Under the pieces are notes generated by a model. That model worked only from the letters and a program-made list of their open reading frames with translations, did not search any database and was not told the origin of the DNA. A stretch of 64,000 nt of DNA from Aristaeella lactis (lineage in GTDB: Bacteria; Bacillota; Clostridia; Christensenellales; Aristaeellaceae): assembly GCF_018118585.1 (NCBI RefSeq), contig NZ_CP069421.1, forward strand, positions 2,666,001 to 2,730,000. Direction: 5' to 3'. Numbering within the stretch: the stretch's first letter is position 1; each line of letters opens with the position of its first letter. This document shows positions 1 through 64,000 of the stretch, one piece after another. Made by a program: the position numbers and the translations under genes.

Positions 1-1
1 T

Positions 2-2020
2 ATCTATTGCAATAATCCCCGTTTCGCAGATACCAATTATATCTATTCGATCTATCTGGCAAGGGAATATCTGGATGATGATATTCTGCTTATGCATGGA
101 GATCTGGTAGTTGACAGCGAGATTCTGGAAAATATTCTGGCCAATAAAGGAAGCTGTATGGCCGTTAGTTCAACAGTTGCGCTTCCGGAAAAGGATTTCA
201 AGGCTGTTATAAAAAACGGTAAAATAACGAAAGTTGGTATTGAGTTTTATAATGACGCTGAGGCTGCTCAGCCTTTATACAAACTGGACAGAAAGGATTG
301 GCAGATTTGGCTGGATAAGATAATTGAATACTGTGAATCAGGAAATACATCCTGTTATGCTGAAAATGCCTTCAATGAGGTGTCTGAGAACTGCTGCATT
401 TATCCTTATGATTGCAAGGACATGCTCTGCGGTGAGGTGGATACAGCGGAAGATCTGGCAGTGATGAAAAATCGTCTGCAGGAAATTAAAAACCGCAGCG
501 TATATATGTGTTTCGCCACCGATATTATTCATGCGGGTCATATGAGCCTGATCAAAAAGGCTCGTAAATTGGGAAAGCTAACGGTAGGTATTCTTTCAGA
601 TGAGGCTATATCCCAATACAGGCGGGCTTCTGTTCTTTCAGCAGAGGATCGTAAAGAAATGATGAGCAATATTGTCGGTGTCAGTCGGGTTGTGGATCAG
701 GACACACTTTCATATAAGAAGAATCTTCTTAAGCTAAAACCAGACATTGTTGTGCACGGGGACGACTGGAAAACGGGATATCAGAAAGAAATCCGTGAGG
801 AAGTAATTGCCATTCTGTCTACCTATGGCGGAAAACTTGTTGAGTATCCTTATACACATGATGAAAAATATGAGTTCATCGATCGTAAAATTGAAAATAG
901 TCTTTATGCAAACCATCGTGTTTTGGAAGCATCGCCGAATTATGCAGAACTGGACGGATATATCCGCGGTAAAGAATTACATAAAATTATGCTGGTTCAT
1001 GGTGCTTCTCTGAATCGTTTTCCTCTGAAAGAATACTTTTATCAACTACCTCACAGGCTTAACACACAAATCGTCTACTTCAGCGATTTCAAACCCAATC
1101 CCGCTTACGAATCTGTGGTTAACGGTGTTCGGCTTTTTAAGGAATCAGGCTGTGACGGCATTATTGCTATTGGCGGCGGAAGCGCAATGGATGTTGCCAA
1201 ATGCATTAAACTGTTTGCTAACATGAAGGATGACGAGGATTTTCTGGACCAGAAAATTGTGCCCAATGAGATTCCGCTGATTGCCATTCCTACAACAGCT
1301 GGAACGGGTTCAGAGGCGACGAGATTTGCGGTTGTTTACCGGAAAGGAGAAAAACTTTCCATTACGGATTCAAGTTGTATTCCTGCTTTGACTTTATTTG
1401 ATGTATCTTTGCTTGATTCCCTGCCATTGTATCAGAGAAAGGCTACCATGATGGATGCGCTCTGTCATGCGATTGAAAGCAGCTGGTCTATAAACAGTAC
1501 AGAAGAAAGCAGTAAATATGCTCACTCCGCGATTGAACTTGTGATTAAGTATAAAGATGCTTATCTAAACAATGAAAAGCAAGGCAATCGCGGGATGATG
1601 GAGGCAGCTTATCTGGCGGGTAAAGCCATCAATATTTCCCAGACTACCAGTGCTCATGCCATGAGTTATAAACTTACCAGTCTTTTCGGATTAGCGCACG
1701 GACATGCTGTGGCTATTTGCCTTAGGAAGATTTTCCCTTATATGCTGAAGCATCTGGATAAAACAGTTGATCCACGAGGAAAAGGTTATCTCAGGGATGT
1801 TTTTCAGCAGATATCGGAATGCCTTGGATGTCGGAATCCCGAAGAAGGCGCTTTGTATTTGGAAAACATGATAAACGCGTTGGAGTTTGATATTCCAGAG
1901 CCTACTGAGGAACAGTACCGGATTCTGGCACATTCGGTAAATGTAATCAGACTGAAAAACAATCCTGTGGAGTTGTCTGTTGAAGATATTGATGAACTAT
2001 ATCATCAGATTCTTCGTTGA
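2..2020 (+). CDS. Three-domain phosphonate-type enzyme: nucleotidyltransferase, cytidylyltransferase, iron alcohol dehydrogenase (5'-truncated)
   Basis: The frame is open from base 2, so the true start lies upstream; 672 residues are visible. Residues ~1-165 look like a LicC/PntC-type nucleotidyltransferase (MHGDLVVDSEI, closing VDTAEDL). Residues ~165-290 are a second cytidylyltransferase fold with HAGH and VHGDDW, closely resembling the domain fused to many phosphoenolpyruvate mutases. Residues ~320-672 are an iron-dependent alcohol dehydrogenase (GGGSAMDVAK, TTAGTGSEATRFA, metal-site DALCHAIES and GLAHGHAV), the family that includes phosphonoacetaldehyde reductase. A likely role is reduction of phosphonoacetaldehyde to 2-hydroxyethylphosphonate and CTP activation of a phosphonate for transfer to a surface glycan; this is inferred. 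The PEP mutase catalytic domain itself is not in the window. The gene is AT-rich, unlike the region after 9.3 kb. Confidence 0.8.
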   Translation: MYCNNPRFADTNYIYSIYLAREYLDDDILLMHGDLVVDSEILENILANKGSCMAVSSTVALPEKDFKAVIKNGKITKVGIEFYNDAEAAQPLYKLDRKDWQIWLDKIIEYCESGNTSCYAENAFNEVSENCCIYPYDCKDMLCGEVDTAEDLAVMKNRLQEIKNRSVYMCFATDIIHAGHMSLIKKARKLGKLTVGILSDEAISQYRRASVLSAEDRKEMMSNIVGVSRVVDQDTLSYKKNLLKLKPDIVVHGDDWKTGYQKEIREEVIAILSTYGGKLVEYPYTHDEKYEFIDRKIENSLYANHRVLEASPNYAELDGYIRGKELHKIMLVHGASLNRFPLKEYFYQLPHRLNTQIVYFSDFKPNPAYESVVNGVRLFKESGCDGIIAIGGGSAMDVAKCIKLFANMKDDEDFLDQKIVPNEIPLIAIPTTAGTGSEATRFAVVYRKGEKLSITDSSCIPALTLFDVSLLDSLPLYQRKATMMDALCHAIESSWSINSTEESSKYAHSAIELVIKYKDAYLNNEKQGNRGMMEAAYLAGKAINISQTTSAHAMSYKLTSLFGLAHGHAVAICLRKIFPYMLKHLDKTVDPRGKGYLRDVFQQISECLGCRNPEEGALYLENMINALEFDIPEPTEEQYRILAHSVNVIRLKNNPVELSVEDIDELYHQILR

Positions 2021-2077
2021 CATAGCAAGTATAAACCAGAAAAAAAGAAGATAGATTAATGGGAAGCAGGAGATAAG

Positions 2078-2971
2078 ATGGCTTTATCCAGAATACAGTT
2101 TGATATATTAGAAACCATGGCGAGAGAACGTAAACCATTCTCGTCTGCAGAGATGATAAGCACATCACATTCAGAAAAAGAGATTGCAGACGCTTTACGG
2201 GAATTAGATGAAAAAGGTTACGTGAGCAATGGCGCTATCACAAACAGTGGTATTTCAGCTTTGGAACCGTACAAGGTAAAGCGGGCAATTTTTCTGGCAG
2301 CTGGCTTTGGCACCAGAATGATTCCCATAACTTTTAATACACCGAAACCGTTGGTCAGAGTTCACGGAATTCGTATCATAGATCGTCTGATTGATGCTTG
2401 TCTTGCTGCGGATATTCAGGATATATATATTGTCAGAGGTTATCTTGGAGAGACTTTTGATCAGCTGCTTTATAAGTATCCTATGATTAAGTTTATTGAG
2501 AATCCTATGTATAATGAGGCAAACAACATCAGTTCCGCTCTTGTAGCCAGATATCTCATTCCCAATGCTTATGTGTTGGAGGCGGATATGTTACTTTCGA
2601 ATCCGGCGGTCATTAAAAAGTATCATTACACCTCTAATTATCTTGGGATCAAAAAGCCTTTTTCAGACGATTGGGTTGTTCGTGCAAAGAATGGAATTAT
2701 TTACGAAGAAACTGTAAGCGCTGAAGGCGATGATGTTTATCAGATGGTGGGTTTTTCTTATTGGGATGAGAAAGACGGATACAGGCTGATACAGGATATT
2801 CAGGATGTTTTTCAATCTCCCGGAGGCAAGGATCGATATTGGGAACAGGTGCCATTAGTATTCAGAAAGGATCATTATCAGGTCGAAGTTCGAGAATGTA
2901 AAGAGGAAGATATTGTTGAGATTGATACCTTTAATGAACTGAAAACAATCGACAAGACATATGATGTATGA
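2078..2971 (+). CDS. Winged-helix / LicC-like CTP:phospho- or phosphonate-group cytidylyltransferase
   Basis: The 297-residue protein starts at an ATG preceded by AGGAGAT. Residues 1-65 resemble a MarR-type winged helix; residues 70-297 are a sugar-nucleotidyltransferase fold with AIFLAAGFGTRMIP and TPKPLVRV (nucleotide binding) and a metal-binding EADMLLSNP. This arrangement is typical of LicC phosphocholine cytidylyltransferases and of PntC 2-aminoethylphosphonate cytidylyltransferase. Next to the phosphonate-type fusion upstream, a phosphonate substrate is more likely than choline, and no choline kinase (LicA) is visible. It lies 57 bp after the fusion gene and ahead of the importer, probably in one operon. 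Substrate assignment is inference. Confidence 0.75.
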   Translation: MALSRIQFDILETMARERKPFSSAEMISTSHSEKEIADALRELDEKGYVSNGAITNSGISALEPYKVKRAIFLAAGFGTRMIPITFNTPKPLVRVHGIRIIDRLIDACLAADIQDIYIVRGYLGETFDQLLYKYPMIKFIENPMYNEANNISSALVARYLIPNAYVLEADMLLSNPAVIKKYHYTSNYLGIKKPFSDDWVVRAKNGIIYEETVSAEGDDVYQMVGFSYWDEKDGYRLIQDIQDVFQSPGGKDRYWEQVPLVFRKDHYQVEVRECKEEDIVEIDTFNELKTIDKTYDV

Positions 2972-3061
2972 TTTCCGGTATTGTCAGAAAGAATTGAATA
3001 TGTTTTCTGTGCGGTAAGGATGGAAAGCATATGCAATATAAAACATTCGGAGGGAAAAACT

Positions 3062-4096
3062 ATGAAAAAAGTTGTCACTATCTTGCTTGCACTTCTGACA
3101 GCACTCCTATTGATGTCCTGTTCTATGGCTGAAACAGCGGTTTCCGGTATAAAGTTTGAGCCCCCTGTCCAAGCAGACAATCTGGACACAAGCAGCAACA
3201 AAGTCGTTATTTATTCCGGCGCGGAGGAATACCGGAATGAATATTTCATGAAACGACTTACTGAAACATTTCCTGATTATGAAATCGTAATTGAGTATAT
3301 GCCCACCGGCAACCTGGCAGCAAAGTTGGCTGCGGAAGGCACCGATACGGATATGGATATTTTCTACGATCTGGATTTCAGCTATGCCGGATTGGTTAAA
3401 CAGTATCTTGCAGATGTTTCTGCCTATGATCAGTCCGTCTATGTGGATGATTGTAAAGTTGAGGACGCTCACTATCTGGCAGCAACCCGCAACGGAGGTG
3501 CTGTAATTGTCAATCCGAATGTGTTGGCAGAAAAGGGAATTGAAGAACCGACTTCATATGAGGATCTTCTGAAACCGGAGTTTAAAGGTCTTATTTCCAT
3601 GCCAAGTCCCAAATCTTCCGGAACCGGATACATGTTTGTTAAAAACCTTGTCAATGCCTGGGGTGAAGAAAAAGCCTTTGAATATTTCGACAATCTCAAT
3701 GAGAATATTCTTCAGTATACCTCTTCTGGTTCCGGCCCGGTGAATGCCCTTGTCCAGGGAGAAGCAGCCGTAGGACTCGGAATGACAGCTCAGGCTGTAA
3801 CCGCCATTAATGACGGGGCTAATTTGAAGATACTGTTCTTCGAAGAAGGTTCACCTTATTCCTTATATGGATATGCCATTCCTGAAGGAAAACAGAACCG
3901 GAAAGCAGTTGTGGATGTGTTTGATTTCTTCTATTCCACGTTGGTGCTTGAAGATAAGGAGCTGTATTATCCTGAACAAGTCTTTGTAAATCAAGTGAAT
4001 AATATAGCGAATTATCCGAAAAATATACCTTATGGTGATATGAATAACAATACCACGGAAGAAAAGAGCCGCTTGCTGGACAATTGGGAATACTAA
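3062..4096 (+). CDS. ABC importer substrate-binding lipoprotein, 2-aminoethylphosphonate / ferric family
   Basis: The ATG at 3062 is chosen because GGAGGG sits just upstream and a signal peptide follows at once (MKKVVTILLALL, lipobox-like LLMSCS). The 344-residue protein begins its mature fold with VVIYSGAEEYRNEYF, typical of family-1 solute-binding proteins that carry Fe(III), thiamine or 2-aminoethylphosphonate. Later segments (PSPKSSGTGYMFV, VQGEAAVGLGMTAQA) fit the PhnS/FutA group. The ligand cannot be read directly; the phosphonate enzymes upstream favour 2-aminoethylphosphonate or a related phosphonate. The ATPase and permease follow directly. A perfect 13-bp hairpin after the stop probably keeps this transcript more abundant than the downstream genes. 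Confidence 0.8.
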   Translation: MKKVVTILLALLTALLLMSCSMAETAVSGIKFEPPVQADNLDTSSNKVVIYSGAEEYRNEYFMKRLTETFPDYEIVIEYMPTGNLAAKLAAEGTDTDMDIFYDLDFSYAGLVKQYLADVSAYDQSVYVDDCKVEDAHYLAATRNGGAVIVNPNVLAEKGIEEPTSYEDLLKPEFKGLISMPSPKSSGTGYMFVKNLVNAWGEEKAFEYFDNLNENILQYTSSGSGPVNALVQGEAAVGLGMTAQAVTAINDGANLKILFFEEGSPYSLYGYAIPEGKQNRKAVVDVFDFFYSTLVLEDKELYYPEQVFVNQVNNIANYPKNIPYGDMNNNTTEEKSRLLDNWEY

Positions 4097-4116
4097 TCAG
4101 AAAATCAATAGACTAA

Positions 4117-4146
4117 CAGGGAGGAAGGAGTATTCCTTCCTCCCTG
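4117..4146 (+). terminator. Perfect 13-bp hairpin between binding protein and ATPase genes
   Basis: Arms at 4117-4129 (CAGGGAGGAAGGA) and 4134-4146 are exact complements around a GTAT loop. No U-tract follows, so it is more likely an RNA-stabilising or partially terminating stem that raises binding-protein expression, a common arrangement in ABC importer operons. Confidence 0.6.
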
Positions 4147-4182
4147 AAAGCTTTAGAAAATCAAACAGATGGGAGCAGGAAT

Positions 4183-4977
4183 ATGGATAAACTTGAAATC
4201 AGGAATCTGTCAAAGACTTTTGATGGAACTGGTGTCCTGCATAATGTCAGCTTTACTGTGAAAGATGGAGAGTTTTTGTCTATTCTTGGTCCATCTGGCT
4301 GTGGTAAGACCACAATTCTGAGAATACTTATTGGATTGGAATCGGCAGATCAGGGCATTATACTGAAGGACGGTATCGATATAACCAATACTCCCTCAGC
4401 TTACCGAAAAATGGGTATCGTGTTTCAGAATTATGCATTATTCGAAAACATGACCGTGCTGGGAAATGTAGAATATGCCCTCCGAAAAAGTCCGTCAACA
4501 AAAGCTGAATATAACAATAAAGAGAAAGCAACTGCAAAAGCAAAAGAAATGCTTGAACTTGTAGGTTTAGCAGAACATCTTGAAAAGAAACCAAGACAGC
4601 TTTCGGGCGGGCAACAGCAAAGAGTGGCTATTGCACGGACACTCGCTTTAAACCCGGATGTAATTCTTTTTGATGAACCGATGTCTGCACTGGATGTAGA
4701 TACCAGATTAGCCCTTCGCGGAGAGCTGAAAGATCTGCAGAAGAAATTTGGCAACACAATGATTTATATTACCCATGACCAGGAAGAGGCGTTTGCAATG
4801 TCTGACCGCATTATGGTCATGGATGCCGGTTATATTCATCAATTGGATACACCTCATAACATTATTGATTATCCGGCAGATGAATATGTCAAAAAGTTTG
4901 TAATTAAGAATATAAATACCAAGATTGATTCTTTGATTCAGTTTGCCAGGAAAAATGGAGGAGGACAAAATGCATAA
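4183..4977 (+). CDS. ABC importer ATP-binding protein
   Basis: The 264-residue nucleotide-binding subunit has Walker A GPSGCGKTT (~36-44), Q-loop VFQNYALF, signature LSGGQQQR, Walker B VILFDEPMSALD and H-loop ITHDQEE. The family matches PhnT/PotA/FbpC-type importers, though the C-terminal extension after the core is too short for a full TOBE regulatory domain. The start has GGGAGCAGG upstream. Its last codons overlap the permease start by eight bases, indicating translational coupling. It would energise uptake of the ligand bound by the preceding lipoprotein. Confidence 0.9.
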   Translation: MDKLEIRNLSKTFDGTGVLHNVSFTVKDGEFLSILGPSGCGKTTILRILIGLESADQGIILKDGIDITNTPSAYRKMGIVFQNYALFENMTVLGNVEYALRKSPSTKAEYNNKEKATAKAKEMLELVGLAEHLEKKPRQLSGGQQQRVAIARTLALNPDVILFDEPMSALDVDTRLALRGELKDLQKKFGNTMIYITHDQEEAFAMSDRIMVMDAGYIHQLDTPHNIIDYPADEYVKKFVIKNINTKIDSLIQFARKNGGGQNA

Positions 4978-6547
4978 AAAATGGACTCCTTCTACAGCTT
5001 TAAAGATTCTTCTTTGTATTTTTTGGCTTTTTGCAATTATATTGCCATTGATCAGGATGCTTTCCAATATGGCATCTGTTGATGTATGGGCTGTAATGAC
5101 AACACGCAAGTTCGCTAAGGCATTGCGACAGTCTTTGATTGCATCCTCAACATCAACACTGATTTCCATTGCTCTTGCTGGATTGCTGGCATTTTGTGTT
5201 GCAAGGACTAATGTTCGACATAAAACATTTCTTAATACATTAATTACTGTACCAATGCTTATCCCATCTATTTCTCATGGTATGGGATTAATTATTATTC
5301 TGGGGACAAATGGGTGGCTTTCCAGATTATTAGGGATTCAAGGCGGTATTTACGGATTTTGGGGTATAGTATTAGGATCTGTGATGTATTCATTTCCTGT
5401 TGCGTACCTTATGTTATATGATATTTTACGATATGAAGATGGTACACCATATGAAGCGGCAATTGTTATGGGCCTTTCTCAGGTTGATAAATTCAAGGCC
5501 ATCACATGGCCTTATCTAAGGAAACCGCTCATTTCTGTTGTGTTTGCAACATTTACGATGATCATAACCGACTATGGTGTACCACTGATGGTTGGTGGTA
5601 AATATATGACACTTCCTGTAATGATGTATCAGGATGTAATTGGCATGCTGGATTTCGGCAAGGGAAGTGTGATTGGCATGATCCTCCTCATACCGGCTTT
5701 GATTGCTTGCATCCTTGATATGATGAACAGAGATAAAGGAAACAGCGCATTTGTTGGGAAACCGTATGGAATCAAATCAAGTCAGATCAGGGATAATATT
5801 GCACGGGCAATTTGTTCTGTGGTTATTGTTCTTATGTTCCTTCCGATTGGTTCTTTCATTGTGTTGAGTTTTGTTGAAAAGTATCCTATCAGTATGTTTT
5901 TTTCGATGGACAATATGTATCAGGCCATTCATATGGGCGCTTTGAATTACCTGAGGAATTCATTGATCATTGCTTTAGTTGTTTCTGTGCTGGGAACAAT
6001 GCTGGCTGTTTTTAATGGTTATATGACAGCAAGAAAGAAGACACGCCTTTCCTATATCTTACATCTGATATCTATAACATCTCTTGCCATTCCAGGTATT
6101 GTTCTTGGCCTTTCTTATGTAATGTTTTTTAAAGGAAGCTTTATATATGGTACTATGGCTATGCTTTTCCTTGTTAATTCCATGCACTTTTTTTCATCTC
6201 CCTATTTGATGGCTTATAATACTTTTGGAAAGATTAATGAGAATCTAGAGGATATAGGTTCTACTTTAGGAATCAGCACATGGAGTATTATAAAGGATGT
6301 ATTATTACCTCAGGCACGAGGCACCATCCTGGAAATGATGAGTTATTTCTTTGTAAACTGTATGATGACCATATCGGCGGTTTCTTTTCTGTCTACTGTT
6401 GCCAATAAACCGCTTGCGTTGATGATTACACAGTTTGAGGGCCAAATGCAGCTGGAATGTGCGGCATTTGTCTCATTGGTTATTCTTGCAGTAAATGTGA
6501 TCATGAAATATGTTGTGTACAGAGTGAAAAAGGTTGTTGTGGATTAA
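4970..6547 (+). CDS. Fused two-module ABC importer permease
   Basis: ATG 4970 is preferred over the upstream 4943 codon because GGAGGAGG lies 5-6 bases before it. The 525-residue protein has about twelve hydrophobic helices in two halves. Each half carries an EAA-type cytoplasmic loop that contacts the ATPase: EAAIVMGLSQVDKF near residue 162 and EDIGSTLGISTWSI near residue 430. Fused permeases of this size are usual for Fe(III) (AfuB/FbpB) and 2-aminoethylphosphonate importers, where one chain supplies the whole membrane channel. It completes the importer begun at 3062. Confidence 0.85.
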   Translation: MHKKWTPSTALKILLCIFWLFAIILPLIRMLSNMASVDVWAVMTTRKFAKALRQSLIASSTSTLISIALAGLLAFCVARTNVRHKTFLNTLITVPMLIPSISHGMGLIIILGTNGWLSRLLGIQGGIYGFWGIVLGSVMYSFPVAYLMLYDILRYEDGTPYEAAIVMGLSQVDKFKAITWPYLRKPLISVVFATFTMIITDYGVPLMVGGKYMTLPVMMYQDVIGMLDFGKGSVIGMILLIPALIACILDMMNRDKGNSAFVGKPYGIKSSQIRDNIARAICSVVIVLMFLPIGSFIVLSFVEKYPISMFFSMDNMYQAIHMGALNYLRNSLIIALVVSVLGTMLAVFNGYMTARKKTRLSYILHLISITSLAIPGIVLGLSYVMFFKGSFIYGTMAMLFLVNSMHFFSSPYLMAYNTFGKINENLEDIGSTLGISTWSIIKDVLLPQARGTILEMMSYFFVNCMMTISAVSFLSTVANKPLALMITQFEGQMQLECAAFVSLVILAVNVIMKYVVYRVKKVVVD

Positions 6548-6587
6548 ACAATACGTGATATTTCAGGCTTATGAATGGAGGCTTTTT

Positions 6588-6779
6588 ATGTTCGATTATC
6601 TGATTGTCGGTGCTGGCCTTTATGGAGCTACAGTTGCCCGTGAATTAACTGATGCGGGGAATTCCGTCCTGGTGATTGATAAACGCCCGCAGATTGCTAA
6701 TTTTATGGAATTGATAGCTGTTGATGATAGTTATGCACATTATCCGGGATACGAAGAATATACCGGCGGAAGACAATAA
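6588..6779 (+). pseudogene. glf: Truncated UDP-galactopyranose mutase (glf 5' fragment)
   Basis: An ATG with GGAGG upstream opens a 63-residue frame whose first 37 residues match the complete Glf at 9010 at 33 positions, including the dinucleotide-binding GAGLYGATVARELTDAG. After residue 37 the sequence departs abruptly (ANFMELIAVDD...) and stops at 6779, so no catalytic domain remains. Most nucleotide differences from the full copy are synonymous, so this is not a very recent duplication. It sits between the importer and a glycosyltransferase and looks like a recombination or insertion scar. Short translation is possible, but function as a mutase is not. Confidence 0.8.
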
Positions 6780-6824
6780 GTATGGTGCTTATACTGGCAT
6801 ATTGGAAGGAAGAAAAACTACATA

Positions 6825-8978
6825 ATGGTTTCGGTTAACAGGTTTTATAAATCCCTTGTTTTTATTCTGTTGATTAGTTTTGTGTGTGTGTTCATTGGAT
6901 CAATTGATATTTTAAGATCTCAAACCGTAGGAATGACCAATGATACAAATAGGGTGCTTCTGTGGGGTCTGGCTTTTCTGCTTGTTGGGTTATTATTCAT
7001 TTGTAAGATTTATCGATGGCTGGACAAACAAACTGAAAAAGGCTGCTTTGTTTTTTCGCTGGTTGCTATGGGACTGACAGCAGGTATTCTGACAGCAGTT
7101 AGTTTCAGTGCTAGAGTCGTACAATTCAGTGATTCTTATGATGTGCTGGATACAGCGTTCTATCTCCGAAAGAACGTGGAGGCAACAGAGGATTTATTAT
7201 ACATTCCTTTTGTTGGCAGCTTTGGAAATAATTATCCCATAATCTTACTCGAAAGCTTTATAATCAAAATATTATTAAAGCTGGGAATTCGTAATTGCGT
7301 TGGAGTTATAACACATTTCAATGTTGTTCTCTTGTTTGCTGCGGTTGTACTGACCTGGTTTATAGTGAAGGACACTAAAGGTATAAGAGCGGCTGCAAAA
7401 ACAGCGACTGTTTGTCTGCTGAATCCATATTTTTATCTGATCGTGAACTGGACATATTCAATGACATTCAGTTTACCGGTTATGATGGGATTATTATACG
7501 CGGCGATACGCCTGAAAAAAGAGAAAAAACGATCCATGGGAATTGTTCTGGCATTGACCGAGGGTTTGCTGTTGGGGGCAGGTTATTTGATTCGGCCAAC
7601 AGCCGTTTTCCCGTTGATTGCAGCCGGACTGGTCTGGATACCTTCTTTTATTAAAAAGAAGATTAGTCGTGAAAGGGTTATTCAGATTCTTTGCGCTTTT
7701 CTGGCGATGGTCCTTGTTTTCCTGTTTGTCAATTATCAGATAAATAAACACTTCGGAAAGATTAAACATCTGAATCTTCCTTTGTCTTTCTGGCTTATGA
7801 TGGGCTCTCATGGGGAAGGTATATGGGATGGCGAAGATCTGGAGGCTATGCTGGAGATTGAAGATAAGACAGACAAGAAACAATACGCACTGGAACAGAC
7901 AAGAATGAACTATGAATCGCTGGGAATCGCTGGAATACTGAATTTATGGAACAAGAAGCAGATAACAACCTGGGCAGATGGCAGCTTTTTTATCAGAGAG
8001 CCATCTATGAGCGAAGGAAATGCGTTTTCTGAATATGTCCTGGGGTTTGGATCCAAAAATCAATTGACAATGGTAAACAGTCGCGCATATCGAATGCTGA
8101 TGATTCTTGGAGTTTTGCTGGCTTGTATATTTATTTTATCCAGACGCAATGTGCCAGAGATAACATTAATCATGTTGATTACTATCTTTGGCGGTGTCAT
8201 ATTTCATTCAATCTGGGAAGCAAATGCAAGGTATTCTATTCCCTTTATGCTTCCTATGCTTGTTGCGATGGAGTTTGGAATCACAGAAGCGCAGGGATAT
8301 GTTGAAAAACATATTATCATTAATAAAACACAAAGGCGAACTATGGGACTGGCTTTAATGTGTTTCCTTGCTGTTGTTTGTTCCAATTTGAATACTCTGC
8401 TACTTGAAGAAAGACCTGTCAATACTTATAGTGTGGTATCAACAGCAAATGTCCGGCTGTGTGATGCTATAGATCCATATGAAGCTCGTCAACTGGATCA
8501 GGATTTCTATGGAGAAAAGCCGTTTAATACCCTTTTCTTTAAAGCAGGATTACCCAAAGAAAAGACAAAAGATGAATGTTCGGGATATGATTTAAGCATC
8601 TGGAATGATGAAGGTGTGAGCTTGTTTTCCACTCATATAACTCCTGATCAGATTAATGGAAATGGCATAAAAGTATCTTTCGATACAATATCCGGTTATA
8701 ATCATTATCATGTGAGACTATGCAAGACTGAACCGGAGAAGGAACCGATTCTTTTCTATACACATTACTCATATGGAGTGGATGAATACAGAGGAGTCTT
8801 GAGGGTTGATGAAGGTTCAGATTATCCTAATGATATAATGATGGATGTATATGATGCCGAAATAACAACAATTTACAATGATTCCATGAGGATTGCTTTG
8901 ATAGCGTTAATACTCCTATTGGGTGTGATTATAGGTTTTGTACCAATCAAAAAGCATGATACGACATTGGTTTACTAA
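6825..8978 (+). CDS. GT-C type membrane glycosyltransferase, unknown acceptor
   Basis: The 717-residue integral membrane protein has a dozen or so hydrophobic helices, followed by a ~170-residue extracytoplasmic tail (from about VVSTANVRLCDAIDP) and one last helix before the basic C-terminus. The first outer loop has an acidic SDSYDVLDTAFYL motif, as expected of GT-C enzymes of the PMT/ArnT type that use polyprenyl-phosphate sugars. It is AT-rich like the other region-A genes. It lies between the broken and intact glf copies, suggesting it entered with that rearrangement. It probably adds a sugar to the glycan outside the membrane; donor and acceptor cannot be told. Confidence 0.7.
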   Translation: MVSVNRFYKSLVFILLISFVCVFIGSIDILRSQTVGMTNDTNRVLLWGLAFLLVGLLFICKIYRWLDKQTEKGCFVFSLVAMGLTAGILTAVSFSARVVQFSDSYDVLDTAFYLRKNVEATEDLLYIPFVGSFGNNYPIILLESFIIKILLKLGIRNCVGVITHFNVVLLFAAVVLTWFIVKDTKGIRAAAKTATVCLLNPYFYLIVNWTYSMTFSLPVMMGLLYAAIRLKKEKKRSMGIVLALTEGLLLGAGYLIRPTAVFPLIAAGLVWIPSFIKKKISRERVIQILCAFLAMVLVFLFVNYQINKHFGKIKHLNLPLSFWLMMGSHGEGIWDGEDLEAMLEIEDKTDKKQYALEQTRMNYESLGIAGILNLWNKKQITTWADGSFFIREPSMSEGNAFSEYVLGFGSKNQLTMVNSRAYRMLMILGVLLACIFILSRRNVPEITLIMLITIFGGVIFHSIWEANARYSIPFMLPMLVAMEFGITEAQGYVEKHIIINKTQRRTMGLALMCFLAVVCSNLNTLLLEERPVNTYSVVSTANVRLCDAIDPYEARQLDQDFYGEKPFNTLFFKAGLPKEKTKDECSGYDLSIWNDEGVSLFSTHITPDQINGNGIKVSFDTISGYNHYHVRLCKTEPEKEPILFYTHYSYGVDEYRGVLRVDEGSDYPNDIMMDVYDAEITTIYNDSMRIALIALILLLGVIIGFVPIKKHDTTLVY

Positions 8979-9009
8979 TGTGCTAACTAAAGAAATGGAG
9001 GGTAAATAA

Positions 9010-10137
9010 ATGTACAATTATCTGATCGTTGGCGCTGGTCTTTATGGAGCCACTGTTGCCCGGGAATTAACAGATGCTGGGAATTCTGTCCTTGTGATCG
9101 ACAAGCGTTCTCATATTGCGGGAAACGTATATACCGAGAAGACGGAAGGTATTAATGTTCATATATACGGTGCACATATCTTCCATACAAACAATAAGCA
9201 GGTCTGGGATTATGTGAACCGGTTTTCCGTTTTCAACCGCTTTACCAACAGTCCTGTGGCGAATTACCACGGAGAACTGTACAGCCTGCCCTTCAATATG
9301 TATACCTTCAATAAAATGTGGGGCGTGGTGACGCCGGAGGAAGCTGCCGCGAAGATCGAAGAGCAGCGAAAGGAAGCAGGGATCACGGAACCGAAGAACC
9401 TGGAGGAGCAGGCTATCTCCCTGGTAGGAACAGATATCTATGAAAAGCTGATCAAGGGTTATACCCAGAAACAATGGGGGCGGCCGTGCACAGAGCTGCC
9501 GGCATTTATTATCAAACGGCTGCCGGTTCGCCTGACCTTCGATAACAACTACTTTAACGCGCTTTACCAGGGCATTCCGGTGGGCGGTTATACGAAGATG
9601 GTTGAAAATATGCTGAAGGGGATTGAAGTTCAGCTGAACGTTGACTATCTGGCAGACAAGGCAAAGTGGGACGGTGTGGCTGAAAAGGTGATCTATACCG
9701 GGCCTATTGATGCTTATTTCAAATACTGCCTCGGCAACCTGGAATACCGTTCTGTGCGGTTTGAAACGGAAGTGCTGGATAAGCCGAATTTCCAGGGAAA
9801 TGCCGCGGTGAACTATACAGACGCGGAGACACCCTGGACCCGAATTATTGAACATAAATGGTTTGAGTTCGGGAAAGACGAAAACGGCAATGACCTGCCG
9901 AAAACTGTGATCAGCAGGGAGTACAGCTCTGAGTGGAAACTGGGAGATGAACCGTATTACCCGGTGAATGACGAGAAGAACGGCAATCTGTATCAGGAAT
10001 ATAAAAAGCTGGCGGATAAAGAAACGAATGTGGTATTTGGCGGCCGGTTGGGCGAATACAAGTATTACGATATGGATCAGGTGATTGCGGCGGCGCTTGA
10101 CAAAACCCAGATTCTTTTACATTCATTTTTTTGTTAA
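9010..10137 (+). CDS. glf: UDP-galactopyranose mutase
   Basis: The 375-residue FAD enzyme interconverts UDP-galactopyranose and UDP-galactofuranose, supplying Galf for surface glycans. It shows GAGLYGATVARELTDAG, NVHIYGAHIFHTNN, the family segment EKLIKGYTQKQWG and the FGGRLGEYKYYDMDQVI tail. A GGAGGGT site precedes the ATG. The first ~250 bases are AT-rich with codon use like the upstream genes; the rest is GC-rich like the downstream locus. The last residues (KTQILLHSFFC) do not look like a normal Glf end, and the DNA turns AT-rich again there, hinting at a second junction. Catalytic regions look intact. Confidence 0.93.
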   Translation: MYNYLIVGAGLYGATVARELTDAGNSVLVIDKRSHIAGNVYTEKTEGINVHIYGAHIFHTNNKQVWDYVNRFSVFNRFTNSPVANYHGELYSLPFNMYTFNKMWGVVTPEEAAAKIEEQRKEAGITEPKNLEEQAISLVGTDIYEKLIKGYTQKQWGRPCTELPAFIIKRLPVRLTFDNNYFNALYQGIPVGGYTKMVENMLKGIEVQLNVDYLADKAKWDGVAEKVIYTGPIDAYFKYCLGNLEYRSVRFETEVLDKPNFQGNAAVNYTDAETPWTRIIEHKWFEFGKDENGNDLPKTVISREYSSEWKLGDEPYYPVNDEKNGNLYQEYKKLADKETNVVFGGRLGEYKYYDMDQVIAAALDKTQILLHSFFC

Positions 10138-10399
10138 CTATATATTTTGAAAAAGTATGATGAAATAAAATGTCATACGAAAAAACTATATGATGCATAA
10201 TACGACTCAATTTGAGCGTATATTATATCATCTCTTTTACTGTGCTTTCCTTCCGTAATAGAATATGATATATTGATATCATACAAATAGAGAAGGCGCA
10301 GAACACAAATGGGTCCTTTTCTTTTTGTTTCTGGCAGAAGCAATTAGAAAAAACATAGTTCTGGTTGAGAATAGAGCTCAGAGAGTGAGGGACAGTAGA
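10138..10399. other. AT-rich intergenic gap between glf and the Wzz-like genes
   Basis: About 260 bases with no convincing gene. It is much more AT-rich than either neighbour and contains the near-palindrome ATGATATATTGATATCAT (around 10264) and one candidate promoter at 10236. It probably marks the boundary between the AT-rich island and the GC-rich polysaccharide locus. Confidence 0.5.
10236..10264 (+). promoter_or_regulatory. Candidate sigma-A promoter for the Wzz-like operon
   Basis: TTTACT at 10236-10241 and TAGAAT at 10259-10264 are separated by 17 bases. The match is moderate; position upstream of the copolymerase pair supports it. Confidence 0.4.
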
Positions 10400-11977
10400 T
10401 TGGATAACAACGAGAACAGGCTGGACATGATGCCGGCGGGTAATGACCGGCAGATCCAGCTGGTGGTGAACAGCCAGGAAGAGGATTCTATCGACCTGGG
10501 CAACGTGTTTCATAACATGAAGCTGAAAAAGCGCATTTTTGCCTGGGTATTGGTACTGTGCCTGGTGTTGGGCGTATGCGCGCCGCTGCTGCTTTATCAG
10601 CTCACAAAGACTCCGCTGACGGTTTCTTCTGTGGTTACGCTCAGGTATGAAGCACCTGTGAAAGAAGACGCAGAGGATATCCGGGAGGGGAAGAAGACCC
10701 TGGCGGAAGCGGAATTTGCCCCGGTGACGGATCTGAGCGCGCCGGACGGAACAGAACTGGATCTGAACCAGATCACTTCTTCCTATGTGCTCCAGACGGC
10801 GCTGGATGGTATGACGCTATCAAAGCCTATTACCGCTGCGGTGCTGCGGGATAATATTGCGATCCGTACAATTCTGACAGACGAAAGCCAACGGACGAAG
10901 GAAGCCCTGGCAGGCCTGGCTGACGCGAAAAACGCGGATGCTTACAGGCAGCTGCAGACAGCGGAGATGGAATATCAGAACCGGTTTGTGGTTTCCCTGA
11001 CGAACGGTTTCGGCGATGAGGACAGCAGGGTCAAGATTGAGCTGAAGGATGCGGAACTGAAGCAGCTGCTGGACCGGATCCTGACGGTGTATAACGACTA
11101 TCTGGTCCGGACATACGCGGACGTGAAGCTGCCGGAAGATGCTTTCTCCATTATCGACACGGCGGATCTGGATGTGCTGGACAGTCTGGACCAGCTCCGG
11201 AAGGGCCTGGATGACCTTTACAGCTACTGCGACGCAAAGACCGATACGGTCAAGGCATACCGGTCCTGGCAGACGGGCCGCTCCCTGACGGACTGGATGG
11301 AAACACTGCAGACCTTCAAGAGTATAAATGTGGATTACCTGTATGCCATGGTGAGTGAGAACGCGATCACCCGGGACAAGGCGGAGCTGCTGACCAACTG
11401 GAAGTACATGCTGCGCATGGCGAAAAGTGACCTGGAAAGGACAAACGAGAATATTGCCGAGACGAAAAAGCTGCTGGCAACCTACAAGAATGATGAAGTG
11501 TTCATCTCCATGCAGGAAAGCGACGCAGCCAAGACTACCAAAACGGCGACAGAGTATTATAACAACCTGATCCTCCAGCAGACAGAAAACTATGAAAAGG
11601 CGGCAGAACTGAAGGCTTCCATCGCGGACTATGAAGACCGGATCCTCCGGCTGGACGCGAAAACGAGGACGGATGTGACCGCGGAAGTGGAAGAAGAGCT
11701 GGCCCGCTCGATCGCCTCCGCACAGAGCATGTACAAAAACATTCGTGAACATATGGAAGAGCTGTTTGAGAGCCAGATGTACACGACGTTTGAGGATCAC
11801 AGCGCGGCGCAGGGAAAAGAACAGAGCTTTATCGCGGCCAATGTGAAAAAGATCATTATCTTCGTGGCGCTCTTTGTGGCCCTTGGCTTCGGACTGTGGT
11901 TCCTGGCCGGGCTTGCGCCTGAGTTCTCCAAAAGCAGAAAAGAAACGGAAACCGGAAAGGAGGCGGCTGCGAAATGA
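10400..11977 (+). CDS. Wzz-like polysaccharide copolymerase / chain-length protein (first of pair)
   Basis: I place the start at TTG 10400, which has GTGAGGGA 7-8 bases upstream; the in-frame ATG at 10325 lacks a site. The protein is about 525 residues: a short cytoplasmic N-terminus, a transmembrane helix around 43-65, a long extracytoplasmic region with helical stretches rich in K/E/Q (~280-450), and a second helix at ~485-507 followed by a basic tail. This two-helix topology is that of Wzz/PCP-type chain-length regulators. No tyrosine kinase domain or partner is in the window. It overlaps the next, similarly built gene by four bases, so the two may form a hetero-oligomer. Confidence 0.6.
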   Translation: MDNNENRLDMMPAGNDRQIQLVVNSQEEDSIDLGNVFHNMKLKKRIFAWVLVLCLVLGVCAPLLLYQLTKTPLTVSSVVTLRYEAPVKEDAEDIREGKKTLAEAEFAPVTDLSAPDGTELDLNQITSSYVLQTALDGMTLSKPITAAVLRDNIAIRTILTDESQRTKEALAGLADAKNADAYRQLQTAEMEYQNRFVVSLTNGFGDEDSRVKIELKDAELKQLLDRILTVYNDYLVRTYADVKLPEDAFSIIDTADLDVLDSLDQLRKGLDDLYSYCDAKTDTVKAYRSWQTGRSLTDWMETLQTFKSINVDYLYAMVSENAITRDKAELLTNWKYMLRMAKSDLERTNENIAETKKLLATYKNDEVFISMQESDAAKTTKTATEYYNNLILQQTENYEKAAELKASIADYEDRILRLDAKTRTDVTAEVEEELARSIASAQSMYKNIREHMEELFESQMYTTFEDHSAAQGKEQSFIAANVKKIIIFVALFVALGFGLWFLAGLAPEFSKSRKETETGKEAAAK

Positions 11978-13374
11978 CTACCATGAAGAAAACGCACTGG
12001 CTCCGGAATACACTGATTGTCCTGATCATCTGCGGCCTGATCGGATCCGCGCTGGCAGCGGTGCTGTTCTTTAAGGAGAACAGCCAGACCTATGCTTCAG
12101 CGTCCCTTCTGTTTTCCTTTGAAGGCGCGGCCGAAGGCAAGGCGCCGAACGGCTATCCCTTTGACGTGAGCGGCCTGGCTTCGGATGAAGTGTTGGAACA
12201 GGCACTGGAAGCCTCTGAACTGACGGGAACCTATACAGCGGAACAGCTGAGGGGAAACCTCCGCGTGACCGGCGTATATCCGGAACGGATCGCAGAGCAG
12301 ATGACCCAATATGTGTCCCTGCTGGACGCAAGCGCGGGCAGTCAGGCGGCTGTGACGGATTATCACGCGACTCAGTACGGGGTGACGCTGTTTAACGATT
12401 TTGACCGGAACATCTCCGCCGGTAAGCTGACCGGACTGCTGGACAATATTCTGACAGCATACCGCGGCTATTTTGCAAAGACCTACACAGCAAGCCTGGA
12501 GAAGAAAGATCCTATCGACAACCTTTCTGAATATGACTATGCCCAGCAACTGGAGGCTGTCCTGGAAACCGTGAGACAGCAAAGCCGGTTTGCGGCGGAA
12601 ATGCAGGAACTGGCACCGGATTTCCTGCTGGACGGCAAAAGCTTCGGGGATATCGCGGTGCGGTACCAGGGCCTGGAAAGCGACATTAACCGGCTGGATG
12701 CCACCATTACCCTGAACGCGGTTTCCAAGGATCAGGACCGGCTGAAGAAACGGTATGAGATGGAGATCCGCTCCCAGGGATTCCAGCTGGAAAGTATGAA
12801 GGAAGAACTGAAGCTGATCGAGGAACAGGTGAACAGCTTCGACAAGGACGGCATCATCTATGTCAGTGCCAACGGTTACTTAAGCAAGGTAGGCAATGAA
12901 ACGTCCAACACTTATGACAAGCTGGTAGAGAAGCGCAAGAGCGTTTCAGACAAGATCGCGGAGATCAACGCCACGATCACACTCTACCAGGCCCGGCTGG
13001 ATGATATGACCGGCGCGGCTTCCGTGAAAACGGAGAACGAATCGGAAGATGCCACTGCGGTGGAAAAGCTGAGCAAGAGCGAACTGAAAGAACTGACCGA
13101 AACGGTGGAAACAAGGATCCAGGGACTGATTGCCAAGAAGACCGCTGTGGCGGCTGATTTCGCGGCCATGCTGGATGCCTATTCCGCAAGGGAGATCAAT
13201 GAGAAATCGGTTTCTGTGAGCGGACTGAAATACAAAGCGCCGACGCTGCTTTCCGGTGCGTTTATTGTGAAAGCGATCAAGACGGCCGGACCGATCTGCG
13301 CGGTTGGATTTATGGTGTGCATGGTGCTGCTGATCCTTTCCAGGAGGAAAGAATATAAAGCGATACAGAAGTAA
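11974..13374 (+). CDS. Wzz-like polysaccharide copolymerase / chain-length protein (second of pair)
   Basis: The 466-residue protein starts within the last codons of its neighbour. It repeats the same plan: helix at ~10-31, extracytoplasmic domain with ATEQ/SAGKLTGLLDNILTAY-like segments paralleling DAELKQLLDRILTVY in the upstream protein, a coiled-coil region (~240-390), and a C-terminal helix at ~433-455 with a basic tail. The two are probably ancient paralogues. A role in controlling polymer length or bridging synthesis to export is likely from topology and context; sequence motifs alone do not prove it. Confidence 0.6.
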   Translation: MTTMKKTHWLRNTLIVLIICGLIGSALAAVLFFKENSQTYASASLLFSFEGAAEGKAPNGYPFDVSGLASDEVLEQALEASELTGTYTAEQLRGNLRVTGVYPERIAEQMTQYVSLLDASAGSQAAVTDYHATQYGVTLFNDFDRNISAGKLTGLLDNILTAYRGYFAKTYTASLEKKDPIDNLSEYDYAQQLEAVLETVRQQSRFAAEMQELAPDFLLDGKSFGDIAVRYQGLESDINRLDATITLNAVSKDQDRLKKRYEMEIRSQGFQLESMKEELKLIEEQVNSFDKDGIIYVSANGYLSKVGNETSNTYDKLVEKRKSVSDKIAEINATITLYQARLDDMTGAASVKTENESEDATAVEKLSKSELKELTETVETRIQGLIAKKTAVAADFAAMLDAYSAREINEKSVSVSGLKYKAPTLLSGAFIVKAIKTAGPICAVGFMVCMVLLILSRRKEYKAIQK

Positions 13375-13456
13375 GCGTGGCCGCCGGGATGCGGCGTTCG
13401 GAATGACATAAAAGAGCAGATTCCAATCCGGGAAAACCAGAAAGGGGCTGTATGTT

Positions 13457-15526
13457 GTGAAGAAGAATAGCCGGTTGTCGTTTCATACGATTCTTCCGGG
13501 GCTGTTCTGCGCCTTTGTGCTTTTCGTCTTCGCACCTGTGGACATGTACCTTTCGACAGCGGATGAGCTGTGGTTTTCCCTGAAGGACCTGATCCCGTGG
13601 CTGCTGATCTTTGCCGCGGTGACCTTTGCGGGAATCACTCTGCTTTGCTGTATCCTTCCGAAGAAGCTTTCTGTGATTTTCAGGGCAGGCGTATACGCCT
13701 GCTCTTTTCTTTTGTGGCTGCAGGGAAACGTGCTGATAACAGACTACGGCACCCTGGACGGAGAAAAGGTTCACTGGGCTGAATACAGAGTGCCGGGGAT
13801 CCTGAACGCGCTGATCTGGATCGCGGTGATCGCGTTGTTTATTTTCCTGATGCTCCGGCTGCGGAAAAAGTTCCGCGGGGTTGTGGAAGCAGCTGCGTGC
13901 ATCCTGCTGGCGACCCAGATCGTGACGCTGGGCGTGCTGCTGATCCGGCAGCCGCAGAAAGCCGAGCAACAGGGGGATCGCTATCTTTCCCGTGAGAATG
14001 AATTTGTTATATCCCCGGAAGAGAATACCCTGGTGTTTGTGCTGGACTGTTTTGATGGAAACCTGATGACCACGCTGCTGGAAGAGTATCCGGAAGACAC
14101 GTCTGAGAAATTTCCTGATTTCACCTTTTATCCGGATACGGTGGCGGCAGCGGCCCGGACCAAGTACGCGATTCCTTTCATCCTGACCGGAGATACTAAC
14201 CGGGAAGAACAATCCTACAATGAATACCTGTCCAAAGCATACGGTGCCTCGCCGCTTATGCAGGAACTGGCCACAGGAAAATACAGCACCGGTTTTTACA
14301 CGATCCAGCAGTATATGGATCTGTCCCGGGATGACGCCGTTGAGAACATCTATGACGGTACTCCGAAGCCCTTATCCCTGTTCGGCCTGACCAAGCAGTT
14401 CATGAAACTGGTTGCATTCCGGTACGCGCCGTCGATCCTGGCACCGAATTTCTGGATGTATACAGGGGATTTTGAGTACTGGAAGAACACAGACGCCAAT
14501 GCGGGTTACCGCATAGACGATGACATGTTCTTTATGCAGCTGCTTGAGGAAGGATTAAAGGCGGAAGCAAAGAAACCGGCGTTCCGGTTTTACCACCTGA
14601 AGGGTGCCCACAGTCCCTATATCCTGGATCGCAAAGCGGCTCCTGTTGATGAAGAAGGCGGAACCGAAGAGGAGCAGGCGCTCGGAGCACTGTATATCGT
14701 GACGGAGTATATGAGGCAGCTGAAGGATCTGGGATTATATGACCGGGCAACGGTTATTGTGATGGCGGACCACGGATACGGTGCTCACAGCAATATGGAA
14801 CACTGTCCGCTCTTCATGGTGAAGCTTCCGGGAGAATCCCATGATTTTAAGGTGTCGGATATGCCTTTCTCCCAGGCGTCTATGGCTGATCTGCTGACAC
14901 ATGCGGTGAAAGGGCAGCTGACTTCCCTGGAAGCGTGGCGGTCAGAGGGGAAAAGGTATTTCTATAGTTCCAGGGAGCATGAGGGAATCATTGACCTGTC
15001 AGAATATGTGATCGACAGCCCCGGCATCGGAAAAGACGTGGAACCCACAGGGGTCGTTTACCACGGTGATACGCTGAACCGGTCCAGGGATTATACCCTG
15101 GGGACCGTGCTGTATTTCAACGGACGGGACACCGGCCGCAGCTGCATTGTATCCGGTTTTTCAGCAAACGAAGGGTATTATACCTGGACAAGCGGACATG
15201 ACGCGGAGATGCTCTTTGAGTTTACGGAAACGCCGCTGGGCGACCTGGAAATGCTGCTGGACCACGGGACATTCAACGGCGAGCAGACCGTGGAAGTGTG
15301 GGTCAACGAAGAGAAGATTGAAACCTATTACGCCTACGGGGAAGGATACTATTCCGTGGCGATTCCCGCGGGCATGACGGACGGGAATGTGCTGCGGGTA
15401 CGGCTGCATCTTCCGGACGCCAATTCGCCTTTGGCGCTGGGCACGGGAGATGACGGGCGGCTGCTCGGGCTGTCGATGAAATCGATTGTGATCAGAGAGC
15501 GTGAGGCTGCTGAAGCAGCCCGGTGA
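13457..15526 (+). CDS. Membrane alkaline-phosphatase-superfamily transferase (LTA-synthase/sulfatase-like)
   Basis: The GTG start follows GGGGCTG. The 689-residue protein has about five N-terminal helices (residues ~10-165), then an extracytoplasmic sulfatase-type domain: TLVFVLDCFDG (metal site region), TVAAAARTKYAIPFILTG, which matches the segment holding the catalytic Thr in LTA synthases, FYHLKGAHSPY and VIVMADHGYG. The enzyme probably transfers or removes a phospho group (for example phosphoglycerol or phosphoethanolamine) on the surface glycan. The last ~130 residues form a separate beta-rich domain also found at the C-terminus of the convergent GT-C protein. It ends next to a hairpin repeat array and a bidirectional terminator. 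Confidence 0.75.
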   Translation: MKKNSRLSFHTILPGLFCAFVLFVFAPVDMYLSTADELWFSLKDLIPWLLIFAAVTFAGITLLCCILPKKLSVIFRAGVYACSFLLWLQGNVLITDYGTLDGEKVHWAEYRVPGILNALIWIAVIALFIFLMLRLRKKFRGVVEAAACILLATQIVTLGVLLIRQPQKAEQQGDRYLSRENEFVISPEENTLVFVLDCFDGNLMTTLLEEYPEDTSEKFPDFTFYPDTVAAAARTKYAIPFILTGDTNREEQSYNEYLSKAYGASPLMQELATGKYSTGFYTIQQYMDLSRDDAVENIYDGTPKPLSLFGLTKQFMKLVAFRYAPSILAPNFWMYTGDFEYWKNTDANAGYRIDDDMFFMQLLEEGLKAEAKKPAFRFYHLKGAHSPYILDRKAAPVDEEGGTEEEQALGALYIVTEYMRQLKDLGLYDRATVIVMADHGYGAHSNMEHCPLFMVKLPGESHDFKVSDMPFSQASMADLLTHAVKGQLTSLEAWRSEGKRYFYSSREHEGIIDLSEYVIDSPGIGKDVEPTGVVYHGDTLNRSRDYTLGTVLYFNGRDTGRSCIVSGFSANEGYYTWTSGHDAEMLFEFTETPLGDLEMLLDHGTFNGEQTVEVWVNEEKIETYYAYGEGYYSVAIPAGMTDGNVLRVRLHLPDANSPLALGTGDDGRLLGLSMKSIVIREREAAEAAR

Positions 15527-15613
15527 AATATTGCCTTCGGCAATGTGAAATACGCCTTCGGCGTGTGAAATATTGAACGCAGGCGTTCAATGTGAAATAT
15601 TCGGCTGCCGCCG
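15527..15613. repeat. Tandem array of small hairpins joined by GTGAAATA linkers
   Basis: Four consecutive stem-loops differ in sequence but each is self-complementary: ATTGCC-TTC-GGCAAT, ACGCC-TTC-GGCGT, ATTGAACGC-AG-GCGTTCAAT and ATTCGGC-TGCC-GCCGAAT. They are separated by the near-constant linker TGTGAAAT. The array begins immediately after the stop codon of the phosphatase-like gene. Confidence 0.85.
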
Positions 15614-15745
15614 AATGTGCAAGATGGTGCTGCTTCGCAGCGGTTTTCAATCCTCCGTGCTAACGCTTGATCGGAAAGGAGATTTCTCCGCTTCGCCTTA
15701 CGGCTTCGGTCGGAATGACAATGGAGGGCGGGCACTTTTGAATAT
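15614..15745. repeat. Intergenic repeat ending GGTCGGAATGACAATGG
   Basis: Contains further small hairpins (TGCTTCGCAGC, CGCCTTACGG) and the 17-base ending at 15708-15724 that recurs exactly at 19482 and with changes at 48504. No gene is supported here. Confidence 0.6.
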
Positions 15746-15780
15746 AAAAAATCATGTTTGTGCTGCAAACATGATTTTTT
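15746..15780. terminator. Bidirectional intrinsic terminator
   Basis: Perfect stem AAAAAATCATGTTTG (15746-15760) against 15766-15780 with a TGCTG loop. A-tract and T-tract flank it, so it can end transcripts from both convergent genes. Confidence 0.9.
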
Positions 15781-15805
15781 TCTTTGCTGTGTTTGGTATG
15801 ACAGT

Positions 15806-18010
15806 TTATTTTTCGGAGAGCATGATGCTTTCGAAGGCGACAGCCAGGGTGCGGGAATCTCCGTTTCCGGGCTGCCGGGCATCGGGGAAGAGGAAACGAA
15901 GGGTAAGGGACCCTGTTTCCGCGTAGGCATCGGCGGGAACAGTGAAGAAGATATAGTCGTTTGAACCGGTAATAATGGCGTCCAGGACAGGAACATCATT
16001 GGCGAAGACCTGGCAGGCCTGCTCTCCGATGGTCATTTTCCAGGCCCAGGAAACGCGGAGGTCAACAGGTTCGGAAACATCCGGACGGAAGGTGAGGGAA
16101 GCCTCTTCCGCGTTTGTCCAGGTAAAGCCGTTCTCAGGATTGGAGAAACCGGTGGGACGGTAATTCCGGAACGGCGCGTCCGCCCCGTAGAAGAAGATCT
16201 CTTCATCCAGGAGATAAAGGGAAGGATCCAGCATGGAAAGACGGGACGGATCCTTGGCCCGGTATACGTGATACCAGGTAAGGCCTTCCGGGGTGATCTC
16301 CTCGTTCATTTCCGGATCAAGCAGGGAGAATTCCCCGACGGTGACGATCTGGCTGATGGAATCCAGGTTAAGCGTTTCACTGCCGGTATAATAAGCCAGG
16401 GTATCAGGCAGGCAGCCTTCACCCAGGGGGAGGGACTGCGCGGCGGCGGGATTCTCCTGCTTAAGGAGTGTTTCCCGTACACCGCTGAAGGTGGCAAAGG
16501 CATAATCGTCATTCATAATCGTGTTTATGGCACGTAGCTCGGGATCATGAGCTGTTTCCGAAAGGACGAGCACAGTGCCGTCCGCCGTATCCAGATGACG
16601 GTCCAGGATCTGTGCTTCGGCGATCAGGCCGGCATCGGTGATCTCTTCCTCCTCTTTCGCGCTTTGGACAAAGACGACGCCGGAGGCTGTTTCCAGCACG
16701 AGCATCAGGGGAAGCAGGAGACAGGCAAATGCCCGGGCTCTTTTTTTGCTTAGCAGGATCAGGATAACCGCTAGCAGGATGATCGGAACAAGCTTCCACA
16801 GCCAGAGTGCCCCGGAGGATGCCTGGTCAAACCGTTTGGTGAACTGCAGCACGGGGAAATCCACAAGGCTGCCGGCAGAAGGAATGAACAGGAAAAGCGC
16901 CAGCAGGCAGGCAAAGCTCGCGGTTGCCAGCGTAAGGGGATTCTTTATGGAGAAGGGCTCCGTCTCTTCCGCCGCGGTGAGACCCAGCAGCAGGAAGGGG
17001 AAGACGGCACCCAGGAAATAGCGCAGGTGGATACGGAGGGCGATCCTGGGGAAATCCGCGTAGAGCGATACACCGAAAGCAACACCCAGCGTGACGAAAA
17101 GGACATAGCACAGGGAAAGCAGGAACAGGCTTTGATTGGCCGGAGCCAGCTTCTTGTACCGCACAGCGGGCAGGGCGACCGGGAAGAAGCCCGCGGAGAG
17201 AAGGAAGAACAGAAGCAGGATGCCGGAAGCGTACAGGAGGTACATCATCCGGGAAGCGCCGGCAAGGTTGTCCGCGGATACCTGGGCGGAATAGGAGTAG
17301 GTCATACCGCTCAGCAGGACAAAGCGCGTGAACAGGAAGGGCACCAGAACACCGGCGATGAAACAGCCGAGGGAAAGCAGGGCGGCCTTCCTGCCGGTTT
17401 TATGATTCAAAAGGCCTGCGGCAAGCGCGACCGCGACAGCCGCGATCCAGGCGGCACCGACTTCCTTGGCAAAGTAAAGCAGGAAACCGAGAACACCAAG
17501 CAGGAAAGCATGGAAGGGCTTCCTTTCAGAAGTGAAGAAACGGTAGGCAGCGTAAAAACCCCAGAGGACCAGCGGAAGATACAGGTTTTCCGCCATAAAG
17601 GTCAGGGAGAAGAGCAGGTTCGGGGAGAAGGCCAGGACCAGAAGGGAAAGGATAACCTGCCAGTTTTTCTTCAGTATCCGGCGGGCCAGAAGGTAGCCGG
17701 GGATCAGGGCGGAGGAAACGAGCAGCGCGTTGAAAGCGGAAATCAGCTGTGTGCGCAGGACACCGTCTGAAACGGCATAAAAGGGAGAAAGCAGGAGAGG
17801 ATAAAGAAGCTTGGTGAAATGGAGCGGTGTCCCGTAAACATTCAGGGAGCCGCGCAGGAAGATATTCTGGGACAGCTCCAGGTAGAAGAGCTCGTCATTG
17901 TAGGTGACGGCCGCTTTCGGAAAGATTGAAAGAATAACACGAAGAACGGCTGAAAGGATCAGCAGGAGAAGAAAGAAAAGGGTGAGTTTATTCTGTCGCT
18001 TTTCTGTCAT
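15806..18010 (-). CDS. GT-C type membrane glycosyltransferase with C-terminal beta domain
   Basis: I choose the ATG at 18010 (MTEKRQNKLTLFFLLL), which starts just before the first helix; upstream in-frame codons run through a promoter region. The 734-residue protein has about a dozen helices and a first outer loop with TYNDELFYLELSQN, the acidic motif typical of GT-C enzymes using lipid-linked sugars. After a periplasmic stretch (~530-620) the C-terminal ~110 residues (WTNAEEASLTFRPDV... to FESIMLSEK) resemble the end of the convergent phosphatase-like protein. It is transcribed opposite to the rest of the locus, divergently from the GT4 gene at 18192. Confidence 0.75.
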   Translation of the reverse strand: MTEKRQNKLTLFFLLLLILSAVLRVILSIFPKAAVTYNDELFYLELSQNIFLRGSLNVYGTPLHFTKLLYPLLLSPFYAVSDGVLRTQLISAFNALLVSSALIPGYLLARRILKKNWQVILSLLVLAFSPNLLFSLTFMAENLYLPLVLWGFYAAYRFFTSERKPFHAFLLGVLGFLLYFAKEVGAAWIAAVAVALAAGLLNHKTGRKAALLSLGCFIAGVLVPFLFTRFVLLSGMTYSYSAQVSADNLAGASRMMYLLYASGILLLFFLLSAGFFPVALPAVRYKKLAPANQSLFLLSLCYVLFVTLGVAFGVSLYADFPRIALRIHLRYFLGAVFPFLLLGLTAAEETEPFSIKNPLTLATASFACLLALFLFIPSAGSLVDFPVLQFTKRFDQASSGALWLWKLVPIILLAVILILLSKKRARAFACLLLPLMLVLETASGVVFVQSAKEEEEITDAGLIAEAQILDRHLDTADGTVLVLSETAHDPELRAINTIMNDDYAFATFSGVRETLLKQENPAAAQSLPLGEGCLPDTLAYYTGSETLNLDSISQIVTVGEFSLLDPEMNEEITPEGLTWYHVYRAKDPSRLSMLDPSLYLLDEEIFFYGADAPFRNYRPTGFSNPENGFTWTNAEEASLTFRPDVSEPVDLRVSWAWKMTIGEQACQVFANDVPVLDAIITGSNDYIFFTVPADAYAETGSLTLRFLFPDARQPGNGDSRTLAVAFESIMLSEK

Positions 18011-18099
18011 ACGTTCTTTGCACCGTCCTTGATCAATCAGAATCTGTTGTGTGAATACGCCGCGAAAGGATGGCGGCACAGCGGAATTGTACTGAAAAC

Positions 18100-18128
18100 A
18101 ATATACCATAAAGGACAGGGAAAGTACA
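18100..18128 (-). promoter_or_regulatory. Candidate promoter for the GT-C gene
   Basis: On the minus strand TGTACT (18123-18128) and TATATT (18100-18105) are 17 bases apart. The -35 is weak, and it overlaps the palindrome at 18119. Confidence 0.4.
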
Positions 18129-18134
18129 CTTTCC
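18119..18134. promoter_or_regulatory. Perfect palindrome between divergent promoters
   Basis: GGAAAGT-AC-ACTTTCC is a 7+2+7 perfect inverted repeat. It overlaps the candidate minus-strand -35 and abuts the plus-strand -35, so it is well placed as an operator controlling both genes. No cognate regulator is evident. Confidence 0.5.
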
Positions 18135-18163
18135 TTGTCAACGAACGGGTTGTGGGATATAAT
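18135..18163 (+). promoter_or_regulatory. Sigma-A promoter for the GT4/ManC/ABC exporter operon
   Basis: TTGTCA (18135-18140) and TATAAT (18158-18163) have a 17-base spacer and lie 29 bases before the ATG at 18192. Confidence 0.75.
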
Positions 18164-18191
18164 CAAAACGTTAAACCGGGGAGGGAAATGC

Positions 18192-19415
18192 ATGACAGGC
18201 GGCAGGGAAAAGATAGCCTTTGTATGCCAGCGGTATGGACTGGAAGTCAACGGCGGCGCTGAACTGCACTGCAGGCAGCTTGCAGAACGGATGGCTGCCC
18301 GGTATGACGTGACGGTGTACACAACCTGCGCGCTGGACTATATCACCTGGAAGAACCACTATGCCGCGGGAGAGGAAATGATCTCCGGTGTGCAGGTGAA
18401 ACGCTTTCCGGTGGAGCGGGAACGTAACAAGGAACGTTTTGACCGGATCTCTGACCGGGTGTTTTCCGATCCGTCCCATACGGATGAGGAAGAAAAAGAA
18501 TGGATTGAGGAACAGGGCCCCTTCTGTCCGGAACTGATCCGGGTGCTGCGGGAAGAACGCCGGACATACCGGGTTGTGTTCTTTATGACTTATCTGTATT
18601 ATCTGACAGCAACCGGGCTGACGGATGATTTTGAAAACGCGATGCTGATCCCGACGGTGCATGATGAACCGCCGGTCTATCTGCGTCATTATGAAAAAGT
18701 GTTCAACGCAGCCAAAGCCATTGCCTGGAACACGGAAGAAGAGAAGGCGTTCGCTGAAAAACGCTTCCCTTCCATCCGGGGAAAGAAAGGCATCCTGGCA
18801 GGCGTCGGGATAGATGAACCGGCTGTTCCCCTGCCGGAGATTCCGGAGGAACTCCGGGGAACCCGATACCTGGTTTATGCCGGGCGGATCGATGAGAGCA
18901 AGGGCTGCCGGGAGATGATGGAAGCTTTCCGGAGGTACAGGGATAACAGCAAAAGCGGGCTGAAGCTGGTGCTTGTCGGGAAGCCGGTGATGGATATTCC
19001 GAAAGACCCGGATATTATTCCGCTGGGTTTTGTGAGCGACGAGATGAAACTGGCGCTCATGCGGGACGCGTTTGCGCTGGTGCTGTTCAGCAAGTATGAG
19101 AGCCTGAGCATGGTCGTGCTGGAAAGCATGATGATGGGGCGGCCTGTGATCGTGACAGGACAGTGCAAGGTGCTGAAAGGGCACTGCGTGAGAAGCAACG
19201 CGGGTCTCTATTTCAACGGATATGCCGAGTTTGATGGCTGTGTCAGCTGGCTGCTGGCACATCCGGAAGCATATGAGGTTATGCGTGAAAACGGGCGGCG
19301 GTATGTGAAGGAAAACTACTGCTGGGGAAGGATTTTGGACAAGTTTTCAGAGCTGATCCAGAATGAGGTAGGAAGTAGGAGGCAGGAGGTTCGCCTGCGG
19401 GCGGGGCTCTGCTGA
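18192..19415 (+). CDS. GT4 family glycosyltransferase
   Basis: ATG 18192 follows GGGGAGGG and lies downstream of a good promoter; earlier in-frame codons fall within that promoter. The 407-residue GT-B enzyme opens with KIAFVCQRYGLEVNGGAE (acceptor-side Rossmann domain with the GGAE loop) and has YLVYAGRIDESKG and the nucleotide-sugar site FSKYESLSMVVLESMMMGRPV. It transfers a sugar to the growing glycan. The last residues (GSRRQEVRLRAGLC) come from an intergenic heptamer repeat (GGTAGGA units), so the original C-terminus was probably ~14 residues shorter. Confidence 0.85.
   Translation: MTGGREKIAFVCQRYGLEVNGGAELHCRQLAERMAARYDVTVYTTCALDYITWKNHYAAGEEMISGVQVKRFPVERERNKERFDRISDRVFSDPSHTDEEEKEWIEEQGPFCPELIRVLREERRTYRVVFFMTYLYYLTATGLTDDFENAMLIPTVHDEPPVYLRHYEKVFNAAKAIAWNTEEEKAFAEKRFPSIRGKKGILAGVGIDEPAVPLPEIPEELRGTRYLVYAGRIDESKGCREMMEAFRRYRDNSKSGLKLVLVGKPVMDIPKDPDIIPLGFVSDEMKLALMRDAFALVLFSKYESLSMVVLESMMMGRPVIVTGQCKVLKGHCVRSNAGLYFNGYAEFDGCVSWLLAHPEAYEVMRENGRRYVKENYCWGRILDKFSELIQNEVGSRRQEVRLRAGLC
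19367..19390. repeat. Heptamer tandem repeat, GGTAGGA type, inside the GT4 C-terminus
   Basis: Units GGTAGGA, AGTAGGA, GGCAGGA and a partial GGT follow at 7-base spacing. The same unit type recurs at 38411. Confidence 0.75.
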
Positions 19416-19600
19416 GAACCTGAAAATGTGCGCCTGCGGCGCTTAGTAAGGGATTCCTCCACGCGGGCACAAAGTGCCCTTGGTCGGAATGACAATGGGG
19501 GCGTGTGCCTGCGGACAATGATGTCTTAACAAGGCCCCGGAGGAGATCCTTCGACACGTTCACTCCGTTCACTTGCTCAGGATGACAACGAGGGAAGGAA
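19416..19600. repeat. Composite intergenic repeats with 'GGTCGGAATGACAATGG' ending
   Basis: Two modules are seen. One runs GATTCCTCCACGCGGGCAC ... GTGCCCTTGGTCGGAATGACA (19453-19498), whose hairpin arms GGGCAC/GTGCCC are complementary and which recurs at 48476. The other, GATCCTTCGACACG ... CTCAGGATGACAA (19545-19590), has the same layout. No gene is supported. Confidence 0.7.
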
Positions 19601-19607
19601 CGGATTA

Positions 19608-19661
19608 AGTGATAAGTGACCAGTGAAGAGTGTAGAGTGAAGAGTTGCCCGCAGACGGGCA
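19608..19661. repeat. Heptamer tandem repeat, AGTGAAG type, with TTGCCC hairpin
   Basis: Six heptamers (AGTGATA, AGTGACC, AGTGAAG, AGTGTAG, AGTGAAG, AGTTGCC) lead into the hairpin TGCCC-GCAGAC-GGGCA. The same combination appears at 39832-39867 with an AAA loop. Confidence 0.8.
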
Positions 19662-19677
19662 GAAGGAGAAAACAGGA

Positions 19678-20754
19678 ATGAAGACGACGGCTTTGATCAT
19701 GGCCGGAGGCCGGGGCGAGCGGTTCTGGCCGATGAGCCGGAAGAGCATGCCGAAGCAGTTCCTTTCCCTGACGGGAACGGATCAGACGATGATCCAGAGC
19801 ACAGTGGAACGGATCCTGCCGCTGGTGGCGATGGAGGATATCTATATTGCCACGAACCGGGAATACCGGGAACTGATCCGGAAACAGCTGCCGGAGATTC
19901 CGGAAGCAAACATCCTGTGCGAGCCGATGGCAAAGAACACAGCTCCCTGCATTGGCTGGGGCGCGGTGACCATCCGGAAGAAATACGGGGACGCGATGAT
20001 GATCGTACTCCCGTCGGACCACCTGGTGCAGCAGCAGACGCTGTTCAGGCGGGTGCTGAAGAATGCCGTGCGGACGGCGGAGGAGACCGGCGGCCTGGTG
20101 ACGCTGGGCATTTCTCCCAAGACGCCGGATACGGGCTACGGCTATATCCAGTATGACACGGAGGAAGGGACAGGATTTGAAAGCGCTTTCCGCGTGAAGC
20201 GTTTTGTGGAGAAACCGAACCTGGAAACCGCCAAAGCATACCTGGCCAGCGGGGAATACCTGTGGAACAGCGGTATGTTTATCTGGAAGGCTTCCGCGAT
20301 CCTGAAGGAAATGGAAGAGAAGCTTCCGGGGAATTACGAACTGCTGGAGAAGATCGAAAAGGCCATCGGAACGGAAGCGGAAGAGGAAACCGTGGAAAGC
20401 GCTTTCGCGCAGATGCAGTCCATTTCCATTGACTATGGTGTAATGGAGAAGGCGGAGAACGTCTATGTGCTTCCCTCCAGCTTTGGATGGGATGACGTGG
20501 GCAGCTGGCTTGCGGTCGGCCGGATTAATCCCGGAAACGATATGGGCAATGTGATCAAGGGTGATATCGTTTCGGTGAACACCGCGCGGTGCATTGTACA
20601 GGGCGGGAAAAAGATGATCGCCATGGTCGGCATGGAAGACACGATCGTGGTGGATACGGAGGACGCGCTGCTGGTATGCGCGAAGGACAGCGCCGGAGAC
20701 ATCAAGAAGGTGCTGGAAGTGCTCAGGGCAGTGAACAGAACGGAGTTGCTGTGA
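19678..20754 (+). CDS. manC: Mannose-1-phosphate guanylyltransferase
   Basis: The 358-residue enzyme makes GDP-mannose from mannose-1-phosphate and GTP. It shows the pyrophosphorylase signature GGRGERFWPMSRKSMPKQF at the N-terminus, LPSDHLV and the sugar-phosphate site RFVEKPN. It lacks the C-terminal phosphomannose isomerase domain of long (~470 residue) bifunctional ManC proteins. ATG 19678 follows AAGGAGA; the upstream codons lie in the hairpin repeat. No phosphomannomutase is in the window. It overlaps the exporter permease start. Confidence 0.92.
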   Translation: MKTTALIMAGGRGERFWPMSRKSMPKQFLSLTGTDQTMIQSTVERILPLVAMEDIYIATNREYRELIRKQLPEIPEANILCEPMAKNTAPCIGWGAVTIRKKYGDAMMIVLPSDHLVQQQTLFRRVLKNAVRTAEETGGLVTLGISPKTPDTGYGYIQYDTEEGTGFESAFRVKRFVEKPNLETAKAYLASGEYLWNSGMFIWKASAILKEMEEKLPGNYELLEKIEKAIGTEAEEETVESAFAQMQSISIDYGVMEKAENVYVLPSSFGWDDVGSWLAVGRINPGNDMGNVIKGDIVSVNTARCIVQGGKKMIAMVGMEDTIVVDTEDALLVCAKDSAGDIKKVLEVLRAVNRTELL

Positions 20755-20756
20755 AA

Positions 20757-21536
20757 ATGAAGGAAACACTGAAGGAGATCTGGGCGTACCGGAGCATGAT
20801 CCGGTCCCTGGTGCACAAGGACCTGCGGGGACGGTACCAGGCGAGCGTACTGGGATTCCTGTGGACGTTTATCGTGCCGCTGTGCCAGCTGCTTGTCTAT
20901 TCGGTTGTCTTTGGCAGCATCCTGCAAAACGAAATTGAGAAGTTCGAACTGTACCTGTTTGTGGCGCTGATCCCGTGGAACTTCTTTTCCGCCTGTCTGA
21001 CGGGCGGCTCCAGCAGCATCATCCAGCAGCAGAGCCTGGTGAACAAGATCTATTTCCCCCGGGAAGTGGTGCCGATCTCCTATGTGACAAGTTCTTTTGT
21101 GAACATGCTGTACTGTGAGATCATCGTGATCATTGTGGCGCTGTTTTCCGGCGTACAGTTCAGCCTGGTGGGCCTGCTGTGCCTGCCGGTTGTGATGATC
21201 ATTGAATATATCCTGGCGCTGGGCATTACGATGATCCTGAGCGCGGTTGACGTATACTTCCGGGACCTGGAACACGTGATGGGCATCATTGCCATGGCGT
21301 GGATGTTCATGACGCCGATCATGTATGACATCAATATCGGTGACGGAAAGCTCAAAACGATCCTGCAGCTGAATCCCATGACGAGCATTGTGACGTCATA
21401 CCGGGACATTCTGTACCGGGGCAGTGTTCCGGAAATCGGAGCCCTGGGTATTTCCCTGGGAGTAGGCCTGGTGTTCCTTGTGATCGGCTTTATCGTCTTC
21501 GGAAAGCTGAAGCGGCGGTTCTCGGAGGTGATGTGA
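20757..21536 (+). CDS. wzm: ABC-2 type polysaccharide export permease (Wzm-like)
   Basis: The 259-residue protein has a cytoplasmic start (YRSMIRSLVHKDLRGRYQASVLGF) and about six helices, as in Wzm/TagG/KpsM exporters. GTG 20751 is an alternative start and overlaps the manC stop; ACGGAG lies just upstream. With the ATPase that follows it would export a lipid-linked glycan across the membrane. The gene overlaps both neighbours, so manC, wzm and wzt are translationally coupled. Confidence 0.9.
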   Translation: MKETLKEIWAYRSMIRSLVHKDLRGRYQASVLGFLWTFIVPLCQLLVYSVVFGSILQNEIEKFELYLFVALIPWNFFSACLTGGSSSIIQQQSLVNKIYFPREVVPISYVTSSFVNMLYCEIIVIIVALFSGVQFSLVGLLCLPVVMIIEYILALGITMILSAVDVYFRDLEHVMGIIAMAWMFMTPIMYDINIGDGKLKTILQLNPMTSIVTSYRDILYRGSVPEIGALGISLGVGLVFLVIGFIVFGKLKRRFSEVM

Positions 21537-22825
21537 TTATGAATTCAGAATTAAGAATTAAGAATTCAGAATTAAAGGATGACGGGGCAGGAAACGCGGT
21601 GTCGGAAAAGACCGGTGAGGTTGTTATTGATGTCCGGAATGTAAAGAAGATGTTCCGGGTTTACCGGGACCGGGGTAACACCCTGAAGGAAAGACTCCTG
21701 TTTGCCGGACGCCGGCGGTATGAAGAACATTGGGTTCTGAACGGGATCAGTTTCCAGGTGAAAAAGGGAGAAGCTGTCGGCCTGGTCGGTGAAAACGGCT
21801 GCGGCAAGAGTACAACCCTGAAGATGCTGACCCGGATCCTGTATCCGGATGAGGGCTCCATTCAGATCAAAGGCCGGGTATCCAGCCTGATCGAACTGGG
21901 TGCCGGTTTCCATCCGGACCTGAGCGGCCGGGAAAACATCTATACCAACGCGTCGATCTTCGGCCTGAGCAGGAAGGAGATCGACGAGCGGCTGGAAACC
22001 ATTATCGCCTTCAGCGAACTGGAAGAGTTTATTGATGACCCGGTACGGACTTATTCCAGCGGTATGTATATGCGGCTGGCCTTCGCTGTAGCGATCAATG
22101 TGGACGCGGACATCCTGCTGATCGATGAGATCCTGGCGGTGGGTGATGCTGCGTTCCAGGCCAAGTGTTTCCGGAAACTGCAGGAGATCAAGGGCCAGGG
22201 AACAACGATCGTGATCGTGAGCCATGCGATGGCCCAGATCGAGCAGATCTGTGAACGGAGTATCTGGATCGACGAGGGCCTGATCCGGATGGAAGGCGCG
22301 CCGCGGGATGTTCATCCGCACTATATGGCCTGGATGAGCCAGAAAAACAGCGGCGGGGAATCTGACCTGAAGGACGCGGAGATAGACGCGGAAGGCCATC
22401 TGAAACGCTGGGGCAGCGGGGAGGCCCGGATGACCGCGATTACGGTGATCGGAAAAGACGGACAGGAAGCAAAGGAGTTCTCTCCCGAAGATCCTTTCAC
22501 GATCCATATTGAATATACCGCGAAGAAGGAACTGACAGACGCTGTGGTCGGCCTGGCGGTCTACCGCGGGGACGGGGCGCTGGTGTACGGAACAAACACG
22601 CTGATCGATACCTCCTCGCCGCTGACGCTGAAGGGGGAGGGATCGATCGACCTGATCGTGGACAACCTGCCGGTGACCAACGGCGACTATACCTTTGACC
22701 TGGCCATTCACCGGCCGGACGGTTTCAACTATGACTTCCGGCGGGACATCTGCACGCTGCATATCGCGGGCAGGACACAGACGCCGGGTGAGATTGCCCT
22801 GCCGCACCGGTGGGAGATACGCTGA
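21533..22825 (+). CDS. wzt: Polysaccharide export ATPase with C-terminal carbohydrate-recognition domain (Wzt-like)
   Basis: The ABC domain (residues ~30-270) has GENGCGKSTTLK, SSGMYMRLAF and ILLIDEILAVGD, with the linker features of export ATPases. Residues ~285-430 form a beta-rich domain like Wzt_C, which in known exporters reads the glycan's terminal modification. The N-terminus is odd: starting from GTG 21533 or ATG 21539 the first ~14 residues (NSELRIKNSEL) are encoded by an AATTCAG/AATTAAG heptamer repeat. The GTG at 21599, with AGGA upstream, could be the ancestral start. It pairs with the preceding permease. Confidence 0.9.
   Translation: MIMNSELRIKNSELKDDGAGNAVSEKTGEVVIDVRNVKKMFRVYRDRGNTLKERLLFAGRRRYEEHWVLNGISFQVKKGEAVGLVGENGCGKSTTLKMLTRILYPDEGSIQIKGRVSSLIELGAGFHPDLSGRENIYTNASIFGLSRKEIDERLETIIAFSELEEFIDDPVRTYSSGMYMRLAFAVAINVDADILLIDEILAVGDAAFQAKCFRKLQEIKGQGTTIVIVSHAMAQIEQICERSIWIDEGLIRMEGAPRDVHPHYMAWMSQKNSGGESDLKDAEIDAEGHLKRWGSGEARMTAITVIGKDGQEAKEFSPEDPFTIHIEYTAKKELTDAVVGLAVYRGDGALVYGTNTLIDTSSPLTLKGEGSIDLIVDNLPVTNGDYTFDLAIHRPDGFNYDFRRDICTLHIAGRTQTPGEIALPHRWEIR
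21542..21576. repeat. Heptamer tandem repeat, AATTCAG type, within the wzt 5' end
   Basis: Five heptamers (AATTCAG, AATTAAG, AATTAAG, AATTCAG, AATTAAA) lie immediately after the likely ATG and are read as NSELRIKNSEL. Confidence 0.9.
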
Positions 22826-22844
22826 GAAAGAGAGGCCGAGACGG

Positions 22845-23219
22845 ATGAGCGAAAAGATGGAGAAGCCGCAGGTGGATATTGAGGCGATCATGGAAGAGAT
22901 CCGGGAGGAGGTCCGGAAGAAGGGCCCCTATGAACCGATCCCCGGCCTGGATGACATTCCCACATCCGTGCTGCGTAAAACCGACTGGACTGTAAGCTGC
23001 GCTTATCCGGCGGAAGGCGGCAATCCGCTGAAACGGTTGTATACGAAACTGGTTTCCAAAGCGGTCCGGTGCGCGCTTTTCCCGCTGACGAACCGGCTGA
23101 CGCAGATCCATGAAGAGATGAGCCTGCGGATGGATGAGATGACAGGCATGATCGAGGATCAGCAGAAGGAAATCGATGACCTGTATCTGAGAATAGAGCA
23201 GCTGGAGAAAGGGAAATAA
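22845..23219 (+). CDS. Small coiled-coil protein of the glycan locus
   Basis: The 124-residue protein starts at an ATG with AGAGG upstream. Its N-terminus (VDIEAIMEEIREEVRKKG) is a motif I recognise from the start of many methyltransferases and glycosyltransferases in clostridial surface-glycan loci. The C-terminal third (MSLRMDEMTGMIEDQQKEID) is predicted coiled coil. There is no enzymatic domain. It may be a scaffold or an N-terminal module separated from its enzyme. It sits between the exporter and two GT4 genes, one base before the next start. Confidence 0.6.
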   Translation: MSEKMEKPQVDIEAIMEEIREEVRKKGPYEPIPGLDDIPTSVLRKTDWTVSCAYPAEGGNPLKRLYTKLVSKAVRCALFPLTNRLTQIHEEMSLRMDEMTGMIEDQQKEIDDLYLRIEQLEKGK

Positions 23220-23220
23220 C

Positions 23221-24291
23221 ATGCGGGTGATACAGGTGCTCCCCGCGCTGTACTTCGGGGACGCGATCGGAAACACTACGCTGGCGATCCGGGACATCCT
23301 GCGGGAAGAGGGCTATGAGACCGCCATCTACACGGAGGAAATGGGACCGCGGATGGAGGCGGAAGCGCTGGACATTCGTGAGATGCCCGTGCTGGCCGCG
23401 GATGACGTGCTGATCTATCATGGTTCGGTGGGAACCGACCTGAATTTTAAACTGCCTGAATTCGGCGGACGGCAGATGATGATCTATCACAACATCACCC
23501 CGCCGCGTTTTTTCCGCCGTTACAGCCGTGATACGGAACGGAATGTGAGATACGGATATGACGGGATCCGGTATCTTGCGGATAAAATGGAATACTGCGT
23601 CGCGGTATCGGACTATAACCGGCAGGAACTCCGGCGGATGGGGTATACCTGCCCGATCGACGTGTGTCCGATCATCATCCCGTTCGCGGACTATGACCGG
23701 GAACCGGATGCGGAAGTGCTGGCACGGTACCGGGGGGACGGAAAGAAAAACTGGATGTTCCTTGGCCGCGTTTCCCCGAACAAAAAGGCGGAGGATGTTA
23801 TCCGGGCGTTTGCCTGCTATAAGCGGGATTATGAACCGGAAAGCCGTCTTTTCCTGATCGGCCGCACGGGCGGTGTGAAGCTGTATGACAAGGCGCTGGA
23901 AAACTATATCAGGCTGCTGGGTGTGGAAGACAGCGTGATCATGCCGGGGCATGTGACTTTCGCGGAGATCCTGGCTTACTATCACCTGGCGGATGTGTTT
24001 GTCTGCATGAGCGAGCATGAAGGGTTCTGCGTGCCGCTTGTGGAGGCGATGTATTTTGGTATTCCGATTGCGGCCTTCCGTTCTTCCGCCATTCCGGACA
24101 CGCTGGGAAAAGGCGGACTGCTCCTGCCGGAAAAGGATCCGGCAGTCGCGGCAGCCGCGGTTAACCGGCTGCTGACGGATGAGGCGCTTCGGCAGGAACT
24201 GCGGAAGGGCCAGGAGGAAAAACTGAAGGAATACGCTTACGAAACGGTGAAGGCCAGGTTCCTGGAATGCCTGAAACACATGACGGAATAA
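23221..24291 (+). CDS. GT4 family glycosyltransferase
   Basis: A 356-residue GT-B enzyme with the N-terminal segment RVIQVLPALYFGDAIGN, the mid-protein nucleotide-sugar domain start WMFLGRVSPNKKAEDVI, and the GT4 site SEHEGFCVPLVEAMYFGIPI. It is close in sequence style to transferases that use GDP-mannose, and ManC is encoded upstream, but the donor cannot be read. The ATG lies one base after the preceding stop. It is cytoplasmic and would act before export. Confidence 0.88.
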   Translation: MRVIQVLPALYFGDAIGNTTLAIRDILREEGYETAIYTEEMGPRMEAEALDIREMPVLAADDVLIYHGSVGTDLNFKLPEFGGRQMMIYHNITPPRFFRRYSRDTERNVRYGYDGIRYLADKMEYCVAVSDYNRQELRRMGYTCPIDVCPIIIPFADYDREPDAEVLARYRGDGKKNWMFLGRVSPNKKAEDVIRAFACYKRDYEPESRLFLIGRTGGVKLYDKALENYIRLLGVEDSVIMPGHVTFAEILAYYHLADVFVCMSEHEGFCVPLVEAMYFGIPIAAFRSSAIPDTLGKGGLLLPEKDPAVAAAAVNRLLTDEALRQELRKGQEEKLKEYAYETVKARFLECLKHMTE

Positions 24292-24319
24292 AGGCAGCCG
24301 GGAGAAAGGGAAACAGAGG

Positions 24320-25504
24320 ATGATGAAAAAGACAGGCTTTGTGGCGCCCTGGTACGGTGAAAAGATCGGCGGCGGCGCGGAGGCGGAACTGCGGGGACTG
24401 ATCCACCACCTGGCGGACGCGGGTGTGCCGCTGGAAGTGCTGACGACCTGCGCGGAAAGCTTTGCCAGCGACTGGAGCCTGGACTATCATGAACCCGGAC
24501 TGACCGTTGAGGCGGGTATCCCCGTACGCAGGTTCCGGACGCGGAGGCGCAACGAGGAGCTGTTTGAGCGGGTGAACCGGAAACTCGTCAACGGCAGAAG
24601 TGTCAGCATTGCCGAAGAAAGCATCTACTGCCGGGAAATGGTGAACAGCCCGGACCTGTATGAATACATGCGTGAGCACGGGGATGAATACGGCCTGTTT
24701 GTTTTTATCCCCTATATGTTCGGAACAACGTATTACGGCTGCCAGATCCATCCGGAAAAGTCCGTCCTGATCCCCTGTCTGCACGATGAAGCATACGCTT
24801 ATATGCGCTGCTTCCGGGATGCTTTTTCCAAAGTGCACGGCATGATCTTTCACGCGCGTCCGGAGCAGGAACTGGCCCGGAAGCTTTACGGTGTGCAGGG
24901 AGACAGGTTCCCTGTGGCAGGAGAAGGAATTGATACGGACTGGGAAGCCGATCCGGAGCGGTTCCGCCGCAAGTTCGGCATCCGGGATCCGTTTATCCTG
25001 TATGCCGGACGAAAAGAACCCGGAAAACGGGTTGACGTGCTGGTGAAATACTTCGCCCAATTCCGGAAGGAACGGGAAGAAGAAGTCAAGCTGGTGCTGA
25101 TCGGCGGGGGCAAGGTGGAAAACCCGGATCCGAAAAACATCATTGATCTCGGCTTTGTGGATAAGCAGGATAAATATGACGCTTATGCTGCCGCGGCATT
25201 CTTCTGCAATCCCAGCGAAATGGAAAGCTTTTCCATTGTGCTGATGGAAAGCTGGTTCGCAGGCCGGCCGGTGCTGGTGAACGGCAAGTGCGCGGTAACA
25301 ACGGATTTTGTTAAGGATGCCAACGGAGGCTTATATTACAAGGACTACAGGGAATTCGCCGCATGCGCGGAATACCTGCTTTCCCATGACCGGATTGCGG
25401 ACGCGATGGGACAGAACGGAAGGGAATATGTACGCGGCCGGTTTACCTGGGATGTAATAACCAAAAAATACATATCACTCCTGCAAATGTTTGCGGGAAT
25501 GTGA
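24320..25504 (+). CDS. GT4 family glycosyltransferase
   Basis: A 394-residue GT-B enzyme opening TGFVAPWYGEKIGGGAEAEL. The second domain starts PFILYAGRKEPGKRVDVL and carries the donor site CNPSEMESFSIVLMESWFAGRP. Overall build resembles the GT4 at 18192 (GGGAE loop near the start). Two ATGs in tandem (24320 and 24323) follow GGAGAAAGG. It is the last gene before an AT-rich gap with a strong promoter, so it probably ends the operon that begins at 18192. Confidence 0.88.
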   Translation: MMKKTGFVAPWYGEKIGGGAEAELRGLIHHLADAGVPLEVLTTCAESFASDWSLDYHEPGLTVEAGIPVRRFRTRRRNEELFERVNRKLVNGRSVSIAEESIYCREMVNSPDLYEYMREHGDEYGLFVFIPYMFGTTYYGCQIHPEKSVLIPCLHDEAYAYMRCFRDAFSKVHGMIFHARPEQELARKLYGVQGDRFPVAGEGIDTDWEADPERFRRKFGIRDPFILYAGRKEPGKRVDVLVKYFAQFRKEREEEVKLVLIGGGKVENPDPKNIIDLGFVDKQDKYDAYAAAAFFCNPSEMESFSIVLMESWFAGRPVLVNGKCAVTTDFVKDANGGLYYKDYREFAACAEYLLSHDRIADAMGQNGREYVRGRFTWDVITKKYISLLQMFAGM

Positions 25505-25639
25505 ATACAAAAAATTTCATAAGTGTTAATAAAGTTTTACAACACAAGATGTAGTATTTGCGGACATTCGGGGCAAAAACCGCCCACAAAATAGGCGAAA
25601 ACATACCTGAAAACAAGAAAATATAAAGCGAAAACAAGC

Positions 25640-25668
25640 TTGAAAAGCTTACAGGCGGAGAGTATAAT
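25640..25668 (+). promoter_or_regulatory. Strong sigma-A promoter for the secreted BspA/DUF4214 protein
   Basis: TTGAAA (25640-25645) and a consensus TATAAT (25663-25668) are 17 bases apart in an AT-rich 260-base gap. About 95 bases of leader follow before the ATG. Confidence 0.85.
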
Positions 25669-25763
25669 AAATTAACTCCGTATGATGAGTTGTTACAAAA
25701 GAGGAAAATTTTATTTCCCCGGAGTTAACAGCAAACCAACTGGTAAGAAGGAGAAAGAGAACG

Positions 25764-28478
25764 ATGAAGAAACTTGCATTGCTCCTGGCGCTGTGTCTGT
25801 TTGTGAGCAGCATCGGTCTGACCGCGCTTGCGGAAGAACCCGTTGCTGAAGCGGCAGAACCTGTTGCGGAAGTTGCCGCGGAAGAAGCTGCTCCCGCTGA
25901 GGAGCCTGCGGCTGAAGAAACTGCTCCTGCCGAGGAGGCCGCTCCCGCTGAGGAAGCTGCCCCTGCTGAAGAAGCTGCTCCCGCTGAGGAAGCTGCCCCT
26001 GCTGAAGAAGCTGCTCCCGCTGAGGAAGCCGCTCCTGCTGAGGAAGCCGCTCCCGCTGAAGAAGCCGCTCCTGCTGAAGAAGCTGCTCCTGCTGAGGAAG
26101 CTGCTCCCGCTGAGGAAGCTGCTCCTGCCGAGGAAGCTGCTCCCGCTGAAGAGCAGAAGAAAGAATCCATGACGAGGAAACTCGCCGGCGGCACTGTGCT
26201 GTATGCTGACAAGGAACTGACCAATGAGATCGGTACCCTGAACGGCGGCGCGCTGGTCATCCTGACCGGTGTTGAAGAAGATGCTGCCAGCATCCGCTAT
26301 GCTGTGGAAGAGAACGGCGCCCGCGTGGTTAAGACCGCCTGGGTTAAGGCTGACGCGCTGAAGGATGCCGGTGAGGAAGACCTGACCGAAGCCCAGCTGA
26401 AGGCTGTTGCTTTTGTTGCGGTTGAAGCTGCTGAAGAAGAACCCGCTGCTGAAGAACCTGCTGCTGAAGAAGCCGCTGAGGAACCTGCCGCGGAAGAAGC
26501 TGAAGAAGAGCCCGCCGCAGAGGAAGAGTCTGCTGAGGAACCCGCTGCTGAAGAAGCTGCGGAGGAAGAACCCGCCGCTGAGGAAGCTGAGGAAGCCCCC
26601 GCTGCTGAAGAAGTGGTTGCTGAGGAAGCTGTAGAAGAAGCTCCTGCCGCCGCGGAAGAACCCGCTGTGGTTGAAGAGCCTGTGGCCGAAGAAGCGCCTG
26701 CCGCTGCTGAGGAGCCCGCTGCTGAAGAAGAAGCCGCTACTCCTACCGAGGTAGCCGAGATCGAAGAAGAGACCGTTGAGGAAGAGGCCCTGGAAGGAGC
26801 TTCTCCTGACGACTATGTGGTTCGTGATGACGGTACGATCATCGAGTACAACGGTACCTCCACCTCCATCACCCTGCCGCTGACTGTGAAGGGTGTTGCG
26901 GTGAAACGTCTGAGCGAGGCTGTTTTCGCCAACAACAAGAAGATCCTGAACGTGACTCTGCCGGACAGCATCATGGTGGATGCCGGCGCTTTCCGGAATT
27001 GTACCTCCCTGCTGAGCGTGAGCATGCACAACAGCATCGACACGATCTCCGCGGAGTGCTTTGAAGGCTGTACTGCCCTGCTGACCGTTTCCTGGCCGGA
27101 AAGTCTGAAGACGATCGAGCATGACGCCTTCAGCGGCTGCACCAGCCTGACCGGTGTTCCGTCCGGTACAAAGCTGGAAACCCTGGGCGACAACGCTTTC
27201 AAGGGATGTACCGCGCTGACCTATGCTGACCTGCCTTCCACGCTGACCAAGATCGGCCAGGGTGCTTTCGCCGGCTGCAACAAGCTGCAGGAGATCGTGA
27301 TCCCCGACAGCGTGACCGTGCTGGGCAACCGTGCTTTCGAAGGCTGCTCTGCCGCGACCAAGCTGACCCTGTCCAAGGGCGTGACTGTGATCAACAACTA
27401 CTGCTTCAGCGGCTGCAGCAGCATCGGAGAGATCAATATCCCCTCCAATGTGGTTGAAATCGGCCGTGAAGCCTTTGCGAACTGCACTGCCGCTTCTATC
27501 ATCCGCCTGCCCAAGGAACTGGTGCAGGTCGGTAATGACGCCTTCACCGGACGGAACGCTGACAGCGTTATGTTCTGGAAAGAGTGCCAGGGCAAGGATA
27601 AGGTCTACCTGGGCACCAACGCCCTGGGCAGCGCCGGTTATATCGTTGCGCCGCAGGAGTCCAAGGCTGCTGATTACGCCAAGGATCACGCCGGCGTCAC
27701 CCTGATCACCTCCGAAGTCTGGGACTATGTGGTTCGCTGCTACAATCTGATCCAGGGCCGTACACCCGCTGACAGCGAAGTGCTGTACTGGGCGAAGCCC
27801 ATTTCCGCCGGCAAGGAAACCGGTGCCTCCATCGTGAAGAACTTCTTCGACAGTAACGAGTTCAAGAAGAAGAACCTTTCCAATGAAGCGAAGGTTAAGC
27901 TCCTGTATCAGGTTATGCAGGCCCGTACCCCCGAAGCATGGGAAGTTGAATACTGGCTGGATTTCCTGGAAAGCGGATTCACCACTGACTATGTGATCAA
28001 CGGATTCGCTACTTCCAATGAATTCAAAGGTATCTGTGACTTCTACAAGATGAAGCCCGGCACCGTTGCCGTGACCAAGTACCGCGACAAGAACAAGCTG
28101 GCCACCGCGTTCGTTGCCCGCTGCTACACCAAGGCCCTGGGCCGGAAGTATGATGAAACCGGTATCGAATACTGGTGCGAACGCCTGCTGACGGGCAAGG
28201 ATACTCCCGCGAAGGTCGCCTCCGGCTTCGTGTTCTCCGATGAAGCGAAGAAGAAGAACTGGAACAATACCCAGTTCCTGGAAGTGCTGTATCACCTCTT
28301 CTTTGACCGTGAGCCCGATTCTGTCGGTATGGCCTACTGGCTGCCGAAGCTGAACGCCGGTATGAAGAGAGAAAACGTTGTGAACGGCTTCGCTTCCTCC
28401 GATGAGTTCAAGGTGCTGCTGAAGAAGTACAACCTGGATAACATCAAGCCGGCCAAGAACACGAAGAAAAAGAAGTAA
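25764..28478 (+). CDS. Secreted repeat-rich protein: EEAAPA repeats, SH3-like, BspA leucine-rich repeats, DUF4214
   Basis: The 904-residue protein has a signal peptide (MKKLALLLALCLFVSSIGLTALA) and AGAAGGAG upstream. Residues ~30-130 are about a dozen EEAAPA hexapeptides; ~135-215 look SH3-like (GGTVLYADKELTNEIG...); ~220-345 are another Glu/Ala/Pro-rich stretch; ~350-645 are BspA-type LRR_5 repeats (AFxGCTSL pattern); ~655-895 hold DUF4214 repeats (YWxxxLxxG, VxGFxxSxEF pattern), ending in a lysine tail. It is probably an abundant cell-surface protein; DUF4214 often occurs in glycan-associated surface proteins. Its own strong promoter sets it apart from the flanking glycosyltransferase genes. 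The 18-bp DNA repeats could vary in number. Confidence 0.88.
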   Translation: MKKLALLLALCLFVSSIGLTALAEEPVAEAAEPVAEVAAEEAAPAEEPAAEETAPAEEAAPAEEAAPAEEAAPAEEAAPAEEAAPAEEAAPAEEAAPAEEAAPAEEAAPAEEAAPAEEAAPAEEAAPAEEQKKESMTRKLAGGTVLYADKELTNEIGTLNGGALVILTGVEEDAASIRYAVEENGARVVKTAWVKADALKDAGEEDLTEAQLKAVAFVAVEAAEEEPAAEEPAAEEAAEEPAAEEAEEEPAAEEESAEEPAAEEAAEEEPAAEEAEEAPAAEEVVAEEAVEEAPAAAEEPAVVEEPVAEEAPAAAEEPAAEEEAATPTEVAEIEEETVEEEALEGASPDDYVVRDDGTIIEYNGTSTSITLPLTVKGVAVKRLSEAVFANNKKILNVTLPDSIMVDAGAFRNCTSLLSVSMHNSIDTISAECFEGCTALLTVSWPESLKTIEHDAFSGCTSLTGVPSGTKLETLGDNAFKGCTALTYADLPSTLTKIGQGAFAGCNKLQEIVIPDSVTVLGNRAFEGCSAATKLTLSKGVTVINNYCFSGCSSIGEINIPSNVVEIGREAFANCTAASIIRLPKELVQVGNDAFTGRNADSVMFWKECQGKDKVYLGTNALGSAGYIVAPQESKAADYAKDHAGVTLITSEVWDYVVRCYNLIQGRTPADSEVLYWAKPISAGKETGASIVKNFFDSNEFKKKNLSNEAKVKLLYQVMQARTPEAWEVEYWLDFLESGFTTDYVINGFATSNEFKGICDFYKMKPGTVAVTKYRDKNKLATAFVARCYTKALGRKYDETGIEYWCERLLTGKDTPAKVASGFVFSDEAKKKNWNNTQFLEVLYHLFFDREPDSVGMAYWLPKLNAGMKRENVVNGFASSDEFKVLLKKYNLDNIKPAKNTKKKK

Positions 28479-28512
28479 TTTCCGAAACTGAACGTAAAAT
28501 CAAACATGTACG

Positions 28513-28554
28513 CTCCCTCCTGCGGGGCAGCTCCGGGCTGCCCCCTGGAGGGAG
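28513..28554 (+). terminator. Large GC-rich hairpin after the secreted protein gene
   Basis: Outer arms CTCCCTCC/GGAGGGAG and inner arms GGGGCAG/CTGCCCC form a nearly continuous stem. Only a weak T-rich stretch (ATTTAC) follows. It probably ends the highly expressed transcript. Confidence 0.7.
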
Positions 28555-28592
28555 ATTTACAGTATCAGGAAAGTATTCCGGAAAGAGTGAAG

Positions 28593-29525
28593 ATGGGAAA
28601 GATCAAAAAGATCCTCGGCGCGTTCCTCCATGCGCCGGAACGTTTTGACGAGCTGGCCGGAAGAATCGCGAAAACGGACAGCAGCCTGGGCAAACGGGTG
28701 GATGAGCTGAACATAGACTGGTTTATGGAACAGCTGCTCGGGAACCGGGAACTGCTGGAGAAACTGAACCGGCAGCTGAGTATCACGCCCACGGTGTGGG
28801 GTGATCCGGCGCGGCTGGAGATCGATGAAACGGCGGATGTATTCACCTGCTTTTTTAATACGAATTCAGGCCGGATCAGGATCGGGCAGTATACCTTTGC
28901 CGGGTCCGACGTGAGCCTGCTGGCGGGAAGCCACGATCCGAAACTGACGGGCTACCTGCGCAGGGACGCGGAACTGTCGGAGGGCTGTGACATCACCATC
29001 GGAAACGGGGTATGGCTGGCCTCCGGCTGTATTGTGCTGGGCCCATGCGAGATCGGCGATAACGCGGTGATCGCGGCCGGCGCGGTGGTGGTTCCCGGAA
29101 CGGTTGTGCCCGCGGGCGCTGTTTACGCAGGCATTCCCGCAAAGGAAACGGGTCGGCTGGATCCGGCGGACGGCGCCGGGGCGGAAGCGCCGGCAGTCCT
29201 CAGCGCGCTGGAGCGGAACGGGGGAATCCTGTTTACGGCGGGATGGACCTCCAAATCAACAGGGATCCTGTCCCATCCCGCACGGTTCCTGAAAGGGGAA
29301 GGCGTTGCGCTGACACGCCTGAGCCAGGCAACGGTGGAATACCGGATGAAGGATACTGAAAAAGCGGAGATCCTCATTTCCGGTCCCGGCGGGGAACAGC
29401 GGCTGGTGCTTTCCGGCATGGAAGGAAAAACGGAGACCGGGCTGCCTGTATTAACGGATGAAGTGACGGAAATCCGTTTCCGCCTCCTGACGCCGGGGGC
29501 AGAGGTCCTGCTGTCGGTCTATTAA
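28593..29525 (+). CDS. Hexapeptide-repeat acyltransferase with C-terminal extension
   Basis: ATG 28593 (MGKIKKILGAFLHAP) follows GGAAAGAG; the frame extends upstream through the terminator hairpin, which argues against an earlier start. The 310-residue protein has an N-terminal helical part (~1-75), a left-handed beta-helix at ~95-195 (GNGVWLASGCIVLG, CEIGDNAVIAAGAVV, AGIPAKETGR end), typical of O-acetyltransferases such as WbbJ/NodL, and a ~110-residue C-terminal domain of unknown type. It probably O-acetylates a sugar of the glycan. Confidence 0.75.
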   Translation: MGKIKKILGAFLHAPERFDELAGRIAKTDSSLGKRVDELNIDWFMEQLLGNRELLEKLNRQLSITPTVWGDPARLEIDETADVFTCFFNTNSGRIRIGQYTFAGSDVSLLAGSHDPKLTGYLRRDAELSEGCDITIGNGVWLASGCIVLGPCEIGDNAVIAAGAVVVPGTVVPAGAVYAGIPAKETGRLDPADGAGAEAPAVLSALERNGGILFTAGWTSKSTGILSHPARFLKGEGVALTRLSQATVEYRMKDTEKAEILISGPGGEQRLVLSGMEGKTETGLPVLTDEVTEIRFRLLTPGAEVLLSVY

Positions 29526-29547
29526 GCATTCCGGGGAGGAAATACTG

Positions 29548-30375
29548 TTGTTTTACCTGAAACTGATCCTGTATTATCTTCGGCATCCTGTCCAGCTGCT
29601 GAAGGGTTTATGGCGGAAAGTAAAAAGGATTCCGCCTGTTCATGCTGCCGGTGTGACAGCCAAGGGAATGCTGCACGCAACCCGGACAGAAACGCGTGTG
29701 GGTGAACTGGAGCAGGAAAAGTCTGTTATTGAAGCGGAGAACAGGGAACTGAAGGAAAGGATCCGCCGCCTGGAGGCGCTTCGGGATCTTCGGGAGGTTT
29801 CCCTGAGCGGGACCTGGCTCCGGGAGGAAGCACAGCGGCAGGCAGATGAACCGGAACGCCTTGAGATATACCGGAAGGTGATCGAGCAGAACCGCCGGGA
29901 GGATGAAGTGTTCCAGGCGGTGGCCCTGGGCTGCGGCCGGGGGGATACCCTGGCTGAACTGGAAGGCCTTGGGATACAGGCACTGGGTGTGGACGATGAC
30001 GCGGCCGCGGTCAGCGCATGCGCTGAAAAGAACCTGACAGCCGTTTATGCTGAGCCGGTCACCTGGCTCCGGAACTGCCAGAGCGGATCGGCGGACCTGA
30101 TCACAATGATCCACCTGACAGAACGCCTGGCACCGGAACAGGTCTGCCGGGCGCTGGAGGAGGCTGCCCGCGTGCTGCGGGAAGACGGAACGCTGATCAT
30201 TGAGACAGCGGATCCGGAACAGGCCGGAGAATACAGCATGCTGCGGGATCCGGCTTTTGCGACCGTGATGACTCCGGAAACGGTGACCGGGCTCGCCGGC
30301 CGCGCAGGGCTGAAAGCCGCGGAGACGGTACAGGCGGGCAGCGGAAACAGCATTGCTATCCTTCGGAATGAATAA
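29548..30375 (+). CDS. SAM-dependent methyltransferase with N-terminal coiled coil
   Basis: TTG 29548 follows GGGGAGG. The 275-residue protein has a basic amphipathic start, a coiled coil at ~48-82 (ELEQEKSVIEAENRELKERI) and a class I methyltransferase fold: motif I VALGCGRGDTLAEL, acidic ALGVDDDAAAV, and LEEAARVLREDGTLIIET. It probably methylates a sugar of the surface glycan, possibly a chain-terminating modification read by the Wzt C-terminal domain; that link is inferred from analogy with ABC-exported O-antigens. It lies 14 bases before the triple glycosyltransferase gene. Confidence 0.75.
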   Translation: MFYLKLILYYLRHPVQLLKGLWRKVKRIPPVHAAGVTAKGMLHATRTETRVGELEQEKSVIEAENRELKERIRRLEALRDLREVSLSGTWLREEAQRQADEPERLEIYRKVIEQNRREDEVFQAVALGCGRGDTLAELEGLGIQALGVDDDAAAVSACAEKNLTAVYAEPVTWLRNCQSGSADLITMIHLTERLAPEQVCRALEEAARVLREDGTLIIETADPEQAGEYSMLRDPAFATVMTPETVTGLAGRAGLKAAETVQAGSGNSIAILRNE

Positions 30376-30389
30376 GATGGAGATTGCTC

Positions 30390-33300
30390 ATGAGAATACT
30401 GGTTTGCAATGAACGGTTCCTGTTCCGCTTCGGCGTGGACCGGTGCCTGCTGATGCTGGGGAACCAGTGGCGGAAGGACGGTCATGAGATCATCATGATG
30501 GGCAACCGGATGGATCCGGCTTCTGTCAGCAAATGCTCTGACCGCTTTATCCGTATTCCGGACGCGCCGGATTACCGTACCTGGAATGAGTATACCCTGG
30601 ACTATCTCCGGGAGCACTGGGACGAATGGTTTAATGAAAGCAACCGGCCTGACGCCGCGCTGGTGGCGGGCTGGCCTTTTTACCTGTGCATTCCGTTCCT
30701 GCGGGAAAAGTGCGGATGCGTGGTTGCGCATGACCACGGGGCGGTTCCCGTGAAGGGAATGAGCGGTCCGAACCTGGAAAACCAGAAGCGTCTGAGACAG
30801 CTGCGGAAGGAAACCCTCTGCCAGGCAAACAAGATCATCGCGGTGAGCCGCTTCCTGGAGGAGACCCAGAGCAAACCGGATACAAAAGGGAAAGTGCCGA
30901 CCACCTGCGTGCTCAACGGCGTGGACCATATTGCGGGACGGCTGTGGGCCAATGAGGAACTGGACTTGCAGGACAACCATGTGGTGGAGGAAGTCCGGGC
31001 ACTGAAGAAAGCCGGAATGCGGATCCTTTTCCAGCCCGGGCGGTGGGAAAACGGAAACTATAAAAACTGCGCCGCGACAGTACAGCTGTCGAAGGCACTG
31101 ACAGATAAAGATATTGATCACCGGATCCTGGTGCTGGCGGACGAAAAGAGCCTGGAGACAGTACCGGAGGACATCCGGCGGAATTACCTGTGCACTGGGT
31201 TTGTGGATGATGAGACCATGAAACAGCTGATGGAGCTGTCGGACGTGGGGATCATTCCAAGCCTGTGGGAAGGGTTTGATCTTCCGCTGGGCGAGATGCA
31301 GTTCCTGGGCACCAAGACATTCGCACTGGATATCGGCGCGCATCCGGAAGTGGTGGTGGATCCTTATTTCCTGTGCAGGGATATGGGGGAAATGACCGAA
31401 AAAGTGATCCGGGAACTGAGCGGCGGACAGGCTTTTGACGAGGACCGGTTCCGGCAGCTCTGTGAACAGTACCGCAGGGAGTTTACCTGGGAAAACCGGG
31501 CAAAGCAGATGATGGATGAGATACAGGAATCCGTCCGGTCTGCCTTTGTCCTTTATGTTGACGTGACCAACGCGTGCAGGGATACCGCCAACGGCGGCAT
31601 TATGCGGGTGACGCGGAAATTGTCCAGGCACCTGCAGGAGCGGGTGAATACGGTTTTTGTGCTGTGGGATGACAGCATCGGACAGTTTGTGCTTCCGACA
31701 AAGCAGGAAATTGATACCCTGTCCCGTTTTGACGGACCGGATCCGAAAAAGATCCTTTACCGGTCCGGTTCGGAACAGAACCGCACGAAGATGGGGGATA
31801 TCCTGCAGAGGCTTCCGGCGGGACCGGGAAACCTGCTGGTCATTGAGACGGCACAGTACAGGATGCTGGAATGCGCGATCCCCTGGCTTCATGACCACGG
31901 GATCAGCGTTTCCGCGGTGTTTCATGACGCGATCCCGGTGCTCTATCCGCAATTCTGCAATGATGAGATCCTGGCCAACCACAGGGGTTATATGCTCTGC
32001 CTGGCGGAGATGGACAGTGTTATGCCCACGGCGGAGCATAACGGAACAGATCTGACGGAATACTGGGCGCAGAACGGGATTGAAACCGGCACCCGGGTGC
32101 GGGCTGTCGGCCTGGCAGCTGAAATAGACGGCATGCCCCGGAAACAGCAGAAGGCGGAACGTATGCCGGCAAACAAACAGATCCTGTTTGTTTCCACCCT
32201 GGAACCCCGGAAGAACCATATCCGTTTCCTGGAAGCGCTTGAGGTGCTTTTTGCGGCGCATCCGGAACTGGAAAAGACAACAAGCGTGCACCTGGTCGGC
32301 AAAAGATATGAGGAGCGGGAAGAGATCCCCGCCTTTGTGGAAGCTTTCTGCGCGGACCACAGGAATGTGAAATGGCTGGGGGTCGTGGATGACGCGACAC
32401 TCCGGGCGGAATATACAGCCTGTACGTTTACGGCCTATCCCTCAGAGGTTGAGGGTTTCGGTATGCCGATCATCGAAAGCCTGTGGGCGGGAAAACCCTG
32501 CCTGTGCAGCCGGGACGGAAGCATCGGGGAGCTGGCGGCGGCCGGAGGCTGCTGCCTGACGGATGTGACAGACCGGAAAGCGATGGCGGATGCCCTGTAC
32601 AAAATGCTGACGGATGAGGAATACCTGGTCCGCCTGCAGCATGAAGCAACGGAACGGACGATCCGCGGCTGGGCGGAATATGCGGATGAGATGGCAGACT
32701 GGCTGCGCGGCCTGCCCAGGTATACGCCTGATCCGGCGCGCGGAAGGATCCCCGGACGGATCCTGTGCGAGATCAGCCGGATGCGCGCAAACCATACAGG
32801 CCGCCGTATGGTCACAGTGAGCCACCTGTATCCCCCGGGAGTTATCGGCGGTGCGGAGATCATCGCGCATCACCAGCTGAGGGCCATACAGGGGGACGGA
32901 CTGGCAACGGGCATTGTGCTCTCGCTGGACGTGGACGGAAAGCATGTGCCTGGGACCATATACGGTGAAACCGTTGACGGGGTGAAGGTGATCCGGATCT
33001 GTCGGGATATCACCTGCATGGAACAGCGGGGGATCTGCTTCTTTGACCCGATGGTGAACGAGGTATTCCGGGAACTGTGTGAAGCCTGGGAACCTGAGGT
33101 TGTGCAGTTCCACCATGTGACCGGAATGTCCATGGGAATGGTTGAGATTGCAAGGCAGTATAAGGCAAAGACGGTCTTCACGCTGCATGACAACTGGGGA
33201 TTCTGCTATAAGAACACAAGGCTTATGGAGAACGGGCGGCTGTGCAGCGACGTGACTGCCTGTGAGAACTGCCGGGTGATGTTTGAATCCGACGGCATGC

Positions 33301-34259
33301 AGGTTCCCATGGGGGTCCGGAAGAGCTATTACCGGCATGTTTTTGAAAAAGCGGATGCCTTTGTTTCGCCCAGCGCCTACCTGGCGAGGGCTTATATAGC
33401 CGCGGGGTTTGACGCCCACAAGATGCACGTGGTGAAGAACGGGATTGATTACGCGTCCTACGCGAACCTGGAAAAGGTTCCGGGAAAACAGTTCCGGATC
33501 ACATACGCGGGTGTCTTCGGCCCGCATAAGGGTGTGGACGTGCTGATCCGTGCGGCGGCGCTGACGGAAGGCCTGAGTATCCTGATCAACCTGGTCGGAA
33601 AGGGCGATGAGGAGCCCTATTACCGGAAACTGATAGAAGAGCTGGGACTGACCGGAAAGATTGTTTTCCGGGGGAAACTGTCCAACGAGGAAATGCGCGG
33701 GATATACCGGGAAACAGACCTGTTCTGTCTTCCCGCCCTTTCACCGGAAAACCAGCCGGTGACCATTACCGAAGCGATGTCCTGCGGGATCCCCGTGATC
33801 GCTTCCGATGTTGGCGGCGTGAAGGAACTGGTGGAGGACGGTGTGACCGGATACCTGGTCGAAGCGGGAAACGCGGAGGACCTGGCAGCGAAGATCCGCC
33901 TGCTGTGCAATGACCCGGACGCCTGTAAACGGATGGGTGAGACCGGAAAACAGCGCATGGCGGATAATGATTTCCACTGCCACGCGCGGAATATGGCGGA
34001 ACTGTTTGACCGGATCCGTCCGGCGAAACCGGTGAAGGGCAGGAAGATCCTCCTGGTGAAGGGAAAGAAGCTGCCTCTGTATATGGACCGGATGACACGA
34101 TATGATGTGATCCCCATGGACTGGATCGTGGACGGAGAGGATTATGCCCGGACGGAGGCGGTCCTGGTGCCAGACGGGGAAACGCTGACCGACGCGGAAA
34201 AAGAAACTGTGGAGCGGTATCAGCTGCAGGTTATCAATACGATTGACCGGATCTCCTGA
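30390..34259 (+). CDS. Three-module GT4 glycosyltransferase
   Basis: ATG 30390 follows TGGAG; TTG 30384 is an in-frame alternative. The 1289-residue protein holds three GT-B modules. Module 1 (~1-385) ends with PSLWEGFDLPLGEMQFLG. Module 2 (~390-790) starts FVLYVDVTNACRD and has ILFVSTLEPRKNH and YPSEVEGFGMPIIESLWAGK. Module 3 (~805-1215) starts MVTVSHLYPPGVIGGAE and has ITYAGVFGPHKGVDVL and CLPALSPENQPVTITEAMSCG. A ~75-residue tail follows (GRKILLVKGKKLPLYMDRM). Each module keeps its donor-site acidic motif, although module 1 is the most diverged. One chain could add three successive sugars of a repeat unit. Confidence 0.88.
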   Translation: MRILVCNERFLFRFGVDRCLLMLGNQWRKDGHEIIMMGNRMDPASVSKCSDRFIRIPDAPDYRTWNEYTLDYLREHWDEWFNESNRPDAALVAGWPFYLCIPFLREKCGCVVAHDHGAVPVKGMSGPNLENQKRLRQLRKETLCQANKIIAVSRFLEETQSKPDTKGKVPTTCVLNGVDHIAGRLWANEELDLQDNHVVEEVRALKKAGMRILFQPGRWENGNYKNCAATVQLSKALTDKDIDHRILVLADEKSLETVPEDIRRNYLCTGFVDDETMKQLMELSDVGIIPSLWEGFDLPLGEMQFLGTKTFALDIGAHPEVVVDPYFLCRDMGEMTEKVIRELSGGQAFDEDRFRQLCEQYRREFTWENRAKQMMDEIQESVRSAFVLYVDVTNACRDTANGGIMRVTRKLSRHLQERVNTVFVLWDDSIGQFVLPTKQEIDTLSRFDGPDPKKILYRSGSEQNRTKMGDILQRLPAGPGNLLVIETAQYRMLECAIPWLHDHGISVSAVFHDAIPVLYPQFCNDEILANHRGYMLCLAEMDSVMPTAEHNGTDLTEYWAQNGIETGTRVRAVGLAAEIDGMPRKQQKAERMPANKQILFVSTLEPRKNHIRFLEALEVLFAAHPELEKTTSVHLVGKRYEEREEIPAFVEAFCADHRNVKWLGVVDDATLRAEYTACTFTAYPSEVEGFGMPIIESLWAGKPCLCSRDGSIGELAAAGGCCLTDVTDRKAMADALYKMLTDEEYLVRLQHEATERTIRGWAEYADEMADWLRGLPRYTPDPARGRIPGRILCEISRMRANHTGRRMVTVSHLYPPGVIGGAEIIAHHQLRAIQGDGLATGIVLSLDVDGKHVPGTIYGETVDGVKVIRICRDITCMEQRGICFFDPMVNEVFRELCEAWEPEVVQFHHVTGMSMGMVEIARQYKAKTVFTLHDNWGFCYKNTRLMENGRLCSDVTACENCRVMFESDGMQVPMGVRKSYYRHVFEKADAFVSPSAYLARAYIAAGFDAHKMHVVKNGIDYASYANLEKVPGKQFRITYAGVFGPHKGVDVLIRAAALTEGLSILINLVGKGDEEPYYRKLIEELGLTGKIVFRGKLSNEEMRGIYRETDLFCLPALSPENQPVTITEAMSCGIPVIASDVGGVKELVEDGVTGYLVEAGNAEDLAAKIRLLCNDPDACKRMGETGKQRMADNDFHCHARNMAELFDRIRPAKPVKGRKILLVKGKKLPLYMDRMTRYDVIPMDWIVDGEDYARTEAVLVPDGETLTDAEKETVERYQLQVINTIDRIS

Positions 34260-34288
34260 CCGGAAGCCTGCGGGGGAACGGGATTGAG

Positions 34289-34317
34289 TTCATAAAACCG
34301 GATGATTATGGTACAAT
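34289..34317 (+). promoter_or_regulatory. Candidate sigma-A promoter for rfbACB
   Basis: TTCATA (34289-34294) and TACAAT (34312-34317), 17-base spacer, 42 bases before the rfbA start. Confidence 0.55.
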
Positions 34318-34359
34318 AATCTGTAACGAACCGTACAGGGAAGGATGAGGAGGAACGGC

Positions 34360-35247
34360 ATGAAGGGCATTATCCTGGCCGGCGGAGCCGGAACAAGGCT
34401 GTATCCGCTGACGATGGTGACATCCAAGCAGCTGCTGCCGGTGTATGACAAGCCGATGATCTATTATCCGCTGAGCACGCTGATGCTTGCCGGAATCCGG
34501 GATATCCTGATCATTTCCACCCCGGAGGACACGCCGCGGTTTGAGCACCTGCTGGGAGACGGATCCCAGTTTGGCCTGACGCTTTCCTACAAGGTGCAGC
34601 CCAGTCCGGACGGCCTCGCGCAGGCCTTTATCCTCGGTGAGGAATTCCTGAACGGGGAAGCCGGAGCTATGATCCTGGGAGATAATATTTTCTACGGAAA
34701 CGGCTTCCGCAAAACGCTTACGGCCGCGGTGAAAAACGCTGAACAAAACGGCAGGGCGACTGTGTTCGGATACTATGTTCCGGATCCGGAACGCTTTGGC
34801 GTGGTTGAGTTTGATGACAACGGAAAAGTCCTGAGCATTGAGGAAAAACCGGTGGAACCCAAGTCCAATTACGCTGTGACAGGCCTGTACTTTTATCCGG
34901 CCGGAGTCAGCAGCCGGGCTGGGCAGATCAAACCTTCCGCCCGGGGGGAACTGGAGATCACCACACTGAATGAGATGTATCTGCAGGATGGCCTGCTGGA
35001 TGTACAGATCCTGGGCCGGGGATATGCCTGGCTGGATACCGGCACGATGGACAGCCTGCTGGAGGCGGCGGATTACGTGAGGATGATCCAGCAGCGGCAG
35101 AGCGTGGTCATCTCCGCCCCGGAGGAGATCGCGTTCATTAACGGCTGGATCGACCGCGACAAGCTGCTGGAAAGCGCGGCGAAATACGGAAAGAGCCCCT
35201 ACGGCGGACATCTGAAGGCCGTAGCGGAAAGGAAATTTATATACTGA
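34360..35247 (+). CDS. rfbA: Glucose-1-phosphate thymidylyltransferase
   Basis: The 295-residue enzyme makes dTDP-glucose from glucose-1-phosphate and dTTP. It has [43 protein letters not shown] and the family segment LAWLDTG-like [18 protein letters not shown] 34360 follows GAGGAGG, better than the ATG five codons upstream. It is the first step toward dTDP-rhamnose or another dTDP-4-keto-6-deoxy sugar. rfbC and rfbB follow, with rfbD absent. Confidence 0.95.
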
Positions 35248-35266
35248 AAACAGGACGAATAAGACA

Positions 35267-35905
35267 ATGAAGAAAATCGAAACGAAACTGCCGGGAGTAT
35301 ACATTATTGAGCCGGATGTGCACGGAGACGCGCGGGGATATTTCATGGAAACCTGGAGCACCCGGAACTTTGAGGAGCTGGATCTCCATTATGACTTTGT
35401 GCAGGATAACCAGAGCTTTTCCTCACAGAAAGGGATACTGAGAGGCATCCATTTCCAGAACAATCCCATGGCGCAGGCCAAACTGGTTCGGGCAAACCGC
35501 GGCGCCGTGCTGGATGTGGCGGTGGACCTGCGGAAGGGAAGCCCCACATATAAACAGTGGGTTGCCGTGGAACTGAGCGCTGAAAACCGGCGGATGCTGA
35601 TGATCCCCAGGGGATTCGGCCACGGGTTCAAGACGCTGACAGACGATGTGGAGTTTGTATACAAGGTGGATAACCTGTACAGCAGGGAATGTGACAGGGG
35701 CATCCGGTTTAATGATCCGGCTATCGGCGTGGACTGGGGCGAAGTGAGGACGGAACTGCTGAGTGAGAAAGACACGAAATCACCGTTGCTTGAAGACAGT
35801 GACTGCAATTTCGTTTTTAATTCAGAATTCAGAATTCAGAATTATAAGTTTGGCCCATATATACACAAATGCAGCAATCGGGATTCACAGTTGCTTTTAT
35901 TATGA
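35267..35905 (+). CDS. rfbC: dTDP-4-dehydrorhamnose 3,5-epimerase
   Basis: The cupin-fold enzyme has HGDARGYFMETW, the catalytic-His segment KGILRGIHFQ and the closing SRECDRGIRFNDPAIGVDW. Its natural end is near SEKDTKSPLLEDSDCNF (residue ~183). The frame then reads through an AATTCAG heptamer repeat (NSEFRIQN) and ~20 further residues to a stop at 35905. The repeat has therefore extended the protein by about 30 residues; whether this tail is stable is unknown. It is 19 bases after rfbA. Confidence 0.93.
   Translation: MKKIETKLPGVYIIEPDVHGDARGYFMETWSTRNFEELDLHYDFVQDNQSFSSQKGILRGIHFQNNPMAQAKLVRANRGAVLDVAVDLRKGSPTYKQWVAVELSAENRRMLMIPRGFGHGFKTLTDDVEFVYKVDNLYSRECDRGIRFNDPAIGVDWGEVRTELLSEKDTKSPLLEDSDCNFVFNSEFRIQNYKFGPYIHKCSNRDSQLLLL
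35819..35846. repeat. Heptamer tandem repeat, AATTCAG type, within the rfbC 3' end
   Basis: Three AATTCAG units and one AATTATA. They are translated as the tail of RfbC. Confidence 0.9.
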
Positions 35906-35932
35906 ATTATGAATTGTGAATTATGAATTGAT
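35905..35932. repeat. Heptamer tandem repeat, AATTATG/AATTGTG type
   Basis: AATTATG, AATTGTG, AATTATG, AATTGAT, directly at the extended rfbC stop and just before the rfbB ribosome-binding site. Confidence 0.85.
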
Positions 35933-35956
35933 AATCGATTCCGGAGGAATTGAACT

Positions 35957-37006
35957 ATGACGATCATCGTAACCGGCGGCGCGGGTTTTATCGGATCCAA
36001 TTTCGTATTCCATATGCTGGAGAAATATCCGGAATACCGGATCATCTGCCTGGATAAACTGACCTATGCGGGGAATCTCTCTACGCTGAAAAGCGTGATG
36101 GATAACCCGCATTTCCGGTTTGTGAAGGAGGATATCTGCGACCGGGAAGCAGTGTTCCGGCTGTTTGAGGAAGAACATCCGGATATGGTTGTGAATTTCG
36201 CGGCGGAAACCCATGTGGACCGCAGCATTGATGATCCGGGCGTTTTCCTGCAGACGAACATCATGGGTACGGCTGTGCTGATGGATGCCTGCCGGAAATA
36301 CGGGATCACCCGGTATCACCAGGTGTCCACGGATGAAGTGTACGGAGACCTGCCGCTGGACCGGCCGGACCTGCTGTTCACGGAGGAGACGCCGATCCAT
36401 ACCAGCAGTCCCTACTCCAGCTCCAAGGCGGGATCGGACCTGCTGGTAATGGCTTATCACCGGACCTACGGGCTGCCCTGCACGATCAGCCGGTGCAGCA
36501 ACAACTACGGCCCGTATCAGTTCCCGGAAAAGCTGATCCCCCTGATGATCGCCAACGCGCTGAATGACAAACCCCTGCCGGTATACGGTGAGGGAAAGAA
36601 CGTGCGGGACTGGCTGTATGTGGAAGATCACTGCAAGGCGATCGACCTGATCATCCATAAGGGCCGGGTCGGTGAAGTGTACAACATCGGCGGGCACAAC
36701 GAGATGGCGAACATCGACATTGTGAAGCTCATCTGCAGGGAGCTGGGCAAGCCGGAAAGCCTGATCACCTATGTGACAGACCGCAAGGGCCATGATATGC
36801 GTTACGCGATCGATCCGGCAAAGATCCACAATGAGCTGGGCTGGCTGCCGGAAACAAAGTTCGCAGACGGCATTGTAAAGACGATCCGGTGGTATCTGGA
36901 CAACCGTGAGTGGTGGGAAGAGATCGTCAACGGGGAGTACCGGAACTACTACGAAAAAATGTACAGTGCGAAGATGTTGGAATCATCTTCCGCAAATGAA
37001 AAATGA
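35957..37006 (+). CDS. rfbB: dTDP-glucose 4,6-dehydratase
   Basis: The 349-residue short-chain dehydrogenase makes dTDP-4-keto-6-deoxyglucose. It has TGGAGFIGSNFV (NAD binding), HVDRSIDDP, the active-site STDEVYG, YSSSKAGSD (Tyr-X3-Lys) and NNYGPYQFPEKLIP. CCGGAGG precedes the ATG. The last codons (AKMLESSSANEK) lie in a hairpin-plus-heptamer repeat, so the true family end is a few residues earlier. dTDP-4-dehydrorhamnose reductase (rfbD) is not adjacent, so the final sugar could be rhamnose with rfbD elsewhere or a different 6-deoxy sugar. Confidence 0.95.
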   Translation: MTIIVTGGAGFIGSNFVFHMLEKYPEYRIICLDKLTYAGNLSTLKSVMDNPHFRFVKEDICDREAVFRLFEEEHPDMVVNFAAETHVDRSIDDPGVFLQTNIMGTAVLMDACRKYGITRYHQVSTDEVYGDLPLDRPDLLFTEETPIHTSSPYSSSKAGSDLLVMAYHRTYGLPCTISRCSNNYGPYQFPEKLIPLMIANALNDKPLPVYGEGKNVRDWLYVEDHCKAIDLIIHKGRVGEVYNIGGHNEMANIDIVKLICRELGKPESLITYVTDRKGHDMRYAIDPAKIHNELGWLPETKFADGIVKTIRWYLDNREWWEEIVNGEYRNYYEKMYSAKMLESSSANEK

Positions 37007-37026
37007 AAACTGAACAATGAATAATG
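36968..37026. repeat. Hairpin plus AATGAAN heptamer repeat at the rfbB 3' end
   Basis: A hairpin with one bulge (TGCGAAGATG against CATCTTCCGCA, 36967-36994) runs into AATGAAA, AATGAAA, ACTGAAC, AATGAAT. The hairpin core AAGATG/CATCTT recurs at 38438 and 55888. Confidence 0.7.
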
Positions 37027-37032
37027 GCGGAA

Positions 37033-37055
37033 AAAACAGCACAGGGTGCTGTTTT
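37033..37055 (+). terminator. Hairpin terminator after rfbB
   Basis: AAAACAGCAC and GTGCTGTTTT form a 10-bp stem with an AGG loop. The terminal Ts are part of the stem, so strength is uncertain. Confidence 0.6.
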
Positions 37056-37117
37056 GAGAAATGAAAGTCCATGGCAGTCTGTGGATATTCAGAATAATCT
37101 AAAGGCGAGGGAAAAGC

Positions 37118-38410
37118 ATGGGTATTAATCGGGTCAGGCATGATATCCGGATGTGGGTCAAACGGCTGATGATGTCACCGGACGTGTGGTTTAAGAAAGT
37201 GATTCCGGCGAATATCCGGCATATGATCAGCAAGCCGCTGGAGAAGCGCGTGATCCGGAAAACAAAGATACCCAAGCCTTATGAACCGGGCCGGTATCCG
37301 GACGGGATCAACCTGTACGGCCTGTTTAAAACGGAAATCGGACTGGCTCAGGGCGCCAAGCTTTATGCCCGTGCGCTGGAAAAGGGCAATATCCCCCATA
37401 CGCTGCTGAACCTGGATTTTATTCCGGACCTGCCGCAGGAGGATAAAACATTTGATGACCGGCTGACGGTTGAAAACAAATACGCGATCAATGTGGTGCA
37501 CATCAACCCGCCGCAGTGGCGGGACGCGCTGGGCACCTTCCCGCAGAGCCATTTTGACAGGCATTACAATGTGGGTATTTTCCAGTGGGAACTGGAGACC
37601 CTGCCGGATGACTGGAAGCCGCTGTTTGACTATGTGGATGAAGTGTGGACCCCGTCTGAGTTTACGGCAAGGACCATGCGGAAGGAAACGAACAAGCCTG
37701 TCATTCCGATCCTGTATGGAATGGAAACACCCTATGATGAAAAGCTGACAAGGGCGGATTTCGGACTGAACGAGGATGACTTCCTGGTGCTGATGATGTT
37801 CGACAGCAACAGCTATGCCAGCCGGAAGAACCCCGGGGCAGCGATCGATGCTTTCCGGGAAGCCTATGGAGAGAATCCGGAGCATGTGAAGCTGGTCATC
37901 AAGATCAACAACCCCAAGGCCGAAGATATTGCCTTTGTGGAAGAACATATCGGCGGAAAGGCCGGGTACCTGCTGATCACGGAACGAATGGACAAGGAAA
38001 GGCTGAACAGCCTGATCCGCCTGTGCGACGTGTTCATCAGCATGCACCGGGCGGAGGGTTTCGGCCTGGTGATGGCGGAAGCCATGATGCTCGGAACCCC
38101 GGCGGTGGCAACCGGCTGGAGCGCGAATACAGAATTTATGCCGGAGGATGTTTCCTGCCCGGTGAAATACACCCTGATCCCGGTGGCCGGCGGTTATCAG
38201 TTTGATAACGGTGAGCTGCTGTGGGCGGATCCTGACGTGCATCACGCGGCGGAATACCTGAAGCGGCTGCGGGATGATCCTGAGTATTATCGGCAGAAGT
38301 CTGAGGGCGGGAAGCGGTTTATTGAGGAAAACCTGTCCATGGAGCACTGCGCGGATGAGATGCGGAAGCGGATGGAAGAAATACTCGCAATGCGCGACGC
38401 ACATTGCTGA
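37118..38410 (+). CDS. GT4-like glycosyltransferase, tandem paralogue 1
   Basis: The 430-residue protein has a basic N-terminal segment (~1-55), then PYEPGRYPDGINLYGLFK, FQWELETLPDDWKP and VDEVWTPSEFTARTMRKET, and the GT4 donor site HRAEGFGLVMAEAMMLGTPAVAT. This layout is typical of clostridial GT4 enzymes of surface-glycan loci. AAGGCGAGGG precedes the ATG. The next gene is a clear paralogue sharing most of these segments. The short C-terminal AMRDAHC ends next to a heptamer repeat. Confidence 0.85.
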   Translation: MGINRVRHDIRMWVKRLMMSPDVWFKKVIPANIRHMISKPLEKRVIRKTKIPKPYEPGRYPDGINLYGLFKTEIGLAQGAKLYARALEKGNIPHTLLNLDFIPDLPQEDKTFDDRLTVENKYAINVVHINPPQWRDALGTFPQSHFDRHYNVGIFQWELETLPDDWKPLFDYVDEVWTPSEFTARTMRKETNKPVIPILYGMETPYDEKLTRADFGLNEDDFLVLMMFDSNSYASRKNPGAAIDAFREAYGENPEHVKLVIKINNPKAEDIAFVEEHIGGKAGYLLITERMDKERLNSLIRLCDVFISMHRAEGFGLVMAEAMMLGTPAVATGWSANTEFMPEDVSCPVKYTLIPVAGGYQFDNGELLWADPDVHHAAEYLKRLRDDPEYYRQKSEGGKRFIEENLSMEHCADEMRKRMEEILAMRDAHC

Positions 38411-38434
38411 GGCAGGAAGTAGGAGGTAGGAGGG
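38411..38434. repeat. Heptamer tandem repeat, GGTAGGA type
   Basis: GGCAGGA, AGTAGGA, GGTAGGA, GGGA..., immediately after the stop of the first paralogue; same unit type as at 19367. Confidence 0.75.
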
Positions 38435-38437
38435 AGT

Positions 38438-38464
38438 GCAAAAGATGACGGGATCATCTTTTGC
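38438..38464. repeat. Perfect 11-bp hairpin, GCAAAAGATGA / TCATCTTTTGC
   Basis: Arms 38438-38448 and 38454-38464 around CGGGA. Nearly the same stem occurs at 55888-55913 overlapping a stop codon. It could terminate or attenuate between the two glycosyltransferase genes. Confidence 0.75.
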
Positions 38465-38476
38465 AGATTTACCGTG

Positions 38477-39754
38477 ATGGATGTTAAGACACTGCTGAAC
38501 AGGGGAAAGACCCGATTCAGGAACTGGCTGGCTTCGGACCTGGCGATCAAAAAACTGGTCCCGGCCTCGCTGCGTCACCGGATCTCCGGGAAGGTTATGG
38601 ACGCGCTGGCAACGCATACCGGCGTACCGGCGCCTTATATTCCCGGGAAATATCCGAAGGGGATCAACCTGTACGGCTTTTTCAAGGCGGAAAATGGACT
38701 GGCACAGGGCGTCAAGATGTATGCCCGGGCACTGGAGGAAGGGAATATTCCCCATACGCTGTTGAATACGGATTTCCTGGACTGGCTGCCGCAGGAAGAT
38801 ACCACCTTTGACAGCCGGCTGGAGACCGAAAACCGGTATGCCGTGAATGTGATGCATGTAAATCCGGACCAGTGGCAGGAAGCGTGCGGCATGTTCCCGC
38901 GGAGCCAGTTTGACGGCCATTACAATATCGGTATTTTCCAGTGGGAGCTGGAGACAGCACCGGCGGACTGGAAGCCGATGTTTGATTATGTGGATGAAGT
39001 CTGGACACCGTCAGAGTTTACCGCCCGGACCATGAGGAAAGAAACGGACAAACCGGTGGTGCCGATCCTGTACTGTATCGAGACCCCGTATGATGAGAAT
39101 CTGACCCGGAAGGATTTCGGACTGAGCGAGAATGATTTCCTGGTCCTGACGATGTATGATTCCAACAGCTACGCCAGCCGGAAAAACCCGGGGGCGGCCA
39201 TTGACGCGTTCCGCGAGGCCTTCGGGGAAAAGCCGGAAGGAGTGAAGCTGGTCATCAAGATCAGCAATCCCAAACCGGAGGATATCGCTTTTGTGGAAAG
39301 CAGGCTGGACTCCGGAAGCTATGTGCTGATGACTGACCGGCTGGAAAGAAAGCAGATGAACAGCCTGATCCGCCTGTGCGACGTGTTCCTGAGCCTGCAT
39401 CGCAGTGAAGGCTTCGGGCTGGTGCTGGCGGAAGCCATGAACCTGGGAACGGCAACGGTGGCAACGAACTGGTCGGCCAATACGGAGTTTATGCCGGAAG
39501 GGACTGCCTGCCTGGTGAATTATTCCCGGGTGCCTGTCGGCAATACCTATCAGTATGAGCAGGAAGGCCTGACCTGGGCGGATCCGGACGTGCATGAAGC
39601 GGCCGCGTGGCTGAAGAAGCTGAAGGAGGAACCGGCGTTTCGGAATCAGATCGCGGAAGCCGGAAAGAAGCATATCAGGGAACAGCTGAGCACCGCGAAA
39701 TGCGCTGAGCAGATGGCGGCCCGGCTGGATGAGATTATGTTAATTCAGAATTAA
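38477..39754 (+). CDS. GT4-like glycosyltransferase, tandem paralogue 2
   Basis: About 425 residues, starting at ATG 38477 (GTG 38474 also in frame); no good ribosome-binding site is visible because the hairpin repeat lies just upstream. It shares with the previous protein PYIPGKYPKGINLYGFFK, FQWELETAPADWKP, VDEVWTPSEFTARTMRKET and HRSEGFGLVLAEAMNLGT. The pair arose by tandem duplication and probably adds similar sugars at successive positions. The last residues LIQN and the stop codon are supplied by an AATTCAG heptamer repeat. Confidence 0.85.
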   Translation: MDVKTLLNRGKTRFRNWLASDLAIKKLVPASLRHRISGKVMDALATHTGVPAPYIPGKYPKGINLYGFFKAENGLAQGVKMYARALEEGNIPHTLLNTDFLDWLPQEDTTFDSRLETENRYAVNVMHVNPDQWQEACGMFPRSQFDGHYNIGIFQWELETAPADWKPMFDYVDEVWTPSEFTARTMRKETDKPVVPILYCIETPYDENLTRKDFGLSENDFLVLTMYDSNSYASRKNPGAAIDAFREAFGEKPEGVKLVIKISNPKPEDIAFVESRLDSGSYVLMTDRLERKQMNSLIRLCDVFLSLHRSEGFGLVLAEAMNLGTATVATNWSANTEFMPEGTACLVNYSRVPVGNTYQYEQEGLTWADPDVHEAAAWLKKLKEEPAFRNQIAEAGKKHIREQLSTAKCAEQMAARLDEIMLIQN

Positions 39755-39772
39755 GAATTCAGAATTCAGAAT
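39742..39772. repeat. Heptamer tandem repeat, AATTCAG type, supplying a stop codon
   Basis: AATTCAG, AATTAAG, AATTCAG, AATTCAG and a partial unit. The TAA of the upstream gene lies in the second unit. Confidence 0.9.
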
Positions 39773-39781
39773 CAGGTTCCT

Positions 39782-39905
39782 GGCCGGGATGACATTCTGG
39801 GCGGGTTGACATTCACAGGATGCCGGTTACCGGTGAAGAGTGAAAAGTGAAGAGTTGCCCAAAGGGCAGGGACATAATCATTATGAATCGTGAATTGTGA
39901 ATTGT
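39782..39905. repeat. Mixed intergenic repeats before the antiterminator gene
   Basis: Holds GGCCGGGATGACATTC (variant of the GGTCGGAATGACA ending), AGTGAAG-type heptamers at 39832-39859 with hairpin TGCCC-AAA-GGGCA, and AATTGTG-type heptamers at 39885-39905. Confidence 0.75.
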
Positions 39906-39922
39906 ATCAGGGGTGAGATGAA

Positions 39923-40441
39923 TTGTACGCGTATTGCCTGTACTGCATAACACAGCGATGCAAAGTGATCGCACAGCTGATGGAATTACGCGGCGTGAAC
40001 CGGGCTTTTTCACCCCAGATCGTCCGGAAGCAGCGGAAGAAAGGTGAGAACATTGAACGCCGGTTTGATCTGCTGCCGGGATATGTGTTTCTTTTCAGTG
40101 ATGAGCGCCTGACGGACTACCGCATGTTTTCCGGGATTGACGGAGTGGTCCGGCGTGTCGGAAAGCAGGATGACGGATACGAACTGGCCGGGCCGGATCT
40201 GGATTTTGCGAATAAACTGCTGGAGAAAGACGGCGTGGTCGGATCCATGAGGCTTTGCCGCGTCGGGGATGAAGTGACGCTGGAAGATCCGCTGTTCAGT
40301 GACTGCCGGGGCCGGGTGACCGAGATTGATTACAGGAAAGAACGGGCCAAAGTGGAATTTGTTTTTGACAGGACCAGCTGCAGCAGCTGGATCTCCCTGG
40401 AAGAAGTAAGACGCCTGCATCAGAACCGGGAGGAGCAGTAA
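39923..40441 (+). CDS. LoaP/NusG-like antitermination factor
   Basis: The TTG start follows AGGGGTGAG. The 172-residue protein has an N-terminal NGN domain (YAYCLYCITQRCKVIAQLM, then RRFDLLPGYVFLF) and a C-terminal KOW-like region (VGDEVTLEDPLFSDCRGRVTEI). It is a specialised NusG paralogue rather than NusG itself: no secE/rplK context, and it lies right after the glycan genes. LoaP proteins promote read-through of long biosynthetic operons via leader RNA hairpins. It may act on the 10-39 kb polysaccharide operon; target and RNA signal are not identified. Confidence 0.75.
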   Translation: MYAYCLYCITQRCKVIAQLMELRGVNRAFSPQIVRKQRKKGENIERRFDLLPGYVFLFSDERLTDYRMFSGIDGVVRRVGKQDDGYELAGPDLDFANKLLEKDGVVGSMRLCRVGDEVTLEDPLFSDCRGRVTEIDYRKERAKVEFVFDRTSCSSWISLEEVRRLHQNREEQ

Positions 40442-40443
40442 AG

Positions 40444-41169
40444 ATGCCATCATTATCAGCATACAAGAGCGACCTGGACTACAGCTACGCGCCGGGCGTT
40501 TTTCCCAGCATGGAATGCATGCTGCACCGGCCAGGGCAGGTCCGGCGCCTTCTCCTGCACTCTTCCGCCGCGGGACGGGAGGGCGCGGACAAGCTTCGTG
40601 CCCTGGCGGACAAGCTTGGTGTACGGATTGAAGAAGCGGATAAAGCCCTCTCGCGGATCAGCGGAAAAGAAAACTGCTTTGCTGCCGCGGTGTTTGAAAA
40701 ATTCGAGGATGAACCGGCGGCGGACAAGCCGCATGTTGTGCTGCACAATCCGGGAGACAGCGGAAACGTGGGTACAATCCTGCGGACAGCGCTGGGACTT
40801 GGCATTGAAGACGTGGCGCTTATCCGGCCGTGTGTTGATGTGTTTGACCCGAAGACTGTCCGGGCGAGCATGGGAAGCGTGTTTTCCTTGCGGATAAAGG
40901 TTTATGACAGCTTTGAGGATTACCGGGCTGCCTTCCCGGACAGGCCTCTGTATCCGTTTATGCTGGACGCGTCCATTCCGCTGCAGGAGGCGGTAAAAAC
41001 AAAACCGTCGGTATGGACTCTGGTTTTCGGAAATGAAGGTAGGGGCCTGCCGAAGGAGTTCGCTTCCTGCGGGCAGGCGGTGCGGATCGAAAGCAATGAC
41101 AAGGTGGATTCCCTGAACCTGGCCATCGCGGCTGGGATAGGGATATATCAATTCAGAATTCAGAATTAA
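40444..41169 (+). CDS. TrmH/SpoU family RNA 2'-O-methyltransferase
   Basis: The 241-residue SPOUT enzyme has HNPGDSGNVGTILRTA (motif 1), VFGNEGRGLP (motif 2) and DSLNLAIAAGIGIYQ (motif 3), with a short N-terminal substrate-binding part. It methylates a ribose in rRNA or tRNA. The start is three bases after the preceding stop, suggesting co-transcription with the antiterminator gene. The last residues QFRIQN and stop codon are encoded by an AATTCAG heptamer repeat. Confidence 0.88.
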   Translation: MPSLSAYKSDLDYSYAPGVFPSMECMLHRPGQVRRLLLHSSAAGREGADKLRALADKLGVRIEEADKALSRISGKENCFAAAVFEKFEDEPAADKPHVVLHNPGDSGNVGTILRTALGLGIEDVALIRPCVDVFDPKTVRASMGSVFSLRIKVYDSFEDYRAAFPDRPLYPFMLDASIPLQEAVKTKPSVWTLVFGNEGRGLPKEFASCGQAVRIESNDKVDSLNLAIAAGIGIYQFRIQN

Positions 41170-41184
41170 GAATGCAGAATTAGG
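41150..41184. repeat. Heptamer tandem repeat, AATTCAG type, supplying a C-terminus
   Basis: AATTCAG, AATTCAG, AATTAAG, AATGCAG, AATTAGG. It overlaps the last six codons of the methyltransferase gene and leads into a ~45-base tail shared with 43126-43170. Confidence 0.9.
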
Positions 41185-41251
41185 CTGGAAAGAGTCAGGA
41201 AGAGTATTCGGAGTTTGGGGTTGCAATGTGAATCCGCGGAAGACTTATGTA

Positions 41252-41279
41252 AATGAATAATGAACAATGAACAATTACA
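41252..41279. repeat. Heptamer tandem repeat, AATGAAC type
   Basis: AATGAAT, AATGAAC, AATGAAC, AATTACA. Confidence 0.8.
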
Positions 41280-41313
41280 AGCTCTGGGGGGAGGTCTCTT
41301 CCGGAGCTTTTTT
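41279..41313 (+). terminator. Intrinsic terminator
   Basis: AAGCTC...GAGCTT outer stem with a G-rich/CTTCC inner stem, followed by TTTTTT. Confidence 0.8.
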
Positions 41314-41361
41314 GCGCGGAAATAAAGGGGGTTGTCCGGATTTTGATGAAAAGTTGTGAAA

Positions 41362-41373
41362 ATTTGTACAAAT
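41362..41373. promoter_or_regulatory. Candidate AraR-type operator
   Basis: ATTTGTACAAAT is a perfect 12-bp palindrome and resembles the half-sites of Bacillus AraR operators. It lies about 90 bases upstream of the regulator promoter. Confidence 0.55.
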
Positions 41374-41409
41374 CCGCTGAGCCTTTGATTTATAAGGATT
41401 TATGGGCTG

Positions 41410-41441
41410 GTACGAACAATTATCCGGTACGTTGTTCGTAC
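41410..41441. promoter_or_regulatory. Inverted repeat GTACGAACAA / TTGTTCGTAC (operator or attenuator)
   Basis: Two exact 10-bp arms flank a 12-base spacer, just upstream of the -35 at 41459. TTGTTCGTA matches AraR half-sites. A run of six Ts follows, so an attenuator/terminator role is also possible. Confidence 0.6.
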
Positions 41442-41458
41442 TTTTTTGCGCTTTCATA

Positions 41459-41487
41459 TTGAAAAAAACAGATTTGTCTGGTATGAT
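41459..41487 (+). promoter_or_regulatory. Sigma-A promoter of the AraR-like regulator
   Basis: TTGAAA (41459-41464), 17-base spacer, TATGAT (41482-41487). Confidence 0.75.
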
Positions 41488-41510
41488 AGGAACAACATAC
41501 CGGAAAGGAT

Positions 41511-42614
41511 GTGTTTGTTGTGGCCGAACAGCCCAAATATCTGCAGGTTGCGGACGTTCTGCGCAAGGAGATTGCGGAGGGTGTTTTTCGCGATGGACAA
41601 ACCCTGCTGACAGAAGAGGAACTGCGTTTCCGTTTTAACGTTTCCCGCCAGACCATCCGTCAGGCAATCGCGCTGCTGGAGGAGGACGGTCTGGTAGACC
41701 GGCGCCGCGGAAGCGGCACCTATGTGCGCCATGGACCCCGCAGAAGGATGCAGGGTACGATTCACGTAGGCGTGGTGACCACCTATATCACGGACTATAT
41801 CTTCCCTTCCATCGTGTCCGGTATAGAGTCAGTCCTGAGTGAAAACGGCGCCGTGATGAACCTGAGCGCGACATATAATGACAGCCAGGCTGAACGGAAC
41901 ATCCTGGAACGGATGCTGGACGGCCAGGTTGACGGCCTGATCGTGGAAGGTGTACAGACCGCACGGGAAACAGAGAATGAAGATCTGTACCGCAGGCTGG
42001 CGGAACGGAACATTCCTGTGCTGTTTATGAACTCCTATTATCCAGCCATGACGAACATCCCCCATGTGGTGATGGACGACTACGGCGGCGGCCGCATCGC
42101 GGCGCGTGAAGTGCTTAGCCGCGGTTACCAGAGGCCGGGCGGAATGTTCAAAGTGGATGACCTGCAGGGCAAGGAGCGCCTGCGGGGCTTCCTGGATGAA
42201 ATGAGAAGTGAAGGCGTACTGATCCCGGATGAGCACCTGCTGCTGTTCAGCACGGATGAACGGATGAGCTGGCAGAACATTCCCAGCGGAAGCAATTTCG
42301 TGTGCCGCCTGATGAACCACGAAATGGACTGTGTGACCTGCTACAACGACGTGTTTGCGTCCAGCCTGATGGAACGGCTGAAGCAGGAAGGCATGAAACT
42401 GCCGGAAGAAATGGGCTTTATCGGTTTTGATAACGCGGTTTACGCCGAAATGTCCGTTCCGAAGCTGACCACGCTGGGCCATCCGAAGGAAGCTTTCGGA
42501 TCGCTGGTCGCGGAGAAGCTCCTGCGGATGATCAGCGGTGAACGGGAACGCAGTGTGAACATGGCCTGGACGCTGATCGAACGCGACAGCCTGCCGCGGG
42601 TGGAACGGCTGTGA
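41511..42614 (+). CDS. araR: AraR-like transcriptional repressor (GntR winged helix + LacI-type sensor)
   Basis: Residues ~1-75 form a GntR winged helix (LLTEEELRFRFNVSRQTIRQAI, GSGTYV); residues ~85-367 are a periplasmic-binding-type sensor starting IHVGVVTTYITDYIFPSIVSGIE, the hallmark of arabinose repressor AraR. GTG 41511 is annotated, but GTG 41520 has better spacing from GGAAAGG (41502-41508). No arabinose genes are in the window, so it probably acts elsewhere and on itself: two AraR-like palindromes lie upstream. The stop overlaps the rlmH GTG by four bases. Confidence 0.85.
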   Translation: MFVVAEQPKYLQVADVLRKEIAEGVFRDGQTLLTEEELRFRFNVSRQTIRQAIALLEEDGLVDRRRGSGTYVRHGPRRRMQGTIHVGVVTTYITDYIFPSIVSGIESVLSENGAVMNLSATYNDSQAERNILERMLDGQVDGLIVEGVQTARETENEDLYRRLAERNIPVLFMNSYYPAMTNIPHVVMDDYGGGRIAAREVLSRGYQRPGGMFKVDDLQGKERLRGFLDEMRSEGVLIPDEHLLLFSTDERMSWQNIPSGSNFVCRLMNHEMDCVTCYNDVFASSLMERLKQEGMKLPEEMGFIGFDNAVYAEMSVPKLTTLGHPKEAFGSLVAEKLLRMISGERERSVNMAWTLIERDSLPRVERL

Positions 42615-43093
42615 GTTCGGTTATCCTCTGCGTCGGGAAAATGAAAGAGAAACCGTACCGGCAGATGGCGGATGAATACCTGAAGCGCCTGAGCCGGTAC
42701 GGGAAGTATGAAGAAACAGAGATCGCCGACCTTCCGGAACCTGCTTCCGGAACATCTGAAGCGCTGGAAGAGCAGCTGAAGACAAAGGAGGGCGAGGCAC
42801 TCCTGGCAAAGATCCGGCCCGGGGACCGGGTGATCGCGCTGACGATCGGCGGGAAACGGCGGTCGTCAGAAGAACTGGCCAGGCACCTGGCGGAACTGAA
42901 AACCGGCGGGGTAAGCCATTTTGTATTTGTGATCGGCGGAAGCCTTGGACTGGGTAAAAATGTGTTGGCGCGCGCGGATGAGGAAATGTCCATGAGTCCG
43001 ATGACATTTCCTCATCAGCTGGCACGGGTTATGCTGCTGGAACAGCTGTACCGGGCGGAAAAGATTAACGCAGGTGAACGTTACCATAAATAA
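42611..43093 (+). CDS. rlmH: 23S rRNA pseudouridine-1915 N3-methyltransferase
   Basis: The 160-residue SPOUT enzyme of family RlmH/YbeA methylates pseudouridine 1915 of 23S rRNA. It has ILCVGKMKEKPYRQMADEYL, VIALTIGGKRRSSEELA, FVIGGSLGLG and the C-terminal MTFPHQLARVMLLEQLYRA. Its GTG overlaps the regulator's stop codon in a GTGA arrangement, so the two are coupled. The TAA stop abuts the first AATTCAG unit of a heptamer array. Confidence 0.95.
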   Translation: MSSVILCVGKMKEKPYRQMADEYLKRLSRYGKYEETEIADLPEPASGTSEALEEQLKTKEGEALLAKIRPGDRVIALTIGGKRRSSEELARHLAELKTGGVSHFVFVIGGSLGLGKNVLARADEEMSMSPMTFPHQLARVMLLEQLYRAEKINAGERYHK

Positions 43094-43126
43094 TTCAGAA
43101 TTCAGAATTCAGAATTCAGAATTAGG
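43092..43126. repeat. Heptamer tandem repeat, four AATTCAG units
   Basis: Four exact AATTCAG units then AATTAGG, starting in the rlmH stop codon. With the inverted array at 43576 it brackets the four-helix-bundle gene. Confidence 0.95.
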
Positions 43127-43210
43127 CTGGAACGAGTCTGGAAAACTATACGGAGATTGAGACTGCAAGCCGAAGCGGAAGAAACGAGTTCTGTTTTACG
43201 GAGGTTTCTG

Positions 43211-43570
43211 ATGAAAGACAATAATCCCGTTTTAGAGAAAAGCAAGGCTTTTGCGATCAGGATTATTCGTTTGTATCAGTATCTGACGACTGAGAAAAAA
43301 GAGTATATTCTTTCAAAGCAGATTCTCAAAAGCGGGACAAGTATTGGTGCCAATATCCGGGAGAGCGTAAGAGCTCAAAGCACAGCGGACTTCCAGGCTA
43401 AAATGCAGATATCTCTTAAAGAAGCAGATGAAACAGAGTACTGGCTCGAGCTGCTGAAAGAAACAGATTATATTACCGGTAATGCGGCAGAAAGCCTGCT
43501 TGCTGATTGCGAAGAACTGATAAGATTGATTGTGGCGATTGTCAAAACCTCGAAAGATGGAAAACAGTAA
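43211..43570 (+). CDS. Four-helix-bundle protein (23S rRNA intervening-sequence type)
   Basis: ATG 43211 follows ACGGAGG. The 119-residue protein matches the S23/four-helix-bundle family: AFAIRIIRLYQYLTTEKKE, SKQILKSGTSIGANIRE, QMQISLKEADETEYWLELL-like segments and a closing LIVAIVKTSK. Related genes occur inside 23S rRNA intervening sequences and near diverse mobile or glycan loci; molecular function is unsettled. Here it is AT-richer than its neighbours and lies between two oppositely oriented heptamer arrays, suggesting movement as a cassette. Confidence 0.85.
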   Translation: MKDNNPVLEKSKAFAIRIIRLYQYLTTEKKEYILSKQILKSGTSIGANIRESVRAQSTADFQAKMQISLKEADETEYWLELLKETDYITGNAAESLLADCEELIRLIVAIVKTSKDGKQ

Positions 43571-43575
43571 CCTAT

Positions 43576-43606
43576 AATTCTGAATTCTGAATTCTGAATT
43601 CTGAAT
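43576..43606. repeat. Heptamer tandem repeat, four CTGAATT units (inverse orientation)
   Basis: Four exact AATTCTG units, the reverse complement of the array at 43092, just before the AGGAGG of the next gene. Confidence 0.95.
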
Positions 43607-43624
43607 TGTTAGGAGGTCCTGATT

Positions 43625-44143
43625 ATGTTTGGCAGGAGAAGGCTGATCAGATTTTCTAAACTGTTCGCTGTGCTGCTTGCAGCGGTGCTGCTTTTATGCG
43701 CCTGCTCAGCGAACGCGGTTGAGACAGCCAAACGAAAAAAGAATACCGCTGCACCCGCTGTGACAGAAACACCTGCCGTGGCTGAACCCACTGCGGAGCC
43801 AGGGCCCCTGGATGAAGCACAGCGTATTGCTGATTATATTTTTGAACACGGGGAACTGCCGGATAATTTCATCACAAAGAAAGAAGCCCAGGCACTTGGC
43901 TGGGATAAGTATGTAAACAAAGTAAGCGATGTAGCTCCCGGGAAAAGTATCGGCGGGGACTATTTCGGAAACTATGAAAAACAGCTTCCGGTGGTACAGG
44001 GCCGAAAGTATTATGAGGCGGATTGTTACTATTTCGGAGGAGACAGGAACGAATACCGTATCATTTATTCAAACGACGGCCATGTGTGGTTCACCGGAGA
44101 CCACTACCAGACATTTATAGAATTGTTTCCGACAGATAATTAA
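43625..44143 (+). CDS. Secreted barnase-family ribonuclease lipoprotein
   Basis: The 172-residue protein has a signal peptide ending in a lipobox-like LLLCACS, a Pro/Thr-rich linker (~35-60) and a barnase domain (~63-172). Signature stretches are LPDNFITKKEAQALGW, DVAPGKSIGGDYFGN and DHYQTF. The three barnase catalytic positions are present: Glu in YYEADCYY, Arg in NEYRIIYSND and His in GDHYQTF. It should cleave RNA outside the cytoplasm, anchored to the membrane. No barstar-like inhibitor gene is recognised nearby. AGGAGG lies before the ATG, immediately after the inverted heptamer array. Confidence 0.9.
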   Translation: MFGRRRLIRFSKLFAVLLAAVLLLCACSANAVETAKRKKNTAAPAVTETPAVAEPTAEPGPLDEAQRIADYIFEHGELPDNFITKKEAQALGWDKYVNKVSDVAPGKSIGGDYFGNYEKQLPVVQGRKYYEADCYYFGGDRNEYRIIYSNDGHVWFTGDHYQTFIELFPTDN

Positions 44144-44155
44144 TTCAGAATGAGA
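44142..44155. repeat. Short heptamer repeat at the barnase gene stop
   Basis: AATTCAG and AATGAGA directly after the TAA. Confidence 0.5.
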
Positions 44156-44192
44156 AATGTTTGCAGAGACCGGGCGAGGAGGCAAGCAGAAA

Positions 44193-46139
44193 ATGAAGAG
44201 AAATCTGAAATTGATAGGTTTAGTGGCAGTTCTGGCTCTATGCCTGCTGCTGACAGGCTGCTACCAGCCGCCGGATGAAGTGAATAACGGCAGTCCGACA
44301 GGCGCGATCACGGCATCGTTCTTTAATACGCTGGCGCCGAAGGCAACTTCGACGCCGGTAGCGCCGGATACGGTTGTTGAGACCACCAATCCTAATATCG
44401 GAGTGGTCGGAAACCAGGAGACTCCCACCCCGACATCCGGCAGCAGCATCGGAAGCGCGTGGGATAACTGGGGCTCGGCACCGACAACTATTCCGACGCC
44501 GACGCCTGAAGGCTATACGGGTGAGACGCCTGCCGCGACTGACGGAAGCGGCAACATTGCGGTGATCACAACAGCGCCTCCGACGGCAAGCCCGACCCCG
44601 GCGCCGGTGACGCCTTCGCCTGTTCCCAAGAGCCTGCAGAAGGGCTTTACCGGAAGCGACGCGGTACGCGCGGTGCAGAAACGGCTGAAAGAACTGGGCT
44701 ATTACAAGGGATCCGCCGATGGCGATTTCGGCCCCGCGACGGAAGAAGCGGTCAAAGCCTTCCAGAAGGCAAACGGACTGACAGCAGACGGAAAGGTCGG
44801 GGAGAAGACCCTGGCCAAGATGAACGCGAAAAATGTTGTCAGCGCTAAGGAAGCCAACGCGACTGCTGCTCCGAAGGTGACAAACAAACCGACCGCGAAG
44901 GTGACGAATACTCCGCGGCCCACAGCCACTCCGGACCTGTCCAGGGACATTTATCTTGAATCCGGATCTTCCGGTAAGAAGGTCGAAACCCTGCAGCGCA
45001 GGCTGATCGAACTGGGCTGGATGAGCGGTTCCGTAACCGGAAAATATGACGCCGCAACAGAGGCGGCAGTAAGCGCTTTCCAGAAGAAGGCGAAGCTGTG
45101 GGTGGACGGCAAGGCCGGTCCGGATACGCTGAATGCCTTGTATTCCGCGAATGCTCCGAAGGGCTCAAACCCGGTGTCCAGCAAGATGGAGACACTGGAG
45201 ATGGGCAGTGAGGGCAATGATGTGAAACAGCTTCAGCAGAAGCTGAAGGACCTGGGCTACCTGAGCGGAAGCGCGGACGGAAAGTTCGGTAAAGCTACGG
45301 AAGCGGCTGTCATCACCTTCCAGAAGAATAACGGCCTGACCGCGGACGGCAAGGCCGGCACCGCCACCCTGAACAAGCTGTACAGCGGTACGGCCAAAAA
45401 GTTCACAGGCACACAGGCAAAGCTGGATGACAATAACTCCTCCGGACGGGATACTTCCAACATCTCTTCCACCGGATATATCACCCTGGAAAGCGGAAGC
45501 AGCGGTGAACAGGTCAGGACGCTGCAGAACCGGCTGAAGGAACTGGGTTATTATCACGGCAATGTGGACGGAAACTTCGGCGAAGGCACCGAAACAGCGG
45601 TGATGGCTTTCCAGCAGAACAACAACCTGACGGTGGACGGCAAGGCCGGTCCCGCCACGCAGCGGGTCCTGTATGGCAGCAAGACGAACATCACCTACGC
45701 TTCCATGCGGCAGGGAGATGAAGGAAACGCTGTCAAGAACCTGCAGTACACCCTGTATGAACTGGGTTATTATGACGGCGCGATCGACGGCAAATACGGA
45801 CAAACAACCGCGGACGCCGTACGCGCTTTCCAGATCCAGAACAAGATCACGCCGGTGGATGGCGTGGCAGGCTCCAAGACGCTGGGGAAGATGTATTCCT
45901 CCGACGCGGTTGCCGCGACTGTCGCAGATGTGAGCTATGATACTGTACAGTCCGGCGACAGGGGCGAAATGGTGGTTGAGATCCAGGACTGCCTGGTGCA
46001 AAGAGGCTATCTGGATTCCATTACCGGTGTTTATGATGACGCCACTGTTGCCGCGGTGAAGGCGTTCCAGAGCGCAAACGGGCTGACACCTGACGGCAAG
46101 TGCGGTTCCAGGACGCTGATGATTCTCTTTGGTTATTGA
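44193..46139 (+). CDS. Lipoprotein with six peptidoglycan-binding repeats
   Basis: ATG 44193 is followed by a lipoprotein signal peptide (LALCLLLTGC); the frame upstream covers the AGGAGG site. After a Pro/Thr-rich linker (~25-145) come six PG_binding_1 domains, each with LQxxLxxLGYxxGxxDGxxG and AVxAFQxxNGLxxDGxxG, separated by short linkers, reaching residue 648. There is no catalytic domain. It likely binds cell-wall peptidoglycan and may anchor or organise partners. It follows the secreted RNase gene and precedes a secreted caspase-like protease. Confidence 0.9.
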   Translation: MKRNLKLIGLVAVLALCLLLTGCYQPPDEVNNGSPTGAITASFFNTLAPKATSTPVAPDTVVETTNPNIGVVGNQETPTPTSGSSIGSAWDNWGSAPTTIPTPTPEGYTGETPAATDGSGNIAVITTAPPTASPTPAPVTPSPVPKSLQKGFTGSDAVRAVQKRLKELGYYKGSADGDFGPATEEAVKAFQKANGLTADGKVGEKTLAKMNAKNVVSAKEANATAAPKVTNKPTAKVTNTPRPTATPDLSRDIYLESGSSGKKVETLQRRLIELGWMSGSVTGKYDAATEAAVSAFQKKAKLWVDGKAGPDTLNALYSANAPKGSNPVSSKMETLEMGSEGNDVKQLQQKLKDLGYLSGSADGKFGKATEAAVITFQKNNGLTADGKAGTATLNKLYSGTAKKFTGTQAKLDDNNSSGRDTSNISSTGYITLESGSSGEQVRTLQNRLKELGYYHGNVDGNFGEGTETAVMAFQQNNNLTVDGKAGPATQRVLYGSKTNITYASMRQGDEGNAVKNLQYTLYELGYYDGAIDGKYGQTTADAVRAFQIQNKITPVDGVAGSKTLGKMYSSDAVAATVADVSYDTVQSGDRGEMVVEIQDCLVQRGYLDSITGVYDDATVAAVKAFQSANGLTPDGKCGSRTLMILFGY

Positions 46140-46247
46140 TTCCAGTCAATATCGAAGAGCAGGTGCATCGTATGTGACGCATTCTGCATAATAATATAGA
46201 AAACCGGCACCTGTGAAAACAGGGCCGCCGGGTACAGAGATAAGGGA

Positions 46248-47447
46248 ATGAAAAAGAAACTACTCTGCCTTCTTCTCTGTCTGCTGCTGATTCCAATTGG
46301 GATGAAAAACGCGGGAGGGGACGGTAAGACCAGGTGCCTGCTGATCGGGTGCGACCGGTTTGTGTCGATGCCCGGAACAGAGCCGGCCAGCGCCAACAAC
46401 GTGGATACGATGGCGGCGCTGCTGACGGATTTCCTTCCGAAAGGCACGACAGTACAGCAGCAGGTGAACGGCCCGGGAACGATCGGGGGCTTTGAAGAGC
46501 TGATCGCGGATACTTTCCGGGACGCCAACACTGCTGACACCGCTGTCATCTACCTGAGCACACATGGGATCCTGAAGGAGGATGAATCAGGCCGGCAGTG
46601 GGTGGAACTCCTGCTGTCGGACGGTACTGACGAAGAGGGACTGGGACCGGAAAGGCTGCGGCAGATTCTGGACGGGATTCCGGGAGAGAAAGTGCTGATC
46701 CTGGATGCCTGCCATTCCGGCGCGATGATCGGCTGCGGCGAAGGCGCGAACATTAACTGGTTCGAGAATGATGCCTGCCGGGTGCTGGTATCCAGCGGAG
46801 CCGATGAGGAAAGCTGGTTCTGGAGCGCGGATAAGGATGCATATACGGGAACAGGGTATTTTACCTCGGCTATGAACAATGCCCTGCGCGCGAGCGACCT
46901 TTCCCAGATTGACCCGAACGGGAGCGGGAATGTAAGCCTGGAGGAACTGACCGCGCGCCTGCGCGGGATCCACGGAGCCAGCACGGTTTACTGCTGGCCG
47001 GAAAAAAGCCGTATGCCGCTGTTCAGCCTGCCGAAGGACCGGAAACCGGGCAACCGGCTGCGGGGACTTTACTTCGATCCGATCAAGGCGGATGACGATA
47101 CTGCTCCAGTGGAACTGAAGATACATTTCAACATAGAAGAATCGACGTGGCTGATGTATCGTACGGTTCCCAGCAATAACGGCGAATGGGATTTTGAGCA
47201 TTCGGTGAAACGAAAAGACCCGGAAAAGAAAAACCTGATCCGCGGTCTTCTGGAGCCGGACGGGAAACCACGTAACCGTACTTTTTCCATACCGAGGGGG
47301 AACCTGGGCACGGACGGGATAGGTTTGTTTCAGGTCGTTTCCCTGCACGGAGATGAAAGAACGCCGGTAGTGGAAGCCGAAATAGTCATATCATATGAAA
47401 AACCGGAAACAGAGGTCCAGGATTCGGAAGCAACGGATAAAACCTGA
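46248..47447 (+). CDS. Secreted caspase-like cysteine protease (C14 / metacaspase type) with EF-hand-like loop
   Basis: The 399-residue protein has a signal peptide (MKKKLLCLLLCLLLIPIG) and a caspase-fold domain (~28-235). The catalytic dyad appears in VIYLSTHGILK (His) and LILDACHSGAM (Cys). Residues ~222-233 read DPNGSGNVSLEE, which fits a 12-position EF-hand calcium loop (Asp1, Asn3, Ser5, Gly6, Glu12). The C-terminal ~130 residues have no recognised fold. Secreted bacterial caspase-like proteases usually process surface or self proteins. A calcium-dependent step, as in metacaspases, is an inference. Confidence 0.8.
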   Translation: MKKKLLCLLLCLLLIPIGMKNAGGDGKTRCLLIGCDRFVSMPGTEPASANNVDTMAALLTDFLPKGTTVQQQVNGPGTIGGFEELIADTFRDANTADTAVIYLSTHGILKEDESGRQWVELLLSDGTDEEGLGPERLRQILDGIPGEKVLILDACHSGAMIGCGEGANINWFENDACRVLVSSGADEESWFWSADKDAYTGTGYFTSAMNNALRASDLSQIDPNGSGNVSLEELTARLRGIHGASTVYCWPEKSRMPLFSLPKDRKPGNRLRGLYFDPIKADDDTAPVELKIHFNIEESTWLMYRTVPSNNGEWDFEHSVKRKDPEKKNLIRGLLEPDGKPRNRTFSIPRGNLGTDGIGLFQVVSLHGDERTPVVEAEIVISYEKPETEVQDSEATDKT

Positions 47448-47492
47448 ACCTGACAGTGTGTTTGCTGTATGGAAAAAACATCATTTCAGCTA

Positions 47493-47526
47493 ATCCGGTA
47501 TTGTTCTGTTTTGTTTTTTACCGGAT
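47493..47526. terminator. Possible hairpin downstream of the protease gene
   Basis: ATCCGGTA and TACCGGAT arms enclose an 18-base T-rich loop; no T-tract follows the stem, so its role is uncertain. Confidence 0.35.
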
Positions 47527-47609
47527 GGGTCATGGACAATTGATGGTTTATCATGCATAATATATAGGTTGGAATCCCTTTATGGATCAAGAGACTGAGG
47601 TGAGAGTTC

Positions 47610-48455
47610 GTGTCAGAATGTACGCATGACTGCTCCAGCTGCGGTGCCGACTGCGCATCCCGTAACAAGCCGGAAAGCCTGCTGGAAGCACAGAACGCGT
47701 TCAGCAATGTAAAAAAAGTAATCGCCGTGGTGAGTGGTAAGGGCGGCGTGGGCAAAAGCCTGGTCACCGGCCTGCTGTCTGTGCTGACCAAACGCAACGG
47801 GCACAGCACCGCAATTCTGGACGCTGATATCACGGGACCGTCCATCCCGAAAATGTTCGGTGTTCATGATAAAGCCATGGGCACAGAGGACGGCATCCTG
47901 CCGGTGGAAAGCCGCACGGGTGTGAAAATGATGAGCGTGAACCTGCTCCTGGAAAACGATACGGATCCGGTCATCTGGCGCGGAGCGCTGATTGCCGGAA
48001 CGGTAAAGCAGTTCTGGACAGACGTGCTCTGGGGTGATGTGGACTACATGTTTGTGGATATGCCTCCGGGAACCGGAGACGTGCCGCTGACCGTGTTCCA
48101 GAGCCTGCCGGTGGACGGCATCATCATTGTGACCAGCCCGCAGGAACTGGTGGGCATGATCGTGGAAAAAGCCGCGAAGATGGCGAAGATGATGAACATC
48201 CCGGTGCTCGGCCTGGTGGAAAACATGAGCTGGATCAGCTGCCCGGACTGCGGCAAAAAGATCTTCCCCTTCGGGGAAAGCCAGACCGCAAAGGTGGCCC
48301 TGGAGGAAGGTATTCCGCTGCTGGCGCAGCTGCCCATTGATCCGGCGCTTGCCAGGGAGTGCGATACCGGCGTGATCGAACTGTTCAACGAAGACTGGAT
48401 GGACCCGGTCATCAGCGCCGTGGAGAACTGCCCCAAGAGGGTAATTAATTCATAA
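47610..48455 (+). CDS. Mrp/NBP35-family Fe-S cluster carrier ATPase
   Basis: The GTG start follows TGAGGTGAG. The 281-residue P-loop ATPase has the deviant Walker A VVSGKGGVGKS, an N-terminal Cys motif (CTHDCSSCGADC) like NBP35/ApbC proteins, DMPPGTGDVPL and the cluster-binding CPDCG. It loads Fe-S clusters onto apoproteins. Length and motifs are complete. The last residues VINS and stop come from an AATTCAT heptamer repeat. It seems monocistronic. Confidence 0.93.
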   Translation: MSECTHDCSSCGADCASRNKPESLLEAQNAFSNVKKVIAVVSGKGGVGKSLVTGLLSVLTKRNGHSTAILDADITGPSIPKMFGVHDKAMGTEDGILPVESRTGVKMMSVNLLLENDTDPVIWRGALIAGTVKQFWTDVLWGDVDYMFVDMPPGTGDVPLTVFQSLPVDGIIIVTSPQELVGMIVEKAAKMAKMMNIPVLGLVENMSWISCPDCGKKIFPFGESQTAKVALEEGIPLLAQLPIDPALARECDTGVIELFNEDWMDPVISAVENCPKRVINS

Positions 48456-48467
48456 TTCATAATTAGG
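48447..48467. repeat. Heptamer tandem repeat, AATTCAT type
   Basis: AATTCAT, AATTCAT, AATTAGG at the stop of the ATPase gene. Confidence 0.85.
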
Positions 48468-48473
48468 ATAGAC

Positions 48474-48648
48474 AGATCCCTCCACGCGGGCACAAGTGCC
48501 CTTGGTCGGGATGACACCAAGGGATTGGAAAGAAGACAGAAAGACAGGAGTACAATTCGGAATATGGGAGACAGAAACAGGAATGGTATTATTCCGCAAG
48601 CGGATGAGTAGATCATTCTGCATTCTGCATTCTGAATTCTGAATTTGT
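48474..48648. repeat. Composite repeat: GGTCGGGATGACA module plus CATTCTG/AATTCTG heptamers
   Basis: GATCCCTCCACGCGGGCAC ... GTGCCCTTGGTCGGGATGACA (48474-48516) matches the module at 19453. Heptamers CATTCTG x3, AATTCTG, AATTTGT fill 48614-48648, in inverse orientation to most arrays. Confidence 0.8.
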
Positions 48649-48662
48649 GAGGAACGAGCATA

Positions 48663-49850
48663 ATGGCTAGGGGAAACCAGAACATTAACGATCAGCTGTA
48701 CCGGACCCGCAGCCGAAACGCTGCCGAGACCCGGGAAAGCGCGGAAGATATCCGGCGGCGGCAGATTCGCAGCTGGATTATTCTGGTGAGCGTTGTTCTG
48801 GCTGTGGTACTGGGAATTCATTTCCTGGGCCGGTACGGAAAAGGCAAAGAGATCGGCATGTCCAAGCTGCCGTGCTACTCGAACCAGAACGTTACACCCT
48901 TCCGTGACGGACTTGTTTATTATGACGGAGCATCCATCCATCATCTGTCCTCGGCGGGAACGATCCGCTGGAGCTTCCCGGCCGGCAGTGATGTGAAGTT
49001 CGCGGTGGGCCCCGCCCACCTGGCCATCTGGTCCGGAACCCAGTTGTTCCTGGTTGACAAGGATGGCAAAGCCACCTACAACGAGAGCATGGAATCCAAG
49101 GTACAGTTTGCCCGCGTGGGTGAACGGTACGTGGCGGTGGTTGTGGGTGAGGATACAGAGCCCAAGCTGATCGTCAAGGACCTGAAGGGTACCCAGGTGG
49201 ACATGGAAGACGCCTTCAGCTCACTGATGCTCCTGGACGCCGGTTTCTACGGCGAACAGGGTGAGTATCTGTGGACGCTGGCGCTGGACGTGTTCGGTAC
49301 AGCTCCCAACACGGTGATGAACACCTTCCAGGTAGGCAAAATGAACTACAAGGAAGTATCCCTGGGAGAATGCCTGACCTACAAGGTCATTTATGAAAAC
49401 GCCCGGCTGAGGGTGTTTACGACCCAGCAGGTTTATACCTATGACTATCAGGGCACACCGGAGTCGAACAGCACGATGCTGGTTTACGGATGGAAGCTGA
49501 TCGACGCGGAGGTCCCGGAGCGCGGACGCGCCAAGATGCTGCTGGCTCCGACGAGCCAGACGTCCAGTACGCAGCTGATCTCTGAACTGCGGGTGCTGGA
49601 AGGCATGAATGACAAGCGGTACACCCTGCCGACCACCTGTGTCGGCGCGAGTATCTACCGCGGCAACATTTACGCGATCTCATCGGATTATATCTACCGG
49701 GCGGACGTGAACAGCACGAAATTCTTCGGCTACCAGATCCCGGCTCCGGAAGGTGTGTCAGTGACAGCATTCTACGGGATCACGGATGACGGAAGAATGC
49801 TGCTGGCCTCGGGAGAAACAATGTATTCCATGACATTGCCTGAAAGATAA
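48663..49850 (+). CDS. Membrane-anchored DUF5711-like beta-propeller protein
   Basis: The 395-residue protein has a basic N-terminus, one transmembrane helix at ~37-55 (SWIILVSVVLAVVLGIHFL) and a long extracytoplasmic part with repeated short beta-blade segments (LVYYDGASIHHLSSAGTIRW, NIYAISSDYIYRADV). This agrees with DUF5711-type proteins of Clostridia; function is unknown. GAGGAACGAG precedes the ATG. It is 54 bases upstream of proS. Confidence 0.7.
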   Translation: MARGNQNINDQLYRTRSRNAAETRESAEDIRRRQIRSWIILVSVVLAVVLGIHFLGRYGKGKEIGMSKLPCYSNQNVTPFRDGLVYYDGASIHHLSSAGTIRWSFPAGSDVKFAVGPAHLAIWSGTQLFLVDKDGKATYNESMESKVQFARVGERYVAVVVGEDTEPKLIVKDLKGTQVDMEDAFSSLMLLDAGFYGEQGEYLWTLALDVFGTAPNTVMNTFQVGKMNYKEVSLGECLTYKVIYENARLRVFTTQQVYTYDYQGTPESNSTMLVYGWKLIDAEVPERGRAKMLLAPTSQTSSTQLISELRVLEGMNDKRYTLPTTCVGASIYRGNIYAISSDYIYRADVNSTKFFGYQIPAPEGVSVTAFYGITDDGRMLLASGETMYSMTLPER

Positions 49851-49904
49851 CATATAAAAAGATTTCCGGTGGAAACAGAGTTTGGAAAGGGAGAGAACAG
49901 AACC

Positions 49905-51353
49905 ATGGCTAAGGAACAGAAGCAGGAATTTGTGAACTTTATCACTCCCCGCAGTGAAGACTTTTCACAGTGGTACACGGATGTGATCAAGCAGACGGAA
50001 CTGTGCGATTACGCACCGGTGCGCGGCTGCATGATCATCCGTCCCTACGGCTACGCGATCTGGGAACGGATCCAGGCGGAGATGGATGCCCGGTTTAAGG
50101 AGACCGGCGCAGAAAACGTGTATTTCCCGATGCTGATCCCTGAAAGCCTGCTGCTGAAGGAAGCGGAGCATGTGGAAGGCTTCGCGCCGGAAGTCGCCTG
50201 GGTAACAAAGGGCGGTACCGAAGAACTGCAGGAGCGCCTGGCTGTGCGTCCGACGAGTGAGACCATCTTCTGTTCCATGTATTCCAAGTGGGTACAGACC
50301 TGGCGTGACCTGCCGATGATGTATAACCAGTGGTGCTCCGTCATGCGCTGGGAAAAGGCAACCCGTCCTTTCCTGCGTACCAGTGAGTTCCTCTGGCAGG
50401 AAGGCCATACCATCCATGCCACCGCGGAGGAAGCGGAAGAAGAAACCCTGAAGATGCTGGAAGTTTACCGCGAAGTGGCTGAAAATATCCTGGCGCTGCC
50501 GGTATATGTGGGCCGCAAGAGCGACAAGGAAAAGTTTGCCGGTGCCCGGGCTACCTATTCCATGGAAGCCATGATGCAGGACGGTAAAGCCCTGCAGGCC
50601 GGTACGAGCCACAACTTCGGAACGAACTTTGCCGAAGCCTTCGATATCCGTTATCAGAGCAAGGAAGGCAAGCTGGAATATGTCAATGAGACCAGCTGGG
50701 GCGTCAGCACACGGCTGATCGGTGCCATCATCATGACCCACGGCGATGAGCGCGGCCTGCGGCTGCCCCCGAAGGTTGCCCCGATCCAGGCGGTGATCCT
50801 GCCCATCGCGGCCCATAAGGGCGGCGTAATGGAAGCCTGCGAAAAGTTGTTCGGCGACCTGAAGAAGGCCGGTTTCCGCGTGAAGCTGGATGACCGCGAT
50901 ACCGTATCTCCCGGCTTCAAGTTCAATGACTGGGAACTGAAGGGCGTGCCGGTGCGGCTGGAAGTCGGTCCGAGGGACCTGGAGAACGGTGTGGTAACCG
51001 TGTTCCGCCGTGATACGCTGGAGAAGTTCACTGTGCCGCTGGAAGGCATTACCGGGAAGCTTGGCGAGCTGCTGGATGACATCCAGAAGACCCTGTATGA
51101 ACAGGCCAAGGCTTTCCGTGACGAGCGGACCGTGAAGGTCGAGAACATGGAAGAGCTGGGCAAGGCTGTGGAGAACGGTTTTGCCAAGGCTATGTGGTGC
51201 GGCGACCGTGCCTGTGAGGACGAGATCAAGGAGAAGTTCAACGCGTCCTCCCGCAATATGCCCTTTGACCAGGATGCGCACCGGTTCGGAGACAAGTGCG
51301 TGTGCTGCGGCAAAAAGGCTGAAAAGGTCATGTATTTCGCGAAAGCATACTAA
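49905..51353 (+). CDS. proS: Prolyl-tRNA synthetase (short, zinc-containing type)
   Basis: ATG 49905 follows AAGGGAGAG. The 482-residue enzyme charges tRNA-Pro. It lacks the large insertion of E. coli ProRS and belongs to the archaeal/eukaryotic-like short type: YAPVRGCMIIRPYGYAIWE, AVRPTSETIFCSMYSKW (motif 2 region), RTSEFLWQEGHTIHAT and a C-terminal zinc region with Cys in GDRACEDE and CVCCGKKA, ending with a Tyr. The next feature is a heptamer array five bases after the stop. Confidence 0.96.
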   Translation: MAKEQKQEFVNFITPRSEDFSQWYTDVIKQTELCDYAPVRGCMIIRPYGYAIWERIQAEMDARFKETGAENVYFPMLIPESLLLKEAEHVEGFAPEVAWVTKGGTEELQERLAVRPTSETIFCSMYSKWVQTWRDLPMMYNQWCSVMRWEKATRPFLRTSEFLWQEGHTIHATAEEAEEETLKMLEVYREVAENILALPVYVGRKSDKEKFAGARATYSMEAMMQDGKALQAGTSHNFGTNFAEAFDIRYQSKEGKLEYVNETSWGVSTRLIGAIIMTHGDERGLRLPPKVAPIQAVILPIAAHKGGVMEACEKLFGDLKKAGFRVKLDDRDTVSPGFKFNDWELKGVPVRLEVGPRDLENGVVTVFRRDTLEKFTVPLEGITGKLGELLDDIQKTLYEQAKAFRDERTVKVENMEELGKAVENGFAKAMWCGDRACEDEIKEKFNASSRNMPFDQDAHRFGDKCVCCGKKAEKVMYFAKAY

Positions 51354-51357
51354 GATT

Positions 51358-51392
51358 AATTCAGAATTCAGAATTCAGAATTCAGAATTATA
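51358..51392. repeat. Heptamer tandem repeat, four AATTCAG units
   Basis: Four exact AATTCAG units then AATTATA, just downstream of proS. Confidence 0.95.
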
Positions 51393-51525
51393 ACTTAAGC
51401 AGCACTTAGAAAATGCCGTATGTGGTTGGACGAGCCCATGAGACTTCGCAGAAATGAAGGAAGTGGGATTGCCTTCTCATAGAGTATAATCTCAAATGTA
51501 ATACCTTTGTTTGGAGGTTGCATTC

Positions 51526-52560
51526 ATGACGATCTACGTTGACGCGATGGGTGGAGACCTGGCGCCTGAAGCACCGGTAAAAGGAGCCCTGAAAGCACTG
51601 CGGCAGTATCCGCACCTGACGATCATCCTGGCCGGAAAGCTGGATGAGGTAAAGCCTTTCCTGGGTGATTACGAGGATGTGAAGGACCGGCTGATCCTGG
51701 AGGAAGAGCCGGAGATCATCACAAACCACGAGAGCCCCGTGATGGGTGTGCGCAAAAAGGTTAACAGCGCCACGGTGCAGGGCATGCTGAAGGTGCGCAG
51801 CGGTGAGGCGGACGGATTCGTTTCCGCGGGCTCCACGGGAGCGACGCTGGCGGGCGGCATGTTCCGGCTGGGCCGGATCCCCGGCATTGAACGGCCGGCA
51901 CTTGCTCCGCTGATGCCCAACGGCCGCGGACACTTCCTGCTGATCGACTGCGGGGCAAACGTGGATTGCAAGCCGGAATACCTGGTGCAGTTCGGCATCA
52001 TGGGCGATGCCTACATGCGCGGCGTGATGGGCATGGAAAATCCCCGGATCGGCCTGGTGAACATCGGCGCGGAAGCTGAGAAGGGCAACAAGCTGGTGAA
52101 GGAAACCTATCCGCTGATGGAGAAGGCTCCGTATAATTTCATCGGCAATGTGGAAGCCCGTGACGTTCCCCTGGACCAGGCGGATGTCTGCGTGACAGAC
52201 GGATTCGGCGGAAACCTGATCCTGAAGTATACCGAGGGACTGGCCAGTGCGCTGATGGGAACCATCAAGCACGAGCTGATGGCGGATACCCGCGGAAAGA
52301 TCGCCGGACTGATTGCCAAACCGGCATTCAAACGGGTGAAGAAGACCATGAGCTCCGATGAGATCGGCGGCGCTCCGCTGCTGGGTGTGCAAGGCGCTGT
52401 CATTAAGGCCCATGGTTCCAGCAATGCCTACGCCTTCTGCAGCGCGATCGGGCAGTGCGTGAAGATGATCGACGGCAACGTTGTGAAGATCATTGAGGAA
52501 AACGTTACGAAGATGCTGAAGGAACAGGAACAGGACCAGAAGCAGGAAGCGGAACAGTAA
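51526..52560 (+). CDS. plsX: Phosphate acyltransferase PlsX
   Basis: ATG 51526 follows TTGGAGG. The 344-residue enzyme converts acyl-ACP to acyl-phosphate for phospholipid synthesis. It has IYVDAMGGDLAPEAPVKGAL, GFVSAGSTGATLAGG, LLIDCGANVDC, VCVTDGFGGNLILK and GGAPLLGVQG. The last ten residues are Gln/Glu-rich. It is followed by acpP and rnc, a common Firmicutes order, but rpmF and yceD that often precede plsX are absent. Confidence 0.96.
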   Translation: MTIYVDAMGGDLAPEAPVKGALKALRQYPHLTIILAGKLDEVKPFLGDYEDVKDRLILEEEPEIITNHESPVMGVRKKVNSATVQGMLKVRSGEADGFVSAGSTGATLAGGMFRLGRIPGIERPALAPLMPNGRGHFLLIDCGANVDCKPEYLVQFGIMGDAYMRGVMGMENPRIGLVNIGAEAEKGNKLVKETYPLMEKAPYNFIGNVEARDVPLDQADVCVTDGFGGNLILKYTEGLASALMGTIKHELMADTRGKIAGLIAKPAFKRVKKTMSSDEIGGAPLLGVQGAVIKAHGSSNAYAFCSAIGQCVKMIDGNVVKIIEENVTKMLKEQEQDQKQEAEQ

Positions 52561-52615
52561 TGGTTTCTGCCGGGAGAACCCGGTGAACATAGACACAAGT
52601 GAGGAGGAAGAAAAA

Positions 52616-52846
52616 ATGGATTTTGAAGCCGTAAAGAACATGATCGCGGAACAGCTGAAGGTGGATCCCGCCGAGATTAAGCCCGAAAGCCGCCTGATGG
52701 AAGACCTGAAGGCCGACAGCGCGAACATCATGGTTATGATCATGGATATGGAAGACCGGTTTGGCATCACTGTGGAAGATGACCAGATCATGAAACTGAA
52801 GACTGTGGGCGATGTGGCTGAATATATCGCCAAGGTGAAGGGCTGA
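52616..52846 (+). CDS. acpP: Acyl carrier protein
   Basis: ATG 52616 follows GAGGAGG. The 76-residue acidic helical protein carries the phosphopantetheine site in LKADSANIM (Ser after Asp); the usual hydrophobic residue after Ser is Ala here, a small deviation from DSL. It donates acyl groups to PlsX and fatty-acid synthase. It lies between plsX and rnc. Confidence 0.92.
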   Translation: MDFEAVKNMIAEQLKVDPAEIKPESRLMEDLKADSANIMVMIMDMEDRFGITVEDDQIMKLKTVGDVAEYIAKVKG

Positions 52847-52859
52847 GCATAAGACCGTC

Positions 52860-53516
52860 ATGCTTGATCAGGTAATGAAAGCCCTGGGGTACACATTCCG
52901 CGACGAAGCGCTGCTTCGCCGCGCTTTGACGCACCCATCCATGGGAAAGAACGATAACCAGCGGCTTGAATTCCTGGGGGACGCGGTGCTCCAGTACCTG
53001 ATGAGCGACGCGCTTTACCAGGCGCATCCGGATGACCGGGAAGGTTCGCTGACCCACCGGCGGGCGCTTATGGTCTGTGAGGCCGCGCTGAGTCCCATCG
53101 CGAAGAAGCTGGGACTGGGCGAGGCCCTGATCATGGACCGGGGCGAGGAACTGACGGGTGGCCGGGAAAAGCCGAGCGTTCTCTGCGACACCATGGAAGC
53201 GGTGCTGGCCGCGGTTTACCTGGACGGCGGCATGGAAGCCGCGCGCGGCGTGGTGGAACGCTGCTGGCCGGGCGAGGACGAAGTGGCCCGTCCGCTGCAG
53301 GATTCCAAAGGCGCGCTGCAGGAAGTGCTGCAGAAGGACGGGGGAGAATCCCCGACCTACGAGATCACCGGGCAAAGCGGTCCGCCCCATGCGCCGGTCT
53401 TCAGCGCAACAGTATACTGGCGCGGAAACGCGCTGGCTGAAGGCGAAGGCAAAACCAAGAAACAGGCTGAACAGGCTGCCGCACTGGCAGCCTTGAAGAA
53501 AATCCAGGATCAGTAA
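52860..53516 (+). CDS. rnc: Ribonuclease III
   Basis: The 218-residue dsRNA endonuclease has the signature QRLEFLGDAVLQYL, the downstream acidic CDTMEAVLAAVYLDGG and a C-terminal double-stranded RNA-binding domain (DSKGALQEVLQ, GKTKKQAEQAAALAAL). It processes rRNA and other duplex RNAs. The start lies 13 bases after acpP. The final codons form the left arm of the terminator, with the stop codon in its loop. Confidence 0.96.
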   Translation: MLDQVMKALGYTFRDEALLRRALTHPSMGKNDNQRLEFLGDAVLQYLMSDALYQAHPDDREGSLTHRRALMVCEAALSPIAKKLGLGEALIMDRGEELTGGREKPSVLCDTMEAVLAAVYLDGGMEAARGVVERCWPGEDEVARPLQDSKGALQEVLQKDGGESPTYEITGQSGPPHAPVFSATVYWRGNALAEGEGKTKKQAEQAAALAALKKIQDQ

Positions 53517-53534
53517 GTCCTGGATTTTCTTTAT
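53501..53534 (+). terminator. Intrinsic terminator overlapping the rnc stop
   Basis: AATCCAGGA (53501-53509) and TCCTGGATT (53518-53526) form a perfect stem followed by TTCTTTATT. Confidence 0.9.
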
Positions 53535-53587
53535 TGATTCCAGGTCCGCAAACCTTAAGAAATTATTACAGAAAAATGAATATCCCG

Positions 53588-53616
53588 TTGACATTCTGTA
53601 ACGCATGAGATAGAAT
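53588..53616 (+). promoter_or_regulatory. Sigma-A promoter of the peptidoglycan-binding protein gene
   Basis: Consensus TTGACA (53588-53593), 17-base spacer, TAGAAT (53611-53616). Confidence 0.85.
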
Positions 53617-53679
53617 TAATCTGTATGCGAATGTCGGCGGGATTTTTATACCCTTTTCCCGCCTGTGGGAGGTTATCGT

Positions 53680-55902
53680 ATGTCACGGCTGAAGATCTGC
53701 CTTCGTACGCTGACAGCACTTATGATGGCGCTGGTATTGATTGCCTGCGCTGTTCCTGTCGTGGTTTCTGCCGCGTCCGGATCTGAGCAGACAGAGGTGC
53801 TGGAGACCGTCAGCAGCTATCCTTATACCACTACAACAAAGGTAAAGGTGAACCTGCGGGCAAAACGATCCACCCGGAGCACACTGCTGAAGAAGATTCC
53901 CGCGGAGGCCGAGATCACCGTGAACGCGGTGAAGGGCTCCTGGGCTGAAGTGGAATACAAGAAGTATTCCGGATATGTCAAGACGGACTATATTGTCCTT
54001 AAGGAAGTCAAAAAGGTGAAGGCGACTCCCACGCCCACACCTGTTGTAACCCTGAGCCCCGAAGAGGATGCCGGCGGATACCAGATCCTGCAGAAAGGCG
54101 CCACCGGCGCGGATGTTGTATCGCTGCAGGAGGCGCTGATCGAACTGGGCTTCCTGATGGGCCAGGCGGACGGCGATTTCGGTGCTGCTACAGAGAAGGC
54201 TGTTATCGCCTTCCAGCAGAAGAATGATTATCCCGCCACAGGCATTATGGACGCCAATATCCAGGCTTTCCTGTACAGCGGCCAGCCGAAGAACTCCGCC
54301 GGACAGAAGGTTTCCATCAAAACCCTGAGCCCGGTGGAAGGCGTATCCATGAAAAAGGGCAACAAAGGCGCGGCGGTGACAGCCCTGCAGCAGCGGCTGA
54401 TCGAGCTGGGCTACCTGAAGGGCACGCCTTCGGGAACCTATGATACTGACACTATCGGAGCGATCCGCTCCTTCCAGAAAAAAAACGGCCTGCTTTCCAA
54501 CGGTACCGCGGACGCGGAAACCCGAAAGCTGGTCCATTCCGAAGCGGCCATCAGCGCCAGCGCAACCGCCACCCCGAAGGTGACGAATACGCCCGCGCCG
54601 ACACCCACCCCCACGCCTACTGTGGCTCCGCCTGAAAAATCCCTGAAGAACGGGGATACGGGCGCCGATGTGAAGACGCTACAGAAGCGGCTGAAAGAAC
54701 TGAAATACTATAAGGGTACCGTGGACGGCAAGATGGGTAAATCCACTGTGAAAGCCCTGAAGGCCTTCCAGGAGGCCAACGGACTGGAAGCGGACGGCGT
54801 GGCAGGCAAAGCGACCTATGCCATCCTGTTCAGCGACAGCGCGCTGGCCAAGGGAGTTACACCGACCCCGGCGCCTACGGAAACCGTGACACCCGCGCCT
54901 GAACAGACCGCGACAGCTTCCGCCAGCTGGCCTACGCTGCGGAAGAACGACAGCGGAACCAATGTGGCCCAGCTGCAGGAAGCACTGATCTCACTGGGCT
55001 ACCTGTCCGGCAAGGCGGATGGCAACTACGGAGACCAGACCGTGAAGGCAGTGAAAGCCTTCCAGAAGGCGAACGGACTGACCGAAGACGGTACTGCCGG
55101 CGAGCAGACACAGAGAGTGCTCTACGGCGGAAACGCCAAGAAAGCAAATGCCAAAGCGACTGCCGCACCGCAGACTGCGACCGCGACGGCTGAACCGGCC
55201 AGCAGCGGCGCGCTGAAGGTTGGCTCAACTGGCAATGATGTTAAATCCCTGCAGCAGAAGCTGATTGAACTGGGATATCTTTCCGGCAGCGCGGACGGCG
55301 TGTACGGAAACAAGACCGCCGCGGCTGTGAAGGCCTACCAGAAGGCCCAGAAGCTGACTGCCGACGGCGTGGCGGGTTCCAAGACCCTGTCCAGCCTGAG
55401 CAGCGCTTCCGCTGCGGCGAACAACGGTAAAGCCACCGCCAGCACACCGACCCAGAAGACCAGCACAGCCCCGAGCGCCGGAAAGGTGCAGTACGCGAAC
55501 TGGTATGAGAAGGTAAAGTCTGTCGCCAGGAACTATCCTTACGCAACGGTATATGACTTTGCCACCGGCATCAGCTGGCAGATTCACATCTTCTCCCTTG
55601 GTGCCCATGCGGACTATGAGCCCGTTACGGCGAATGATACCGCCAGGATGGAGAAGGTGTTCGGCGGCAATACATGGAATCCCCGGGCCGTATGGGTCGT
55701 CTTCTCCGACGGCAGCGTCTATATCGGTTCAACCCATTCCATGCCGCATGAAGTGCAGCATATAAGGGACAATAACTTCGGCGGACACTCCTGCCTGCAT
55801 TTCCCGCGGACGCAGGAACAGGTCACCTCGATCGGACCGTATGCCACAAAGCATCAGGAGATCATCGATGCCGGATGGGCGACTACACAAAAGATGAAGT
55901 AA
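53680..55902 (+). CDS. Secreted SH3 / peptidoglycan-binding-repeat protein with C-terminal His/Cys domain
   Basis: ATG 53680 follows GGGAGG. The 740-residue protein has a signal peptide (residues ~1-33), an SH3b domain (TTKVKVNLRAKRSTRSTLLKKI, ~50-110), five PG_binding_1 repeats with Thr/Pro linkers, and a C-terminal domain (~600-735) with WQIHIFSLGAHADYEP, HSMPHEVQHIRDNN and GHSCLHFPRT. The clustered His and Cys in the last domain suggest a catalytic or metal-binding role, possibly in wall remodelling; I do not recognise the family with certainty. The final QKMK and stop codon lie in a perfect hairpin repeat. Confidence 0.85.
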   Translation: MSRLKICLRTLTALMMALVLIACAVPVVVSAASGSEQTEVLETVSSYPYTTTTKVKVNLRAKRSTRSTLLKKIPAEAEITVNAVKGSWAEVEYKKYSGYVKTDYIVLKEVKKVKATPTPTPVVTLSPEEDAGGYQILQKGATGADVVSLQEALIELGFLMGQADGDFGAATEKAVIAFQQKNDYPATGIMDANIQAFLYSGQPKNSAGQKVSIKTLSPVEGVSMKKGNKGAAVTALQQRLIELGYLKGTPSGTYDTDTIGAIRSFQKKNGLLSNGTADAETRKLVHSEAAISASATATPKVTNTPAPTPTPTPTVAPPEKSLKNGDTGADVKTLQKRLKELKYYKGTVDGKMGKSTVKALKAFQEANGLEADGVAGKATYAILFSDSALAKGVTPTPAPTETVTPAPEQTATASASWPTLRKNDSGTNVAQLQEALISLGYLSGKADGNYGDQTVKAVKAFQKANGLTEDGTAGEQTQRVLYGGNAKKANAKATAAPQTATATAEPASSGALKVGSTGNDVKSLQQKLIELGYLSGSADGVYGNKTAAAVKAYQKAQKLTADGVAGSKTLSSLSSASAAANNGKATASTPTQKTSTAPSAGKVQYANWYEKVKSVARNYPYATVYDFATGISWQIHIFSLGAHADYEPVTANDTARMEKVFGGNTWNPRAVWVVFSDGSVYIGSTHSMPHEVQHIRDNNFGGHSCLHFPRTQEQVTSIGPYATKHQEIIDAGWATTQKMK

Positions 55903-55948
55903 TTCATCTTTTGCGAATGAAGAATGAAGAATGAAAAATGAAGAATGG
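55888..55948. repeat. Perfect hairpin with stop codon in its loop, plus AATGAAG heptamers
   Basis: CAAAAGATGAA / TTCATCTTTTG form an 11-bp stem with loop GTAA, the TAA being the gene's stop. Heptamers AATGAAG, AATGAAG, AATGAAA, AATGAAG follow. Confidence 0.9.
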
Positions 55949-55952
55949 TGGA

Positions 55953-55984
55953 AGAGACAGCGCTGTCAAGCGCTGTCTCTTTTC
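55953..55984 (+). terminator. Intrinsic terminator
   Basis: AGAGACAGCGC and GCGCTGTCTCT form a perfect 11-bp stem around TGTCAA, followed by TTTC. Confidence 0.85.
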
Positions 55985-56012
55985 ATTTGATGTGTTTTTT
56001 TTCAATGCGGGA

Positions 56013-56058
56013 AGAAATAAAAAAGGGCCGGGAGCGTTACTGACGCTTCCGGCTCTTT
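56013..56058 (-). terminator. Intrinsic terminator of the L,D-transpeptidase gene
   Basis: On the minus strand the arms (56043-56058 and 56022-56037) pair with two mismatches around CAGTA and are followed by TTTTTTATTT. The left arm contains the last codons. Confidence 0.8.
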
Positions 56059-57248
56059 GCGTTGAGTTCATCGATTTTGGTTTTCCTGGGCATCGGCGCG
56101 CAGCCGGGACAGGGTTCCAGTTTGTTATAGGGCTTGGTGTCCAGCTCGCCGTATGTAAAGGCAGTCATGGGTTCATATTTGTCCTTGACCAGGGAACAGG
56201 TGGGCTGGGAATGATAATTCGTTCCGCCCTTGGGGTTATAGTACAGCAGGAGGCTGTCGTCCGGATAACCCAGTTCCCGGTCCATGTCATCCCAGATGAT
56301 GACCTTGGTATAGGGCTTGCGGGAAAGATTGTCCCAGAGCCATTTGGCATTGACGCCTTCCGGGGTCAGCTGGCGCTGGACACGGATGCAGCCGTGGCTG
56401 GCTTTTTCGCCCAGGTACCGTTCGCAGCGGGCATAGGATGTATAGGTTTCACCGGCCTTGTTGGTTTCCTGACGGCTGGGAACTTCATGGATCAGGATGC
56501 CGCTGTTGATCCGCATACCGTAGGCGCACCAAAGGGTTTCTGCCTGGAAACCGCCGACCCAGCTGACCATGAGGAATTCACCGGCGGGAGTCTCATGGAA
56601 GAGGTTGGCCTTGTTTTTCGCGAAACCGGTGGAGCACAGCATGGTGGTAAAGAGCTTACCTTCCTTGAAAACATAGAGCCGCTGCTGGAGCTTGTCGATG
56701 ACCAGGCCGTAGTGCTGGTCCACCTGCTCTTCTTTCAGCCGGCTTGTTTTCACCCAGCCCTGGAACTGTTCAGCGAAAACCTTGACAGCGGAGCCTTCCT
56801 CAGAGGAGGAGTAGGCTTCGATCAGGGTCCAGTCTCCTTCCTGCCGGAGCACATGGACGCCCTGGCTGGCGCAGGTGACAACACCGACGTAATCGGTGCA
56901 TTTCTCTTCCGGCCTGGCGAGGATCCGCACCTGTTCACGCTGTTTTCCGCTGAGGACGGTAACCGGCTGGGTCAGGACCTTCCAGATGGACTCCTCGTCC
57001 ATACGGCCCATCTCCAGGTTCCAGAAACACAGCTCGTGGTCGCATTTGACCTCGCTGTGCTCATTGGGGGTATGATAGGACACGTCGGTAGCCAGGAGGG
57101 TGTCCCCCGGTTCAACAATGTCTTCCCATTCTTCGATTTCCTCTCCGAAATCCCCGTAGTCCTCATAATCTTCCGCAAGGCAGAACGCAGGGAAGAGAAG
57201 GAGGAATACCAGGAGAAGGGAAAGGAGTTTTTTCAGATACTTATTCAT
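56037..57248 (-). CDS. Secreted L,D-transpeptidase (YkuD domain) with SH3-like region
   Basis: The start at 57248 (MNKYLKKLLSLLLVFLLLFP) heads a signal peptide; an ATG three codons upstream is also possible. The 403-residue protein has an acidic linker (~30-50), an SH3-like region (~100-165) and a YkuD domain (~180-310) with VIDKLQQRLYVFKEGKLF and the catalytic ASHGCIRV (His, Cys). It crosslinks or modifies peptidoglycan. The C-terminal ~90 residues contain a CPGC motif and a basic tail. It converges on the peptidoglycan-binding protein gene, consistent with a shared cell-wall role. Confidence 0.9.
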   Translation of the reverse strand: MNKYLKKLLSLLLVFLLLFPAFCLAEDYEDYGDFGEEIEEWEDIVEPGDTLLATDVSYHTPNEHSEVKCDHELCFWNLEMGRMDEESIWKVLTQPVTVLSGKQREQVRILARPEEKCTDYVGVVTCASQGVHVLRQEGDWTLIEAYSSSEEGSAVKVFAEQFQGWVKTSRLKEEQVDQHYGLVIDKLQQRLYVFKEGKLFTTMLCSTGFAKNKANLFHETPAGEFLMVSWVGGFQAETLWCAYGMRINSGILIHEVPSRQETNKAGETYTSYARCERYLGEKASHGCIRVQRQLTPEGVNAKWLWDNLSRKPYTKVIIWDDMDRELGYPDDSLLLYYNPKGGTNYHSQPTCSLVKDKYEPMTAFTYGELDTKPYNKLEPCPGCAPMPRKTKIDELNAKSRKRQ

Positions 57249-57293
57249 AATCACCATTTGTCACAAGATTACAGTTTTTGGGGAGTAACAAAA

Positions 57294-57314
57294 CATAGGG
57301 ATAGAATCCCTATG
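57294..57314 (-). terminator. 9-bp hairpin upstream of the L,D-transpeptidase gene
   Basis: CATAGGGAT and ATCCCTATG around AGA; on the minus strand TTTTGTT follows. It could stop read-through from asnA. Confidence 0.55.
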
Positions 57315-57363
57315 TAATGATAAACTGAATTGGTGATGGATGTCAAAAAAACCTGTACGGGGT

Positions 57364-57384
57364 AGTGAAGAGTGAAGAGTGAAG
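57364..57384. repeat. Heptamer tandem repeat, three AGTGAAG units
   Basis: Three exact AGTGAAG units in the asnA-L,D-transpeptidase gap, directly before the hairpin-mosaic element. Confidence 0.85.
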
Positions 57385-57390
57385 TGCGAT

Positions 57391-57605
57391 CGCCGTGTTC
57401 CGCAATCTCAATGGTCGCAACTCCACACTATGGAGCTTGCTCCCTTTCGATTGACCTCAGATCCGATGAGATTTCCGCCACTGGCGGTCATCGGATCTTC
57501 GCCCAAAGTACCTGCGGTACTTTGACGGCTGTAGCATGGCAGCTGTTACCCAAATCATAGATTTGGACAGCTGCTCAACTTCTTATAATGCCTTTGGCAT
57601 TATAA
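57391..57605. repeat. Mosaic hairpin repeat element downstream of asnA
   Basis: The gap holds consecutive stems: CTCCA-CACTA-TGGAG, nested GATCCGATGA...TCATCGGATC around CCGCC-ACT-GGCGG, AAAGTACC-TGC-GGTACTTT, CCAAAT-CATAG-ATTTGG within GCAGCTGT...ACAGCTGC, and TTATAATGCC-TTT-GGCATTATAA, which contains the asnA stop codon. Read on the minus strand, 57396-57500 shares its backbone with 63631-63727. No gene is supported. Confidence 0.85.
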
Positions 57606-58604
57606 GAGCGGAATATTGCCGTTACGGCAGGCCTTCACAACTTCGTCCGGCCACATGCTGGCCTGCACCTCGCCCACATGGGCCTTGCGCAGGAAGTAAA
57701 CACACATACGGCTCTGGCCGATACCGCCGCCGATGGTCTGGGGCAGTTCGCCGGCAAGAAGGGCCTTCTGGAAGGGCAGCTCAGCCCGTTCCTCGCAGCC
57801 GCGGATCTTCAGCTGTTTCCGGAGTGTGTCCGGATCCACGCGGATACCCATGGAGGAGACTTCCAGAGAGATATCGAGCAGCGGATCGTAAAGCAGGATG
57901 TCGCCGTTCAGGCTCCAGTCGTCATAGTCCGGGGCGCGGCCGTCATGGGGCTTGCCGCTGCGCAACGCGCCGCCGACCTGCATCAGGAACACGGCACCAT
58001 ATTTCTTGGCCGCGAGGTATTCCCGTTCTTTGGAGGTTTTGTCCGGATATTCATCTTCCAGCTGCTGGGTGGTGACGAAGGTGATGGCATCCGGAAGTTC
58101 CGGCTTAATGTGCGGATAGTGGGCACAGACAAAACCTTCGGTCTTGCGGAGGGTCATATAGATCCGGTTGACGATGTCCCGCAGGAACTGCTCATTCCGC
58201 TCGGAGGGGGCCATGATGCGTTCCCAGTCCCACTGGTCCACGAAGATGGAGTGGATATTATCGGTCACTTCGTCCCGGCGGATAGCGTTCATGTCGGTGT
58301 AAAGGCCTTCACCCACGGAGAAACCATAGGTCTTCAGGGCCTGGCGCTTCCACTTGGCCAGGGAATGAACGATCTCCACCGTGGCGCCGGTTTCCAGCAC
58401 GTCGAAGGAAACGGGGCGTTCCACGCCGTTCAGGTTATCATTCAGACCGCTCTCCGGCGTGACCATGATGGGCGCGGAGACACGGGTGAGGTTCAGGGCT
58501 TTGGCCAGTTCCTGCTCGAAAAAGTCCTTGACGAGCTTGATGGCGATCTCCGTGTCCCGCAGATCCAGGACAGGATTATAGTTCTTGGGAATAATGAGGT
58601 TCAT
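57600..58604 (-). CDS. asnA: Aspartate-ammonia ligase
   Basis: The start at 58604 has AAGGAGGG upstream on the minus strand. The 334-residue enzyme makes asparagine from aspartate, ammonia and ATP, with a class II aminoacyl-tRNA-synthetase-like fold. It shows SAPIMVTPESGLNDNLNG, HSLAKWKRQALKTYGF, YTDMNAIRRDE, VDQWDWERIM and TIGGGIGQSRMCVYFL. Length is as expected for AsnA. Its last codon and stop lie in the TTATAATGCC hairpin of the repeat element. It is divergent from pth. Confidence 0.96.
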   Translation of the reverse strand: MNLIIPKNYNPVLDLRDTEIAIKLVKDFFEQELAKALNLTRVSAPIMVTPESGLNDNLNGVERPVSFDVLETGATVEIVHSLAKWKRQALKTYGFSVGEGLYTDMNAIRRDEVTDNIHSIFVDQWDWERIMAPSERNEQFLRDIVNRIYMTLRKTEGFVCAHYPHIKPELPDAITFVTTQQLEDEYPDKTSKEREYLAAKKYGAVFLMQVGGALRSGKPHDGRAPDYDDWSLNGDILLYDPLLDISLEVSSMGIRVDPDTLRKQLKIRGCEERAELPFQKALLAGELPQTIGGGIGQSRMCVYFLRKAHVGEVQASMWPDEVVKACRNGNIPLL

Positions 58605-58691
58605 TGGAGAAACCCTCCTTCCGGAACATCCGAAAATAATATAAAAAAGGATAGCACCAAAACCGTTAAAAGGAAAGTATTCGCTGTGTTC

Positions 58692-58720
58692 TTGACACAA
58701 ACAGGGAAAAATGCCATGAT
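58692..58720 (+). promoter_or_regulatory. Candidate promoter for pth-mfd-lspA
   Basis: TTGACA (58692-58697), 17-base spacer, CATGAT (58715-58720). A stem (GCGAAGGGGAGTGA against TCTCACTTCGC) follows at about 58729-58763 and could act in the leader. Confidence 0.6.
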
Positions 58721-58826
58721 ATGAAACAGCGAAGGGGAGTGAATCTCTCACTTCGCCAATCCCTTTTGGAGAAAACGCAATCCATTGTGAATTGAACAAT
58801 ATCCTGACAGTTTGGAGAAGACCATT

Positions 58827-59405
58827 ATGGTAAAGAACACATTACTGATCGTCGGCCTGGGGAATCCCGGGGAAAAGTATGCCCATACCCGCCATAACGC
58901 GGGTTTTGAGGTCATGAGCCGGCTGGAGGAATACTATGGTGTGAAGCTGCGCAAGCGGCTGCTCCTGCAGGGAATGACGGCGGAAGTGACGGACGGGGAA
59001 ACGAAAGTCGTGCTGTGCGAGCCGCTGACCTTCATGAACCGGAGCGGCGACTGTGTGAAAAAGCTGCTGAACCGCTTTAAAGTGCCGCAGGAGAATATGA
59101 TCGTCATTTATGATGACATCGACCTGCCGCCCGGAAAGGTGCGGGTACGCAAAAACGGCGGACCCGGAACGCATAACGGCATGCGGAGTATTGCCGGACA
59201 GCTTGGGAAGACGGATTTTCCAAGGATCCGCGTGGGAACCGGCGACCGTCCGGCGGGTGAGGACCTGGCGGCCTGGGTGCTGGGGCACTGGAAGCCGGAA
59301 GATAAGGAGATCATGGAAGCAGCCTTTAACAAGGCGGCGGAATGCGCGCGGCTTTGGGTGAAGGAAGGCATTGACAAGGCCATGCAAATGGGCAACAAAG
59401 GATAA
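58827..59405 (+). CDS. pth: Peptidyl-tRNA hydrolase
   Basis: ATG 58827 follows TTTGGAG. The 192-residue enzyme releases peptides from stalled peptidyl-tRNA. It has LLIVGLGNPGEKYAHTRHNA with the catalytic His, CEPLTFMNRSG, VIYDDIDLPPGKVRVR and GTHNGMRSIAGQLG. The TAA stop lies in the first AATTCAG unit of a heptamer repeat. mfd follows, a frequent pth-mfd order in Firmicutes. Confidence 0.96.
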   Translation: MVKNTLLIVGLGNPGEKYAHTRHNAGFEVMSRLEEYYGVKLRKRLLLQGMTAEVTDGETKVVLCEPLTFMNRSGDCVKKLLNRFKVPQENMIVIYDDIDLPPGKVRVRKNGGPGTHNGMRSIAGQLGKTDFPRIRVGTGDRPAGEDLAAWVLGHWKPEDKEIMEAAFNKAAECARLWVKEGIDKAMQMGNKG

Positions 59406-59424
59406 TTCAGAATTCAGAATTAGT
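59404..59424. repeat. Heptamer tandem repeat, AATTCAG type, at the pth stop
   Basis: AATTCAG, AATTCAG, AATTAGT, overlapping the stop codon of pth. Confidence 0.9.
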
Positions 59425-59501
59425 AGTCTTTCCGTGAGTTGAAATATAGACAGTATCATGAGGACTTAAAGCCCAAGGACAGATTAATCAGGAAAGAGGA
59501 T

Positions 59502-62500
59502 ATGGGAACGAACATTTTATCTTCCATCACGGTACCGGGGCTGGAAACACTGCTTTCCACGGAACCGGGCAAAGCGACCGCGGTCGCCGGCGTGAACCAG
59601 ACGCTGGCGGCAGTGATTGCGTGCCTTGCCGCGGAAAAGGGAAAGAAGACCCTGCTGGTGGCAGACAACGACCTGAAGGCAGCCCGCGCGGCGGATGACA
59701 TCCGTCAGCTGACCGGTGATGGCTGCTGCCTGCCCGGAGGCGAGATCGACCTGACGCGGGCTGCGGGAAGCCTGGAAAGCAGCTGGCGCAGGCTGGAAGC
59801 ACTGGCCGCGGTGTCGGAAGGAAAGGTAAAGATCCTGTGCGCCGGAGCGGAAGCACTGGCACAGCGGATGGGTCGTCCGGAACCCTTCCGGAAGCTGAGC
59901 CTGACCCTGAAGCCGGGAGACGTGTTCCCGCCGGCGGACCTGGCACGGCGGCTGAGCCGGATGGGCTATGACCGTGTGGGCATGGTGGAAGGCAAAGGCC
60001 AGTTTGCCCAGCGCGGATCGATCGTGGACGTGTATCCCCCGGCACTGAGCCAGGGCCTGCGGATCGAGTTCTTTGACGATGAGGTTGACGGCATCCGGGA
60101 ATTCGACTGCATCAGCCAGCGAAGCCTGGGAGATGCCGAAAAAGCTGTGCTGACGCCGGCGTGCGAGGCACTGCTGGAAGAAAAAGAATATACAGAGGCT
60201 GCCCGCCGGATGCGGGAAGCCATTGATGACCTGCCCGGCGCGGATACGGGAAAGGAAATGCTTTTCGACGACCTTCCCCCGCTGCCTGACGATGATGACG
60301 ACGCGGATCTCTTTGACAAGGCTGTTGCCCCGAAGATCCGGGAGAAACAGTATCAGGAACAGAAGGAACTGGAAGCGGACCGGCGGATGGAGCGCCTGCG
60401 GGAAGACGCGGAGCAGCTGGAGCAGGGGCTTCCCTTCCGGCGGATGCGCGCGTGGCTGCCGGTACTGACGGATAAAACGGCAACGGTATGCGACTGGTTC
60501 AAGCCGGACCTGGTGCTGCTGTGCGAACCGGACAGGCTGCGCAACCGGATCGAGGAGCGGATGCAGGGCTTCGCGGAGGACCTGCAGAGCGCCATGACAC
60601 GGCATGAGGCTGTGGCGGCGCAGGAAAACCTGATGAAGGACTGGGATACGGTCCGGAAGGAGCTGTCCGGTTATCCCCAGGGACTGCTGACAGAGATCCT
60701 GCTGGGACTGGGCGGCATCCGTCCGGAAAAGACGATTACGGTGGAAGCTACCGGTCTGCAGGGATACGGCGGCCAGATGCGGGCGCTGAAGAACGACATG
60801 GCCCTGTGGCGGGAAAACGGATACAGGATCTACCTGCTTTCCGGCGGAAGCAGCCGCGGAAAGCGCCTGGAAGAAAACCTGAAGGAACTGAATGAAAAGA
60901 CCCGGCTGGCGGAACACTTCAGCGGGGCAAAGCCGGGTGAAGCGGTGATCCTGCCGATCACGCTGAGCGGCGGTTTCGTGATCCGGGGCGGCAAGGATAT
61001 CCCCGGAACGGCGGTGGTCTCCGACGCGGACATCTGGGGAGAAGGCTACCGGCGGAGCAAGAGCCGGAAGCATTCCGGTGAGCGGATTTCCACCTTTACG
61101 GATCTGAAGGTGGGCGACTATGTGGTGCATGAGGACCACGGTGTCGGTATCTACCAGGGCATCACCCGGATCCAGAGTGAGGGCAGCTGGCATGACTACC
61201 TTCTGATCCATTACGGCGGAAACGACAAGCTGTATGTTCCGGTGGAACAGCTGGAGCGGGTGCAGCGGTATATCGGCAACCCGAATCAGGCACCGAAGCT
61301 GAACAAGCTGGGCGGCGGCGAATGGGCTCGGCAGAAGGGCAAGGTTAAGGAAAGCCTGAAGTCCCTGGCCTTCGACCTGAAGGCCCTGTACGCGGAACGG
61401 TCCCAGAATACCGGTCATGCGTTCGGCCCGGATACGGCATGGCAGCGGGAGTTTGAGGATGAATTCCCGTGGGAGCTGACGCCGGACCAGGCCCAGAGCG
61501 TGCAGGAAATCCGGGAGGATATGGAAAGCGACCGGAACATGGACCGGCTGCTGTGCGGTGACGTGGGATACGGCAAGACCGAGGTCAGCCTGCGGGCTGC
61601 CTTCAAGGCCATTGCGGATAATAAGCAGGTGGCGCTGCTGGCCCCGACAACGATTCTGGTGCAGCAGCATTACAATACCATTGTGAAGCGCTTCCGGCAT
61701 ACAGGCGCGCGGGTGGATTTCCTGAGCCGGTTCCGGACCGCTGCGGAACAGCGGGACGTGCTGGCCAAGCTGGCCATCGGGGATATTGACCTGATCGTCG
61801 GTACCCACCGGCTGCTGGGCAAGGACGTGAAGTTCAAGGACCTGGGACTGCTCATCGTGGACGAGGAGCAGCGCTTCGGTGTGGCCCACAAGGAAGTCAT
61901 CAAGAACATGAAGCGGCAGGTGGACGTGCTGACGCTGAGCGCGACGCCCATTCCGCGGACACTGCATATGTCCATGACCGGTATCCGGGATATGAGCGTG
62001 CTGGAGACACCGCCGGAAGAGCGGATCCCGGTTCAAACGGTGGTGACGGAATACTCCGACGCGCTGATCCGGGATGCTATCCTGCGTGAACTGGGCCGCG
62101 GCGGACAGGTATACTTCCTGTACAACCGGGTACGGAGCATCGGCAGCTTCTATGAGCGGCTGCGGGCCCTGGTGCCGGAGGCCCGGGTGGGCGTGGCCCA
62201 CGGGCAGATGAGGGAACACCAGCTGGAAGACGTGATGATGGACTTCTACAACGGCACCTATGACGTGCTGCTGTGCACCACGATCATCGAGAACGGACTG
62301 GATGTTCCGAACGCAAATACCCTGATCGTATATGACGCGGAACGCTTCGGCCTGAGCCAGCTGTATCAGCTGCGGGGCCGGGTGGGCCGGAGCAACCGGC
62401 AGGCTTATGCCTATTTCACCGTACGCCCGGATCATATCCTGACGGAGACGGCCCAGCAGCGACTGACGGCCATCCGGGAGTTTACCGAATTCGGTGCCGG

Positions 62501-63152
62501 ATTCCGTATCGCGATGCGCGACCTGGAGATCCGTGGCGCGGGCAATATCCTGGGACCGGAGCAGCACGGCCATCTGGCCACGGTCGGCTATGATATGTAC
62601 TGCAAGCTGATGGAGGAAACGCTGAACGAGGTGCAGGGCCGCCAGACGACCCGGGAACTGGAAACCCGGGTGGACCTGCGGGTGGATGCGTTCCTGCCTT
62701 CCGACTATGTGGCGGAAGAAAAGCAGCGGATGGAGATGTACAAGCGGATCGCTTCGGTGGTGACAGACGAGGACCGGGCGGACGTGACGGACGAACTGAT
62801 CGACCGCTACGGCGACCTGCCGCCGGCAGCGGAGACGCTGCTTGACGTAAGCCAGCTGCGGGCACTGTGCAACCGGCTGGGCGTAAGCCAGGTCACACGC
62901 GGCAAGGAAGGCCTGATCATGAAGCTGGATGAGCGGTATGTGCCGGATCCGGCATGCCTGCTGCAGGCTATTTCCGAAACGGACGGACGGCTGGCGCTTT
63001 CCGCCAGGGCTCCGGCCAAAATGATCCTGAAGGCACCGACCCTGCAGGAAGGCGAGATGCTCCAGGAAGCGCTGAAGGTAACGAGGAAACTGGTGAAGCG
63101 GATCGCAGAACTGGAAGAAACAAAGAATCAGGAATCGGTAAAAGAGCAATGA
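59502..63152 (+). CDS. mfd: Transcription-repair coupling factor Mfd
   Basis: ATG 59502 follows GGAAAGAGG; an upstream TTG at 59439 is less likely because it begins within 15 bases of the heptamer repeat. The 1216-residue protein displaces stalled RNA polymerase and recruits UvrA. It has a UvrB-like N-terminal region, a CarD-like polymerase-interacting domain (KVGDYVVHEDHGVGIYQGI, ~535-600), the helicase core with LLCGDVGYGKTEV, LIVDEEQRFGV, LSATPIPRTL, QLRGRVGRS, and the C-terminal TRCF domain. Length is normal. Its stop overlaps lspA. Confidence 0.97.
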   Translation: MGTNILSSITVPGLETLLSTEPGKATAVAGVNQTLAAVIACLAAEKGKKTLLVADNDLKAARAADDIRQLTGDGCCLPGGEIDLTRAAGSLESSWRRLEALAAVSEGKVKILCAGAEALAQRMGRPEPFRKLSLTLKPGDVFPPADLARRLSRMGYDRVGMVEGKGQFAQRGSIVDVYPPALSQGLRIEFFDDEVDGIREFDCISQRSLGDAEKAVLTPACEALLEEKEYTEAARRMREAIDDLPGADTGKEMLFDDLPPLPDDDDDADLFDKAVAPKIREKQYQEQKELEADRRMERLREDAEQLEQGLPFRRMRAWLPVLTDKTATVCDWFKPDLVLLCEPDRLRNRIEERMQGFAEDLQSAMTRHEAVAAQENLMKDWDTVRKELSGYPQGLLTEILLGLGGIRPEKTITVEATGLQGYGGQMRALKNDMALWRENGYRIYLLSGGSSRGKRLEENLKELNEKTRLAEHFSGAKPGEAVILPITLSGGFVIRGGKDIPGTAVVSDADIWGEGYRRSKSRKHSGERISTFTDLKVGDYVVHEDHGVGIYQGITRIQSEGSWHDYLLIHYGGNDKLYVPVEQLERVQRYIGNPNQAPKLNKLGGGEWARQKGKVKESLKSLAFDLKALYAERSQNTGHAFGPDTAWQREFEDEFPWELTPDQAQSVQEIREDMESDRNMDRLLCGDVGYGKTEVSLRAAFKAIADNKQVALLAPTTILVQQHYNTIVKRFRHTGARVDFLSRFRTAAEQRDVLAKLAIGDIDLIVGTHRLLGKDVKFKDLGLLIVDEEQRFGVAHKEVIKNMKRQVDVLTLSATPIPRTLHMSMTGIRDMSVLETPPEERIPVQTVVTEYSDALIRDAILRELGRGGQVYFLYNRVRSIGSFYERLRALVPEARVGVAHGQMREHQLEDVMMDFYNGTYDVLLCTTIIENGLDVPNANTLIVYDAERFGLSQLYQLRGRVGRSNRQAYAYFTVRPDHILTETAQQRLTAIREFTEFGAGFRIAMRDLEIRGAGNILGPEQHGHLATVGYDMYCKLMEETLNEVQGRQTTRELETRVDLRVDAFLPSDYVAEEKQRMEMYKRIASVVTDEDRADVTDELIDRYGDLPPAAETLLDVSQLRALCNRLGVSQVTRGKEGLIMKLDERYVPDPACLLQAISETDGRLALSARAPAKMILKAPTLQEGEMLQEALKVTRKLVKRIAELEETKNQESVKEQ

Positions 63153-63610
63153 AAAGAAGGAAGTTAACATTCTGGCTGATTGTGGCCGCGGTGCTGGTGC
63201 TGGACAGGATCACAAAGGAACTGGCGCCGGGAATCCCGGCCGGGGGTATCATGCTGATCCCGGGGGTCATCGGACTACGGTACGCGGAAAACACGGGGAT
63301 CGCCTTCTCCCTGCTGAGTGGTGTGCCGCGGCTGACAGGCGTCCTGGGGCTGGCGGTGGTGGCCGGCGGCTATGTGTGGCTGCGGACAAAAGACATCGCT
63401 CCTTTCCCGACAGTCGCGCTGGCCCTGATGGCCGGAGGCGCATTGGGCAACATGGCGGACCGGCTGATCCGGGGCTTTGTGCCGGATATGATCGAGACGC
63501 TTTTTATGAACTTTCCGGTGTTCAATATCGCGGACAGCTGCCTGACGGTGGGCTGTGTGCTGATGATGATCAGCCTGCTGTGCAGGCCTAAGGACTGGGC
63601 GAAGCTCTGA
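63149..63610 (+). CDS. lspA: Lipoprotein signal peptidase II
   Basis: The ATG overlaps the mfd stop (ATGA). The 153-residue membrane protein has four helices and the aspartyl-protease pair: Asp in GALGNMADRLIRG and Asp in FNIADSCLTVG. It cleaves prolipoprotein signal peptides, matching the lipoproteins at 3062, 43625 and 44193. It is short but complete. Confidence 0.93.
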   Translation: MKRRKLTFWLIVAAVLVLDRITKELAPGIPAGGIMLIPGVIGLRYAENTGIAFSLLSGVPRLTGVLGLAVVAGGYVWLRTKDIAPFPTVALALMAGGALGNMADRLIRGFVPDMIETLFMNFPVFNIADSCLTVGCVLMMISLLCRPKDWAKL

Positions 63611-64000
63611 GGACTGCCAGTGGGCGAAGAACCGATGACCTCCAGTGGAGGGAATCTCATCGATTCTGAGGTCAACTGAAAGGGAATGGTCTCCCCAGTG
63701 GGGAGCCATGACCATTGAAGTTGCGGGAAGAAATTTCGTCAGAGCTGGGGTTCGGAACGCCCGGAAAACGATCCAGTGGATCGTTTTCAGTGGAGAACGG
63801 GCGGCAGCCCCGGGCAAGGAACCGAAACGAGCGAGCTGTCTGGGGAGCGAGGGAAACGGCAGCCCAGTGGGCTGTCCGCTGAAAGCGGAAGTGACCCGAA
63901 CGAGTCAATCGAAGCAAGCAGTGGGTTGAAGCGTCAGCAATACCCACTGCGCCGACTGAGATTGCGGAAGACAGTCGCGACGATTGAGGTTGCGGACGGA
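63611..64000. repeat. Mosaic array of hairpins with CCAGTGG apex, running to the window end
   Basis: No gene is supported in these 390 bases. Self-complementary units share a CAGTGG apex: CCTCCAGTGGAGG (63639), CTCCCCAGTGGGGAG (63691), AACGATCCAGTGGATCGTT (around 63767), CAGCCCAGTGGGCTG (63860); CCGCTGAAAGCGG (63876) is a different stem. Segments like TTGAGATTGCGGA recur at ~63712, ~63957 and ~63983. The first 100 bases share a backbone with the inverted element at 57396-57500. Confidence 0.85.

Follow-up and report, generated by a model that had tools for sequence, protein, structure and literature searches.

At the left edge of the window, by which we mean the whole 64,000-nucleotide stretch that was analysed (G000:C1:2666001-2730000; G and L numbers label genomes and loci, and G000 is the genome to which the window belongs), a frame of 672 amino acids with an open 5' end runs from position 2 to 2020. 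The full gene lies in the contig at L003:15774-18020. It can begin at a TTG codon, giving 748 residues, or at an ATG two codons (six bases) later and 221 bases before the window, giving 746 residues and agreeing with the start of most relatives. In the 746-residue numbering, residue r starts at window position 3r-223. The chain joins a LicC/PntC-type nucleotidyltransferase (NT), a cytidylyltransferase (CT) and an iron alcohol dehydrogenase (ADH). Further abbreviations are PepM for PEP mutase, Ppd for phosphonopyruvate decarboxylase, HEP for 2-hydroxyethylphosphonate and AEP for 2-aminoethylphosphonate. The fusion and the genes that follow it are laid out as below.

Upstream of the window, from L003:15780, plus strand: residues 1-74 of NT, from the contig sequence
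2-481, plus strand: NT domain, PF12804/PF00483, residues 75-234 of 746 (Pfam; PDB matches)
482-895, plus strand: CT domain, PF01467, residues 235-372, boundary approximate (Pfam; best PDB match 5x3d)
530-541 and 752-769, plus strand: CT motifs HAGH and VHGDDW, respectively
896-2020, plus strand: ADH domain, PF00465 and PF25137, residues 373-746, stop at 2018-2020; predicted phosphonoacetaldehyde reductase
2078-2971, plus strand: separate LicC/PntC-type NT with an N-terminal extension, helix-turn-helix-like by eye (Pfam; 1jyk, 2.5e-22)
2981-4096, plus strand: ABC solute-binding protein; best NCBIfam model TIGR03261 phnS2 (AEP type), 172.3 bits, under the cut-off of 392.75
4183-4977, plus strand: ABC transporter ATPase, named by eye from motifs
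4943-6547, plus strand: ABC transporter permease, named by eye

That three domains share one polypeptide, as the original prediction held, is borne out by the full 746-residue chain with its upstream part. Each domain has Pfam matches over cut-off (748-residue numbering): NT to PF12804 (36.3 bits) and PF00483 (28.1) over residues 4-124, CT to PF01467 (54.7 bits, 250-344), and ADH to PF00465 (126.4 bits, 391-543) and PF25137 (82.5 bits, 557-746); a DUF6564 match of 23.1 bits stays under cut-off. A CT of the kind associated with PEP mutase was expected to stand here without that partner, and indeed Pfam finds no mutase domain (PF13714) in the chain, with PepM being encoded by separate genes. The presence of two nucleotidyltransferase folds in one chain proves less unusual than had been thought, since Rice 2019 counts 42 PepM proteins with both (PMC6697681). 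A structural model of all 746 residues, built on 53 rows, has a mean pLDDT of 88.2 and a pTM of 0.55, so that it does not fix the placement of the domains or any channel between them. The 50 Foldseek matches listed for this model are of ADH type, and the NT and CT folds thus rest on sequence matches.

The region upstream of the fusion, where pepM and ppd were to be sought, contains both over cut-off. Ppd is the next gene upstream (TIGR03297, 462 bits; cut-off 312.5), and a CT-PepM of 430 residues lies about 7 kb off (TIGR02320, 402.5 bits; cut-off 319.55). They belong to a run of genes in one direction that comprises two glycosyltransferases, an acyltransferase, an ORF without Pfam match, a flippase-type protein, LicD and CT-PepM, followed by a LicD-like protein, a metallophosphoesterase, a second LicD-like protein, an epimerase-type protein, a DUF6564 protein, a saccharopine-dehydrogenase-like protein and Ppd. 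One LicD gene is confirmed by Pfam. The first of the two LicD-like genes was the query of a phmmer search, and its best NCBIfam model is cholinephosphotransferase Mf1 (71.6 bits, under the cut-off of 225); the second is a gene that matches this query.

Elsewhere in the same genome, a second phosphonate chain, an NT-CT-PepM of 676 residues (L004:6572-8602, G000:C1), is located upstream of the fusion, at a distance of about 37 kb. No ADH or Ppd occurs in the 18 kb read around it, and its neighbors encode very large secreted-looking proteins that appear papain-like and Ig-like by eye. A second Ppd (L085:9851-10978, G000:C1 near 941,900) is over cut-off with 428.9 bits, and the 19 kb read there contain nothing that matches PepM. 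Within the window, a short ORF at 6534-6779 repeats the N-terminal part of a UDP-galactopyranose-mutase-like gene (by eye) that is intact at 9010-10137, and between the two lies a gene for a 717-residue membrane-type protein without Pfam match.

A search of the genome contigs for relatives returned 361 stretches encoding one. The best 80 of the 361, ranked by likeness to the fusion, were kept and, with four loci of the window's own genome, make up the 84 loci examined, among which L001 duplicates part of L003 and L002 part of L004. NT-CT-ADH occupies one open frame of 744-797 residues at 16 of the 84 loci (L003 and L005-L019). The other 15 copies are 53-65% identical to the fusion of the window, and a fused frame kept at this identity is neither chance nor an assembly artefact. 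The same 84 loci also hold 62 NT-CT-PepM, one NT-NT-CT-PepM, 14 CT-PepM and four NT-CT; once the L001/L002 repeats are removed, 62 distinct NT-CT-PepM (the NT-NT form included) and 13 CT-PepM are left. At L027 and L048, NT-CT and ADH are adjacent but separate genes. All 16 fusions keep the NT motif residues (G9, G11, R13, K23, D108 and D221), the HxGH motif and HGD.W core of CT, and the ADH residues GGGS 465-468, D559, H563, H626 and H640. We take these to be, for NT, the nucleotidyltransferase motif with its metal aspartates and, for ADH, a nucleotide motif (GGGS) and a metal set (D/H/H/H).

The fusion is rare despite the limits of sampling. Full-length matches (1-745 or more) occur in two of 300 genomes of an evenly drawn family sample (G000 and G195) and in two of 391 of an evenly drawn class sample (G000 and G377), counts in which only two or three candidates were scored per genome and fusions may be missed. 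The stretch from fusion to Ppd in G195, a genome of the same genus, is 99.1% identical in DNA over 5238 bases to that of the window's genome (L097 against L096), and the score of its NT-CT-PepM differs slightly from that of our copy; a recent transfer or a close strain are possible explanations. Open frames of 1044-1129 residues in the family sample had raised the suspicion of a four-domain NT-CT-PepM-ADH fusion, which is ruled out by a real stop and one or two codons between the genes at L103, L108, L116, L118 and L124.

The ADH domain has the features of an iron alcohol dehydrogenase (PF00465/PF25137, GGGS and D/H/H/H). Its first two Foldseek matches are methanol dehydrogenase 8zwd and sulfoacetaldehyde reductase 6jko (TMt 0.83 and 0.85). 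Sulfoacetaldehyde is the sulfonate analogue of phosphonoacetaldehyde. The model named for the phosphonate enzyme, TIGR03405 (Phn_Fe-ADH / PsrA), gives the fused ADH 141.6 bits, far under the cut-off of 423.7, and the general iron-ADH models for ErcA and lactaldehyde reductase score slightly above it. Scores on TIGR03405 are similarly low for three ADH genes from PepM loci (144.5, 145.9 and 129.2 bits), which indicates that this model does not cover the present group of ADHs.

Kinship was read from a tree of 96 rows, with 16 fused ADHs, 59 separate ones (two of 61 separate ORFs, with fewer than 250 matched residues, were left out) and 21 paralogs. The paralogs come from 36 loci, excluding ORFs with fewer than 230 matched residues, an E-value over 1e-5, or at least 250 bits, the last being of fused or locus type. 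Fused ADHs and those of PepM/Ppd loci form one group against 20 of the 21 iron-ADH paralogs (support 100/100), and a paralog from the window's own genome, L094, lies inside this group on a long branch. This kinship supports the original likening of the domain to phosphonoacetaldehyde reductase, its predicted activity. The counter-finding named with that prediction, an upstream region lacking any phosphonate enzyme and an ADH of unrelated kin, did not materialize: Ppd and PepM are present, and ADH groups with the ADHs of PepM/Ppd loci.

The NT-CT-ADH arrangement may have arisen on more than one occasion. On the ADH tree the fused label needs five changes, four of them forced by well-supported branches, and a single clade of fused ADHs is rejected (p-AU 0.00019, 75 rows) by an AU test that presumes a group named before the tree is seen, the ADH tree having been seen first. 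On the NT-CT tree five changes are needed, one of them forced, and a single clade is not rejected (p-AU 0.185). Such a change need not be a fusion; it can also be a fission or an exchange of the ADH. The trees are compatible with several separate joining events and also with a single one, after which the ADH was replaced or the fusion split.

The best PDB match of the CT domain is the CyTase domain of Fom1 (5x3d, 4.6e-37, 59 of 121 residues identical), which supports the original label of a HAGH/VHGDDW cytidylyltransferase of the PEP-mutase-associated kind. The product of the Fom1 domain is CMP-HEP according to Rice 2019 (PMC6697681). The NT-CT family agrees with Fom1 at Asp328 (80 of 82 rows) and Gln335 (81 of 82), in A1 numbering. 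The CT of CT-PepM chains departs from Fom1 at these positions, with Asp in nine of 13 rows at the former and Glu as the commonest residue (7 of 13) at the latter. An STT motif present in two HldE-like rows is missing from the fused CT. We considered this loss as a sign of a dead domain and dropped it as non-discriminating, for the CT rows among those listed lack STT too, in every architecture.

The NT domain has the PntC/LicC fold by its Pfam matches and by the G-x-G-x-R...P-K motif residues invariant in all 16 fusions, and it matches LicC (1jyk, 4.7e-9) and PntC-AEPT (6pd1, 2.8e-5) in the PDB. In Tde-PntC, Glu104 and Glu196 lie near the amine of AEP (PMC6697681). His106 of the fusion aligns to Glu104, and histidine occupies this position in 83 of 83 NT-CT rows; the second amine-contact position is retained as Glu195 in the fusion and is Glu in 82 of the 83 rows, with one gap. 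Separate NT genes have Glu at both positions in six of six alignable copies and in the copy at 2078-2971 of the window. Of the seven separate NT rows in this alignment, one is truncated and shows gaps. The row for LicC is displaced by one column at the first amine position and was not used there; the correspondence of His106 to Glu104 is taken from a different alignment, that of the fusion with Tde-PntC. Of the LicC/PntC-like label, then, the fold stands, and the AEP specificity of PntC probably does not, as His106 at the Glu104 position argues against AEP as the NT substrate. We propose that, most likely, CT serves HEP and NT is a second CMP transferase whose predicted substrate is not AEP.

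The separate NT at 2078-2971 is, judging from its residues, a probable partner gene for an amine-bearing substrate. Six separate NT genes stand beside an AEP transaminase, five of them in fusion loci. This PntC-like Glu/Glu gene neighbors one for a binding protein resembling phnS2, and no AEP transaminase of the genome passes the cut-off, which suggests that the genes at 2078-4096 would import and activate external AEP.

At the level of whole genomes, Ppd is over cut-off in 15 of the 16 that carry the fusion (the exception is G004) and so is PepM (the exception is G003, with pieces only); none of 14 control genomes has either over cut-off. The PepM frames of the other fusion genomes measure 432-441 residues, the size of CT-PepM, apart from the pieces in G003. 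AEP transaminase is over cut-off in 12 of the 16, the others being G000, G001, G003 and G013. Of the two exits from phosphonoacetaldehyde that were searched for, the window's own genome thus shows only the reductase. Ppd was not found within the stretch read at the 15 other fusion loci. At four of them (L014, L016, L018 and L019) the NT-CT-ADH gene is on its own, next to genes for large proteins that look secreted; in G010 (L014) and G015 (L019) PepM, Ppd and AEP transaminase are grouped at another place in the genome. At L007 (8092-9897) a 602-residue fusion of PF12804 and a class I/II aminotransferase (PF00155), reminiscent of FrbH-type fusions, lies just upstream of NT-CT-ADH.

NT-CT is seldom found with the transaminase and is often, not always, found with an ADH of the PepM-locus type. 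Among the best 80 of 361 loci, a list ordered by likeness to the fusion that may favor loci with ADH, 56 of 62 NT-CT-PepM ORFs have an ADH gene no more than 6 kb away, and two of the 62 have an AEP transaminase at such a distance; the transaminase is near seven of 13 CT-PepM and five of 16 NT-CT-ADH. In the evenly drawn family sample, with at most three candidates scored per genome, an ADH match lies within 6 kb for 25 of the 73 NT-CT matches. We also read 20 NT-CT-PepM loci (L169-L188) chosen as having no ADH nearby, from 20 genomes of the same family, 17 of them of the same genus. Locus-type ADH was found at none of the 20 (one weak match had 90 bits) and AEP transaminase in none of their genomes at E 1e-60; Ppd is over cut-off in 18 of the 20 genomes. 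For those of the same genus, an ADH of the L094 type is a candidate for the reductase. The idea that NT-CT is always accompanied by an ADH gene was dropped on these figures (25 of 73, and none of the 20 read from the remainder).

Together, we consider the fusion to be probably the HEP arm of a surface-phosphonate pathway contained in one chain. Separate genes would supply its substrate, with CT-PepM making phosphonopyruvate and Ppd making phosphonoacetaldehyde. The C-terminal ADH domain would then reduce phosphonoacetaldehyde to HEP with NAD(P)H, a step proposed from ADH kinship and from gene context, the latter being mixed evidence. The Fom1-like CT domain, or NT, or both, would convert HEP and CTP to CMP-HEP, as the Fom1 match of CT suggests. 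LicD-type transferases of the same gene run could pass the HEP group to an exported glycan, a step suggested by the neighboring genes. The substrates, the order of the reactions, the acceptor glycan and any channelling by the fusion are what we infer from this picture; its product is probably a carbon-phosphorus compound activated for attachment to surface sugars. A bolder extension is conceivable, which we offer tentatively and think rather doubtful. In Clostridia of the gut and rumen, an HEP reductase and a pair of CTP transferases would have been welded together repeatedly and independently into a portable gene, whose product would carry phosphonoacetaldehyde through to CMP-HEP and pass this on without setting it free, so that less flux enters the AEP branch. 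NT would in that case have a new specificity, for HEP or for some other phosphonate lacking an amine, and would act alongside the Fom1-like CT.

Two transferase domains could instead serve two phosphonates, CT activating HEP and NT activating AEP, as PntC does, or phosphocholine, to yield CMP-HEP and a CMP-amine. Membership of NT in PF12804 with PntC and LicC, the retained Glu195 and the transaminase in most fusion genomes fit such a division, but the histidine at the Glu104 position throughout the NT-CT rows, where separate NTs have Glu/Glu, does not, and the window's own genome has no transaminase over cut-off yet does have a separate Glu/Glu NT; on balance we find it unlikely. We also give a low probability to one transferase domain being catalytically idle, a dimerisation or docking module that tethers pathway enzymes. 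Such a role would account for CT occurring on both PepM and ADH chains in the same genomes, and the departures of CT-PepM-type CT from Fom1 at Asp328 and Gln335 are in keeping with it. The nucleotide-binding motifs of NT and CT are nevertheless invariant in every fusion, and the agreement of the NT-CT family with Fom1 at both residues is unexpected for an idle domain.

A reading in which ADH acts on some other aldehyde, and the fusion belongs to glycan or alcohol metabolism that has nothing to do with phosphonates, seems to us improbable. It would sit well with the slightly higher scores of the ErcA and lactaldehyde reductase models, with the position of the fused gene apart from PepM and Ppd in several genomes, and with the absence of such an ADH near most NT-CT matches of the family. 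It is opposed by the occurrence of Ppd and PepM in nearly all fusion genomes, by close ADH homologs near most NT-CT-PepM of the best 80 of 361 loci, and by the tree that parts fused and locus ADHs from nearly all other iron ADHs.

The attachment of phosphonates other than AEP to bacterial surfaces is a largely open field. Because the fusion ties a presumed HEP-making enzyme to presumed CMP-activating domains, a single gene is enough to express the HEP branch and study it in isolation. NT-CT-ADH may also serve as a marker for possible HEP-decorated glycans that are invisible to surveys of PepM fusions. In the open-licence literature, searched by title and abstract start, with subscription papers and preprints outside its scope, we found no description of this architecture.

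The closest inventory, that of Rice 2019, describes the tailoring that follows PepM as enigmatic and characterises enzymes that prefer AEP (PMC6697681). It reports PF12804 in 33.0% and PF01467 in 23.6% of its PepM fusions, and both, joined to Ppm, in 42 proteins (PMC6697681). These 42 share their NT-CT unit with the 62 distinct NT-CT-PepM ORFs found here among the best 80 of 361 loci and our own. The third domain of those triple fusions is the mutase, whereas here it is ADH; the word "dehydrogenase" is absent from the main text of that paper (PMC6697681). As the present fusion holds no mutase, an inventory based on Ppm/PepM cannot list it. Fom1 of Streptomyces wedmorensis, from the fosfomycin pathway, shares the CyTase domain, and its cytidylylation of HEP is the role we propose for CT, but Fom1 joins this domain to PEP mutase, whereas here CT is joined to NT and ADH in a chain without mutase. 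In Tde1415 of Treponema denticola (PntC-AEPT, 6pd1) NT is likewise fused to the enzyme that links its substrate with phosphonoacetaldehyde; there the partner is a transaminase and the substrate AEP, whereas the present chain has ADH as the partner, contains CT in addition and carries His at the position of Glu104. FrbH, the cytidylyltransferase-decarboxylase of the FR-900098 pathway, likewise couples CMP activation to a second phosphonate enzyme, with a substrate and a partner that differ from those of the fusion described here (PMC8976061).
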